A stretch of DNA of 64,000 bases from Persicaria tinctoria. Taxonomy: Eukaryota; Streptophyta; Magnoliopsida; Caryophyllales; Polygonaceae. The position numbers and the translations under genes are program-made. Positions 1 to 64,000 of this stretch are shown one piece after another; within the stretch, counting starts at the first letter, position 1, and every line of letters starts with the position of its first letter. The notes beneath the pieces were generated by a model. It saw only the letters and a list, made by a program, of their open reading frames with translations, was not told the DNA's origin and did not search any database. The DNA is taken from NCBI GenBank assembly GCA_037127255.1, contig JBANSL010000012.1, positions 22,268,615 through 22,332,614 of the forward strand. Reading direction: 5' to 3'.

Positions 1-92
1 AGCCTTGAGAATATTTGCGAAAAATGGGCATACTCTATTCAACCTCCCTTCTAGAGTATTTATTATTACATTGTTTTACAATTACGAACCTT
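1..92 (+). mobile_element. SIRE-type copia LTR, 3' tail fragment
   Basis: This stretch closely matches 27121-27215, including the run ending in CGAACCTTCA. The longer copy at 26665-27236 has the look of a SIRE/Maximus copia LTR 3' end. At about position 92 the sequence switches abruptly to family T gag-pro sequence (compare 18898 onwards), so this is a recombination or nested-insertion junction. The lineage name is from recall of the family's appearance; the shared sequence and the junction are seen directly. Confidence 0.5.
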
Positions 93-322
93 CAGATTCT
101 ACCCCCCCTCAGTCCATAAATAAAAATTTTAATAATTTAAGGGGAACTAAAACACCATGGCGAGAGAATTTGGAGAAACTGAAGGCTACAAGGAAGAAGA
201 AGAAAGAGAAAGGAGATAATGCAAGCAAACACCTATCAGCTGAGCTTGCATACTACCATCAGGACCTAGATGATCCAGGAGAAGGGCCAAGCATGAATAG
301 GCCCCACAAAAATGGTCCTTGA
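93..322 (+). pseudogene. gag-pro ORF, C-terminal module only (family T copy T0)
   Basis: The reading frame is open from the left edge to a stop at 320-322. It encodes a lysine/arginine-rich segment (KKKKEK) followed by an acidic tail (YYHQDLDDPGEG). Nearly the same peptide ends the gag-pro frame of T2 (18904-19130). It is not the module that ends T1 and T3, which carry a GPF motif. The rest of the ORF is missing because SIRE-like LTR sequence replaces it at position 92. No function is known to me for this module. Confidence 0.6.
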
Positions 323-815
323 GCGCAAACGGAGAAGTCGGCCTAGCGACTCTAAAATCTAGAGCTTGTATATAAGACTTTAAGAACTTTTTGGGATTTT
401 TAAACCTTTTTGTTTTTGGTTTTTGTTTTTGGTTTGTTGGGGTTTATGTCTTCTAGAATACTCCATGCGGATAGTCTTGTTTTTATGCAATCAAATACTT
501 TAGGTCGGCAAAGCATATAAGGATCGCGAAGGGTGGAAAGGAGAAGTCCCTGAAAATCAGTCAGAATCGACAAAGGCCAAGTCGACGACGACGAAGAGGA
601 GAAGCCCAGCTGTTACTCGACATCGAGTAGACGTACTCGGCCTCGACAAGCACCAGACACTCCTCGACTTCAGAAACCACCAGACGCAGACAAGCCTACT
701 CGAGATCGAGCACACCGTACTCGAGATCGACTAGCACCCAACTCGACCTAGACTGATTTTGCCTCCTCAACATGATCTTGTGAGTTCCTTCCTTTACTCT
801 TGTTTTTTATTTTTT

Positions 816-859
816 ATAGTGGGGACACTGTAATGTTTAAGTATGGGGTGGGGGAAGGG
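816..859 (+). promoter_or_regulatory. Stem-loop followed by upstream polypurine tract, T0
   Basis: ATAGTG and CACTGT pair around a GGGA loop (816-831), followed at 839-859 by a purine-rich run (AAGTATGGGGTGGGGGAAGG). The same pair of features occurs at 13049-13091 (T1), 23369-23412 (T2) and, on the other strand, 30934-30891 (T3). Two spaced polypurine tracts are typical of Athila/Tat-type elements. A role in plus-strand priming is inferred. Confidence 0.55.
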
Positions 860-2115
860 CTTACATTGTGCATATTTGATTTATTTGATCATATGTGATA
901 TATGTGCATTATTTCTTTGAATTGCTACATGGATATTTTGGAATGCATTATTGATTTATGTGCTTATATACATATTTTCCAAAATTTGAGAAAAATGACC
1001 CCCATTAATTTCTTTGAATTGCTACATGGCTATTTTGGAATGCATTATTGATTTATGTGCTTATATACATATTTTCCAAAATTGGAGAAAAATGACCCCC
1101 ATTGAAATTTTTTGAATAATGTCATGGAAGCTTATATTGAACTCGACGATGCAAAATTGGATTCATTAGAGATATAGCATGAAATTGCCTAGTAAAGGGA
1201 AGTCACAATGAAGTGCATATTTTATTGAAAACCATGAACGGAGGTAAAATTTGAAGTTGCTTTTGACATGTTGCATGATAAGAGGATGGAGGACTTTATA
1301 TTTCCATATAATGCTCATTGTTTATATCCTATCCTTACCTATGCTTATGCACCACAAAAGCCATAAATATGCCTTATTTCATATATTGCTCCACATGATC
1401 CAAATATTGTCATTCTTTACCTTATCCGGGGATTATGTTGAGAATGATGTTACATTATGGAGATGTTATATGGTTATTGTGATTATTATCATTATTGGAG
1501 TTTGGAAGGAAATTGTTTGAAATATATGGAAAATTTAATGAGTGAAAGAAAATCCAATCACCTCAGGAGATAAAGGTAGATTGACCCTGCTCTCTGAGAT
1601 AATAGTTTGGAGAGATGGGACACATTGTGAGGAGTCCGACGCACTAAGTATCCGGGGCCATTCATGACACCCATGTTTGCGACTCGCGAGAAGGCAGTGC
1701 TAAGGTCAGAGAGGTAAAAGCATTATTATTGAAAAGCAAAATGAAAGGTGATGAATCATATGGAGAAAAAATGTGGAAATTCAGCTTGCAAAGTACTCCA
1801 TTTCCCCGGATCAAAAGCACCACATTGCCAAAAATTGCCCAACTTTAGCCTTTTACCAATCTACTCCTTCATGAGCTTAAATTGAAGTCCTCTTGATTAT
1901 TAATGCTTTGTCACAATAATTGTTTTTGCATAACCCTCCTTTTGTGAGTAGATGTTGCTCTTGTATAATTGCACATGCATGAATTTGTGACATTAGTACC
2001 TTTTCGAGGATGGTAATTGATTGCAGGGACATATAAGAATGAATCTAAGATGTTGAGAGTTTGAATTCTTCCCCTGAATGACAAATAAAAGTATTGCTTG
2101 AGAACAAGCAAGCTT

Positions 2116-2129
2116 AAGTATGGGGTGTT
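2116..2129 (+). promoter_or_regulatory. 3' polypurine tract of T0
   Basis: The purine-rich AAGTATGGGGTGTT directly abuts the LTR start TGTTGTGAGC, the position expected for plus-strand priming. The same sequence precedes the LTR at 24576-24589 and, on the minus strand, at 29697-29683. Confidence 0.65.
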
Positions 2130-4164
2130 TGTTGTGAGCCTAATCTGCCATGTTTTACAGTAACTTTTATATCGATTTCTGTATACATTTCATACATTTG
2201 GGCTAAGATAGTACAGAACCTATGTAGTTTATGTTTATTTGCCAAATTATGGAATCTACACCAGTTTCTGTTTAATTCGCAGAAATCGAGGCATTTTACA
2301 GCAATTCTACAGAAAGTCGGAAAAGCTCGGAAAACAACTACAGAAGTCCAAGGTCAAAGGAGCAGCGAAATACAGAACCAAGCTGACAGACAGGGTAACT
2401 CGATCTCGAGTTAACCCTGGTCGACATCGACAAGGCTTGGCCGAGCAACATGGTCGAGCAAACCTGCTCGATAAGCCAGATCACCCCGAGCTCCGGAGTC
2501 TACTCGATCTCGACAAGCCCTGGTCGAGATCGACGAAGCCCAGTGCCACCACTCGGAGTCGATGAAGAGAGAAGCTGCCCGAGAAGCCGAGGACGACCAG
2601 GCAGCACTCGCTGCCAGCGGATGAGGCAACTCGCGGGAGCGGAAAGGCAGACAACCCAACTCGACCTCGAGGACCCTTTGTCGAGGTCAACGAGAGCCTG
2701 AAGTCCAGATCCGAGCCAGGCCGACGAGATTCACCCGAGGAAGCCTAGTCGATGACCCAACCCTACTCGAGGTCGACTAAGGCCACTCGAGGTCGACGAG
2801 CACCAGTGAGCCAAGTCCGAGCCACATCGAGCAGAAGTAAGCCAAGCCGAGGAGCCGTACTCGAGGTCGACTAGACCTACTCGAGGTCAAGTAAGACCGT
2901 GTCCAGAAGCTTCTCGACTTGTGTTGTCTGAGTAGAATTGACGTTGCTTGGTCACGAAGGCGGAAGATTCTATCCGATTTGATCAAGTTCTATCCATGGA
3001 GGGAAATCTATCAAGACATGAAGACCTACCTTATTTAGTTTTATCTTTTCCATTCAAGATTTATTTCCATAAAACATTTTATTTATCATTAAGCACTTTA
3101 GATAGAAATTTAGATAAAGATAGATATCTTCTTTCCTAGAATAGCTAGGGAATGAAGACTATAAATAAAGCCCTAGGGGCTCAGTTTTAAGCATCCAATT
3201 CTGAAGTTAGAAAGTAGTTCCACAGAGACAGTTTAGGAGTTTGAGGTTTTTAGGGTTTTGGCAGTTTGCGAAAGTTGATTGCCGGAATTGTAAAGGCTTT
3301 GAATTTAGTTAATGCAAGTTATTTCTTTCAATCAATGATGTCCGAGTCTGCAATGAGGCGCGAGTAGTCAACCCACTTCTAGGGTTGGGGCGAGCCCGAC
3401 GATCGACTTGCGTGTCTGAGGTAAAAGATCCAACCTTTATCATGTTTTGAGCATTTTCCTACTTGTTGATGTGTTTATTGCCCATCTAATGGAGATCCAT
3501 GCTAACAACTTGGATTATAAACATAAAATCAGTAGAGACAATTAGGGTTTCTTGAGAGAGTTGTCTAATTGTTGGAAAAGGCGAAAGCTTAATCCTTTAA
3601 TGCGAATTATATGATTATCTGTTTGATTCTATCTTATGCATGCTTGGTTATTATCGTTGCAAACCCCAATCTTGGAAGTCTTTTACATTCAGTTTAAGTT
3701 AAAAACCCCAAAAAGCATTTGTTTTTACTTTTCTTTATTTTTGTTCGTTTTCGTTCCCTGCTCTACTCGATCTCGACCACCCCTGGTTGACCTCGAGCTG
3801 CTGATCCTCGACCCAGAGTCATTGTTGCTTAAGTGTGCAGGACATCGACCAGACCAACTCGACCCAGACGAGCCGTACTCGATCTCGAGTAAGGCTAGTC
3901 GATATCGACCACCCCTTGTCGACCTGTACTGCTGTGTTCGACTGTTTGAGCTTCTGTCGAGTTGCTGTACTCGAGCTCGAGCACCTGTTGTCGACTTCTG
4001 TTCGTGAGATTACTCTGCTGCCTAGGTTCCGCTGACACGCTTCCTCGTGGATCGATCCTGACTTCCCACTGCTACATCAGGAGGAGGTCTTGTATTTATT
4101 TTGCGTGGGCTTGAATCTGGTTTGATATATTGCTATATTTTGAACTCGATTTCCTCCTATAACA
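2130..4164 (+). mobile_element. Family T LTR 'A' (3' LTR of T0)
   Basis: The LTR starts TGTTGTGAGCC and ends CCTCCTATAACA, giving the TGTTG...CAACA terminal inverted repeat of the family with one change at the 3' end. A TATA box (TATAAATA) lies at 3160-3167. Paired TCGA palindromes crowd 2396-2920 and 3760-4000. The 3' third is of 'type I', shared with LTR E at 24590-26664 and unlike LTRs B, D, F and G. It is followed directly by reversed chromovirus pol instead of host DNA, so no target duplication can be read. Confidence 0.8.
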
Positions 4165-6851
4165 GGCATAAGCTTATCTTTGACTTTAATGCAATCTATG
4201 CATCTCTTAAGGCAATGTTCTACATCCCTAAGCATATGTGGCCAATAAAAGTGTGATTTTAGTGTGTTACATGTCTTATCTCTACCAAAATGTCCCATTA
4301 ATCCACCACTATGGGCTTCACTAACAAGTAATAATCGCAGAGAACATCTAGGAATGCACACTTGATCTTTTCGAAATAAGAATCCATCATGTATATAGAA
4401 GCCATCGAAAGGACCCGATTCTAAGCATTTTCGAAAAGTGTTACCAAAATCTAGATCAGCCTCATACAATTCCTTTATGTAAACAAAGTCTAAGACTCTA
4501 GAATCCAAAGTGGTTAAAAGAACATGTCTTCTAGCTAGCACATGAGACTCGAAATCAGCTCCTAAAACATGCCTCCTAGATAATGCATCAGCAACCACAT
4601 TGTCTTTGCCTTTCTTATACTTAATTACATAAGGAAATGTCTCAATAAACTCCATCCATCTACCATGTCTCCTATCAAGTTTATCTTGACTTTTAAAGTG
4701 TTTTAATGACTCATGATCAGTCTTAAGAATAAACTCGCTAGGCCATAGATAGTGAGACCATGTCTTAAGTACTCTAAACAAAGCATACAATTCCTTATCA
4801 TAGGTAGAGTAATTAAGACAAGCACCTTTCAACTTCTCATAAAAGAAAGCAATAGGCTTACCTCCCTGCATAAGGACTCCACCAATTCCAACTTCGCTAG
4901 CATCACACTCTACTTCAAAGGGCTGGGAGAAGTCGGGGAGAGCTAGAAGTGGCGCATGGGTTAGCTTATCCTTAAGTGTGTGGAAAGCTTCCTCTTGAGT
5001 TGGTCCCCATGTGAACTCGCTCCTCTTCTTTGTAAGCTCAATTAGTGGGGCTGAGATGGTGCTGAAGTCTCGCACAACGCGCCGGTAGAAACTAGCAAGT
5101 CCTTGGAAGCTACGCACATGGCCGATGTTGGTGGGTGTTGGCCACTTTTGGATGGCTTTGATCTTCGCCTCATCGACACGCAGTCCACTTGAACTTACTA
5201 CAAAACCAAGAAAAGACACTTGTTCATTACATAATTCACATTTCTTTAAATTAGCATAGAAGTGTTCAATTCTCAGCGTTTTAAGTACTTCTTTAAGATG
5301 TAATTCATGCTCATTAAGAGATTTGCTATAAATTAGAATATCATCAAAATAAACAACAACAAATCTTCCTATGAAGTGTCTAAGAACATGATTCATTAAT
5401 CTCATAAAAGTACTTGGTGCATTAGTTAAACCAAAAGGCATAACTAACCACTCATATAAACCTTGCTTAGTCTTAAAGGCTGTTTTCCATTCATCACCCT
5501 CTTTCATTCTAATTTGAAGATAGGCACTCCTAAGATCTATTTTAGAGAATATAGAAGCTCCATGCAGCTCATCTAGCATATCATCTAATCTAGGAATAGG
5601 ATGATGATATTTAATAGTAATGTTGTTAATAGCCCTACAATCTACACACATTCTCCATGAACCATCTTTCTTAGGGACTAATAACACAGGCACAACACTA
5701 GGACTTAAGCTTACTCGAATATAACCCTTATCCAACAGTTCCTGGACTTGGGTTTGGACCTCTTGGGTCTTAGTGGGATTCATACAATACGCATGCCTAT
5801 TAGGTAATGCAGCCCCTGGAATAAGATCAATTTGATGCTCAATTCCACAAATAGGGGGTAGACCTGGTGGTATGTCATTGGGAAACACATCTTTATACTC
5901 CTCAAGTAAAGCGAGTATGTTTGATGGAAGAGAAGCTTTAAGCTCTTCACTCAACATATTCAAGCTTTTGATAAGTTGCATAAGGGTAGTTTCTCCATCC
6001 GCAAATTCGTCTAAGTATGTACTCTTGGAAGCCATTAGTGTACCTTTAGGCCGAGTTTGAGGATCCGCTTGGCTCGCCTGAGCCGCCTTATCTAACTCAC
6101 CTTTACTTACCTTGCGCTTCTCAATCTCATCAACCACTTGTGTAGGCGTCATAGGCTTGAGAACGACGTTCTTTCCCTGAAATGTAAAGGCATAGCGGTT
6201 AGAATGACCATCATGTTGGACCTTACGATCAAATTGCCAAGGACGACCTAATAGAATATGACAAGCTAGCATAGGCACAATATCACATAAAACATCATCT
6301 TCATAATGTCCTAGTTTAATATGTACTTTAACTTGCTTGTTTACTTTTAAATTTCCACAATCATTCATCCAATGCAATTTATAAAGTCTGGGATGTTGGA
6401 CAGTAGATAGATGCAATTTGTCAACCATTTCTTGACTAGCTAAATTAAAGCAACTACCTCCATCAATGATCACATGAACAACCTTTCCTTTAACTAGACA
6501 ACGAGTATGAAACAAGTTTTCTCTTTGATTATCATCACAAGGTGCAGGAACAACACTTAAAACTCTCCTAACAATCAAAGATTCACCATGCTCATATTCG
6601 ACCTCATCATCATCATCATAGCACATAAGGTTGAGATTTTGATCATTATCTTCATTAGCATGCTCATCATGTTCATCACAAGAATTTTCAGATTCATATT
6701 CGCCTAAGTGATTAACCATGAGAGTTTTCTTATTAGGGCAATCCTTCATATAATGTTCTCTACCTTGGCATTTAAAGCATACAATATCTCTAGATCTAAG
6801 GGTAGAAGAGTTAGGATTACTCCCTTTGGGACCAGTAGATGTCCCAGACGA
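4165..6851 (-). pseudogene. Chromovirus-type Ty3/gypsy pol fragment (protease, RT, RNase H, integrase zinc domain)
   Basis: The frame is open through to the left junction with LTR A, after about residue 862. Counting residue 1 as the Met just after the CCHC histidine (6747-6749): protease active site D-G-G-S at 96 with flap ILLGRPW at 165-171; reverse transcriptase about 290-475 with YFDD at 467-470; RNase H with D616, E653, D678 and D721; integrase zinc motif with H813, H820, C850 and C853. A CCHC knuckle ([14 protein letters not shown]) lies just upstream at about 6735-6776. The integrase catalytic core, chromodomain and own LTRs are absent. The DGGS protease and the RT sequence suggest the CRM/Reina side of the chromoviruses, though the exact clade is uncertain. 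It lies antisense between two family T LTRs and could not move by itself. Confidence 0.85.
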
Positions 6852-6852
6852 T

Positions 6853-7099
6853 TCACGTCCATTTCATGGACCTTTTCCTTTGTCGAGGGGTTGTTGAGGT
6901 GCTCGGCTTTCCACTCCCTTGGGGCTGGCTTGGTCGATCTCGTGCATCACCATCACCACGCCATTGGGACTGATTTGGCCGAGCTTGGCGCCATTGGGGA
7001 TGTTGGACACTCGGCACTCTTCCTTGGCTCTTGTAACGTTTTTCCTTTTCTACTTTAATTGCTAGATGTAACAAATCAGTAGGAGTAGTGTTTTGAACG
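6853..7099 (-). pseudogene. Chromovirus gag C-terminal fragment, frameshifted from pol
   Basis: This frame encodes a KVEKEKRYKSQGR stretch and a basic, Gln/Ser-rich tail of the kind seen between gag and the zinc knuckle in chromoviruses. It ends in TGA near 6853. The peptide leading into the zinc knuckle lies in a frame one base away, so a single-base frameshift near 6865 separates gag from pol. The apparent start Met (7108-7110) comes from LTR B sequence and is not original. The gag core is missing. Confidence 0.6.
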
Positions 7100-9260
7100 G
7101 AATCTGCCATGTTTTACAGTAACTTTAATATCGATTTCTGTATACATTTCATGCATTTGGGAAGATAGTACAGAACCTATGTGGTTTATGTTTATTTGCC
7201 AAATTATGGAATCTACACCAGTTTCTGTTTAATTCGCAGAATTTGAGGCATTTTACAGCAATTCTACAGAAGGTCGGAAAAGCTCGGGAAACAACTACAT
7301 AAGTCCAAGATCAAAGCAGCAGCGGAACCAGTCGAATCGAGCCAAGAACCCAGGCTACTCGGTCTCGAGTAGACTCAACTCGATCTCGACCACCATGTCC
7401 GAGCAAACCTTGTCGATCAGGAGCAACATCGAGAACCTGACCAACACAGCTCCGGACCCAACTCGATCTCGACGAGACCTTTGTCGAGATCGACGAAGAC
7501 CAGGCACCACACCCGGAGTCGAGGAGAGAAGCTGACCGAGAAGTCGAGCATCACCCTACTCGATCTCGAGTAGGTGTGGTCGAGATCGACGAGCCCCTGA
7601 GTCCAGATCTGAGCTTGCCGAGTAGAGCCACCCGAGGAGACCTAGTCGATGACTCAACCCTACTCGACATCGACAAGGGTTACTCGAGATCGACTAGCAC
7701 CAGGAGGCAAGTCCGAGCCACATCGAGCAGATCCAGCCGAGGAGTCCAATCCTACTCGAGGTCGACGAGCCATGGTCGATGTCGAGTAGAGCAGTTTCCA
7801 GAAACGCGTCGTCGATGAGCTGTCCTAGTCGAGTTGGGATTCCTTGGGGCCGAAGGAGGAAGAATCTATCCAAATACATCAAGTTCTATCTATGGAAAAC
7901 GCAATCTATCAAGACATGAAGACTTACCTTAGTTAGTTTTATCTTTTCCTAGTTGATTTATTTCCATTTAGTATTTTATTTATCTTTAAAGCTTTAGATA
8001 TAATTTTAGATGAAGATAGGAGATTCTATCCTTGATTAGCAAGGAATAGATCACTATAAATAAAGCCTATGGGGCTGGTTTTTCATTGATTCAATCATCA
8101 AATTCAATTTCAGAGAAAGACAATTAGTTAGTTCCACAGATACAATTTAGGAGTTTTAAGGTTTTCAAGGTTTTGGCTTTCTGCGAAAGTTGATTGCCAG
8201 GATTGTAAAGGCTTTGAATTTAGTTTTTAATGCAAGTTAGTTCTTTTCATCAATCAATGTCTGTTATTGCGATGAGGCGTGAGTAGTCCACCCACTTCTG
8301 GGGCTGGGGTGAGCCCGACGGTGGCCATGTGAGGCAATGCTGTAAAGGTCAGATCTTTTTATGCAATTCGTCTTCTATCCCTATCAGCATGATTCTTTTG
8401 CGAAAGTTGAAGGTGATCCTTGTTTGTATTATTGAAGCGAAAGTGATCTTAATACAACTTGGGTTAATTATGTGAAAAGGGTTAGTAACAATTAGGGTTT
8501 ATGCGAAAGCCTCTATATGCCTATTTGTTAATAACGAAAGTTATTTGATGGAAAACATGATCTTTTATGCCTTTATGTGTTACTTTGCATGGTTATCGTT
8601 GTGGTGTTGAAACCCTGGCTTTGGAAGTCTTTTATATATTGAGTTTATTTTCATCAAAAATCTGAGTTTTAGTTTGATTCTGCAAATTTATATTTTCTGT
8701 CTTTCTTGTCGACATAGAGTAGAGTTTCGTCGATCTCGAGTAGGATCTTAGTCGAGATCGAGTAGGTCCAGTCTAGGTCGAGTGAAGCTTCTGTCTTTTG
8801 TCGATTTTCAAGTTTCTGTCTTTGCATGCCCTAGTAGATCTCGAGTAGTGGTAGTCGAGATCGAGTACACTGGTCTTAGTCGAGTTGTGTTTTCTTTTGT
8901 TCTTGTCGATTTCCAGTTTCTGTTTTGCTGTTTCTTGTCGATCTCGAGGAGCTGTTTGTCGAGATCGACGAGCCTCTGCCCTTTGCTTTTATCTGCTGCT
9001 TTGCTTTGTCTTTTCTGTTTTGCTTTGTTCTTTGCTTTTATTTCTGTTTCTGCCTTTGCTTCTGTGCTTCTGTCTTTTCTGCTGCTGTTGTGAGAATTTA
9101 CAGCTACCTAAGAATTGCTGACGTGCTTCCTCGTGGATTCGATCCTGACTTTCTCTTACTACAACGGGAGGAAGTCCTGTATTCATTTGCTGAGACAGGG
9201 AAGTCAATCTGATCTTTATTTTATATTTATTTCATACTTGACCATCCTCCTGCAACAACA
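7100..9260 (+). mobile_element. Family T LTR 'B' (5' LTR of T1)
   Basis: It begins within the LTR start (GAATCTGCCATG), lacking about the first 11 bp, where it joins chromovirus sequence. It ends GCAACAACA just before the primer site. TATAAATA is at 8055-8062. Paired TCGA palindromes are very regular here: starts at 7462/7483, 7559/7579, 7663/7683 and 7755/7775. The 5' half resembles type I LTRs (A, C, E). The 3' half, from about 8280, resembles type II LTRs (D, F, G), so this LTR is a mosaic. Confidence 0.75.
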
Positions 9261-9263
9261 AAT

Positions 9264-9281
9264 TGGTGCCGTTGCCGGGGA
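9264..9281 (+). promoter_or_regulatory. Primer binding site of T1 (tRNA-Asp type)
   Basis: TGGTGCCGTTGCCGGGGA is complementary to the 3' end of plant tRNA-Asp except at one position (T for C), and lies 3 bp after the LTR. T3 has the unmodified version at 34662-34679. Athila and Tat lineage elements commonly use this primer. Confidence 0.8.
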
Positions 9282-9343
9282 AGCAATCATTCGCGCTTTA
9301 GGTAGTCAGTTCTCACTGTTTCTTTAAGTTACTTTTCAGGTGT

Positions 9344-12300
9344 ATGCGCCGTTCTGGTCAAACACCTGAGTTTGACGCCTTAGACGAACCGGAACACCTT
9401 TTTCACATCAGAACTAAACTGCAAAGAGCCATGGCAGCTGCTGAAACACAGGAACAACTGATACAGAGGCTTACCAGGGAACTAGCCGCAAAGGATGCTA
9501 CTATCGCCAATTAGAGGACAGCGAGGGAACAAGCCAATGAGCGCGCAAGGCAAGCGGAAACTGAGCTTGCCCAATACCCAACCACCGCTGAGGATTATAT
9601 GCATCCAACTCTCGTCGTGCCTGAATCGGCGATTCTAATCCCTGAGAACTCTTTTGAAATTCGCACTCAATTTCTTATAGAGCTTAAAAATAATGCCTTC
9701 TTTGGTAGATTTAATGAGTGTACTCTTGAACATATTACAAACTTTTCTGACATGTGTAGTACCCTTGCTGAAGGTACAACTTTGGAATATGTCAATATGA
9801 AAGCTTTTCGCTGGTCTCTCGCTGGGCCTGCACTGAAATGGCTGGAACCTGGAAGGGCTGAAAGCAAGATGTACAACCTGGGCCCAAGTAGAGCAAGAGT
9901 TCCTGAACAAATTCTTCCCACCCACCAAAACAGCACATCTCCGCCAGAAAATCACCGCCTTCAAACAGAAGCAAGGGGAACCGCTGGCAAGGGCATGGGA
10001 GCGCTACAAGGAACTTCTGCGATCTTGCCCTACTCATGGACAGCCACCCTACATCATTCAGGAGATCTTCTTCAACTCTCTGGATCAAGTCACTAAGGAC
10101 AGAATCAACAATTATACTCGCTATGAGTATCTGACAATGCCGCCAAGTGACGCATGGGGTGTGCTAGAGAAGCTCACTACCTACGAAAACAAATATGGGT
10201 CTACTGCAACCTATGAAGAGAACCCATACGCCAGGCCAGCACCATCCATGCCCCTATATGATCCACCTAAAGAGATTGATCCAGATGTTAGGGAGCAGTA
10301 CTACAGAGACCAGAATAAAAAGCTCATCAAGCAAGTAAAGTATCTCTCTGTCAACCAGCCGTGCATCGAATGCGGATCGCAGAGGCACACCACTACTGAG
10401 TGCCCACACACAGAGCAAGTCAGGCTGGCAGAGCACCATGAGGATGTAGCTTACGCAGGGGGTCCCAATCGCTACATGGGGGACCAAAGGTTTCAGCAAC
10501 CACAATGGAACCAAGGTGTCCCTAGGAACCCTCCGCCCTACAGAGCTCCAGGACATCCAGAAAGGGACCAGAAAAAGGATGATATACAGACAGTCTTGGA
10601 GGAAATACGGAGGAACCACTCAGAAACTAGGCAATCTTTCAACTCCGTCTACACTCAGATGCAAGGTGTCAACTCTAGGCTTGGGGAGATTGATACATGG
10701 AGGAAAACGGTTGATACACAGATTGGTCAGCTAGCAGCGGGAATCCCCAGACAGTCGGGTGCGCTCCCTGGATCTTCAGAACCAAATCCTAAGGGAAAGA
10801 CTGGACACATCTCTGCTGTAAAACTCAGAAGCGGGCATCAACTGCAAGAGCCAGAGGTCGGAAAGCAGCAGAAAAAAGGAGAACAACTGGTCGTTCAGAG
10901 TCTACTCGATGACGAGGAAGGTCTACTCGATCTCGAGGATAACCTGCATAAATCTTCTGTACCACACAGCAACTCGACTGAGCCCAACCTGGTCGATGTC
11001 GACAAAACTGTAGTCGATGTCGAGGAGCCCCTAGTCGAGGTCGAGAAATTTGCAGCAACTCCGACGACTGTTTTGGCTCCGAATCAGAAAAAGAAGCTGC
11101 CTTTCCCCACGAAATCTCTAAAGGACCAGCGGAGAAAAAGTTTCAGCGCTTCATCAAGATGCTTCAGAAGCTGAATGTCACCATACCCTTCACAGAAGCT
11201 CTCAATGAAATGCCATCCTATGTCAAGTTCCTGAAGGAGATTTTGAGCAAAAAGCGATCGATGACAGAAATCACAGAGGAGTGCAGCCATCTGGACATAT
11301 TGGAGAAGAGGCCGGATCCAGGTAAGTTTGCTATAACTATTGGATTTGGTCCTTACAAAATTAATGCTTTATGTGATCTTGGAGCTAGTGTGAGTATAAT
11401 GGCTTTAACAATTTGGTCCAAGATTAAGATAGGTGCCCTAGAGCCTGTGGATGCTAGACTATACATGGCCAACAACACGGTGGTAATTCCGACAGGCATG
11501 GTGGAAAATGTCCCAGTACAAGTAGGTAAATTCTTCGTCCCTGCTAATTTCTTAATTGTTGATATGCAAGAAGATCCTGCTTGTCCAATTATTTTAGGAA
11601 GACCATTCTTGGCGATGGTGGATGCCAACATAAGCGTACGAAAAGGAGTGCTCACCTTCAACATCAGCGATGAGGTAATTGAGTATTCCTTTAATAAAAC
11701 GGAAAGGCATACAGGTCCAATGGAAGAGGTCAAATCTATCTCAGCTGGCTACATCACCTGCGGGGAACCCAAGGTCAGGAATATGACCCTTGAGGAGCTG
11801 GAAAAGAGGGACATGGAGGCCCAGGTGGAGGAGATCATGGCAATCCTCAAGGAAAACACAGAGAATCCAATTGACACAGACCAAGGTAAGTCGTTGTGGA
11901 TTAATTATTTTTCGGATGCCTTGACAGGGACTAAGTATGGGGTTAAGATCGATCAGGGCTCCTCGACATCGAGTAGAACCCTAGTCGACCTCGACCAGGC
12001 CACGGAGCCACCACCAGCACCAACATCGTCGAGCAGCGAACCAGACAAACCAGGCTCGTCGATCTCGACCACCCTTGTCGAGATCGACCACCACTCGACG
12101 GCCTCGACTTCATCTTCCTCGACGCTGACTCCACCAGACGGCCGGGGCAACTCGACCTCGACCACTCTTGTCGATGTCGACCACCACTCGTGGAGCCCAA
12201 TTCTTGCTTCCTCGACACAGAAGCTGCCTGACGAACCAGCCTCGTCGATCTCGACTAGTCTTGTCGAGATCGACCACCACCCGACGCCACCAGAGCCTGC

Positions 12301-12796
12301 TTCATCGACGCTGCAGCCACCAGGAGCGGAGCCCTACTCGAGATCGAGTAGGCTACTCGAGGTCGACAAGCCTTCTTCGTCGACTTCTGCCTCTTCGACC
12401 AGACCACCACCAAAAACAGCAGTCTCGTCGAGATCGACTAGCCCTAGTCGAGATCGACCAAATACCGTGGTCCCCGATTCCGTCTGTGCGAAAGTGAGCC
12501 AAGGTATGGATCTTTCTTCGCCTATTTCCATTAAATATTTATCTATACATGGGAGAGGTTTGCCTTGGTATGTGCGATTGTGCAGGATTTCCAATGATGA
12601 GCCTAAGGAGTATGAAGTTGGAGACAAGCTCTATGTCTCTAAATCAAAGGATCATTGGTTTCCTAACAAATTCAACAAGAAGCGGATAGGACCTTTCGTG
12701 GTGAACAAGATCCATTCTGGAGGATTACAGCTGATGGACAAGAATGGAGTCTTATTTGAGGCCCAAGCTACATGGGCCCTGCAGATGCCACTTTGA
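9344..12796 (+). pseudogene. gag-protease polyprotein of T1, broken
   Basis: Aligned to the intact T3 ORF, translation would start at ATG 9344. It meets a TAG at 9512-9514 (codon 57), shifts frame near 9850 inside the gag core, returns for 10137-11120, and shifts again near 11120. Visible parts: Athila-like gag segments, a CCHC knuckle (CIECGSQRHTTTEC, 10362-10403), an aspartic protease with DLGAS near 11377 and ILGRPF near 11600, and a C-terminal IGPF module near 12690 like an integrase GPY/F domain. Two stretches (about 10905-11050 and 11945-12465) are built from TCGA palindromes, encoding alternating V/L-D/E and S-T/R repeats. RT, RNase H and integrase core are absent. Confidence 0.85.
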
Positions 12797-13940
12797 GCAT
12801 AAATGGAAAGTCGGCCTAGCGACTATAAAATCTAGAGCTTGTACATAGACTTTTTAGGACATTTGAAACTTTTTTGTTTGTTTTTGGTTTTGAACATTTT
12901 TAGTTTTTCTATTATGGGTATATGTCTTCTACATTTTCAGGTCAATGGATAGAACCAAATCAAACTCGGCCCAGGAGGTGCTCCATTCGATATTTAGAGA
13001 AATCTGCACATCTGTCTTGTGAGTTTCTTTCTTTACCCTTGTTTTTATACAGTGAGGACACTGTAATGTTTTAGTATGGGGTGGGGGAAGGGCTTACTTT
13101 GTGCATATTTGATTTAGTTGATCACATTTGACATATATGTGCATTATTGCTTTGAATTGCTACATGGCTATTTTGGAATGCATTATTGATTTATGTGCTT
13201 ATAAGCATGTTTTCCAAATTTTGAGAAAAATGACCCCCATTGAATTTTTGAAATAATGTCATGGAAGCTTATATTGGACTCGGCGATGCAAAATTGGATT
13301 CATTAGAGATATAGCATGAAATTGCCTAGTAATTAAAGGGAAGTCCCAATGAGATGCATTATTTTGTGAAAACCATGAAAGGAGGTAAAATTTGATGTTG
13401 CTTTTGACATGTTGCATGATAAGAGGATGGAGGACTTTATATTTCCATATAATGCTCATTGTTTAAATCCTAGCCATACCTATGCTTATACGCATCACAA
13501 AAGCCATATTATGCCTTATTTCATATATTGCTCCACATGATCCAAATATTGCCATTCTTTACCTTATCCGGGGATTATGTTGAGAATGATGTTACATATG
13601 GAGATGTTATATGGTTGTTGTGATTATTATCATTATTGGAGTTTGGAAGGAAATTGTTTGAATTATATGGAAAATTTAATGAGTGAAAGAAAATCCAATC
13701 ACCTCAGGAGATAAAGGTAGATTAACCCTGCTCTCTAAGATAATAGTTTGGAGAGATGGGACACATTGTGAGGAGTCCAAAGCACTAAGTATCCAGGGTC
13801 ATTCATGACACCCATGTTTGCAACTCGCGAGAAGGCAGTGCTAAGGTTAGAGAGGTAAAAGCATTATTATTGATAAAAGCATTATGAAATGTGAAGATTC
13901 TTATGGAGAAAGAATGTGGTATAAAATTCAGTTTGGAAAT
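12797..13940 (+). other. 3' non-coding internal region of T1, shortened
   Basis: No gene. It has the same order as in T0: conserved post-ORF segment, T-rich stretch, stem-loop (13049-13064) and upstream polypurine tract (13073-13091), then AT-rich DNA. The final stretch, which in T0 spans about 1785-2129 and includes the polypurine tract at the LTR, is missing. TGGAAAT joins straight to the LTR start at 13941. Without that tract T1 should be unable to complete plus-strand synthesis in the usual way. Confidence 0.65.
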
Positions 13941-14752
13941 TGTTGTGAGCTGAATCTGCCATGTTTTACAGTAACTTTTATATCGATTTCTGTATACATT
14001 GCATTCATTTGGGCTAAGATAGTACAAAACCTATGTAGTTTATGTTTATTTTCCAAATTATGGAATCTACACCAGTTTCTGTTTAATTCGCAGAAATCGA
14101 GGCATTTTACAGCAATTCTACAGAAGGTCGGAAAAGCTCGGAAAACCACTACAGAAGTCCAAGGTTAAAGCAGCGGAACCGTTCTAAGAGTCAAGGCTAC
14201 TTGATCTCGAGTAACCCTTACTCGACCTAGACGAGCATGTCCGAGCAACCTTGGTCGAGCAGATCCTGATCGAGCAAGCCAGGCCAACCCGGCTCCGGAC
14301 CCTACTCGATCTCGAGGACGCCTTGTCGAGATCGACGAGACCCTGAGTCCAGATCCGGAGCCCATCGAGCAGAGCCACCCGAGGACGACTAGGAGTACTC
14401 GCTGCCAGCGACTCGACCCGCTGCAGCGGACCGCTCGCTGCCGCGGAAAACTTCGCTGCCAGCGGAAGAGGCAACTCGCAGAAGCGGAAGCGGAAAGGAA
14501 GAACACCGCTCTAGTCGATCTCGACTACGCCTTGTCGAGATCGACGAGCCCGAAGACCAGATCCAGACCAGATCGAGGAGACCTACCCGAGGAGACCTAG
14601 TCGGCAAGACACACCTACTCGATGTCGACAAGAGCTACTCGACATCGACGAGCATCGTGAACCCAGTCCGAGTCTGTCGAGCACCAGCTAGCCGAGATGA
14701 CAATTCGAGCCGGTCACCCTACTCGAGATCGACCAAGCCTTGTCGAGATCGA
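13941..14752 (+). mobile_element. Family T LTR 'C', truncated (3' LTR of T1)
   Basis: It starts TGTTGTGAGCTGAATCTGCC like LTR E and runs through a TCGA-palindrome block (14200-14752). It is cut at 14752, where a new complete LTR start (TGTTGTGAGCC) begins. TATA box and 3' half are missing. The junction sits immediately after a paired palindrome (starts 14722 and 14742), so the break may have arisen within that motif. Confidence 0.7.
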
Positions 14753-16763
14753 TGTTGTGAGCCTAATTTGTCATGTTTTACATTTACTTTTATATCGATT
14801 TCTGCATGCATTTCATACATTTGGGTTAGAATAATACAGAATTTGTGTAGTTTATACTTATTTGCAGTATATGGAGGTCTACACAAGTTTTTGTTATATT
14901 TCGCAGAAATCGGACGCATTTTTGGAGCTTAAAGGAAAGTCATGGAGAAGCCAAGAATGGTGCAGCTGGAGAGAAGGCCAATTTCCGGTTTTCGTCATTC
15001 TGAATCAGGCTGTGATGTCTTCATGAGAGTTGTAGCCCTCGGAAAGAGCTTTCCAACGCATGGTCATATGCGTCAATCCGACAACCGAGGCAGCGGGAAA
15101 GTGCGTTTCAAGAACAGCGCAGAATGCTGAAAACCGACTCTACTCGAGATCGAGTAAAGCTACTCGAGATCGAGGAGCATGTCGAGGAGATCTACCCGAC
15201 GCTGCCGAGGAGACCTAGTCGATGAACCATCTTACTCGAGATTGACGAGGGTCTACTCGAGATCGACGAGCCATGTCCGGAGTCGACGAGCTGTGCCGAG
15301 CCGAGAAGCCGAGGACGAAGACGCAGACCACAACCCTCCTCGAGGTCGACCAGGGGTGGTCGAGGTCGACGAGCCCAGTGAACCCAGATCAGAGCCAGAG
15401 TCAGCCAAGCCGAGCCAGCCAACTCGAGGTCGAGTAACCCAACTCGAGGTCGAGTAGACCCCGGTTCCAGAAACTTCTCGACTTGTCCTGTCCGAGTAGG
15501 ATTGGAGTTGCTTGGTCGCGAAGGCGGAAGATTCTATCCTAATCCATCAAGTTCTATCCATGGAAGGCGGAATCTATCAACTTGAAGACATATTTCCATA
15601 ATTAGTTTATCTTTTCCTTATGAATATAATTCCATTTAAACATTTATTTATCTTTTTAGCAAGTAGATATAAATTTAGATATAGATAGATATCTTCTATC
15701 CTTGATTAGCAAGGGTTAGAAGGCTATAAATAAAGCCCTAGGGGCTGGTTTTTCATTGATTCAAGTCAAGTCGTCTGAGGACGCAAGGGGAGGGAGGAGA
15801 GAGAGAGAGCAGGGAGGAGAGAGAGAGAAAGAGAGTAGTTTAGGAGTTCTAAGGTTTTTTAAGGTTTTGGCGGTTTGCGACAGTTGATTGCCAGAATTGT
15901 AAAAGGCTTTGAATTTAGTTTATGCAAGTTCTTTTTTTACATCAATGTCTATTATTGCGATGAGGCGTGAGTAGTCCACCCACTTCTGGGGCTGGGGTGA
16001 GCCCGACGGTGGCCATGTGAGGCGATACAGTAAAGGTCAGAGATTTTCGTGCGATTTGTCTTCTATCCCTAAGAGCATGATTCTTTTGCGAGAGTTGAAG
16101 GTGATCCTTGTTAGTATTATTGAAGCGAGAGTGAATTTAATGCAACTTGGATTAATTATGTGAAAAAGGGTTAGTAACAATTAGGGTTTATGCGAGAGCC
16201 TCTATATTCCTATTTGTTAATGACGAAAGTTATTTGATGGAAAGCATGATCTTTTATGCCTTTATGTGTTGTTTTGCATGGTTATCGTTGTGGTGTTGAA
16301 ACCCTAGCCTTGGGAGTCTTTTATTATATTGATTTATTTCGTCGGAAATCTGAGTTTTGGGTTTGAGTTTGCAATTTTACGTTTTCTGTTCTTGTCGACA
16401 TAGAGGAAGCTTAGTCGAGATCGAGTACGGTTCTTGTCGATCTCGAGGAGAACTGGTCTAGGTCGAGTTGAAGTTTCTGTGCTTTGTCGATTTTCTGTTC
16501 TTTGTCTTTGCCTGTTCTTGTCGATCTCGAGTTGAGGTGGTCGAGATCGAGTAGCTTTGTTCTTCGTCGAGTTGTTTGCCTTCGTTTCTGTTTTCTGTTT
16601 TTTGCACTTTTCTTAGTCGAGATCGAGTTGACCTTGCTTTGTCGAGTGATTGCATTTGTTCTTTACTTTCTTGTTTTCTATCTTTTATTTATTTACTTTA
16701 GTTGCCCTTGCCGGGTTTATCTGTGTCTTTTCTCTGTTTTTGTGCTTTTCTGCTGCTGTTGTC
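14753..16763 (+). mobile_element. Family T LTR 'D' (5' LTR of T2), 3' end and PBS deleted
   Basis: This type II LTR matches LTRs F and G of T3 in its 5' part. TATAAATA is at 15725-15732, a GA-rich run at about 15786-15833, and TCGA palindromes at about 15140-15490 and 16390-16640. Relative to LTR B it jumps at about 16760 from GCTGCTGTTG to the sequence that normally follows the primer site. The LTR end and primer site are therefore deleted, and T2 should be unable to prime reverse transcription. Confidence 0.75.
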
Positions 16764-16830
16764 GAGGAGGCAATCATTCGCGGCTTAGGTAGTCGGATCT
16801 CACTGTTTCTTTGAGTTACTTTTCAGGTGT

Positions 16831-19130
16831 ATGCGACGTTCTAGTCAAACACCTGAGTTTGATACCTTAGACGAACCGGAACGCCTTTTTCACATCAGAA
16901 CTAAACTGCAAAGAGACATGGCAGCTGCCGAGACACAGGAATAGCTGATACAGAGGCTTACCAGGGAACTAGCCGCAAAGGATGCTACGATCGCCAATGA
17001 GAGAGCAGGAAGGGAACAAGAAGCTGAACGCGCGAGGCAAGCAGAAGCTGAGCTTGCCCAATATCCGACCACTGCTGAGGGTTATATGCATCCCACTCTC
17101 GTCGTGCCTGAATCAGCGATTCTAATCCCTGATAACTCTTTTGAAATTCGCACTCAATTTCTTATGCATCCCACTCTTATGAAGCAGGTCAAATACCTGT
17201 CTGTCAATCAGCCCTGCATCGAATGCGGATCACAGAGGCACACCACTACTGAGTGCCCACACACGGAGCAAGTCAGGATGGCAGAAACACACGAGGAGGC
17301 AGCATATGCTGGGGGTCCTAATCGCTATATGGGGGATCAAAGGCCTTATCAACAGCAATGGAATCAAGGCCCCCCTAGGAATCCCCCACCCTACCGAGCT
17401 CTAGGACATCCAGAAATGGATCAAAAGATGGACGATCTGCAGCTGATCCTTGATGAGATGCGCCGAAATCATGCACAGAACCTGCAGGCTACAAACACCA
17501 TCAACAATCAGCTTCAGGATGTCAACACCAAATTTGGAGAACTAGACATCTGGAAGAAGGGAATTGAGACTCAGATGGGACATATTGCTGCACAGATCCC
17601 ACGACAATCCGGCAAGCTCCCTGGGCAAACAGAACCAAATCCTAAGGGGACAACCGGACACGTCGCAGCTATCAAACTCAGGAGTGGGCATCAATTACAC
17701 AAGCCAGAGGTCGGAAAACAGCAGAGCCAAGCAGAACATCAACTCGACCTCGAGGAGCCCATACTCGATGTCGACAAGCCCGTGGTCGACCTCGACAAGC
17801 CTGTACTCGACCAAGACCAGAAGCTGAGCTCGGACTCCGCTGCGCAGACCAGCAACTCGAAGTCGACTACCCAACTCGAGGTCGACAAGACCTTAGTCGA
17901 TCTCGACAAGCCCTTGGTCGATGTCGAGGAGCATCTGGCCGACGTTGACGACTCTGCAGCATCTCCGACAGCTGATCTGGCTCCAAAACAGAAAAAGCCA
18001 CTTCCTTTCCCTTCTAAATCTCTTAAAGACCCCACTGCCGGTAGATTCAATAGATTTGTTAATATGCTTCAAGAGCTAAACTTTTCTATTCCTTTTACAG
18101 AAGCTCTACAAGAGATGCCTGGCTATGTCAAATTTCTGAAGGATATCCTGAGTAAGAAGCGGTCCATCTCGGAGATCGCAGGCGAATGCAAAGTACTCCA
18201 CTTCCCTGAAAAGAAGCCGGACCCAGGTAAGTTTTCTGTTACTGTGGGCTTTGGACAATATAAATATGATTCCCTATGCGATTTAGGAGCAAGTGTGAGT
18301 ATCATGCCTCTATCAATCTGGCGGAAAGTTAAAATAGGATGCATAGAACCTGTGGATGCTAAATTATATATGGCAAATAATACGGTAGTCATCCCTACAG
18401 GAATAGTTGAAAATGTCCATGTCCAAGTTGGCAAATTCTTTATTCAAGCTGATTTCCTTATTATTGATTGTGCTGAAAATCCTACTAACCCTATTATTCT
18501 TGGTAGACCATTCTTAGCTACTGCAGATGCCAGGATTAGTGTTAAGAATCGCTCGCTCACCTTCACCATAGGCGATGAGGTTTTGGATTTCTCTTTTGGC
18601 CCTGCAAAGGAGGAAATTTCTTGCTGGAGGTGAAGAGTATCAGCATCGAAGGGACCAAGCAAACAGCAGAGGAGGAGGCCGAGTCTGTACTCGAGGTCGA
18701 CGAAGCTTACTCGACCTCGACAAGCGTTCTACTCGACATCGACGAGCCTTCGTCGATCTCGACCACCTCCACTGAGCCTGAGACTTGCCCAGAGTCTAAG
18801 TATGGGGTCCCTCTACTCGACCTCGACCAGCAGTACTCGACATCGAGTAGCCCCAAGCCCAAAAAATTCTGTTTTGGGTCCGAACAGGTAAGTTCAGGTA
18901 TGAATTCTACTCCCCCTCAGTCCATAAATAAAAAATTTAACGATTTAAAGGGAACTAAAACACCATGGCGAGAGAATTTGCTGAAATTGAAGGCTAGTAG
19001 GAAGAGGAAGAAGGAGAAAGGAGATGATGCAAGCAAACACCTATCAACTGAGCTTGCATACTACCATCAGGACCTAGATGATCCAGGAGAAGGTCCAAGC
19101 ATGAGCGGGCCCCAAAATGATGGTTCTTAA
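16831..19130 (+). pseudogene. gag-protease polyprotein of T2, broken and internally deleted
   Basis: ATG 16831 is followed by a TAG at 16942-16944 (codon 38). A frame from 17086 joins the gag N-terminal part directly to the zinc-knuckle region, so roughly 200 residues of gag core are deleted (a duplicated MHPTL marks the joint). Then follow the CCHC knuckle, a coiled-coil-like linker, a TCGA-palindrome segment (17735-17930), and a protease with DLGAS (Asp codon 18280-18282) and ILGRPF. A frameshift near 18620 leads into a second TCGA segment (18690-18847) and a Lys-rich/acidic end module like that of T0, ending at 19130. The GPF module of T1 and T3 is absent. Confidence 0.85.
18690..18847 (+). 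repeat. Example block of paired TCGA-NN-TCGA palindromes (coding)
   Basis: Six 12-bp S-TCGA-NN-TCGA-S units start at 18690, 18710, 18732, 18752, 18816 and 18836, so neighbours sit 20-22 bp apart except for one gap of 64. The two central bases vary (GG, CC, CA, TC, CC, CA). The DNA lies in the T2 gag-pro frame, where units read alternately as L-E-V-D / L-D-I-D and S-T-S-T. Confidence 0.85.
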
Positions 19131-19369
19131 GCGCAAACGGAGAAGTCGGCCTAGCGACTCTAAAATCTAAAGCATGTATATAAGACTTTATGAACTTTTG
19201 GACACTTTGAACTTTGGTTTTGCTTTTTGGTTTTTGTTTTTGGTTTTGGTTTTTGGTTTTGGTTTTGGTTTGATGTCTTTTAGAACAATTCATATGGATA
19301 GTCTTGTTTTTGGTATGAAATCTAACACTTTTAGGTCGGCAAAACATATAAGGATCGCGAAGAGTGGAA
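19131..19369 (+). other. Start of T2 3' non-coding region with TTTTGG runs
   Basis: It continues T2 after its stop codon with the conserved post-ORF segment, then repeated GGTTTT/GGTTTTT units at 19216-19268. Homology with T0 stops at GTGGAA (19369), where an unrelated element begins. Confidence 0.6.
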
Positions 19370-20271
19370 TAGCACGGTTAGGTTTGGCGGGAATTTGGGA
19401 TCTTATCTGCTACATGGGTCACCAGGCCTTGCAGGAAGTGTCATTTGCCCAAGAACCTCAACCGATGGATTACTTTTACGCACCTTCGGATGATCTATCC
19501 ATGTCCTCTTATGAGGAGAATGAGCAATTGTGTCAGCAGATCGCGGAATTAGGTGAACGAGTGCACCAAATGGTCCAAGTGGGGAATGAGATTCTAGCAT
19601 GTGAAGCGAGTGAACTACCGTCTCAACCGGTGGTTAACCCGATAGAGAGCCTCACCACAAACACCCTATGGAGTGGCAATGACCTGTTTGTCACACCCGA
19701 AGGAAGCTTAGAAAGTCATAACGATGAAGGTGAGTGTGTGATTCCCATTCCTTCTTCGTTGAGTTCATCCAAGTCCACCCCACCGCCTCTCCTGCCCTTG
19801 AGCTATGAGCATGATAATGTTTTGGGGGAGGAGGACATGTTCGCAGATGATGACAGTTTCTTCGGGGATGAAGAGGAGAGTACACTACTTCCTGATATGG
19901 AGTGTCATGAGTCGACGCATGAGATTCCATATGATTTGTTGTCTCCTTCGTTCGATGAGATTGTCTCGAGCTCGCCTATCAAGGAACCAAGTCCGGAGCT
20001 AATTTCTGTGGCTCCTGAGCAAAGAATTGATATCTTTTGCAATGGTGAGAAGTTCGGTGATTATGTTGATCCTTGGGCTCATTATTTTGACATACCGCCA
20101 ATGGAACTGAATTGGTGGTTCTACATACCCGCGGCGGGGAGTCATGCTCGGGCTTATGAGGAGTTGATGACGTACTTTGACTTCAACTTATTCGTATGTA
20201 GTGCTAGTCTACCTAGAGGGTGTGCACAAGAGTTTGATTTACTGCTGAGGGCACTGACGATGTCCGAGTGA
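19370..20271 (+). pseudogene. Tat/Athila-like accessory ORF, N-terminally truncated
   Basis: An open frame of about 300 codons ends at 20271 and is strongly acidic and serine/proline rich, with runs such as ADDDSFFGDEEES. It also has a tryptophan-containing section (WAHYFDIPPMELNWWFYIP) and ends RALTMSE. The frame extends leftward to 19174 only by reading T2 non-coding DNA, so the real start is lost. It lies directly before the GGCAACCC hairpin, where Athila/Tat elements carry an extra ORF of unclear role. There is no transmembrane segment that would support an envelope-like protein. Function unknown. Confidence 0.5.
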
Positions 20272-20324
20272 GTCTTAAATGGACAACTAAAATGTCGAGC
20301 TACCGACCATAAACAAAGGCGCTT

Positions 20325-20342
20325 CTCGGGAGGCAACCCGAG
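20325..20342 (+). promoter_or_regulatory. Conserved Athila/Tat hairpin
   Basis: CTCGGG and CCCGAG pair around AGGCAA, just downstream of the accessory ORF. A hairpin with this GGGAGGCAACCC core is a known recurring feature at this position in Tat/Athila-type elements. Its role is not established to my knowledge. Confidence 0.6.
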
Positions 20343-21643
20343 GTAAGTTTTTCTTTCTTTTTCCTTTTTCTTTTCCTTCACCTTGATTATAATTGATTTA
20401 CTTTTGTTGTCTTTATTGTTTCATTGAGGACAATGAAAACTTTAAGTGTGGGGGAGAGGAATTCTATATATAGATGCATATAGGAGATCATATTTAAATT
20501 TATGCATCATGTTTAATTTCTGTAATCATTTTTATTAAATTTTGTTTATTTTCGTATTAAAAAAAATCCAAAATCCAAAAATAGAGCATGCATTTCATAC
20601 ATATGTGTTATTCAAATACTCATCTGGCTTGGTTTGTCCTCTATTTTAAATTTCTAGCATGATTCATAAAAATCCCATGGAGTTCTGGATGTATTGATTA
20701 TTATCTGTATTTGATTTTTGTGGAACGTGTGCTAGCAAATATAATTGAGCATGTATGATTGAGCTAAAGTATGATTGAAGTCCTAAAAACATGACTATGT
20801 GAGAATGTTTGGCCTTATTTGAATTTTTTGCTCAGTTGTGTGAATTACTCGCCTAGTGTTGCTACCTCTTGACATTGACTGCAGTATCTATTTTTAAAGG
20901 CCGATGCCCATGGTTTATTGCTTGCGGAGTTTATGTTATATTTTAAGTCTTTTTGTTTAAATTTATGCATACTTAGTGAATAAGGTGGCAATGGTTAATG
21001 CACTTAGTAACCGGATCTACGCATGACACACATGGGTATGATTCGCGCAAAAAGGTGTTGAAAACTATCCGCTAGGAAAGAAGCTTGATCATTGAGTAAC
21101 CAGGTTCATTCATGACACCCATGTTTGCAATTTGCGTCAAAAGGTGTTCAAGTGGACTTCATATTATAGGTTGAGGTGTTGATAGACCGGGGCCATTCAT
21201 GACACCCATGTTTGCGCTTCGCGTAAGGAAAGCACCAAGACAAGAAAAAGAAAAAAAAAGAAAAGAAAAGAAAAAAAAACAATTGTTGCATTTTATTTTC
21301 TTTATTGTGTCCCGCAAGTAATGACATTTCGGTAGAGAATTGGTGATATGGTGGTCAATGTCTATGAGCTTAGTGCATGATTGGTTTGAGTTAAGAGTTG
21401 TATCTTAAAGCCTAAACACATGAGTGGAAAACACAATTCTAGTGAGGTTGGATAATGTCTACTTCTAAGCTTTGATCACTAAAATACATGCTATGACGTT
21501 TGTTTGCTTGGTTTGCGTGTTCATCTGCTATGATGTTGCTTTTCGATGAGGTTGAAACTTGAAGGTATTTCCTGTGGGATGCGTTGATTCATGTTCATTC
21601 TATCATTGCTTGAGGACAAGCAAAGGTTAAGTGTGGGGGAGTT

Positions 21644-23204
21644 TGATAGTATGCATTTAGGTAGGCATAATAGGTTGCATTTAGCTTAGTTAAGATGCAT
21701 TTCATGGATGGATTAAGCATGATTTGCATATTAGTTCTCTATGTTGTCGGAGTCGGAATCTACACGCTTTTATTGATTATTTCAGGTAATGGTAGATCCG
21801 AGGAGAAGACATGAGTTGATAACGCATTTGATGAGAATGTCCAGTTGATCGAAGAAGCTTACATGAAGATCTCAAGAGGTCCTGAGAAGAAGAAGCGAAC
21901 CTAAACGAAGAACAAGTCTGCAGAAATTGTCGCCAGACATGCTGAACTTGTTTTGCACTTTCTGGAGGCCTCGGTTGTCCGATCGACCATTATGACCATG
22001 CGTTGGAAAGCTCTTTCAGAGAGCTACAACTTTCATGTTGACGTCGAGAGCTAATTCGAGACGGAATTTTCGGGAAAAACCAATGCAGCGCCCGCGCTGC
22101 TATCTGGCACGCCCGCGCTGCTATCTGGAGCGCCCGCGCTGCTATCTGGCGCGCCCGCGCTGCTACCCGACGCGACCACGCTGCTAGGAGGAAGTGCCTG
22201 CGTTGTTACAGCAGGTAGAAGTAGCAAGACGAGGTCTGGCGCGCCCGCGCTGCTACCTGACGCACCCGCGTCGGTCCCTGGAGACGGATTCTTATCCGAT
22301 TTCCCCTATCTTATTAGTTTTAATATTATATTTTTATATTGTTACGGGATGTTAAACCCGATTTAATTAGTTTATATAGGCGGAGAAGGCAGTAGAGAAG
22401 GAGGAGGTTATTTTCCAGAGACGTATTTTCCTTTTCATCATCACACAAACCCTATGGAGAACTAACTCTCCTTTGTTACACTTGGTTCTTTGAAGCCTTC
22501 GATTGATTTGGTTGTGAGTATTCTACTCTTGTTCGTCCTTTGTTAATTGTTTCGATCTCCTGAGCTTATTGCTTGATTGCTTATTATTGGTTAATCTGGA
22601 TTGATCACCTAGGTTTATCGATACTAGTCATATAGCTAGGGTTTCCAATTCCAGGTTTGGGGTTGTAGATTCATTGTAGCAAACACAATCACCATACGCG
22701 GGTTGCTTGTGGTAGATTGTGAAGGAGATTCGATTGCAAGCTATTTTAACGGGTTGTTAGAATCGCTTGTATCTCATTATAATTCATGCTTGAATGCTAT
22801 TGCTTTATTATTTGGTGAAGGTTTTCCCTTGTAATTTGGTGATAAGTGCTTTTAGGACTGGTAGGACTAAAAGCTATTACACGATCTGAATTGAGAACAA
22901 TTACTCGACGTTAGAACTTGAGATTCATAGAATGCGATGATGAACCATCTCAATTGTTGTGCGGATAATTACCTGGTGTGATGCCTTTCCGTCATATATT
23001 CGCAACCTTTACTTGCAACTTGTTCTGTTACTATTTCTTACACACAAAACTCCCCCTTGAATCGGTTACTTTTGGGTAATAATACTTGCTCTTACAATTG
23101 ATTCTGTTTCCCTATGGGTTCGACCCTAACTTACCTACTATAGTTGTTATAGTTTGCATCTTAGGAATTTACTTTGATTTGGCATAACGACTTTAGGCCT
23201 GTCA
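21644..23204 (+). mobile_element. LTR of the Athila/Tat-like insert
   Basis: It starts TGATAG right after the polypurine tract and ends CTGTCA where T2 resumes, giving TG...CA ends with an imperfect inverted repeat. It contains a GC-rich 21-bp tandem repeat (22091-22175). Only one LTR is present. Confidence 0.65.
22091..22175 (+). repeat. 21-bp tandem repeat inside an LTR
   Basis: CCCGCGCTGCTATCTGG recurs at 22091, 22112, 22133 and 22154 (the last with ACCCGA), an exact 21-bp period. Another partial copy is at 22244. The units are GC-rich in otherwise AT-rich DNA. Confidence 0.8.
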
Positions 23205-24589
23205 ACCAGACACTCCTCGACTTCAGAAACCACCAGACGCAGACAAGCCTACTCGAGATCGAGTACCTTGTACTCGAGATCGACTAGCACCCAACTCGAC
23301 CTAGACTGTTTTTGACCTCCTCGACATGATCTTGTGAGTTCCTTCCTTTACTCTTGTTTTTTTTATATACAGTGGGGACACTGTAATGTTTAAGTATGGG
23401 GTGGGGGAAGGGCTTACTTTGTGCATATTCGATTTATTTGATCATATTTGACATATATGCATTATTTTCTTTGAATTGCTACATGGCTATTTTGGAATAC
23501 ATTATTGATTTATGTGCATATATACATGATTTCCAAAATTTGAGAAAAATGACCCCCATTGAAATGTTTTGAATAATGTCATGGAAGCCTATATTGAACT
23601 CGACGATGCAAAATTGGATTCATTAGAGATATAGCATGAAATTGCCTAGTAAAGGGAAGTCACAATGAAGTGCATATTTTATTGAAAACCATAGAAGGAG
23701 GTAAAATTTGAAGTTGCTTTTGACATGTTGCATGATAAGAGGATGGAGGACTTTATATTTCCATATAATGCTCATTGTTTAAATCCTAGCCTTACCTATG
23801 CTTATGCATCCCAAAAGCCATAATATGCCTTATTTCAAATATTGCTCCACATGATCTAAATATTGCCATTATTTACCTTATCCGGGGATTATGTTGAGAA
23901 TGATGTTACATTATGGAGATGTTATATGGTTGTTGTGATTATTATCATTATTGGAGTTTGGAAGGAAATTGTTTGAAATATATGGAAAATTTAATGAGTG
24001 AAAGAAAATCCAATCACCTCAGGAGATAAAGGTAGATTGACCCTGCTCTCTGAGATAATAGTTTGGAGAGATGGGACACATTGTGAGGAGTCCAAAGCAC
24101 TAAGTATCCGGGGCCATTCATGACACCCATGTTTGCGACTCGCGAGAAGGCAGTGTTGAGGTTAGAGAGGTAAAAGCATTATTATTGAGAAAAGCAATAT
24201 GAAAGGTGATGAAATTTATGGAGAAGGAATGTGGAAACTCAAGTTTGGAAATACTCCATTTCCCCGGATCAAAAGCACCACATTGCCAAATTTTGCCCAC
24301 CTTTAGCCTTTTACCAATTCTACTCCTTATTTGAGCTTAAATTAAAGTCTTCTTGATTATCAATGCTTTGTCACTTATGAATGTTTTTTGCATAATCCTC
24401 CTTTTGTGAGTAGATTTGCTTTTTAATTGCACATGCATGGATCTGTGACACTAGTACATTTTCGAGGATGGTAATTGACTGCAGGGTTATATGAGAATGA
24501 ATCTGATATGTTGAGAGTTTTTTAATTCTTCCCCTGAATGACAAATAAAAGTATTGCTTGAGGACAAGCAAGCTTAAGTATGGGGTGTT
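23205..24589 (+). other. 3' non-coding region of T2 (resumed)
   Basis: No gene. It continues T2 after the nested insert with TCGA palindromes (about 23255-23300), the ACAGTG/CACTGT stem with a GGGA loop (23369-23384), the upstream polypurine tract (23392-23412), AT-rich DNA, and the LTR-adjacent tract AAGTATGGGGTGTT (24576-24589). Confidence 0.7.
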
Positions 24590-26664
24590 TGTTGTGAGCT
24601 GAATCTGCCATCTTTTACAGAAACTTTTATATCGATTTATGTATACATTGCATTCATATGGGCTTAGATAATACAGAATCTATGTAGTTTATGTTTATTT
24701 GCCAAAATTATGGAATCTAAACCAGTTTCTGTTTAATTCGCAGAAATCGAGGCATTTTACAGCAATTCTACGGAAGGTCGGAAAAGCTCGGAAATCTACT
24801 ACAGAAGTCCAAGGTCAAAGCAGCGGAACAAGTCAAATCGAGCCGAGAACCCAGGCTACTCGATCTCGAGTAGGCCTGGTCGATCTCGACGAGCCATGTC
24901 CGAGCAACCTTGATCGAGCATAACCTAATCGAGCAAGCCAGACCACCCAGCTCCGGAGTCTACTCGACATCGACAAGTCTTGGTCGAGGTCGACGAAGCC
25001 CAGCGCCACCACCCGGAGTCGACGAGGAGAAGCTTCCCGAGAAGCCGAGCAACTCTACTCGATCTCGACGAACTCTTGTCGAGATCGACGAGACCTTGAG
25101 CCATGTCCGAGCTTGTCGAGGAGAGCCACTCGAGGAGACCTAGTCGACGATCAACTCTACTCGAGGTCGACGAAGGCTTGTCGAGATCGACGAAGCCCAG
25201 AGTCCAGATCCAGGCTTGTCGAGCACGCCAACCCGAGGAAGCTTTGTCGATGACCTAATCCTACTCGACATCGACTAGCTCTTGTCGAGGTCGACGAGCA
25301 CCAGTGATCCAACTCCGAGCCACAGCGAGCAGAGTCAAGCCAAGCCGAGAAATCTTACTCGAGGTCGAGGAGCTCTACTCGAGGTCGAGTAGACCGCGTT
25401 CCAGAATCTTCTCGACGTGGCCTGTCCGAGTAGAATTGGCATTGCTTGGTTGCGAAGGCGGAAGATTCTATCCAAATTGATCAAGTTCTATCCAAGGAGA
25501 CAAAGTCTATCAAGACATGAAGATTTACCTTATTTAGTTTTATCTATTCCTTTTTGATTTATTTCCTAAAAACAATTTATTTATCTTTTTGGAAATTAGA
25601 TATAGTTTTAGATAAAGATAGATATCTTCTTTCCTAGAATAGCTAGGGAATGAAGGCTATAAATAAAGCCCATGGGGCTCAGTTTTATACATTCAATTTC
25701 AGAGCAAGACAAGTAGTTCATAGAGACAGTTTAGGGAGTTCGAAGGTTTTAGGGTTTTGGCATTCGACGAGAGTTGAATTGCCGGGATTGTAAAATCGTT
25801 GGATTTAGTTTAATGCAAGTTATTTTCTTTCCATCGATGATGTCCGAGTTTGCAATGAGGCGTGAGTAGTCAACCCACTTCTAGGGTTGGGGCGAGCCCG
25901 ACGATAGCCATGCATAAATGAGGTAAAGATCCGACCTTTGTCATGTTTTGAGCATTTTCCTAGTTGTTGATGTGTTTATTGCCCATCTAATGGAGATCCA
26001 TGCTAACAACTTGGATTATAAACATGAAATCGGTAGAGACAATTAGGGTTTCTTGAGAGAGTTGTCTAATTGTTGGAAAAGGCGAAAGCTTAGTCCTTTA
26101 ATGCGAATCACATGATTATCTGTTTGATTCTACCTTATGCATGCTTGGTTATTGTCGTTGCAAACCCCAATCTTGGAAGTCTTTTTACATTCAGTTTAGT
26201 CGAAACCCTAAAGCATTTGTTTTTACTTTCTTTCTTTTATTTCGTTTTTGTTCCCTGCCCTACTCGATCTCGACTTACTTTAGTCGACCTCGAGTACACT
26301 GATTCTCGATCAAGCATCGCTGTTTCTTAAGTGTGCAGATTCTCGACCAGATCAACTCGACATCGACAAGCCTTACTCGACATCGAGTAGACCCATTCGA
26401 GATCGACTAGCTTTTGCCGAGAGTTGTTGCCTTGTTCGACTGCCTGAGCTTCTGTCGACTAGCCCTTAGTCGAGCTCGAGCAACCTGTTGTCGACTTCTG
26501 ACCGTGAGATTTCACTATTACCTAGGATCCGCTGACACGCTTCCTCGTGGATCGATCCTGACTTCCGCTGCTACATCAGGAGGAGGTCTTGTAATTATTT
26601 TGCGTGGGCATAATCCGGTTTGATTTATATTTCTATATTTTAAACTCGATTTCCTCCTACAACA
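24590..26664 (+). mobile_element. Family T LTR 'E' (3' LTR of T2)
   Basis: A complete type I LTR from TGTTGTGAGCT to CCTCCTACAACA with TATAAATA at 25658-25665. TCGA palindromes lie at about 24855-25430 and 26255-26500. Its partner at the T2 5' end (LTR D) is type II, so the two LTRs of T2 were not copied from one another at a single integration. T2 is therefore a recombinant. Confidence 0.8.
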
Positions 26665-27236
26665 CTAAGCGCTCAAGAGTTTGTTGTTTAGTTCAAAGCC
26701 TCTGAGAGTCACTGTGAGATTATAGGATATATTCATTTAAAGTGTTACTCGAGAGTTTATAACTCGGGAAGTTGCACTAGGCGATTGATTTGCGAAAGTT
26801 AGAGGATTGTACTAGATAGCTGAGAGAGGTGGGGCTCTTCTAGATTGGTGTAGGACTCCAAGGGAACGTGAGTTAACTAGATTGCAATTGTATAGGAGAG
26901 AGGCTTCTCGGTGAGCTATTAGGATCCTAAGCTAAGCAATCAATAAAGCCTTTGAATCCTAGGGTTGTGGAAGAACCCTAGGCGGGGACGTAGGCCAAGT
27001 TGTGCTGAACCTCGTAAACAATTACTCGTGTTCTTTACTTATTTGCTTTACCTTATTTTCGCACTTGGTTCGAATTGATTAACTTTGTGATTCAGGTTTA
27101 TCTCGAAGGTTTTGGTATAAGCTCCAAAAGTCTTGAGACTTTGTGCGAAAAACGGGCATACTCTATTCAACCCCCCTTCTAGAGTATTTCTTATTACATT
27201 GTTTTTACTTGATCGAACCTTCACAACACTTAGCTA
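26665..27236 (+). mobile_element. SIRE-type copia LTR fragment
   Basis: It includes an AATAAA signal near 26943 followed by GGCGGGGACGTAGGC and a CTCTATTCAACCCCCCTTCT stretch, an arrangement I associate with SIRE/Maximus LTR 3' halves. Its last 95 bp are shared with positions 1-92. No primer site follows and no start is seen, so it is a fragment abutting LTR E directly. Confidence 0.5.
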
Positions 27237-27248
27237 AAATCGACATAA

Positions 27249-27470
27249 CTAAGGTGGATCAGCTTCATCTTGAATCCCTATGCACATATAGGTCTTCAAT
27301 GTAGGTTCGGGGAGTTGAACCTTGCCCAAGAACAAAGCATGACTCACAAAGTTGAATGAGTCTCTCTGAAGCTTCTTAGCTCTAGCTCGAGTCATTGGTC
27401 TTTCTCCAAGAATGATGAGTGTGTCTGGAGCTGTAGAAGATGGTCCCGCATCAGTTTCCTTAGGAAAAAA
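27249..27470 (-). pseudogene. Ty3/gypsy polyprotein C-terminal tail fragment
   Basis: The minus-strand frame reads LGERPMTRARAKKLQ and continues about 40 residues to a TAG at 27249-27251. A PMTRARAKK-like motif near the polyprotein end is common in plant chromoviruses. The upstream part is not recognisable past about 27470. It could belong to the same element type as 4165-7099, but the two do not overlap, so this cannot be tested here. Confidence 0.45.
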
Positions 27471-27741
27471 TTAAACCGACAACAAAATTAAACCCTAAAA
27501 AACGAAACTGATTCAACCAAACAACTAATTCAGTCAAAATTGCATCAAACTAACACAACACGACTATTCCTAACACCAACCAGGCAACAAAACTAAACCA
27601 ACAACAACGAAGAGGGAAAAAAACTTACTCAGTCAAATCCGTGAATGAATCAAAGAGGAAGAAGATGTGAGAGAGACAGCTCAAGAAAATCGACCACAAG
27701 GGAGGAAGATTGTCATTGAAGAGGAATCATGAGCTACCTAG
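27471..27741. other. Unassigned DNA before T3
   Basis: AT-rich and purine-rich, with no convincing coding frame or repeat. It ends ACCTAG directly at the T3 LTR boundary. Confidence 0.4.
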
Positions 27742-29682
27742 TGTTGTAAGGAGGGAGATCGAGTATGAAATATAAAATAAATCAAACCAGACTCAGACCT
27801 CAGCAAATAAATACAAGACTCCTCCAATGCAGTAAGAGAAAGTCAGGATCGATCCACGAGGAAGCTTGTCAGCGTTTCTCAGATAGCTGTAAATCTCACA
27901 GACAGCAGCAGAACAGACACAGAAACACAGAAATAGAAACAGAAACTAAAAGAAACAAATAATCCCAGCAAGGGCAACTAACCCGGCAAGGGTAACTGAA
28001 ACAAAAAACAAATAAAAGAACTAGAAGACAGAAGTAAAATCAAAGCAAAACAAAGAACAAAGCAAATAACTCGACAGCAGCTAAGTCGACAACAGCAAAG
28101 TACTCGACCAAAGTACTCGACAGAGTCTTGTCGACACAGAAGTCCTCGACAAGATGTTCTCGACACAACAGCAGATCGACAAAAGAAAAAGAATTCGATT
28201 TCGACAAAAGAACTCGACGTCGACAAGAACTCGATATCGATAACGGATATCGATAACTCTTCTCGATCTCGACAAGTAACAGAAAAGTAAATGCAAATGC
28301 TTTTTTTTCGAACGGAGAACACGAATTTCGATGAAATAAATCAATAAACTAAAGACTTCCAAGGCTAGGGTTTCAACACCACAACGATAACCATGCAAAA
28401 CGACACATAAAGGCATAAAAGATCATGCTTTCCATCTTAAATAACTCTCGTTATTAACAAATAGGCATATAGAGGCTTTCGCATAAACCCTAATTGTTAC
28501 TAACCCTTTTCACATAATTAATCCAAGTTGCATTAAATTCACTCTCGCTTCAATAATACAAACAAGGATCACCTTCAACTCTCGCAAAAGAATCATGCTC
28601 TTAGGGATAGAAGACAAATCGCACGAAAATCTGACCTTTATCGCATCGCCTCACATGGCCACCGTCGGGCTCACCCCAGCCCCAGAAGTGGGTGGACTAC
28701 TCGCTCGTCATTGCAATGACAGACATTTGAATTGATGAAAAAGAACTAAATTGCATAAACTAAATTCAAAAGCCTTTACAATTCTGGCAATCAACTCTCG
28801 TAAATCGCCAAAACCTTAAAAACCTTAGAACTCCTAAACTACTACTTGTCTCTGAATTGAATTGTATGAAAAAGATACCTAATGCTCAGCCCCTAGGGCT
28901 TTATTTATAGTGCTCTAATCCCCGCTAATCTAGGATAGAACATCTATATCTTTATCTAAAACTATATCTAAAACTTGAAAAGATGATATAATGTAATTAA
29001 ATAAACTAGATAGACTAGGATTATATCTAATGTGTGGACATCTTCTTTGGTCTTGATAGATCTTGATAGACTTGGATAGAATTCGTCGAATCTTCACTTG
29101 CAAGTAATCTCTCTCTCGGACTTCTTCTCGATCTCGGACACTGGAGCTGCATCGACAAGTCTTCTCGACATGACTCCTCGATATCGACAAAAGTTGTCGA
29201 TGTCTAGAAGTTTCTTCGTCTGGTGCTTGTGCTCGACGTCTAGAACATTTGTCGATTTGGAAACTTGTCGATGTCGAGTTCACTTCTCGACATCGAGTAG
29301 TTTTCTCAGCTTCCAGCTCTGTTCGTAAAACGCACTTTCCCGCTGCCTCGGTTGTCGGATTGACGCATATGACCATGCGTTGGAAAGCTCTTTCCGAGGG
29401 CTACAACTCTCATGAAGACATCACAGCCTGATTCAGAATGATGAAAACCGGAAATTGGCCTTCTCTCCAGCTGCACCATTCTTGGCTTCTCCATGACTTT
29501 CCTTTAAGCTCCAAAATGCGTCCGATTTCTGCGAAATATAACAAAAACTTGTGTAGACCTCCATATATTGCAAATAAGTATAATTTACACAAATTTTGTA
29601 TCATTCTAACCCAAATGTATGCAATGCATGCAGAAATCGATATAAAAGTAACTATAAAACATGGCAAATCAGGCTCACAACA
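27742..29682 (-). mobile_element. 3' LTR of T3 (LTR 'F')
   Basis: Type II LTR, 1941 bp, with TATA box (reverse complement of TATTTATA) at 28912-28919. TCGA palindromes lie at about 28070-28280 and 29085-29310. Compared with LTR G it has an extra 13 bp near 28245-28260, within a run of TCGATATCGA-like units. Confidence 0.85.
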
Positions 29683-31353
29683 AACACCCCATACTTAAGC
29701 TTGCTTGTCCTCAAGCAATACTTTTAATTGTCATTCAGGGGAAGAAATTAAAACTCTCAACATATCAGATTCATTCTCATATAACCCTACAATCAATTAC
29801 CATCTCCGAAAAGGTACTAGTGTCACAGATCCATGCATGTGCAAATATGTAAAAGCAACATCTACTCACAAAAGGAGGGTTATGCACAAACAATTTTTAT
29901 GTGACAAAGCATTGATAATCAAGAGGACTTTAATTTAAGCTCATGAAGGAGTAGATTGGTAAAAGGCTAAAAGGTGGGCAATTTCTGGCAATGTGGTGCT
30001 TTTGATCTGGGGAAATGGAGTATTTCCCAAACTTTGAATTTCTTTCCACATTTTTTCTCCATATGATTCATCACCTTTCATAATGCTTTTCTCAATAATC
30101 ATGCTTTTACCTCTCTGACCTCAGCACTGCCTTCTCGCGAGTCGCAAACATGGGTGTCATGAATGGCCCCGGATACTTAGTGCTTTGGACTCCTCACAAT
30201 GTGTCCCATCTCTCCAAACTATTATCTCAGAGAGCAGGGTCAATCTACCTTTATCTCCTGAGGTGATTGGATTTTCTTTCGCTCATTAAATTTTCCATAT
30301 ATTCAAACAATTTCCTTCCAAACTCCAAATATGATAACAAATCACAAACAACCATATAACATCTCCATAATGTAACATCATTCTCAACATAATCCCCGGA
30401 TAAGGTAAAGAATGGCAATTTTTGGATCATGTGGAGCAACAATTGAAATAAGGTATATTATGGCTTTTGTGATGCATAAGCATAGGTATGGCTAGGAATA
30501 TAACAATATGGAAATATAAAGTCCTCCATCATTTTATCATGCAACATGTCAAAAGCAATTTCAAATTTTACCTCCTTTCATGGTTTTTCAATAAAATATG
30601 CACTTCATTGTGACTTCCCTTTACTAGGCAATTTCATGCTATATCTCTAATGAATCCAATTTTGCATCGTCGAGTCCAATACAAGCTTCCATGACATTAA
30701 TCAAAATTTTAAATGGGGGTCATTTTTCTCAAATTTTTGGAAAACATGCATATAAGGTCATTTTTCTCAAATTTTTGGAAAACATGCATATAAGCACATA
30801 AATCAATAATGCATTCCAAAATAGCCATGTAGCAATTCTAAGAAATAATGCACACATAATGTCAAATAAATCAAATATGCATGAAGTAAGCCCTTCCCCC
30901 ACCCCATACTTAAACCTTACAGTGTCCTCACTGTATAAAAACAAGGGTAAAGAAAGAAACTCACAAGACAGGTGTGCAGATCGTCGGAAAAATCGAGTGA
31001 AGTAGTGCTGCAGTGCTTGCCGATCTCGACAACGTTAGTCGATCTCGAGAACTCCTCGATGTCGACAACATCTTCTCGACATCGAGAACTTTGGCTGCCC
31101 CAGGGTGATCTTCTTGACCACAGGCTTGCTCGATGTGGTTTGTTGATGTCGAGTTCCTACCTCCATGTCGACAAGACTGTAGCTTTTTTTCATACCTGCA
31201 AGATTCGTTAGAAAAGAAATACCCACAATAGCATAATCCCAAAAACAATGTCCAAAACCTAAAACAAACAAAAACAACAATGTCCAAAAAGTCTTAAAAA
31301 GTCTATGTACATGCTCTAGATTTTATAGTCGCTAGGCCGACTTTCATTAATGC
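29683..31353 (-). other. 3' non-coding internal region of T3
   Basis: No gene. Reading the minus strand: conserved post-ORF segment (about 31350-31310), TCGA palindromes (31180-31015), the ACAGTG/AGGA/CACTGT stem-loop (30934-30919), upstream polypurine tract (30911-30891), AT-rich DNA, and the LTR-adjacent tract (29697-29683). A 38-bp tandem duplication lies at 30720-30757 and 30758-30795. Confidence 0.7.
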
Positions 31354-34300
31354 TCAAGGTGGCATTTGCAGGGCCCATGTAGCCTGGGCCTCAAATAGGA
31401 CTCCATTCTTGTCCTTTAGCTGGATCCCTCCTGAATGGATCTTGTTCACAGTGAATGGTCCCATTTTCTTCTTATTGAATTTGTTAGGAAACCAATGATC
31501 CTTTGATTTAGAGACATAGACCATGTCTCCTACTTCGTATTCCTTTGGATCGTCATCGGTAATCCTGCATAAGCGCACATACCAAGGCAAACCTCTCCCA
31601 TGTATAGATAAATCATTGATTGAAATAGGAGAAGAAAGATTCATACCTTGGCTTACCTTCGCGGAATCAGATTCGGGAACCACTGGATCTTGTCGATCTC
31701 GAGTAACATTACTCGACATCGATGAAGTTGGCTCATCTGGTGGACTACAAGTAGAGGAAGGAGAAGTCGAGGAGACCAAGATCTTGTCGACATCGACAAG
31801 AGTTGTCGACGTCGAGGAATTCTCCTTGTCTGGTGGGATGCAGGTCGAGGAAGGAGGTATCGAGGAAACCCGGATCTTGTCGATATCGACAAGAGTTGTC
31901 GATGTCGAGTAGTTTTCAACCTCCAGTGGATTCCTTGTCGAAGACGGCAGTGTCGAGGAAGCCTTAATCTTGTCGACATCGACAAGTGTTGTCGATGTCG
32001 AGTTGTTCTCTGGTTCCAATAGCTTGCTCGACGAGGCCGGCGGTGGTTTCTGACCTTTGTCGATGTCGATTAAACTACTCGATCTCAAGAAGTTTTTGTC
32101 GACTTCGACCCCATACTTAGATCCTTTGTTCTCCTTGAGAATTGCCATGATCTCCTCCACCTGGGCCTCCATGTCTCTCTTTTCCCCGCAGGTGATGTAG
32201 CCAGCTGAGATAGATTTGACCTCTTCCATGGGACCCGTATGCTGTTCAGTTTTGTTGAAGGAATACTCAATCACCTCATCGCTGATGTTGAAAGTGAGCA
32301 CTCCCTTCCGTACGCTTATATTGGCATCCACCGTTGCCAAGAATGGTCTCCCTAAAATAATTGGACAAGCAGGGTCTTCTTGCATATCAATAATTAGGAA
32401 ATCAGCAGGAACGAAGAATTTACCTACTTGTACTGGGACATTCTCCACCATGCCTGTTGGAATGACCACCGTGTTGTTGGCCATATATAGTCTAGCATCC
32501 ACAGGCTCTAATGCACCTATCTTAATCTTGGACCAAATCGTTAAAGGCATAATACTAACACTAGCTCCAAGATCACATAGGGCATTAATTTTGTATGGAC
32601 CAAATCCAATAGTTATAGCAAACTTACCTGGATCCAGCCTCTTCTCCAATATGTCCAGATGGCTGCACTCCTCTGTAATTTCTGCCATCGATCGCTTTTT
32701 GCTCAGAATCTCCTTCAGGAACTTGACGTAGGAAGGCATTTCATTGAGAGCTTCTGTGAAGGGTATGGTGACATTCAGCTTCTGAAGCATCTTGATGAAG
32801 CGCTGAAACTTTTTCTCCGCAGGGTCCTTAAGAGATTTCGTGGGGAAAGGCAATTTCTTTTTCTGATCAGGCGCCAGAACAGACGTCGGAGGCTTTGCAG
32901 ACTTCTCGACATCGATTTGAGACTTCTCGACATCGACAAGTTCCTCGACATCGACAACTTTCCTCGATGTCGAATTGCTGTTCAGTGCAGAAGTTGGTCG
33001 ATCAGGGATGTCCTCGACATCGAGAAGTTTTTTGTCGATGTCGACAAGATTTTTGTCGACATCGAGTTGTTCTTCAGTGCTGTCCTGCTGCTTTTCGTCC
33101 TCTGGCTCGCTTAGTTGATGCCCGCTCCTAAGCTTTACAGCAGCAACATGTCCATTCTTTCCCTTAGGATTTGGTTCTGTTTGCCCAGGGAGTTTGCCGG
33201 ACTGTCGTGGTATCTGTGCAGAAAGCTGGCCTATCTGAGTCTCAATCCCCTTTTTCCAGATGTCCAGTTCTCCAAATTTGGTGGTGATGTTCTGGAACTG
33301 GTTGTTGATGGTGCCCTGATTTCGTCGCATCTCCTCAAGAATCAGCTGCAGATCATCCTTCTTTTGATCCCTTTCTGAATGCCCCGGAGCTCTGTAGGGC
33401 GGAGGATTCCTAGGGGGGCCTTGGTTCCATTGCTGTTGATAAGGCCTTTGATCCCCCATATAGCGATTCGGCCCTCCTGCGTAAGCTGCCTCCTCATGAT
33501 GTTCTGCCATCCTGACTTGCTCTGTGTGTGGGCACTCAGTAGTGGTGTGCCTTTGCGATCCGCATTCTATGCAAGGCTGGTTGACAGAGAGATATTTCAC
33601 TTGTTTGAGGAGCTTCTTATTCTGGTCTCTGTAGTATTGCTCCCTGACATCTGGGTCAATCTCCTTTGGTGGCTCATAAAGTGGCATAGATGGTGCTGGC
33701 CTGCTGTAGGAGTTCTCATCATAGTTTGAAGTCGCCCCGTATTTGTTATCATAGTTGGTGAGCTTGTCCAGCACACCCCAGGCGTCAATTGGTGGCATCG
33801 TCAGGAACTCATAGCGAGTGTAATGGTTGATTCTGTCCTTAGTGCCTTGATCAAGAGAGTTGAAGAAGATCTCTTGAATGACGTAGGGCGGTTGTCCATG
33901 AGTAGGGCAAGATCGCAGAAGTTCCTTGTAGCGCTCCCATGCCTTTGCCAGTGGTTCCCCGTGCTTTTGTTTGAAGGCGGTGATTTTCTGGCGGAGATGT
34001 GCTGTTTTGGCAGGAGGGAAGAATTTGTTCAGGAACTCTTGCTCTACTTGGGCCCATGTGGTGAGTGATCTTGGTTTCAGCCCTTCCAGCCATTTCAGTG
34101 CAGGTCCAGCGAGAGACCAGCGAAAAGCTTTCATCTTGACATATTCCAGCGTGGTACCTTCAGCAAGAGTACGACACATATCAGAAAAGTTGGTAATATG
34201 TTCAAGAGGACACTCATTAAATCTGCCATAAAAGGCATTATTTTTAAGTTCTATAAGAAACTGAGTGCGAATTTCGAAAGAGTTATTAGGGATAAGAATC

Positions 34301-34599
34301 GCCGATTCAGGCACGACGAGCGGGGGATGCATATAATCCTCAGCAGTGGTTGGAATTTGGGCAAGCACAGCTTCCGCTTGCCTGGCACGTTCAGCTTCTT
34401 GTTCCCTGGCTGCTCTCTCAGCGGCGAGAGCAGCGTTGTGAGCAGCATCCTTATCGGTTAGTTCCCTTGTAAGCCTCTGTATTAGCTGCTCCTGTGTTTC
34501 AGCAGCCGCCATGGCTCTTAGTAGTCTAGTTCGGACGTGTAGAAGGCGCTCTGGTTCGTCTAAGCCGTCAAACTCAGGTCGTTGACCAGAACGGCGCAT
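31354..34599 (-). CDS. gag-protease polyprotein of T3, 1081 residues, open
   Basis: ATG at 34599-34597 is shared by T1 and T2. Order of parts: N-terminal segment; retrotransposon gag core (about residues 110-300); CCHC knuckle (343-356); coiled-coil-like linker; first TCGA-encoded segment (about 510-568); Athila-type aspartic protease with D-L-G-A-S at D676 and ILGRPF downstream; second TCGA-encoded segment (about 830-970) with repeated STSTTLVDVDK-like units; C-terminal module with MGPF (G1047) resembling the integrase GPY/F domain. Known Athila pol carries RT, RNase H and integrase between protease and GPY/F. Here that interval is replaced by the TCGA segment. The product would make particle protein and process it, but could not reverse transcribe or integrate. 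Confidence 0.85.
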   Translation of the reverse strand: MRRSGQRPEFDGLDEPERLLHVRTRLLRAMAAAETQEQLIQRLTRELTDKDAAHNAALAAERAAREQEAERARQAEAVLAQIPTTAEDYMHPPLVVPESAILIPNNSFEIRTQFLIELKNNAFYGRFNECPLEHITNFSDMCRTLAEGTTLEYVKMKAFRWSLAGPALKWLEGLKPRSLTTWAQVEQEFLNKFFPPAKTAHLRQKITAFKQKHGEPLAKAWERYKELLRSCPTHGQPPYVIQEIFFNSLDQGTKDRINHYTRYEFLTMPPIDAWGVLDKLTNYDNKYGATSNYDENSYSRPAPSMPLYEPPKEIDPDVREQYYRDQNKKLLKQVKYLSVNQPCIECGSQRHTTTECPHTEQVRMAEHHEEAAYAGGPNRYMGDQRPYQQQWNQGPPRNPPPYRAPGHSERDQKKDDLQLILEEMRRNQGTINNQFQNITTKFGELDIWKKGIETQIGQLSAQIPRQSGKLPGQTEPNPKGKNGHVAAVKLRSGHQLSEPEDEKQQDSTEEQLDVDKNLVDIDKKLLDVEDIPDRPTSALNSNSTSRKVVDVEELVDVEKSQIDVEKSAKPPTSVLAPDQKKKLPFPTKSLKDPAEKKFQRFIKMLQKLNVTIPFTEALNEMPSYVKFLKEILSKKRSMAEITEECSHLDILEKRLDPGKFAITIGFGPYKINALCDLGASVSIMPLTIWSKIKIGALEPVDARLYMANNTVVIPTGMVENVPVQVGKFFVPADFLIIDMQEDPACPIILGRPFLATVDANISVRKGVLTFNISDEVIEYSFNKTEQHTGPMEEVKSISAGYITCGEKRDMEAQVEEIMAILKENKGSKYGVEVDKNFLRSSSLIDIDKGQKPPPASSSKLLEPENNSTSTTLVDVDKIKASSTLPSSTRNPLEVENYSTSTTLVDIDKIRVSSIPPSSTCIPPDKENSSTSTTLVDVDKILVSSTSPSSTCSPPDEPTSSMSSNVTRDRQDPVVPESDSAKVSQGMNLSSPISINDLSIHGRGLPWYVRLCRITDDDPKEYEVGDMVYVSKSKDHWFPNKFNKKKMGPFTVNKIHSGGIQLKDKNGVLFEAQATWALQMPP

Positions 34600-34661
34600 A
34601 CACCTGAAAAGTAACTCAGAGAAACAGTGAGATCCGACTACCTAAGGCGCGATTGATTGCT

Positions 34662-34679
34662 TCCCCGGCAACGGCGCCA
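34662..34679 (-). promoter_or_regulatory. Primer binding site of T3 (tRNA-Asp)
   Basis: The minus strand reads TGGCGCCGTTGCCGGGGA, matching the complement of the plant tRNA-Asp 3' end at all 18 positions, 3 bp inside the 5' LTR. Confidence 0.85.
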
Positions 34680-34682
34680 ATT

Positions 34683-36610
34683 TGTTGTAAGGAGAGAGAT
34701 CGAGTATGAAATATAAAATAAATCAAACCAGACTCAGGCCTCAGCAAATAAATACAAGACTCCTCCAATGCAGTAAGAGAAAGTCAGGATCGATCCACGA
34801 GGAAGCTTGTCAGCGTTTCTCAGATAGCTGTAAATCTCACAGACAGCAGCAGAACAGACACAGAAACACAGAAATAGAAACAGAAACTAAAAGAAACAAA
34901 TAATCCCAGCAAGGGCAACTAACCCGGCAAGGGTAACTGAAACAAAAAACAAATAAAAGAACTAGAAGACAGAAGTAAAATCAAAGCAAAACAAAGAACA
35001 AAGCAAATAACTCGACAGCAGCTAAGTCGACAACAGCAAAGTACTCGACCAAAGTACTCGATAGAGTCTTGTCGACACAGAAGTCCTCGACAAGATGTTC
35101 TCGACACAACAGCAGATCGACAAAAGAAAAAGAATTCGATTTCGACAAAAGAACTCGACGTCGACAAGAACTCGATATCGATAACGGATCTCGATCTCGA
35201 CAAGTAACAGAAAAGTAAATGCAAATGCTTTTTTTTCGAACGGAGAACACGAATTTCGATGAAATAAATCAATAAACTAAAGACTTCCAAGGCTAGGGTT
35301 TCAACACCACAACGATAACCATGCAAAACGACACATAAAGGCATAAAAGATCATGCTTTCCATCTTAAATAACTCTCGTTATTAACAAATAGGCATATAG
35401 AGGCTTTCGCATAAACCCTAATTGTTACTAACCCTTTTCACATAATTAATCCAAGTTGCATTAAATTCACTCTCGCTTCAATAATACAAACAAGGATCAC
35501 CTTCAACTCTCGCAAAAGAATCATGCTCTTAGGGATAGAAGACAAATCGCACGAAAATCTGACCTTTATCGCATCGCCTCACATGGCCACCGTCGGGCTC
35601 ACCCCAGCCCCAGAAGTGGGTGGACTACTCGCTCGTCATTGCAATGACAGACATTTGAATTGATGAAAAAGAACTAAATTGCATAAACTAAATTCAAAAG
35701 CCTTTACAATTCTGGCAATCAACTCTCGTAAATCGCCAAAACCTTAAAAACCTTAGAACTCCTAAACTACTACTTGTCTCTGAATTGAATTGTATGAAAA
35801 AGATACCTAATGCTCAGCCCCTAGGGCTTTATTTATAGTGCTCTAATCCCCGCTAATCTAGGATAGAACATCTATATCTTTATCTAAAACTATATCTAAA
35901 ACTTGAAAAGATGATATAATGTAATTAAATAAACTAGATAGACTAGGATTATATCTAATGTGTGGACATCTTCTTTGGTCTTGATAGATCTTGATAGACT
36001 TGGACAGAATCCGTCGAATCTTCACTTGCAAGTAATCTCTCTCTCGGACTTCTTCTCGATCTCGGACACTGGAGCTGCATCGACAAGTCTTCTCGACATG
36101 ACTCCTCGATATCGACAAAAGTTGTCGATGTCTAGAAGTTTCTTCGTCTGGTGCTTGTGCTCGACGTCTAGAACATTTGTCGATTTGGAAACTTGTCGAT
36201 GTCGAGTTCACTTCTCGACATCGAGTAGTTTTCTCAGCTTCCAGCTCTGTTCGTAAAACGCACTTTCCCGCTGCCTCGGTTGTCGGATTGACGCATATGA
36301 CCATGCGTTGGAAAGCTCTTTCCGAGGGCTACAACTCTCATGAAGACATCACAGCCTGATTCAGAATGATGAAAACCGGAAATTGGCCTTCTCTCCAGCT
36401 GCACCATTCTTGGCTTCTCCATGACTTTCCTTTAAGCTCCAAAATGCGTCCGATTTCTGCGAAATATAACAAAAACTTGTGTAGACCTCCATATATTGCA
36501 AATAAGTATAATTTACACAAATTTTGTATCATTCTAACCCAAATGTATGCAATGCATGCAGAAATCGATATAAAAGTAACTATAAAACATGGCAAATCAG
36601 GCTCACAACA
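34683..36610 (-). mobile_element. 5' LTR of T3 (LTR 'G')
   Basis: Type II LTR, 1928 bp, nearly identical to LTR F. TATA box (reverse complement) is at 35830-35837. TCGA palindromes lie at about 35010-35210 and 36010-36240. Confidence 0.85.
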
Positions 36611-36763
36611 AACACCCCATACTTAAGCTTGCTTGTCCTCAAGCAATACTTTTAATTGTCATTCAGGGGAAGAAATTAAAACTCTCAACATATCAGATTC
36701 ATTCTCATATAACCCTACAATCAATTACCATCTCCGAAAAGGTACTAGTGTCACAGATCCATG
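36611..36763 (-). mobile_element. Extra family T internal 3' end beyond T3
   Basis: This repeats 29683-29834 (polypurine tract and the AT-rich DNA before it), then breaks off at about 36763 into unrelated AT-rich sequence. It shows a second internal domain sharing LTR G, as expected after unequal recombination between tandem or nested copies. Confidence 0.75.
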
Positions 36764-37340
36764 TATGCTGCATTATGTCATCATTTTTTAACGTGAGAAA
36801 ACTCGTGGTAATATATTATCACTATCCTCGAAGCTTAGGATATTTTTATTACATTTAAAAGTTGAGGATATATTTTTACCATATTCCAAAGGTGCGGTAT
36901 TTTAATACGTTTTCCTTGATTAATTGATAGGAATGGATGAAGAATTCACAACCACGATTTTTGAATCCAGTGGACGAGACCTACTCTATTCATGTCAATT
37001 GTCAAGATCCTCATTCCTCAACGCCATTGCTTCATTCCTCAACTTTTTTTCATTGGTTGTTATAACTACCACAATTTTTTATTTTTTTGAGAACACAATT
37101 TTTTTTTCGTAGTTAGAAGAAAAATTCAATTTTAATCTTTGATATTTTCAAGGCTGGAGTGAGGCTAGGGGTTTCCATCTATTTGTTTATGCAAAATATT
37201 TTATAAATATAAAAATGCAACATAATAAAAATAAACAATAAAGTATATCGATCAGCATTTCCATTTGAAAAAAAAGTCAATTTTTTATAACAAAAAAAAA
37301 ACCCTCAAATTTGATGCACTAGAAATAAGATTTTGATTTT
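36764..37340. other. AT-rich intergenic DNA
   Basis: No gene, repeat family or RNA recognised. Confidence 0.5.
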
Positions 37341-37816
37341 TGTTATAATATTATTATATTGGAATGAATAAACACTAGAAATCGGTCCCTTGGAACCCCA
37401 ATAACACATCAGTTCATTCTCTTTTTCTCTTCTCTACTCTCTTTATTATCACACGTTATCAGCACGACTTGCTTGAAAGAGAGGATCGGCCGGTATACTA
37501 ATTGACCGAGGTGCAATATGCGATATGCATATGAATTACATTGCACATGTATGCAGTGACTTCCTACTGTCTTCGATCATTTTTTTCTTCTTATATTTCG
37601 TCACTATGTACGTTTACTTTTATTTTTACATACGTACCCTCTATCTCACATATATATATATATTATAAAATCCCCCGAAGCGGATAAAGTAACCTCAATA
37701 TCTGAAGTGATTGAATCAATCGAAGTTGTAGTATCCATTAAGTGAATATACAGTAATTTCAACCATAAAGTGTTGAATTAATCAAATTTTTCATATCTAA
37801 TTACTCAAACTTAATT
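37341..37816 (+). mobile_element. Decayed short-LTR element with hairpins (copy H1)
   Basis: 37341-37453 matches the LTR at 61295-61436 (start TGTTATAATATTATTATATT, end TTATTATCACA), lacking the segment that holds the TATA box. The shared primer-like CGTTATCAGCACGA follows. Downstream are inverted repeats with 8-nt loops: ATCC/GGAT (loop CCCGAAGC, 37674-37681), TCAATA/GATTGA with one mismatch (loop TCTGAAGT, 37701-37708), TTCAAC/GTTGAA (loop CATAAAGT, 37764-37771) and AATTA/TAATT (loop CTCAAACT, 37804-37811). It is a degraded relative of the array at the right edge. No coding frame. Confidence 0.65.
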
Positions 37817-38299
37817 TCATTTGAAAACTCACTGAATGGAATAGGACCACCTCGAGTTGGTGGATTTCATCAAATGTAAACCATTCAACTAAACTTCACA
37901 ACGATTTAAAATCTATTTACTTTTTTATTTACAAAAATATATTCTATCATTTGAAAAAAATATTGAATTGTCTACTTTTCTTTTTTTTTGAGAAAAAATT
38001 GTCTACTTTTCACACGCTTTTTTTTTTTGATTCAAATTTCACACGCTTTTTAATGATAATAAAATTATATACTCCGTAAAATATTAATTTTTTTAATAAT
38101 TTCATATTTAGTAGTAATAAGTTTAAATTTATTTTTAAAGTTTTAATATTTTATATAATTTTTTATCTAATCTTTTAATGTACAGTAAAATAATATATTT
38201 AGAAGTATATGTTATTATTATGAGATCAACCCTTTAACTAAAGAGTAGGTATGTGTGGATACGGAAACCAACAAGAAACGTGGGCGATTGAATATGATT
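37817..38299. other. AT-rich intergenic DNA
   Basis: No gene recognised. CCACC/GGTGG around TCGAGTT at about 37847-37863 may be a further hairpin of copy H1. Confidence 0.4.
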
Positions 38300-38736
38300 T
38301 TTTTTTTTTTGATTAGGTAAAAATTCGAAGTTCAGACAAGTCTGACTCAACGAGAGGCCGACAAGTCGGTAAGTGGCGAACCATCAAGCATACAACCTAA
38401 CAATACAGAAATACAGAAAACAAGCGAAATGAAACAAGCACAAAAAGCTCTACAACAAAATGACTCAAGAAGACCGACTCCCAAGAGGATGAAGAAGCCG
38501 TCAAAGAACGAAGCCAAGCACCACCGAAACAGTGGCACCGCGGGCCAGCGGTACAACAGGACTCTATCTCCTGTGGGTAGTGCAGACGAACTCCAAGGAA
38601 ACTCAATCCCGGATACTGAGTCCCCCTGAGCGCACCACCTCGACCCCAGCCAGTCCCGACTCCAGACTCCACGCCTCCAGCCAATCAGAAGATCTCCTAG
38701 AAACATCCGAAGCAGAGCCGCATGAAGCTTGAACAA
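38300..38736 (-). mobile_element. Possible LINE 3' end, minus strand
   Basis: A run of T at about 38298-38310 would be the poly(A) tail on the minus strand. The open minus-strand frame adjoining it (38347-38736) encodes a Leu/Cys/Phe-rich peptide with no recognisable catalytic motif. The assignment rests on the tail and the frame only, and no target duplication was identified. Confidence 0.3.
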
Positions 38737-38950
38737 AACGTCAATAAGATTTTCTCTACAAGAAAACAGTCAAACCCTTGTAGGATTTAATCAAACCCTT
38801 TTGGGTGAGTTTACTCAACCCAATGAAGCCCTTCCGGACTAATTCCTTGGGAGGGTTATGAAAGGTATGTATAGCCAAGCAAAGATTAAACCATATATAT
38901 AAATGCAAAGGGGGATTATATATAAAAATATAAATATACTAGTGTGATAC

Positions 38951-38966
38951 CCGCGCCATGGCGCGG
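38951..38966. repeat. Helitron-like terminal palindrome
   Basis: CCGCGCCATGGCGCGG is a perfect 16-bp palindrome preceded by TACTAGTGTGATAC in AT-rich DNA. Related versions occur at about 39300-39315 (degenerate, also followed by TTGCGATGGAAAAAA) and 47181-47194. GC palindromes just inside a TACTA...ATACC end resemble plant Helitron 5' termini. The matching 3' end was not identified. Confidence 0.4.
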
Positions 38967-41900
38967 TTGCGATGGAAAAAAAAAAGAATATATAATATTT
39001 ATTATAAGGAATGACCAAATAAAATATAAATAAATGTTTGGAAAGTATAAAACAACAAAATTATTATTGAACGACATGTGTTTAGAAAAGGCATAGATGG
39101 AGTTTGTGATGTAGGCTTCATCCATGCAAATCCTGGAAAAAAATATTGATGAATACAAATTGATGAATTTGTATGATAGAGATGGTAAATAATAAATGAT
39201 ATAAAAAAAATGTAAATATAAAAAGTTTAATAATGAACCAAAATGTGTAACTTATTACTTACATAAAGAAGACAAATCAGTTATAATTTAGGATGAAACC
39301 CGCATCATGGCGCGCTTGCGATGGAAAAAAAATTAGAATATAAAAAAATTATTATAAAGAATTATAACTTAATGAGCAATTGTATCTCATAAAGTAATAT
39401 ATCCAACGGTCAAAAGCCATCCCAAAAGTGATGCCATTTTGGATGATAAAAATATTATTTTCTTCTAATATTCTTTAGAGCATAAATCATGATCCCCTTC
39501 TCCTTATCAAGAATGTGAAATACCTTAATATTAGAAGTCTTCAGCTTCCATTCAAGATCAACACGTTGTGTCTTTAAGTAAAAAAAATTACTTAACAAAA
39601 CTACAAAGAAAATTATTAGACAAAATGTCAATCATCATCATTATTTCGTATTGTTCATTTAGCTTTTGATTTTAAGTAATGAAATTGTCATTGAATAAAC
39701 CCAACAAAACTAAACCACTGTGTTGAGTAGCTAAACCATATACCACTGTGTTGAGTAGCTAACCATATACCATTAATATACAATTAGTAAAATCAATTCC
39801 ATTAAAAATTTACTTTGTGAAGGGATTGAGAAGAAGGAAAAAAACAGCAGTATAATAGATCATTAAATGCATCAATTAAAAGGAGAAATTCAATATTGTG
39901 ATGAAAAAGAAATCTGGAAGAAGAAAAAAAGAGAAGAAATTTTTTTTATTATAAGGAATAACAACATAGACTTAATAACAGCAGTATAGTTGACTACTAA
40001 ATACATAAATTAGGGGATATCAGTATTGCATTCATGACCATCAATACCGAGCTCTTCCGATTTCTTCAGCAACAAATTTTGCCTGGCAGAGTTTAAAAGT
40101 CTTCTCGACTGTAAAAGCATACAACAATATTGCAATTAAACATTCTAATTCTAAGAGTAACTTCAATCCCTGTTTCATGCTAGTATACTATAACTTTATT
40201 CATGAGCGAGATATCAGTTAGAACATTTTTTTCCCATTTGCTTGAATTGAACAAATGGAAACTGGTCACATATAACTTTTAGCGTTACCCTCTGTTCTAG
40301 AATATGTTGGATTTAGCACGGAAATGTCATCCAGAACATGATTAAACTACATTATTCCACAATAATCAAGGAAAAGGAATAGCATCTCAAAATAATTGAA
40401 CTCTGCAGTATGCCACAAACAAAGATAAGATGTACTGTACAACACATTTGGTATTGCAAAATTTTCACAAAAGATCAAAACTCCTTAAACTATTGAAAAG
40501 AAAAGAAGAAAACAATAACAAATGAGCATTTGAACGGGCTTTTTACCAGGACTTTAAATGCCAGAAAACTCATATCCTTGGAGCTAACAAATTCATGAGC
40601 AATGCTCCTCCTTAGGGGCATCGATTTCTCTATAAGCCAAAAACCTTCCATATATCACTCAGCTTGATTCTAGGTGATGTAATAAGAGGCTCATCAATTG
40701 CAACCTTCAAGCATGTCCCGGGCAAAGAAACGTCCTAAACCTAAGACATCAAATGAGATCATCACTAAAGGAATCACGGGTACATGCAATCAAATTGTCC
40801 CTAAACAATGCTCGGCTCAACCATATTGTCCAAAATGAGCGTTAAACAGCAACCAAAAACAAATATGAAAAGTATTAGACCTGAAGGCTTGCCCAGTACA
40901 TGCACTTGCTGATAGCAGCTCAGCCCAAAAATTTGCTGCTCTTTTATACACTCGTTAGAAATATACACTGTGAAGGGATTTAGAAGGAGAAACAAACAGT
41001 TAAGTGATTCGAAAGAAATATCATAACCGAAAGAAACAGAAACAACAGGTTAACACAACAACAGAATAACTGAAAGAAACATCATAAGGCTAAGGTGTAT
41101 AAAACTATCTTATATAAAGCATAAAAATATTTAATTAATTGAAAGCATATAAAGAATAGCCCACGACAAATATGTCAGCATTTTATTGTCATATTAAACC
41201 TCCTACAACATATGCAGTATTGAGGCCTTTTTATATATTGATCTGGAAGAAGGCTAAGGTGCATGAAATATTTGGCACAAGGGCGTCACAAAAAAAATAA
41301 AAAATGAACTAAATGATTTCAATTAAAGGGGTTACAGCATTTCCAACTGAGGCAAAAATAAATAGTGTTTCAAACAAAGGCTTGGATTCACATTTTCTCC
41401 CTAGGAATAATAATTTACTGAAAACTAAATAATAGTCCCAATGTAGAGAGGAGGAAAAGAAAAAGAAAAGTAAGTCCACAATACAAAAAACAGTAACGGA
41501 AGATGAAAATTTAAAAAGCATTCCATTAAAAGAACGATCACAAAGAATCAAACAAACAAAATAATGTGAACGTTATCAATGCAATAAACAATTTATAGAT
41601 GCTGAATTACAAAGAATGTATTATATAAAAGAATCAAGGAAACTGAATAACCAATTGAAAGTAGCCAATGTTTAGTTATTTAGCATAAATGAAATAGTAC
41701 CTCAAACAATCTAACAAAATACTTTATGAGATGTTACTCCTAATGGGTTAGTCGTATAACAGGCTCTGGCACAGGGGAAAGCACTCAATCTAACATCCGG
41801 TACCCTGTCAGAAAACATTTGATGCAGTGACAAACAAAATTAGATAAGCTTAATTTATAGAAAAGAATGGAAATTGAATTAGCTAAAGCTGAATTTTACA

Positions 41901-42175
41901 ACAAAATTAAAGCGAAATTTGGTAAACAGATTTGAAGAAGACAATTATAGATGTTGAAGAAAACAACTGAAATACAAAAGTGGGTTTAGGAAAAAAATTA
42001 AAAAACAGAAAGGATAGTCAACGAATTACCAAAACCAGGTCATATAAAACTGAAAGCCAAAATTGAATTCTCTCCTGAAATTCGCATATAAATTCTCAAG
42101 TTCAAGCAAAATAGTCAATGAAATATCATGATAGGCATAAATTTATCACGATTGAATTCTAAATTCAAGCTAAAA
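38967..42175. other. AT-rich intergenic DNA with a duplicated segment
   Basis: No coding gene recognised. A segment of about 110 bp at about 40760-40866 recurs with substitutions at about 42220-42330 (shared core AAACAATGCTCGGCT). 39298-39330 repeats the GC palindrome context of 38951 in decayed form. The short ORFs have no recognisable domains. Confidence 0.5.
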
Positions 42176-42212
42176 ATCCCCAAATGTCTCCAACCCTGAG
42201 ACATTTGGGGAT
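42176..42212. repeat. Perfect 15-bp hairpin
   Basis: ATCCCCAAATGTCTC (42176-42190) and GAGACATTTGGGGAT (42198-42212) are exact reverse complements around a 7-nt loop CAACCCT. It lies just before one copy of the 110-bp duplicated segment. It could be an element end or a small foldback. Confidence 0.75.
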
Positions 42213-43249
42213 CAACTAATATCATTGCTAAAGGAATCACTGGTACATGCAGTCAAATTGTCCCTAAACAATGCTCGGCTAAACCAAATTGTCCAAAATG
42301 AGCGTTAAACAGCACTCAAAAACAAATATGCAAAGCCCGAAATTAGATAACTTATAGAAGCCAAAAAACAGATGAAACCCTAGATTAAAAAAAGAAAAAG
42401 AAAAAGAGGGAAGCAAAAGCTTGATAAACCAAAAATTACAGTTCAAACTAAAGGGAACAGAACGGCGTACCTGAATTAGGTATGTTGAAGGCAAGAGCGG
42501 GGAGTTTGTCGGAGAATGCTGGTGAACATGTTAGCGTTGCGCAGTGGCTGGAGATGGTGGAAGGGAAGGTTCTCTCCACTGGAGCACAAATTGAAGCAGA
42601 AACCAAAGTAGAAAGGCATATGGCAAAATCATGATCTTAATCAACTTTAGGGGTATAAATTTGAAACCACATACAAATTGAAGCAGAAACCAAAGGGGAA
42701 AGGTATATGGTAACTCAAACATTCATAGGTGAAATATATTCATAATGCTAATACCAACTATAATTCACTTGCATTCAAGCTATGTTTACCAAATTAGATC
42801 TGGCCAAAATCGTAAAGCCTAGCTGAGTGAAAAAAAATTTATACAAAAATCCAATCAAATTTATACCATTAATTCAAATTTGCAATAGAATAAAAATCAA
42901 AATTGAGTTAAAATTAAAATGAAACCGATTCAACCAAAACCGAAGATTCGATACTTTATCAAACCTGACATCGTTCTGAACTGAAATGACTCAAATCAAA
43001 GTGACCTGACTCAAGCCTAAACACACTTGATCCAATCAATTTCCACTTAACCAACTGAAATTTAGAGCATACTAAAACTGAAATTTTAACAATTCAAATG
43101 AGCACAACAGTTCAGCGCAATTATAGCAAGTAAACTTGAAATTGAATCGAAAAATGCAAAATTCCTACCAAATACAAAGAAATGAAAGCATTGATGCCAG
43201 ATCTGATAAGAACACAAACATTCGAAGAGAATAACAATGAAAGATAGTG
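42213..43249. other. Intergenic DNA
   Basis: No gene recognised beyond the duplicated segment at its left end. A further short duplication (AAATTGAAGCAGAAACCAAA, about 42587 and 42677) is present. Confidence 0.45.
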
Positions 43250-44130
43250 GGAGTTAGAGGGAGAGAGAAAGAAACCTTGACAATTCGACGAAGGTAGTGA
43301 GGGAAGACGGGATTGGGAGGGCAAGAGGAGGAAGCGGAGGATGGAACGCGCCACTTGGAAGGGCGAACCAGAGGAAGACGGGATTGAGAGGGCGAACCAG
43401 CGGAGCTATTCACTCTCTGTAGAAGGTCAATTTCCATGGCAAAACCTGGAAACAAAAAGGGGAAAAACTAATTGTTGAAATTGAAGATACACGGAGAAAG
43501 ATGGAGATGGGGAGGCAGTCTATCTTCGGCAGAGGAAGAAGACAACATCATGAGGCGGGTTAACTTCGGCAGAGGAGGAAGACGAAGGTCCGACGGCCGA
43601 AGCACCCCATGATCGACCTCGGTGAAGGAGAAATTAACCTAGGGTTCTTGCCAAATTGTGTCCAAACCTAGAAACACCAAGAGGGAAAACTAATTACTGA
43701 AACTGAAGATCCGCGGAGAAAGATGGAGATGGGGAGGCGGTCTAACCTCGGCGGAGGAAGGAGAGGAAGTCTTGGGCAACATGGAGTCGGCTTAGGAGGA
43801 ACTGGCAGAGGGAAGGAGGAGTTTCGTCCTACGATTCAGTAGAGGCAGGAAGGAAGGGGTCGCGATTGGAATTACTAACCTTAACGTTGTTGGGAGGGCG
43901 AGAGGAGGAAGCGGCGGAGGGGCGAGCCGCGTGAGGAGGAAGACGGGTTGGAAACGCAGGCAAATGATCCCGGAGCGTCTAACCTTGCCGGCGGAGGAGT
44001 AAGAGAGAAGGAACGGAGCCGGAACCAGAGGAGGAAGCGGAGGACGGGATTGGCAGGGCGAGAGGAGGAAGCGGCGGAGGGGCGAGCCGCGTGAGGAGGA
44101 AGACGGGTTGGAATTGGAAACGCTAGCAAA
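43250..44130. repeat. Purine-rich degenerate repeat region
   Basis: GAGGAAG-rich sequence with internal duplications: about 61 bp at 43891-43951 recurs at 44051-44111 (offset 160), and AGATGGAGATGGGGAGGC recurs at about 43500 and 43724. Minus-strand frames give low-complexity Ser/Pro/Arg peptides that I regard as non-coding. Confidence 0.55.
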
Positions 44131-44306
44131 TGAACCCTAGCAGGATTGGGGCAAAGAGTGACGTGGGAGAAAAAAAAATGTAAATAAAAAAAAAGTAAAA
44201 GGTGATTGGCTCGGGAGGAGTGAATTGCAGAGAGATCGCCACCTAAGCCCAAGGTATACGAAATTAAGAAGGTATATAGATATAACACCCTGTTTTTTTT
44301 TGGTGT

Positions 44307-44456
44307 GGTTATATACACCACAAATCACAAGGCTGAAAATGCACGTCCTTAAGGACGTGCAAGCCTTGTGACTACTTAACTTTTTAAAAAAATTAATTAA
44401 CCCTTTTTAACCATGCACGTCCTTAAGAACGTGCATGATTTGAGGTGTATATAGCC
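44307..44456. mobile_element. MITE with ACGT-CCTTAAGG palindromes, copy 1
   Basis: The ends GGTTATATACACCACAAATC (44307-44326) and GATTTGAGGTGTATATAGCC (44437-44456) are inverted repeats with two mismatches. Inside are a perfect 22-bp palindrome centred on CCTTAAGG (44340-44361) and a second with one mismatch (44414-44435). No coding capacity. A second copy is at 50086-50235. Confidence 0.8.
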
Positions 44457-45159
44457 AACACGTTTTTTTTTCCCTTTCAGGCTCCTTTGGCCCAAGACAG
44501 GGCCTTGGGCCCAAAGAAAGACACCACATGCCCTATTCAAAACACCTCGGGCCACCTTCGGGCCCAAGGAGAACTTGGAATACCGGCCGAGGAGTACAGA
44601 CGGAGATTGAACGCCACCGAAGACAACTAGAAGGCGAAGATTAAACGCCACCGAAGACAACTAGAAGGCCGCCAGCGAATCGCCGAGGGCACCTCCAAGA
44701 AACCCCGGCAGAGGGAAGAACACGACCAGCCACCCTAAAAGGCGACCGACGATTGCTAGCCGACGAGCTACAGGTCGGAGCACCAGGATGCGGCGGTGCC
44801 ATTGCCAGGCGCCGTTGACAGTGAGAACCGAGGAGGCAAGCGCCCCTCCAACCCACCGAAGAGGAGGCAGCCCGGACAACAGAACGATTTGGGTTTTATC
44901 GTTCGAGACGCGCGGGGGTAGTCGAACCAGTGGGAGGAAATAGGGATGTCGATGCCCAAATCCGGACCTGAACAAAGATGAATGCGGGGAAATAAACACG
45001 AATCTACTAAAGCCCCATCTAAAAAACGTATTAGGTCGAAGTCCGAGATCTGATTTCGGAGTTAAGGTTTACTATTCATTTTCTTCCTCAAATTACCCCT
45101 CGCCGGAGCAAGGCATGGCGGCAGCGCAACGGTCGGCTGAGGCTGGAGGTGGGTTGAAG
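44457..45159. other. GC-richer unassigned DNA
   Basis: No gene recognised. A duplicated GCCACCGAAGACAACTAGAAG lies at about 44610 and 44647. Minus-strand frames here look like chance ORFs in GC-rich DNA. Confidence 0.4.
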
Positions 45160-45239
45160 CGGCCGAAGCCGGGATAAGGCGGCCGAAGCCGGAGTAGAAT
45201 AGCCAAAGCCGGAGTAGAACGGCCTGAGCCGGGATTGAA
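45160..45239 (+). repeat. 20-bp minisatellite
   Basis: Four 20-bp units start at 45160, 45180, 45200 and 45220 (consensus CGGCCGAAGCCGGAGTAGAA), with a weaker fifth just before them. Confidence 0.8.
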
Positions 45240-45353
45240 GCTCATTCTCTTTAGAAAATCTAGAGAGAGAAGAGAGTTTTTCTCAACCACGTTTGTTCAA
45301 TTGAATATGATTTGTTGTATAAAGAAAAGGGTAAATTATATAAAACCACCCTT

Positions 45354-45356
<3 letters not shown>

Positions 45357-45421
<65 letters not shown>
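45357..45421. repeat. (AT)n microsatellite, about 32 units
   Basis: Uninterrupted AT dinucleotides over about 64 bp. It can form cruciform DNA and its length is prone to assembly error. Confidence 0.95.
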
Positions 45422-45423
<2 letters not shown>

Positions 45424-47150
45424 ATCAATTCATATCGAATCCGCTCTCTTTGGAGAGGCTCTTCCAAAAACCCACGCCGCCACCGCCTTCATCCACTTCG
45501 GTCGGATGAAAGTATGAAACACACATCAAGAGGGAGGATGAGCCGGCCCTTCAGAGACCACAATGCAACACAGGCTAATTAGTCACTACCTAAACAAAAA
45601 TATCCAATTTACAGCAAAATCCATACCAAAACACAAGTCAAAAACAAGGTCTTCACTAGAAGTAAAACTCTCTTCTGATAAGACGCCCTGAAAACCCTCG
45701 CTGATGAACTCTCCCCGCCGACCACCTCTTCGGAGGCCAAACACAACCTCTTCGGAGGCCATAAATCCTCTTCGGAAGCCATAAACTCTCCTCGGAGGCC
45801 GATAATCTACCTCGTTGGTCCAAGGACAGGGCTTAGGCCATCGCTGACTCGGCTTCGGCCGCAGCTACTTAATTTGATTATCTCTCGTGGTGACCTTCTA
45901 TCTTCGTCTTCGGCTCGACTCTCCGGCAGACTCCGTTTATCTCGGGCGCCTGCATTGGTCACTCTTCTTCCTGCCTCCTTGAATCCTCCTTCAATTCGGG
46001 CATCATGATCCTCCTTTGTCAACACACCTCTCCGGTGTTTCGTCGATGTTGGCTTCTCCTTTCCCGGCCACCAGGGCTTGTCCTCCTTCTCGTACTTAGC
46101 CTCGGGTTTCTCAAGCCTGCGCCGGATGTCTGACCTTGTCTTCCACCTTGGTCTTGGCGCGATCTTACTTTCGCTGCTAATCTATCAGCCAAAAGCTTCT
46201 TTTCTTTTGAGGGTTTGTAGATTCATGGTCGTGGTTCTCCTTCCCATTACCGTCATTCTCCAATTCGAACAATCGGCCTCCAATTTCTGATTTTTGGTTC
46301 GATTTGGCCCGAACCTCTCGACGTCTCTTCAGTTTCTTAGTCGGAGGTGTGGCTGTCCGGTCGAATCGCTCTGCGCCTCTGCCCCCTCGGTCACTCTTCT
46401 CCTCCTGGTGATGCCGCTTGGTATTGTCGATGTCGCCGGCGTACCGCCCTGGTCGATATCTCGGTGTTGTATGGCTGCCATCCTGGCTGCGTCCCTTGTG
46501 ACCGGGCCCGATTTGGTGCTTTGGGCCAAGGTTTGACCTGAAAACGTTTAATTAAAAAAAAGTTAACTTTTATATATCTATGTGTGTATTATTATATATT
46601 AAAGCCTGAAAAGGTTCGAATCAAACTCCTGAAAGGGTTAAATATAATAAATCCCAAAAGGGGTAGGAAAATAATCTTAAGAATAAGTTCGCACACAGAT
46701 TTTCGTTGGATGCTTGATTTTTCCCTTATTGATCGGTTTGTGTTCGTTCGTTTGGCATCGGGTTGTTGCTTTGGTGTGGAGGCATTTAGTTTCGAGTTGG
46801 GTTGTAGTATCGGGCTGCCAGTGTGATCGTGAGGATCGTGGTTGTGTTCGTGGTCTTCGAAGATCCCTTATTTAGGTGGGGGCAACGTCGGTGATCCACT
46901 TCCCCTAGTTTCGCCCTTTTCAATGGTGGGTTACTGTTCTCCGCCATCTCGACGTCGAGTCGCCGTGTGAGTCGTCGCACTCCCCCGCGTTCTCGACATT
47001 CGTGACCCGCCCTAGATCTCCCTCAAGTCCTCTGCCGGCGGACGAATTTTTCGGGTTGTTTGGGCTTTTATGTTATTTGTTGACGGCTAGTCCGTCTGCC
47101 GATTCGTCGGTCTCTCGAGTTTTAGGTCTGTCTTTATCAAAAAAAAAGTA
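45422..47150. other. Unassigned region ending in an A-tail, possible retroposon
   Basis: No intact gene. A run of four degenerate units of CCTCTTCGGAGGCC type starts at about 45725 (spacing 20-22 bp). The right end reads TCTTTATC followed by nine A's (about 47131-47147), like a plant LINE/SINE tail. GC content is higher than in neighbouring DNA. No target duplication was found and no RT motif was seen, so the retroposon label is tentative. Confidence 0.3.
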
Positions 47151-47177
47151 TTGTATTAAAGTAAACTATAGTACGAC

Positions 47178-47194
47178 CCCCGCGCCATGGCGCG
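47178..47194. repeat. Helitron-like terminal palindrome, second site
   Basis: CGCGCCATGGCGCG (47181-47194) is a perfect palindrome preceded by ACTATAGTACGACCCC, similar in context to 38951-38966. Confidence 0.4.
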
Positions 47195-48277
47195 TTTTCT
47201 TAAAACTAAAATATTATATATAAAAATATTATAAAATATTAATAAATGTTAAGATAAAAATCATAAAAAAAAACTTTATAATAAATGTATCTTATAATTA
47301 TCTAAGAAAATTATTTTTACAAAATTTTTATGTAAAGTATAATACATGAATATAGATATTTTAAATTACTCAGTAATAATAATATCAATATCATTATAAC
47401 ATTGTTTAAATGCGATGTGTCATAATCAATAGTTATATTCAATGTTTTAAATTAAGCCTAATAGTTATATTAGATTGAATTCAATACTTTAAATTAAGCC
47501 TAATAATTAGTAAAATTAAAGAAAAAAGAGAATTAAAGGAAAAAGAAAAAAAAGAATTAAAGAAAATAAAAGAAAATTAGCAAAAAAAAAATGATTAGTT
47601 AAGACTCCTAAAATGTCTTTAAAATTGACACATTATCCTAAAAGAAGAGTTTATATAAAATATGTGGCGAAAGTGGGGCGGTAGGTACGGGCCTGTATGT
47701 TTCGCCAGTTTTATGAGCCGTCGTTGCTGATTTGAATCAAATCCACATTTGTCCTCTTCTCCATTTTGATGTTGTCCATCTTCTTCCCTTTTTCCATAAC
47801 CAAACGGAGTGCAATTTCTTTTTGGCGAGTTAGATTGATTCAACGACGTCGTTTACGAAGGTGACATGGTTTGCTTGATTCCCTGTGCTCGTCGTATCTA
47901 ATTCTTCATACGTCACCGTTTTGAGGAGAGAGGGAAAGAGATCCGATACTCCATCTTAACCGTCCACTGTCTCAGATCAGATCGTCAGATTTCAGATCTA
48001 GGCTAGGCTACTTATTTTTTTGTTACAGTGGCCTGCATCACACGTCTGGCGCAGGACCCAGGTCGGACCCCAACCCAACTAGGTGCTACACTGCTACTGC
48101 CTTTTTGGAGAAATTATTATAAAAATTCCCCCCATATTTATCTGTTTTTGTTGAACACTATTTATTTGGGTGATTTTGGTAGAGGGTCTTTTTTTAATAT
48201 TCAATTAGTCACTTAGCCCCTAAATCAATTTAATTAGTTTTTGTCCTAGACCCCTTTCCAATAGGATGGGTTGGTCA
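47195..48277. other. AT-rich intergenic DNA
   Basis: No gene or RNA recognised. The short frames lack known motifs. Confidence 0.5.
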
Positions 48278-49110
48278 ATGGTCAACCGTTTGACCATTGA
48301 CCGGTCAACGTTGACCAACCCATTTTGATTCCAACTTTTTTTTTTTTAGTGATGCCAACTTTTTTTTTAGTGATACCATATTTAACCGTTTTGATGCCAA
48401 ATTTTTACTATATTTTATTTTCACTTTAATGCCACTTTTCTAATGAAATGATTGGATGTCACTTTTTTTAAACCTTGATGACATTTTTTGTTTACAGTAA
48501 TGTCACGTTGATCATTGATGCCATTTTTTTTACTGTTAACGGCTGGTGCCACTTTTTTTTTATGTCAATTTTTTGATAATATTTTTTTACCGTGATGCCA
48601 TATTTTTGATGATATTTTTTCAAAAGTAGTATTTTTGATGACATTTTTTTCTTTAATGTGATACAAATTTTTCAAAATGGCATCAATGGTCAACGTGACA
48701 TTAGAGTAAACAAAAAATGTCATCAAAGTTTAAAAAAAGTGTCATCCAATAATTTAATTAGAAAAGTGGCATCAGAGTAAAAATAAAATGTAATAAAATT
48801 TTGGCATCAAAACGATAAAATATAACATCACAAAAAATGTCATCAATGTTTTAAAAAGTGGCATTAAAAAAGAGTCATCCAATCATTTCATTATAAAAGT
48901 GACAATAAAGTGACAATATTTTGATTCCACGTTTTAAGCTCTTATGCCATCAATTATATAAAATTGTCACCATAAAATTTTGACATCAAAACGGTAAAAT
49001 ATGACATCACTAAAAAAAAATTGGCAAAAAAAAAAATGGCATCAAAATGGGTTGACCGGTTAACGGTCAACGGTCAACGTTGACCGGTCCGTGGTCAACG
49101 GTTGACCATA
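48278..49110. mobile_element. Foldback element with clustered TTGACC/GGTCAA
   Basis: 48278-48333 (ATGGTCAACCG... to ...CCCATTTTGATTCC) is largely the reverse complement of 49045-49110. Repeated GATGCCA-T(n) units on the left (about 48350-48660) face TGGCATC-A(n) units on the right (about 48680-49040), so the whole 0.83 kb could fold on itself. Each end carries several TTGACC/GGTCAA motifs, the core of the WRKY W-box. There is no coding frame. Exact ends and target duplication are not resolved. Confidence 0.65.
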
Positions 49111-50085
49111 TTTAGCGAAAAAAACAATTAAGAAGACTTAACATGCTAAAAAAACAATTAATGGACCTATCTAGCTAACCAAATATGCTTATCTAGCTAA
49201 CCAAATATGCTTAAAGGCTCATTTGAACAAAATCCCTCTATTTATATTGGGTATGATAAATTAATTGAAATTAATAATTTAGTATTGTACTCCAGTTAAA
49301 ATTGGGGAAAAAAATATGCAATAAGAGTTTAAAATGATTTATTTGTACAAAAATGGATGATATGGTACAAATTCAGACAAATAAGTAAACAACGCTTGAT
49401 TAATATAATTTCATAATTACAGGTAATTTTTGCGTAAAGTAGGCAAATACGGGGCTGGTACGTTTTATGAAGTTTGCCGTATGATGAAATGTGCAATTTG
49501 GAATATTTAAATCATAAGCTTTTATTTTTTAATATTTTTATAAACCTTGTGTTATATTTATTCTATAAATTAATGCTAATTCTTTTAAAAAATTATCATA
49601 CCAAAAATATTATTAAAAAGCATATTACTATAATTTATAAAAAGTTTTCATAACACCCCATCTATCTACATATATATTAGGTAAATAATAAAAAATATTT
49701 TAAAGTTTCACTTACAAAAAAATATTAATAGATAAATATTTCATAGCTACAATATTATTTTTATTTTTATCTAGATTTTTTATAGTAAAAGTTATTTATA
49801 TCTAAAATAATTTTTATTGAACTATACCCATAAATTGATTTAATGATGTTGTAATTTATATTAATTTAAAACACTACAGTATTAAATAATATTCTTTTAA
49901 ATAAAAATCAATTGCATGAGAAAAATTACTGTCCAATTTGTTTAAAAAAATTAAAATTTTCGAAAATATATTTTTAAGCCAAATTATAATCAAATTTGAC
50001 GTGTTTATTATTTTATTTTTAATAAATTTTCATAGATAATTAATAAAATATAATACTATTAACATATATTATATTAATAGGGTGT
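49111..50085. other. AT-rich intergenic DNA
   Basis: No gene or repeat family recognised. A 20-bp direct repeat (CTAGCTAACCAAATATGCTT) occurs twice in tandem at about 49171-49213. Confidence 0.5.
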
Positions 50086-50235
50086 GACTATATACACCGC
50101 AAATCACAAGGTTAATATTGCACGTCCTTAAGGACGTGCAAGCCTTGTGTCTAACATTGCACGTCCTTAAGGACGTGCAAGCCTTTTTATCAAGGACGTC
50201 CTTAAGGACGTGCAAGATTTGCGGTGTATATAGCC
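50086..50235. mobile_element. MITE with ACGT-CCTTAAGG palindromes, copy 2
   Basis: The ends GACTATATACACCGCAAATC (50086-50105) and GATTTGCGGTGTATATAGCC (50216-50235) are inverted repeats with one mismatch. Inside are two perfect 24-bp palindromes (50118-50141 and 50157-50180) and a 16-bp one (50196-50211), all centred on CCTTAAGG with ACGT in each arm. It lies about 220 bp upstream of the malic enzyme TATA box. Confidence 0.85.
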
Positions 50236-50422
50236 GGAACGTATTAATATCGGAAACTTCCCATTTACTATAATATATACGGTATTGTTTAAAATAGATG
50301 GGGAAAAAAAGCAAGGAAAATGTGCCTGTGGTTGGTCCCGCTCGGCTGAACTACTTCAATGCGCCTGCCTCCTGCTGTGAACAAAGTGAAACCCCCTCCC
50401 CTACACAGTTGTAAAGAGAACA

Positions 50423-50426
<4 letters not shown>

Positions 50427-50457
<31 letters not shown>

Positions 50458-50463
50458 TAAAAA
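50427..50463 (+). promoter_or_regulatory. (TC)14 tract and TATA box of the malic enzyme gene
   Basis: TC repeats run 50427-50454 and are followed at once by TATAAAAA (50456-50463). The start codon is at 50591, so transcription from about 50490 would give a 5' leader near 100 nt. C/T-rich tracts near the core promoter are common in plants. Confidence 0.6.
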
Positions 50464-50590
50464 GAAGAATCGTCTTCCTCTTTCTCTCTTTCGCTCTCCG
50501 TTTCTCCGCGCCCACGCAGTTTTGCATCAAAGAGGGGCTCAGATATTCTCTCTCATTTCTCCCCAATCTCCTCCTCCTCCTCCTTCAGCT

Positions 50591-55555
<4,965 letters not shown>

Positions 55556-55915
55556 AAACGCCTCCTGGTTGATGATGGCGTCGTCAACTTATGCGCACTT
55601 AAATTTAACAGCCACAGTACTTGTTGCGATCTCTTTTAAGTGTAATATGTTTGGGAAGATACTTGTCGTTTCCCCCTAATTTCCTTTTCAACTTGCTACT
55701 ATATTGTAGGGAAAATAGGGATGCATGGGAAGCAATTTTTTTTTTCCCTTCCGAATTTCATTGTGGGATTGAAAAGAAAAAGAAAAGAAAAGAAATGGAC
55801 TAAAAGCGTGTGATTCTGGAGAGGTGGGTGTGAAAAGCTGGACAAACGATATTGGTTAATACTGTATTTAAAAATAATTTTAGATGAGATTGTTGAAAAT
55901 ATGGGCAAAACCAAT
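55556..55915 (+). other. 3' flank and untranslated region of the malic enzyme gene
   Basis: AT-rich, with no second gene and no clear AATAAA signal seen. The poly(A) site was not located. Confidence 0.45.
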
Positions 55916-56143
55916 TTCAATGACCAAATTTCTTACGGGGTTTTACGAAGTATCGTTTTCACATATCCTTCGTAACGACAATTGTGTGGCGGATAAGGTT
56001 GCACACCTTGCTCATATTGCCCCCACCCCATCTATATACAATGACTCAAGTCTCATCGACCTCATCCGAAAGAATGCTGTCGGATAGTGGTTCCGCATCC
56101 GAATTTTTACTTAATCAAAAAAAAAAAAAATTCAATGACCAAA
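55916..56143 (+). mobile_element. 5'-truncated LINE with 13-bp target duplication
   Basis: TTCAATGACCAAA occurs at 55916-55928 and again at 56131-56143, flanking 202 bp that end in a run of 14 A's (56117-56130). The insert encodes VSFSHILRNDNCVADKVAHLA, resembling the end of the RNase H-like domain found at the C-terminus of plant L1-type LINEs, then a stop. Length, tail and duplication fit target-primed reverse transcription with severe 5' truncation. Confidence 0.85.
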
Positions 56144-56244
56144 AGACACCTGATTTTTTTTTTTAAATAAGGTAAGAATTTGGAGGATGTTAAGATTGAT
56201 TTAAGCATCGTTCAATACTTGTAAATATAATGGGTAGTTTTGAA

Positions 56245-56490
56245 TAGGGTAAACCGCAAAAAACCACTTTTTAAATAGGGTAAATTGTCCAAAATCACCC
56301 CTTATATGCTTAATTACTAGAAACCACCTCTTAAAAGGCTTCCTTTTGCAAAATTGCCCCTTCCGTTAGCGAAATTAAGAATTTCACTAACGAAAGCCTT
56401 ATAAGGGGTGGTTTTCGGTAGTTAAGCATATAAGAGGTGGTTTTGGGCAATTTACCCTATTTAAGGGGTGGTTTTCTACGGTTTACCCTA
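56245..56490. mobile_element. Near-palindromic MITE with TTGAA target duplication
   Basis: TTGAA lies on both sides (56240-56244 and 56491-56495). The ends are TAGGGTAAACCG and CGGTTTACCCTA, exact inverted repeats. Further in, AAACCAC, AGGGTAAATTG and TAAGCATATAAG-type segments on one arm face their complements on the other, so most of the 246 bp could form one hairpin. No coding frame. Confidence 0.85.
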
Positions 56491-56495
56491 TTGAA

Positions 56496-56773
56496 TAAGA
56501 GTGAGGCTTTAGACAAGATCCCAAAATGACTATTGTCAAGACAATTTTAACTAATTTAACGCATGTTCTTTTCACTTTTTTCAAACAAATTATAAAAAGG
56601 TCCAAAGCTCTCATCTACGAATCAAAGCGAATGAAAAAAACCTAAATCCGTCGAATGAATTGTTTGCTCGAAAACTGGCCAAAATCGGTGAAATTTATCA
56701 AGGAACGAATTGACCGACACTCACTTTCGTATGTCGATCAATTTAGATGATTATCGAATGACATTCAAGGGTT
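56496..56773. other. Intergenic DNA before the copia element
   Basis: No gene recognised. Confidence 0.5.
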
Positions 56774-57136
56774 ATTTGTGATAGATTACATATGTCTTAT
56801 TATTGTATAGTGGACCAAAAGCTCATTAAGGCTCAATACCTTTGTAACCTATATATATGTTATATCAATGAATGGAAACCCTAAGGAGGACATTACAATC
56901 AACCTCATAATCTCACAAGGTATCACAGCCTAAGATCCAAAGACCCTAAATTTCTTTTTTTCTCTAACCCTAGCCGCCACCTCTCTCTCTCCTTGCCGCT
57001 CCTCGCCCCCCCCCCTCACCTCGCCACCTCTCTCTCTCTTTGCCGCTCCTCGCCGCCACCCTTCCCATCCCGCCGTCGGCCTCCCCGTCCCTTGCCGCCG
57101 CACCCTCCCTCCTCTCTCTCTATCCTTCCCGCCACC

Positions 57137-60100
57137 ATGTCCATCGAAACCACCGAAACCACCGCCACCAAATCACCCTTCCATTCCGCCCTAACCATCT
57201 CCAACATCAAAAATTGCATCCCTATCATTCTTGATCATGAATCCAGTACCTACACCATGTGGTCGCACCTCTTCACGACCCATGTTAAGGCTCATAAAGT
57301 TCTCCACCACATTGACTCCTCCGCCAACCGCCCTGAAAGCGAAGACGACGATCTCTTCGCTCAACTTGACACCATTGTCCTTCAATGGATCTTCAACACC
57401 ATCTCAAAAGATCTATTGACCACCATCCTTGACCCCAAAGACTCCGCCTTGAAAGCTTGGAAGAAACTTCAGGATATCTTTCAAGACAACAAGTCCACCC
57501 GTGCTGTCTATCTCGAGCACGAATTCTCAAGTTGCAAGCTTTCCTCTTTTCCGTCGATATCTGCCTACTTTCAGCACATCAAGACCCTGGCTGATCAGCT
57601 AGACGCCGTCAACTCCAAACCGAGCGCCACCCGTCTCGTCCTCCAGGTACTCTCGGGCCTCCCTTCTGAATACAATGCTGCTGCTACTCATATACAGCAG
57701 ACGGAACCTCTCCCTACATTCGAGAAGACCCGGTCTCAACTGATCTTGGAGGAGACTCGCCTTCACCGTCAGACAACCGACGCCGCCAAAGACAAGACGG
57801 CGTTGGTCTCATCCAGTGACATCATCAAGCAGCTTGCCCTCCAGCCCGGCTGCAGCAACGACCAGCAGGGACCAAGGGGCGGCGGCGGCCGCGGCAGGGG
57901 CAGCAATGGCCGCAACAATGGTCGCCCGCAGCACTACGATCCCCGCCACCCCTCTTGGTACCCCAACCCTAGCTACCCTCCTTGGATGCCCTATGGCTAC
58001 CCTGGTGCATCGTTTCGTGGACCAGCCCCATATCCCAACCGTCAGCAGGGCTTGTTGGGTCCTGCTCCCCGTCCGTCGTCCGATCAGGCATACCCGACTG
58101 ATGTGCACAACGCCTTCTCTTCCAAGAAGCTGACACCCCCTGACGGCGCTTGGTACATGGACACTGGCGCTACCTCTCATATGACAAACTTCTCAGGTAC
58201 TCTCTCATCTCTTTCTTTTAAGGGTCCTGCTCATTCTATTATCGTCGGCAACGGTGGTCGCCTTGCTACTTCGGGCATTGGCCACACCACACTACCAACC
58301 CCTACCAACCCTTTGCACCTCAACAATGTCCTTGTTGCCCCCAAACTTGTCAAAAACATTATCTCTGTCCGTCGGTTCACCACTGACAATAATGTTTCTC
58401 TTGTGTTTGATCCGTTTGGTTTCTCTGTGAAGGATCTTACTACGGGGGTTACTCGTCTGAGATGTAATAGCACCGGGGAGCTCTATCCTGTGTCGTCACC
58501 ATCACCATCCAGCCCGTCAAGTCCAGTCGCCCTCTCGGCATCATCATCCAGTCTTTGGCATGCACGCCTTGGTCATCCCAGTCCTGCAGTTTTAGATCTA
58601 CTTCGTTCTAAGAGTCTTGTCCAATGTAATAAAGAGCTTCGCTCTAGTTTATGTTCGTCTTGTCAGTTAGGCAAGCATGCCAGACTTCCTTTTCAGCGAT
58701 CTTTAAACACTACATTTGTACCTTTTGATATTATTCATAGTGATATTTGGACATCTCCTGTGCCTAGCAAGGAGGGTCATAAGTATTACCTTTTGTTTCT
58801 GGATGATTATACACATTTCTTATGGGTTTTCCCTGGGCACTTTAAATCTCAAGTGTTCCCTATCTTTGCCAAATTCCACGCTTACATCAAAACACAGTTT
58901 CACACCTCTGTCAAGTGTTTCCAATGCGACAATGGCCGAGAATTTGACAACAAAGATTTTCACACTTTCTTTAATACCAATGAGATATCCTATCGCTTGT
59001 CCTGCCCCTACACCTCTCAACAAAATGGCAAAGCCGAACGAATCATCCGAACCATTACCAATATGATGCGCACTCTTCTTTTCCACGCATCCATTCCCCT
59101 CCTTTATTGGCCTTACGCCTTGGCCACCACATGCTACCTCCTCAACATTCTCCCTTCCACCACCCTCAACCATCGCTCACCGTTTTAGGCACTGTATTGC
59201 ACTTTGCCCATATATGATCACCTTCGTACATTTGGTTGCCTGTGCTTCCCTAATCAGGCATCCACCTCCCCCCACAAGCTTCACCCTCGCTCTACCCCTT
59301 GTGTCTTTCTTGGCTACCCGTCTGATCATCGCGGTTACATTTGCCTCGATATCAAGACTCACAGGATCATTCTCTCTCGTCATGTCACCTTTGATGAGTC
59401 GCGATTTCCCTTCGCATCTCCCACACCTCCTGTGTCGTCGACAGAGTCTGAGTCACCATTCCCTCACTTCATTCTCCCCCAGAGCTCTCCCGGTGCTCCT
59501 GCGTCTCCCCCTCCCCCACCTCCCCCGCCACCATCTACCAACAGACCACACACCCGCAGCGTCTCCGGTGTCTTCAGACCCCGTCAGATCATCTCCATGA
59601 CCACCGACCACCACCCCGCTATCCACCTCCCTTCACCTCGACAATCACCCGCGCCTCGCCTACATGCGGCGGCCGCGGCATCGAATGCTGCGCCCGCCGC
59701 AACCCCATTTGCGGCGCCCGCAGCTACAAACTCGTCCCTGGCGGCGCCCGCCGCAACCCCATTTGCTGCACCCGCCGTGTCGACCACCTCCCTGGCGGCG
59801 CCCGCCGCAGGCTTTGCAGCGCCCGCCGCAAGTAGTGCTGCGCCCGCCGCCTCTGCACCCGCCGCTTCCTCCTCCCTGCACCTTGCGCCTGTTGCCCCAG
59901 CTCGGCACCACGATCACTCCTTCCTCTAAGCTTGACCTTGTTGCTTACACTGATGCGGATTGGGGTGGTTGTCCTGACACGCGTCGCTCCACGTCTGGTT
60001 ACTGTGTCTTCCTCAACGACACCCTTGTGTCGTGGTCGGCCAAGCATCAGTCTGTCGTGTCTCGCTCCAGCGCTGAGGCCGAATACAGGGGCGTTGCCAA

Positions 60101-60425
60101 CGTTGTCTCTGAGTGCTCTTGGCTCCGCAATCTCCTGCTTGAGCTCCGTTGCCCTCTTATGAAGGCCACTCTGGTCTACACTGATAACATCTCTGCAGTC
60201 TATCTGGCTAGCAACCCGGTCCAACATCAACGCATGAAGCACATTGAGCTTGATCTCCACTTCGTCAGGGACAAGGTTGCCATAGGACATGTCCGCATTC
60301 TACATGTCCCGTCCTCATATCAGTACGCTGATATATTCACCAAGGGTTTACCTAGACAGTTGTTCATTGATTTTCGCTCCAGTCTCACTGTACGAGCCCC
60401 TCCAGTTTCGACTGCGGGGGTTTGA
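57137..60425 (+). pseudogene. copia gag-pol, nonsense-mutated and lacking reverse transcriptase
   Basis: ATG 57137 sits in a good context (GCCACCATGT); the frame is open upstream to about 56993. Order: UBN2-type gag, Gly/Arg-rich linker without a CCHC knuckle, protease WYMDTGATSH (Asp codon 58160-58162), integrase zinc motif (HARLGHP...CSSCQLGKH), integrase core with HSDIW (near 58742), CDNGREF (Asp codon 58928-58930) and NGKAERI (Glu codon 59036-59038). TAG at 59186-59188 interrupts the frame, which then continues to 59929. RNase H (AYTDADWGG, near 59943) to the end at 60425 is one frame away. All RT motifs are absent, replaced by a proline/alanine-rich stretch. Confidence 0.9.
59665..59880 (+). 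repeat. GC-rich Ala-Pro repeat where RT should be
   Basis: Degenerate repeats of GGCGCCCGCCGCAACCCC type encode units such as AAPAATPFAAPAA. The block lies between the integrase-proximal linker and RNase H, marking the joint of the RT deletion. Its GC content is far above the flanking sequence. Confidence 0.75.
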
Positions 60426-60566
60426 TAGATTACATAGGTCTTATTATTGTATAGTGGGCAGAAAGCCCATTAAGGCCCAATACCTTTGTAACCTATATAT
60501 ATGTTATATCAATGAATGGAAACCCTAACGAGGACATTACAATCAATCTCATAATCTCACAATTTG

Positions 60567-61294
60567 TAGTCATCGTTTGATAAATCTGTCGAACTCGGAG
60601 AGGACGAGGTAAATAAGGGACCTCGGCAAATGATGTTGAGGGTACAAATGAGGCTCGGCAAAAGTTGTTGAGGGTATGAAGGAACCTCGGCAAAAAGTGG
60701 TGAGGGTACACAAGAGGCTCGGTGACAGTAGTCGAGCATATATCATCACCTCGTGAGATTTACATGAGCCTTTTGCCCGACAGTAAGCCATGAAAAAAGG
60801 TAAAAAAAAACAACTCCAATCGCAACAAAACGAGCAATTTCTTTCGTTTTCGTTACAATTGCTACTCATAGTTCAACTCAAACAACACCCAAATCAATAA
60901 CAATCAAACAGAACACACAAACAACAACCAATTTAATCAATTTCAATTCTAATTTCAAACCCTAAAACACACAATTTCTTGAAATAAAAACCATTAAAAT
61001 CAATTGTAAATAAAACTTCTTGCCTTAAATTTAATAGATTTGTTGAAAGCTCTCACAAATCTATCGCAATGAACAAGGTATGAGTGATTTATCTCTATCG
61101 TTTGTGTCCCGTTCAAGTGAAACGAGGTTGAATAGCGTTAGTTTTCAATTCTTCTCGCGGGCAGATTTGTAATTGTATTTTTAGAATGGGAAGGACTTGT
61201 GTGCAATTTTATGAAAATGGTCTTGTCAATAGCCCTTTTCCCATCTTGTATGAAGCCCTTATGATTGAATAATTATCACTTAGATATGATTTTC
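60567..61294. other. Intergenic DNA with a 32-bp minisatellite
   Basis: CTCGG starts repeat units at 60622, 60654, 60686 and 60718, an exact 32-bp period (unit core CTCGGCAAAAGTTGTTGAGG). The rest is AT-rich with no gene recognised. Confidence 0.65.
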
Positions 61295-61436
61295 TGTTAT
61301 AATATTATTATATTGTGATGGATAAACACTAGAAACCCTAGTTCCCGTGTAAACTCCTATATAAAGGGTCCCTTGGAACCCCAATAAGACATCAGTTCAT
61401 TCTCTTCTTCTCCTCTTTATTCTACATATTATCACA
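61295..61436 (+). mobile_element. LTR of short-LTR element H2
   Basis: TGTTATAATATTATTATATT to ATATTATCACA, about 142 bp with TATATAAA at 61358-61365. Most of it is shared with 37341-37453. It is followed by CGTTATCAGCACGAG (61437-61451), a variant of the TATCAGAGC-type copia primer site. The 3' LTR would lie beyond the window. Confidence 0.65.
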
Positions 61437-61451
61437 CGTTATCAGCACGAG

Positions 61452-62343
61452 ATGCTCTAAGAAATTAGGGAATTAGGGTTTTATGAAATTAGCCATACGT
61501 ATGAAGAGTATCAATTCCACCGTCACCATCTCTTTCCACCTTCCGGGGTCTCGTCCTGCGATCGTTGAAGCGCCCACTGCCACCGCTCCAAGCCTAGTGT
61601 TTCGCTAGGTTACACTTTCTCGGCAAGCTTTTTGGCTCATTCCCGAGCGGTGCCAAAACGCCAGCGGTGGCGCTGGTGTTGATGGCAGTGTTGCTCGTCT
61701 CTGACCCGATCTCCGATTGGGGCGCTTGGGGCTGCCGAATGGCGTTCGAATTCAGGAGGTCTGCAAATTCATGGCGGGCATGGTTGCTTTCTCTGCGCGT
61801 TCATTAAGGTTAGTGCGATAATCCCCAATCGAACGACGACCTCAAGGTTAGTTTTTACTACGACTCTCTTTAAATTAGAGAAGTCATCGGTCTTATTGCT
61901 CTATGGTAATCCTTTTGTTTGCTTGACTAAGTGAATTGAATGGTTATTTCTCCATGGCTGTTAATTTTTTTTTTTTAGTCTGATTCGAGCATGTCCTTCA
62001 TATAATAGATAATTACTCCTTTCATATAATTATTACGGAGTATTGGCTAGCCTAGCTATATATACTCACGATTAGAATCTATGTATCTATACCGTACAAT
62101 AAGTATAAGGTTAATTAGATTTGTATACAACTTGGGATTATTTATTTTAACCTTGGAGTGATAATCTTACCTATTTAAGAATATTGTGGGACTAAGTTAT
62201 ACGATTCTGTATATATATTTTCGTCGTACATATAATTTTGTACATGTTATGGTGGATTACATCTTCTTCTATAAATTATACATATATTTGTACATGTGAA
62301 TCTATATCTATATTTTTGATATTATAGATGAGTTACTGCATGA
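61452..62343 (+). other. Leader of element H2
   Basis: GC-richer for about 350 bp, then AT-rich. No gag or other coding frame follows the primer site, unlike a standard copia element. CCTTGGAGTG near 62151 may be the first, decayed, hairpin. Confidence 0.45.
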
Positions 62344-63993
62344 CTCGTCTCCCTAAATAGATGAGTGAACACATCTCCTGAAGTAGATGAACGATCGAGC
62401 ACGTCTTCCAAAATAGATGAACGAATAGATGAACGTACACATCTCCAGAAATAGATTAATGGTCACATCCCCTGGAGTGGATGAATTATAATTCCTAGAC
62501 AAGGGTCAACACATCCCCCGAAGTAGATGAATGGTCCATCTCCTGAAGTAGATGTGAACGATTGAAAATCATCCCCGTAGTGATGAATTTTTTTTAATTT
62601 TCAGTTTTATTATTCATTTCAATCTGTATTTTTTTTGTCTCCAGAAGTAGACAAACATTATCTCCCGAAGTAGATATAAATTGATAAATTTGCATATCAT
62701 CCCAAAAGTTATAGTTTATCTCCTGAAGTAGATAAAATAAACACAATTTATGCATCACATCTCTTGAAGAAGATGAAATTCTTATTTATCTCCTGAAAAA
62801 GATAAAATATTTTAGCTTATATATCATGAAAAAAAAAATTATCTCTCGTAGTAGATAAAATTTTAAAATTCATAATCATCACTGAACCGATGATTTTTAT
62901 AGCTAAACAAGCAAATTATGATTTCTCCACCAGTCTCCAGAAGTAGACGAACATGTAACATGTATTTGCAGATGTTCATTTTATTGTCACCAGAAGTTGA
63001 CAATATGCCAATTTGATTTGATTTATTTATGTTTATTTATAGTTTTATTACCTATATCAACTATTTATTTATTTATCATTATCTCTCGAAATAAATAAAC
63101 TCATCCCCTGAAGAGGATGAACACATTATGCTCATAAATCGTTCCTGTAGTAACAATAATAATCTCCTGAAGAGATATATGAAAAGAAAATTAATAAAAT
63201 GTCTCTCTCTCATAAACACAAATTTGTCCCTGAAGTGACAATATTCATTTCCTGAAGTAAATGAATGATAAGAGATATATTATATACCCTCCTAAAGATT
63301 ATTGAAAATCATACCCAGAAGTGTATGAGTTTTATTTTAAAGTTGCACCAATACTCAGAAGTGTATAAATTAAAGTGAATGTATACAAGTTGTCTTCTTC
63401 CTGAAGTGAGTAATAATCAAACATACCGTTTCTTGAAGAATATGGTCAATGTTTATATGACAACTTACTATATTTTTTAATGCAACTTATCATCTTTTGG
63501 AGTATATGATCGAAATATACATAATAGAGACTAATTGTCACTCGAAGTTGACAAATGAATCATCTTATTAATAAAATCATTTCCTGAAGAAAATGATAAA
63601 TTGACAAGTCTTTCTCATGGTTCCACCTGAAGTGGACAAATACAATTTTATTTTATTTATTTATTTTTCATTGCTTTATATTGAATAAAATTATTATGAT
63701 TTTACTTATTGTAATTCAAAGATCAAAGTGTTTCCCGAAGAAACTACTTATCATGAGTGTCTAATGCGGAGTTTTGTTTGGCAAATGAACATTTGGGAGA
63801 AAGGTTTACCACAATCCCGTAGATTGTGAAGTTTTTCAACACCAACCTAAGAGCCTGAAGACTCTACTGGTGTATTTTTATTAACTTCTGAAGAGTAAAT
63901 AATATTTTATGAACTCTAGAAGAGTAAAGGATTTCACAAACTCCAGAAGAGTATATGATCCTAATTTTATCATTTGTACTCATGAAGAAGTAC
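62344..63993 (+). repeat. Array of short hairpins with constant loop and differing complementary stems
   Basis: Repeated inverted repeats enclose an 8-nt (late in the array 7-nt) loop near CCTGAAGT. Loop positions and stems: 62377-62384 CATCT/AGATG; 62471-62478 CATCC/GGATG; 62641-62648 TTTGTCT/AGACAAA; 62722-62729 TTTATCT/AGATAAA; 62845-62852 TTATCT/AGATAA; 62881-62888 AATCATC/GATGATT; 62990-62997 TATTGTCA/TGACAATA; 63107-63114 TCATCC/GGATGA; 63229-63236 TTGTC/GACAA; 63251-63258 ATTCATTT/AAATGAAT; 63315-63322 TCATAC/GTATGA; 63541-63548 TTGTCA/TGACAA; 63583-63590 ATCATTT/AAATGAT; 63981-63988 TGTACT/AGTACA. Others are at 62351, 62407, 62445, 62517, 62542, 62574, 62664, 62763, 62792, 62937, 63144, 63355, 63432, 63496 and 63854. 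No coding frame spans the array. Function unknown. Confidence 0.9.
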
Positions 63994-64000
63994 ATGGAAT

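Follow-up and report, generated by a model that had tools for sequence, protein, structure and literature searches.

Why would a plant genome carry dozens of small hairpins that share one loop while their stems differ from unit to unit? The question arises from a stretch of 64,000 nucleotides of Persicaria tinctoria (C12:22268615-22332614, hereafter the window). A sequence-only reading of this DNA had described such an array at 62344-63993, and had proposed either selection on a folded nucleic acid or a copying process that makes each arm the complement of its partner, possibly within a non-autonomous retroelement. We located the array where this reading had put it, and found it to be larger than described.

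The element that houses the array

The array lies within an LTR retrotransposon that starts at window position 61295 and overruns the window end; the remainder was read on the genomic locus L015. It measures 5,349 bp from the 5' LTR to the end of the 3' LTR and has the features of its class: two LTRs with TG..CA ends, a TSD (TTTTC, flanking each side), a primer-binding site and a PPT (GGGGGAG, preceding the 3' LTR in L015). The 5' LTR (61295-61436, + strand; TGTTATAATA...TATTATCACA) includes a TATA-box-like TATATAAA (61358-61365, +) and is identical at 142 of 142 bp to the 3' LTR (L015:5317-5458, outside the window). The insertion is recent, and the element was mobile until very recently. The 5' LTR is followed by the primer-binding site CGTTATCAGCACGA (61437-61450, +) and by a leader without any unit of our hairpin model (61451-62342, +), in which AAGGTTAGT occurs twice, at 61806 and 61844, as a candidate splice donor. 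Then comes the array, with its constant loop CYNGAAG(T/A) and covarying stems (62343-64000, +), which continues beyond the window. Its placement behind an LTR and a primer site had been correctly recognized from the sequence.

The longest ORF of the whole element has 78 aa, lies on the − strand and is the only one of at least 70 aa when both strands are listed. There are 61 ATGs in 61395-64000, where the longest ATG-initiated frame spans 41 codons. We found no coding domain in the element, and its lineage is read from the primer site. Two short pieces from its 3' half gave no Pfam match, and a tblastn search with five copia protein pieces against 21 array loci (E ≤ 1e-3) returned none in L015 and a single match, in antisense, at L033:2-340. 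Residues resembling copia pol, seen by eye at about 4.4-5.1 kb of L015, were supported by neither Pfam nor tblastn and are given here as a mere remark. The suspicion that this is a non-autonomous LTR element is borne out, since nothing longer than this ORF stands between the identical LTRs.

A recent insertion without coding capacity implies mobilization in trans by an autonomous partner. We found no partner with gag and pol in the loci of this genome that we examined. In L019, copia PR, IN and RT pieces (L019:3129-6013) lie behind a hairpin array that breaks off at the junction. We rejected this locus as the autonomous partner, because the array ends at the join and a non-exhaustive search identified no gag. 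It may be a nested insertion or a chimera, with pol pieces that belong to a different element.

With its size above 4 kb and its non-coding interior, the element resembles LARDs (large retrotransposon derivatives), which are non-autonomous LTR elements according to the available text of PMC6696364; at 5.3 kb it exceeds the size of up to 4 kb given there for TRIMs, despite its short 142-bp LTRs. It differs from LARDs in a primer site of the Ty1/copia Bianca type. Kalendar et al. reportedly described, in 2004, a conserved RNA structure in the LARD interior; we know of no loop-conserved mini-hairpin array in these elements. The site CGTTATCAGCACGA, present in both copies of the window (see below), fits half a tRNA-Ile whose wobble base is inosine, the sequence matched being what we take to be the tRNA-Ile anticodon arm with inosine at position 34. 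Among the 40 array-hit loci, ten further ones have an exact TTATCAGCACGA and two have one-base variants. The available text of PMC6317226 ascribes a half-tRNA-Ile primer with A-to-I editing to Bianca, a Ty1/copia lineage, only. Our element resembles Bianca in the half-tRNA-Ile primer site with edited (inosine) anticodon and in the 5-bp TSD, but it has no coding domains, and the word "hairpin" is absent from the main text of that paper (PMC6317226). We class the element as a LARD-like non-autonomous LTR retrotransposon with a Bianca-type primer site, and as such it is of a known kind.

The window contains a second, older copy. An LTR of the same kind without the TATA-box stretch (37341-37453, +; 75% in blastn over 170 columns) is followed by a primer-binding site that aligns identically to the first (37454-37467, +) and by four decayed hairpin-like units (37666-37861, +; model matches at 37666, 37693 and 37756, and four score matches). 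The best model match outside the array within the 64 kb is in this copy (20.2 bits), and the next, at 17.7 bits, is in a four-copy GC-rich repeat. Four units were reached in 6 of 2,000 shuffles; given a real background of about 1.8 matches per kb, the excess at the older copy is modest (Poisson estimate of about 0.02).

Other repeats surround these copies. A different copia element (56779-60562), with 140-bp LTRs that are 94% identical and with gag, Pol_BBD and integrase domains, stops some 730 bp upstream of the hairpin element; a scan of IMG/VR for it found no relative. Between the two lies a tandem repeat with 32-bp spacing (60606-60733). Palindromes that read GCACGTCCTTAAGGACGTGC, or nearly so, recur at 44347, 44421, 50126, 50165 and 50200 and have no relation to the array. 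The region 1-36778 has many direct and inverted copies, an RT/RNase H ORF (4077-6749, −) and a Retrotrans_gag ORF (31354-34599, −), and probably consists of nested Ty3/gypsy-type elements. Beyond the hairpin element, − strand ORFs at L015:7450-9740 resemble, by eye only, a PIF1/Helitron-type helicase.

Hairpins in excess of chance

We counted 47 sense and 0 antisense hairpins in the element interior with a score-based method (score of at least 11). Sense hairpins are dense up to about 64 kb in window-equivalent coordinates and become sparser until about 66.1-66.3 kb. The array therefore runs past the end, at 63993, that the sequence-only reading had given. The core of the loop, which that reading gave as CCNGAAGW, is described better by CYNGAAG with a T or A after it, and loops of 5 or 7 nt fit some units best.

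In 62344-63993, there are 21 exact hairpins with a stem of at least 5 bp and an 8-nt loop, against 3.3 on average, and never more than 8, in 100 dinucleotide-shuffled sequences. Counts were also elevated for loops of 10 (13 hairpins) and 12 nt (8 hairpins), which we put down to the recounting of longer-stemmed hairpins with 8-nt loops. When each hairpin was counted once, 24 had the motif loop (mean of 2.0 and maximum of 8 in 200 shuffles) and 24 had other loops, the latter being at chance level (shuffle mean 28.1). Selection by the stem (at least 6 bp, loop of 3-14) gave 12 hairpins with the motif loop and 7 with other loops, for shuffle means of 0.7 and 8.2, respectively. Loop-like sites with at most one mismatch numbered 19 on the + strand and 0 on the − strand. 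When 32 sites were picked by the loop alone, their first five positions were paired in 123 of 160 cases, versus 67.5 with permuted arms (0 of 10,000 permutations as high). Stem complementarity thus stands above the dinucleotide-shuffled controls, and the claim of covariation survives the comparison.

Folding energy is a poor discriminator. The summed local folding energy of the array in sense (z = −2.35) is unremarkable beside two other window regions (−2.46 and −3.02), and the antisense strand of the array gives −5.13. Three single hairpins, folded as DNA on both strands, range from −2.9 to −6.1 kcal/mol. A search of 60400-64000 with the Rfam covariance models returned no match up to E = 1, and a ribozyme (retrozyme) reading was dropped by inspection alone. 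When contigs of IMG/VR and GTDB were scanned for the hairpin or the primer site, nothing came up except for two hairpin patterns, which matched 4 and 2 IMG/VR stretches; we read these as chance matches in phage-like DNA.

Covariation between units and families

We aligned 33 window units chosen by their loop only, discarding none for a missing stem. Their covariation score, 0.579, exceeds those of shuffles (0.212; 0 of 500 as high) and of slid registers (at most 0.225). Two-sided changes occur at all seven stem pairs, a count that averages 6.7 in shuffles. Identity among 32 units is at background in the flanks (0.29-0.30), 0.41 in the arms and 0.77 in the loop, the last value being raised by the loop-based choice. 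The 25 units with at least three pairs comprise 125 pairs: 113 Watson-Crick, 3 G.T and 2 A.C among them. Tandem sub-repeats are present where the array begins.

We then searched the source assembly (1.68 Gb). The 13-mer CCTGAAGTAGATG has 438 matches and its reversal 27, while a 20-mer spanning the LTR end and the primer site has 175 exact matches and its reversal 0. Among eight loci at 13-mer matches, six hold 11-40 one-strand hairpins per 3 kb, and L013 and L014 hold 4 and 2. We took 40 loci among the 100 matches listed (one per apparent copy, C1-C3, with L013 and L014 excluded): 33 carry at least 10 sense hairpins with 0-5 antisense, and 7 carry 2-6. Seven loci have two LTR matches (L015, L017, L025, L030, L034, L051 and L052, the first LTRs of L025 and L051 being incomplete in the sequence taken). 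Their bodies are of similar size (5,065-5,588 bp) and contain 47-60 sense and 0-1 antisense hairpins.

Eleven mutually related loci (L016, L020, L031, L032, L035, L036, L037, L043, L044, L045 and L054) form a family B, with no blastn match to the window array (1e-10) or to the window LTR (1e-8). In L020, L031, L032, L035 and L054, primer sites lie behind different LTR-like ends. The model trained on the window has 50 matches in these 11 loci (E ≤ 0.1), on a single strand per locus, of which 10 are the unit used to find the loci and many are duplicates of one another. Without the ascertained unit, arms of the 103 unique units of family B are paired at 244 of 515 positions, against 156.9 when permuted (maximum 190; z = 8.9); the antisense control gives 10 of 65 in 13 units. 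This 11-locus test supersedes a figure of z = 16.6 from a mixed set of 199 units, in which L028, L038, L049 and L053 partly match the window array. The newer value is the lower one and still lies far beyond its control. L028, L038 and L049 seem to form a third group. A fixed loop with covarying stems between units, as the sequence-only reading had it, is thus found both in the window (0.579 versus 0.212) and in this second family (244/515 versus 156.9).

The pattern CATNNCCNGAAGTNNATG, which leaves two stem pairs free, has 2,178 matches in the genome and its reversal 12. Among the 100 matches listed, all on C1 and many of them copies of one another, both free pairs are Watson-Crick in 85 by hand count, where independence of the arms predicts 33.0. 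These 85 comprise CT/AG (45), TT/AA (19), AC/GT (13) and CC/GG (8); the other 15 of the matches listed have G.U only (8), A.C (3) or other mismatches (4).

Tandem amplification is visible at two scales. At C1:79767936-79768057, five identical hairpins with TT/AA stems follow each other at an exact spacing of 26 bp, pointing to amplification of single units. At C3:10912498-10930032, matches of the hairpin 13-mer are 5,842-5,846 bp apart and those of the primer site recur every 5,846 bp (10914280, 10920126, 10925972), which suggests a tandem array of whole elements with common LTRs.

Selection on stems

We aligned 18 copies of the window's family (family A: the window and 17 further copies), excluding the reference row and the ascertained unit from the counts. 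Stems change at 0.52x the spacer rate after standardization by base (150 versus 286; 0 of 2,000 block resamples as low), and the ratio is 0.56 (L015) or 0.44 (L017) under other rules or references. Spacers diverge by about 11% among these copies. This constraint in the window's own family agrees with the proposal of selection on a folded nucleic acid. Loops change at 0.81x the spacer rate and are scarcely more conserved than spacers in recent copies, which counts against the reading that we favour below. Two-sided Watson-Crick changes occur in 6 of 2,263 cells, against 0.82 when permuted (maximum 5), each in one copy; one-sided changes broke the pair in 105 cases and gave G.U in 44. Hence, the compensatory change claimed from the sequence holds between units and is thin between orthologous hairpins. 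In family B, where only 6-8 hairpins satisfy the rule of the stem-rate test, the ratio is 0.61 with L035 as the reference (32/2,000) and 1.01 with L031 (1,107/2,000), and two-sided Watson-Crick changes number 0 versus 2.05 permuted with L035 and 15 versus 7.81 (maximum 15) with L031. Stem constraint is inconsistent in this family.

Wobble pairs bear on the level at which selection acts. Among units with one non-Watson-Crick pair, 52 have G.U and 21 have A.C (34 loci, unique 20-mers, which are non-independent). Reduced to distinct arm pairs (pairs 2-5), the counts are 28 and 16, a non-significant difference (p = 0.096), and in the family A alignment G.U and A.C are even (23 versus 23 events; 43 versus 33 cells). 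The sense-strand wobble evidence for action in RNA is no more than suggestive. Selection is likely to act at the RNA level, although the wobble test falls short of proof.

Possible functions of the array

The reading that we favour, with about even confidence, is that the interior of this LARD-like non-autonomous element serves as a multivalent RNA array that binds protein and probably acts in packaging. The array has the structure of a set of packaging signals, i.e. repeated stem-loops with a common loop and variable stems. Each stem in the transcript would display the CYNGAAG loop to a loop-reading protein. Many weak sites would cooperate: the Gag of an autonomous relative would capture the RNA and package it, and reverse transcription would then start from the tRNA-Ile half. 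The Gag of the partner is the likeliest reader because a non-autonomous element must get packaged; a host protein that binds RNA comes second. Because the loop lacks self-complementarity, kissing-loop dimerization through it is unlikely. More speculatively, if splicing did use the donor-like positions 61806 and 61844, the array would be intronic and confined to unspliced RNA, which it might mark as psi does in retroviruses.

Matched stems could also arise without selection, if template switching, in reverse transcription or in repair, rewrote the arms at short quasi-palindromes so that one became the complement of the other. Such copying would fit the nearly strict Watson-Crick pairing of window stems (113 of 125 pairs) and the clean tandem copies of some units (the 26-bp spacing on C1). 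Yet, in the same DNA, hairpins with a different loop are no more frequent than expected by chance (24 versus 28.1), which leaves the general arm-copying process offered by the sequence-only reading unsupported. The stems of family A also change more slowly than the spacers (0.52x), where rewriting should presumably speed them, and the fixed loop and the strand bias are left unexplained. We regard this origin as quite unlikely. An old satellite-like expansion of one hairpin, now drifting as a decayed repeat without current function, would account for the tandem sub-repeats at the beginning of the array and for the inconsistent constraint in family B. It is scarcely credible in view of arms that match while the spacers are at background identity (0.29-0.30), and of the constrained stems of family A.

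The remaining alternatives retain selection and change the place where it acts. A plant RNA-binding protein may attach to the hairpins in the nucleus or cytoplasm and export, stabilize or hide the RNA, or block ribosomes on the ATG-rich leader. Multivalent identical loops would suit a host protein equally well as Gag, and the 61 ATGs with short frames in 61395-64000 are in line with this role, which we nevertheless consider unlikely: hairpins are weak when taken singly (−2.9 to −6.1 kcal/mol as DNA, in three units on both strands) and we know of no specific host factor for such hairpins. Alternatively, the structure could act in DNA or in minus-strand cDNA, as cruciforms or as hairpins of single strands, with a role in, e.g., strand transfer, integration or recombination. 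The antisense strand does fold better than the sense strand (z of −5.13 versus −2.35), which counts against the reading that we favour, and there is no clear preference for G.U over A.C. However, pooled units lean towards G.U (52 versus 21; 28 versus 16 for distinct arms) and, to our knowledge, nothing requires about 50 hairpins in cDNA, making this role very improbable.

The packaging-array reading has parallels in known systems. The dispersed packaging signals of ssRNA viruses such as MS2 and STNV are stem-loops with a common loop motif. In these viruses, multiple RNA sites of varied affinity jointly recruit the coat protein, according to the available text of PMC3662417; repetition would give avidity in our element as is proposed there. 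The difference is that here the RNA is that of a retroelement, the array is in a non-coding interior and binding is predicted only. The Ty1 TIPIRT domain and retroviral psi/DIS have hairpins downstream of the 5' end that are proposed to serve dimerization and packaging, but there the hairpins are few and unique, are joined by a pseudoknot, and have mutually complementary loops (PMC5454406, available text), unlike the some 50 repeats with a non-self-complementary loop described here. BARE2 cannot make Gag, is parasitic on BARE1 and retains dimerization and packaging signals, while the main text of that source mentions no hairpin array and does not contain the word "hairpin" (PMC3735527). We regard Ty1 and BARE2 as the closest comparisons in function. 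We found no hairpin array in a plant retrotransposon in the open-licence literature searched. As far as this literature shows, an array as the main content of an element is undescribed.

A broader interpretation is possible, though we hold it only tentatively. The element may represent a class of plant retro-parasites whose genome is mainly some 50 interchangeable hairpins, each predicted to be a low-affinity dock for one loop-reading protein. Stems would drift while remaining paired, and the loop would be kept across families with different LTRs and spacers, so that the array, rather than its sequence, is inherited. This would be a multivalent packaging code new to retroelements.

How LTR elements select RNA for their particles is poorly understood, as stated in the available text of PMC5454406, and this gap is sharper for non-autonomous elements. 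The elements described here amount to a natural experiment: each has dozens of repeats, the genome holds many copies of them from more than a single family, and the stem-loop was kept while the spacers changed. CYNGAAG on a short stem is a ready motif for pull-downs and for a genome-wide covariation set. The array could offer a clean example, outside viruses, of multivalent RNA recognition through low-affinity sites.
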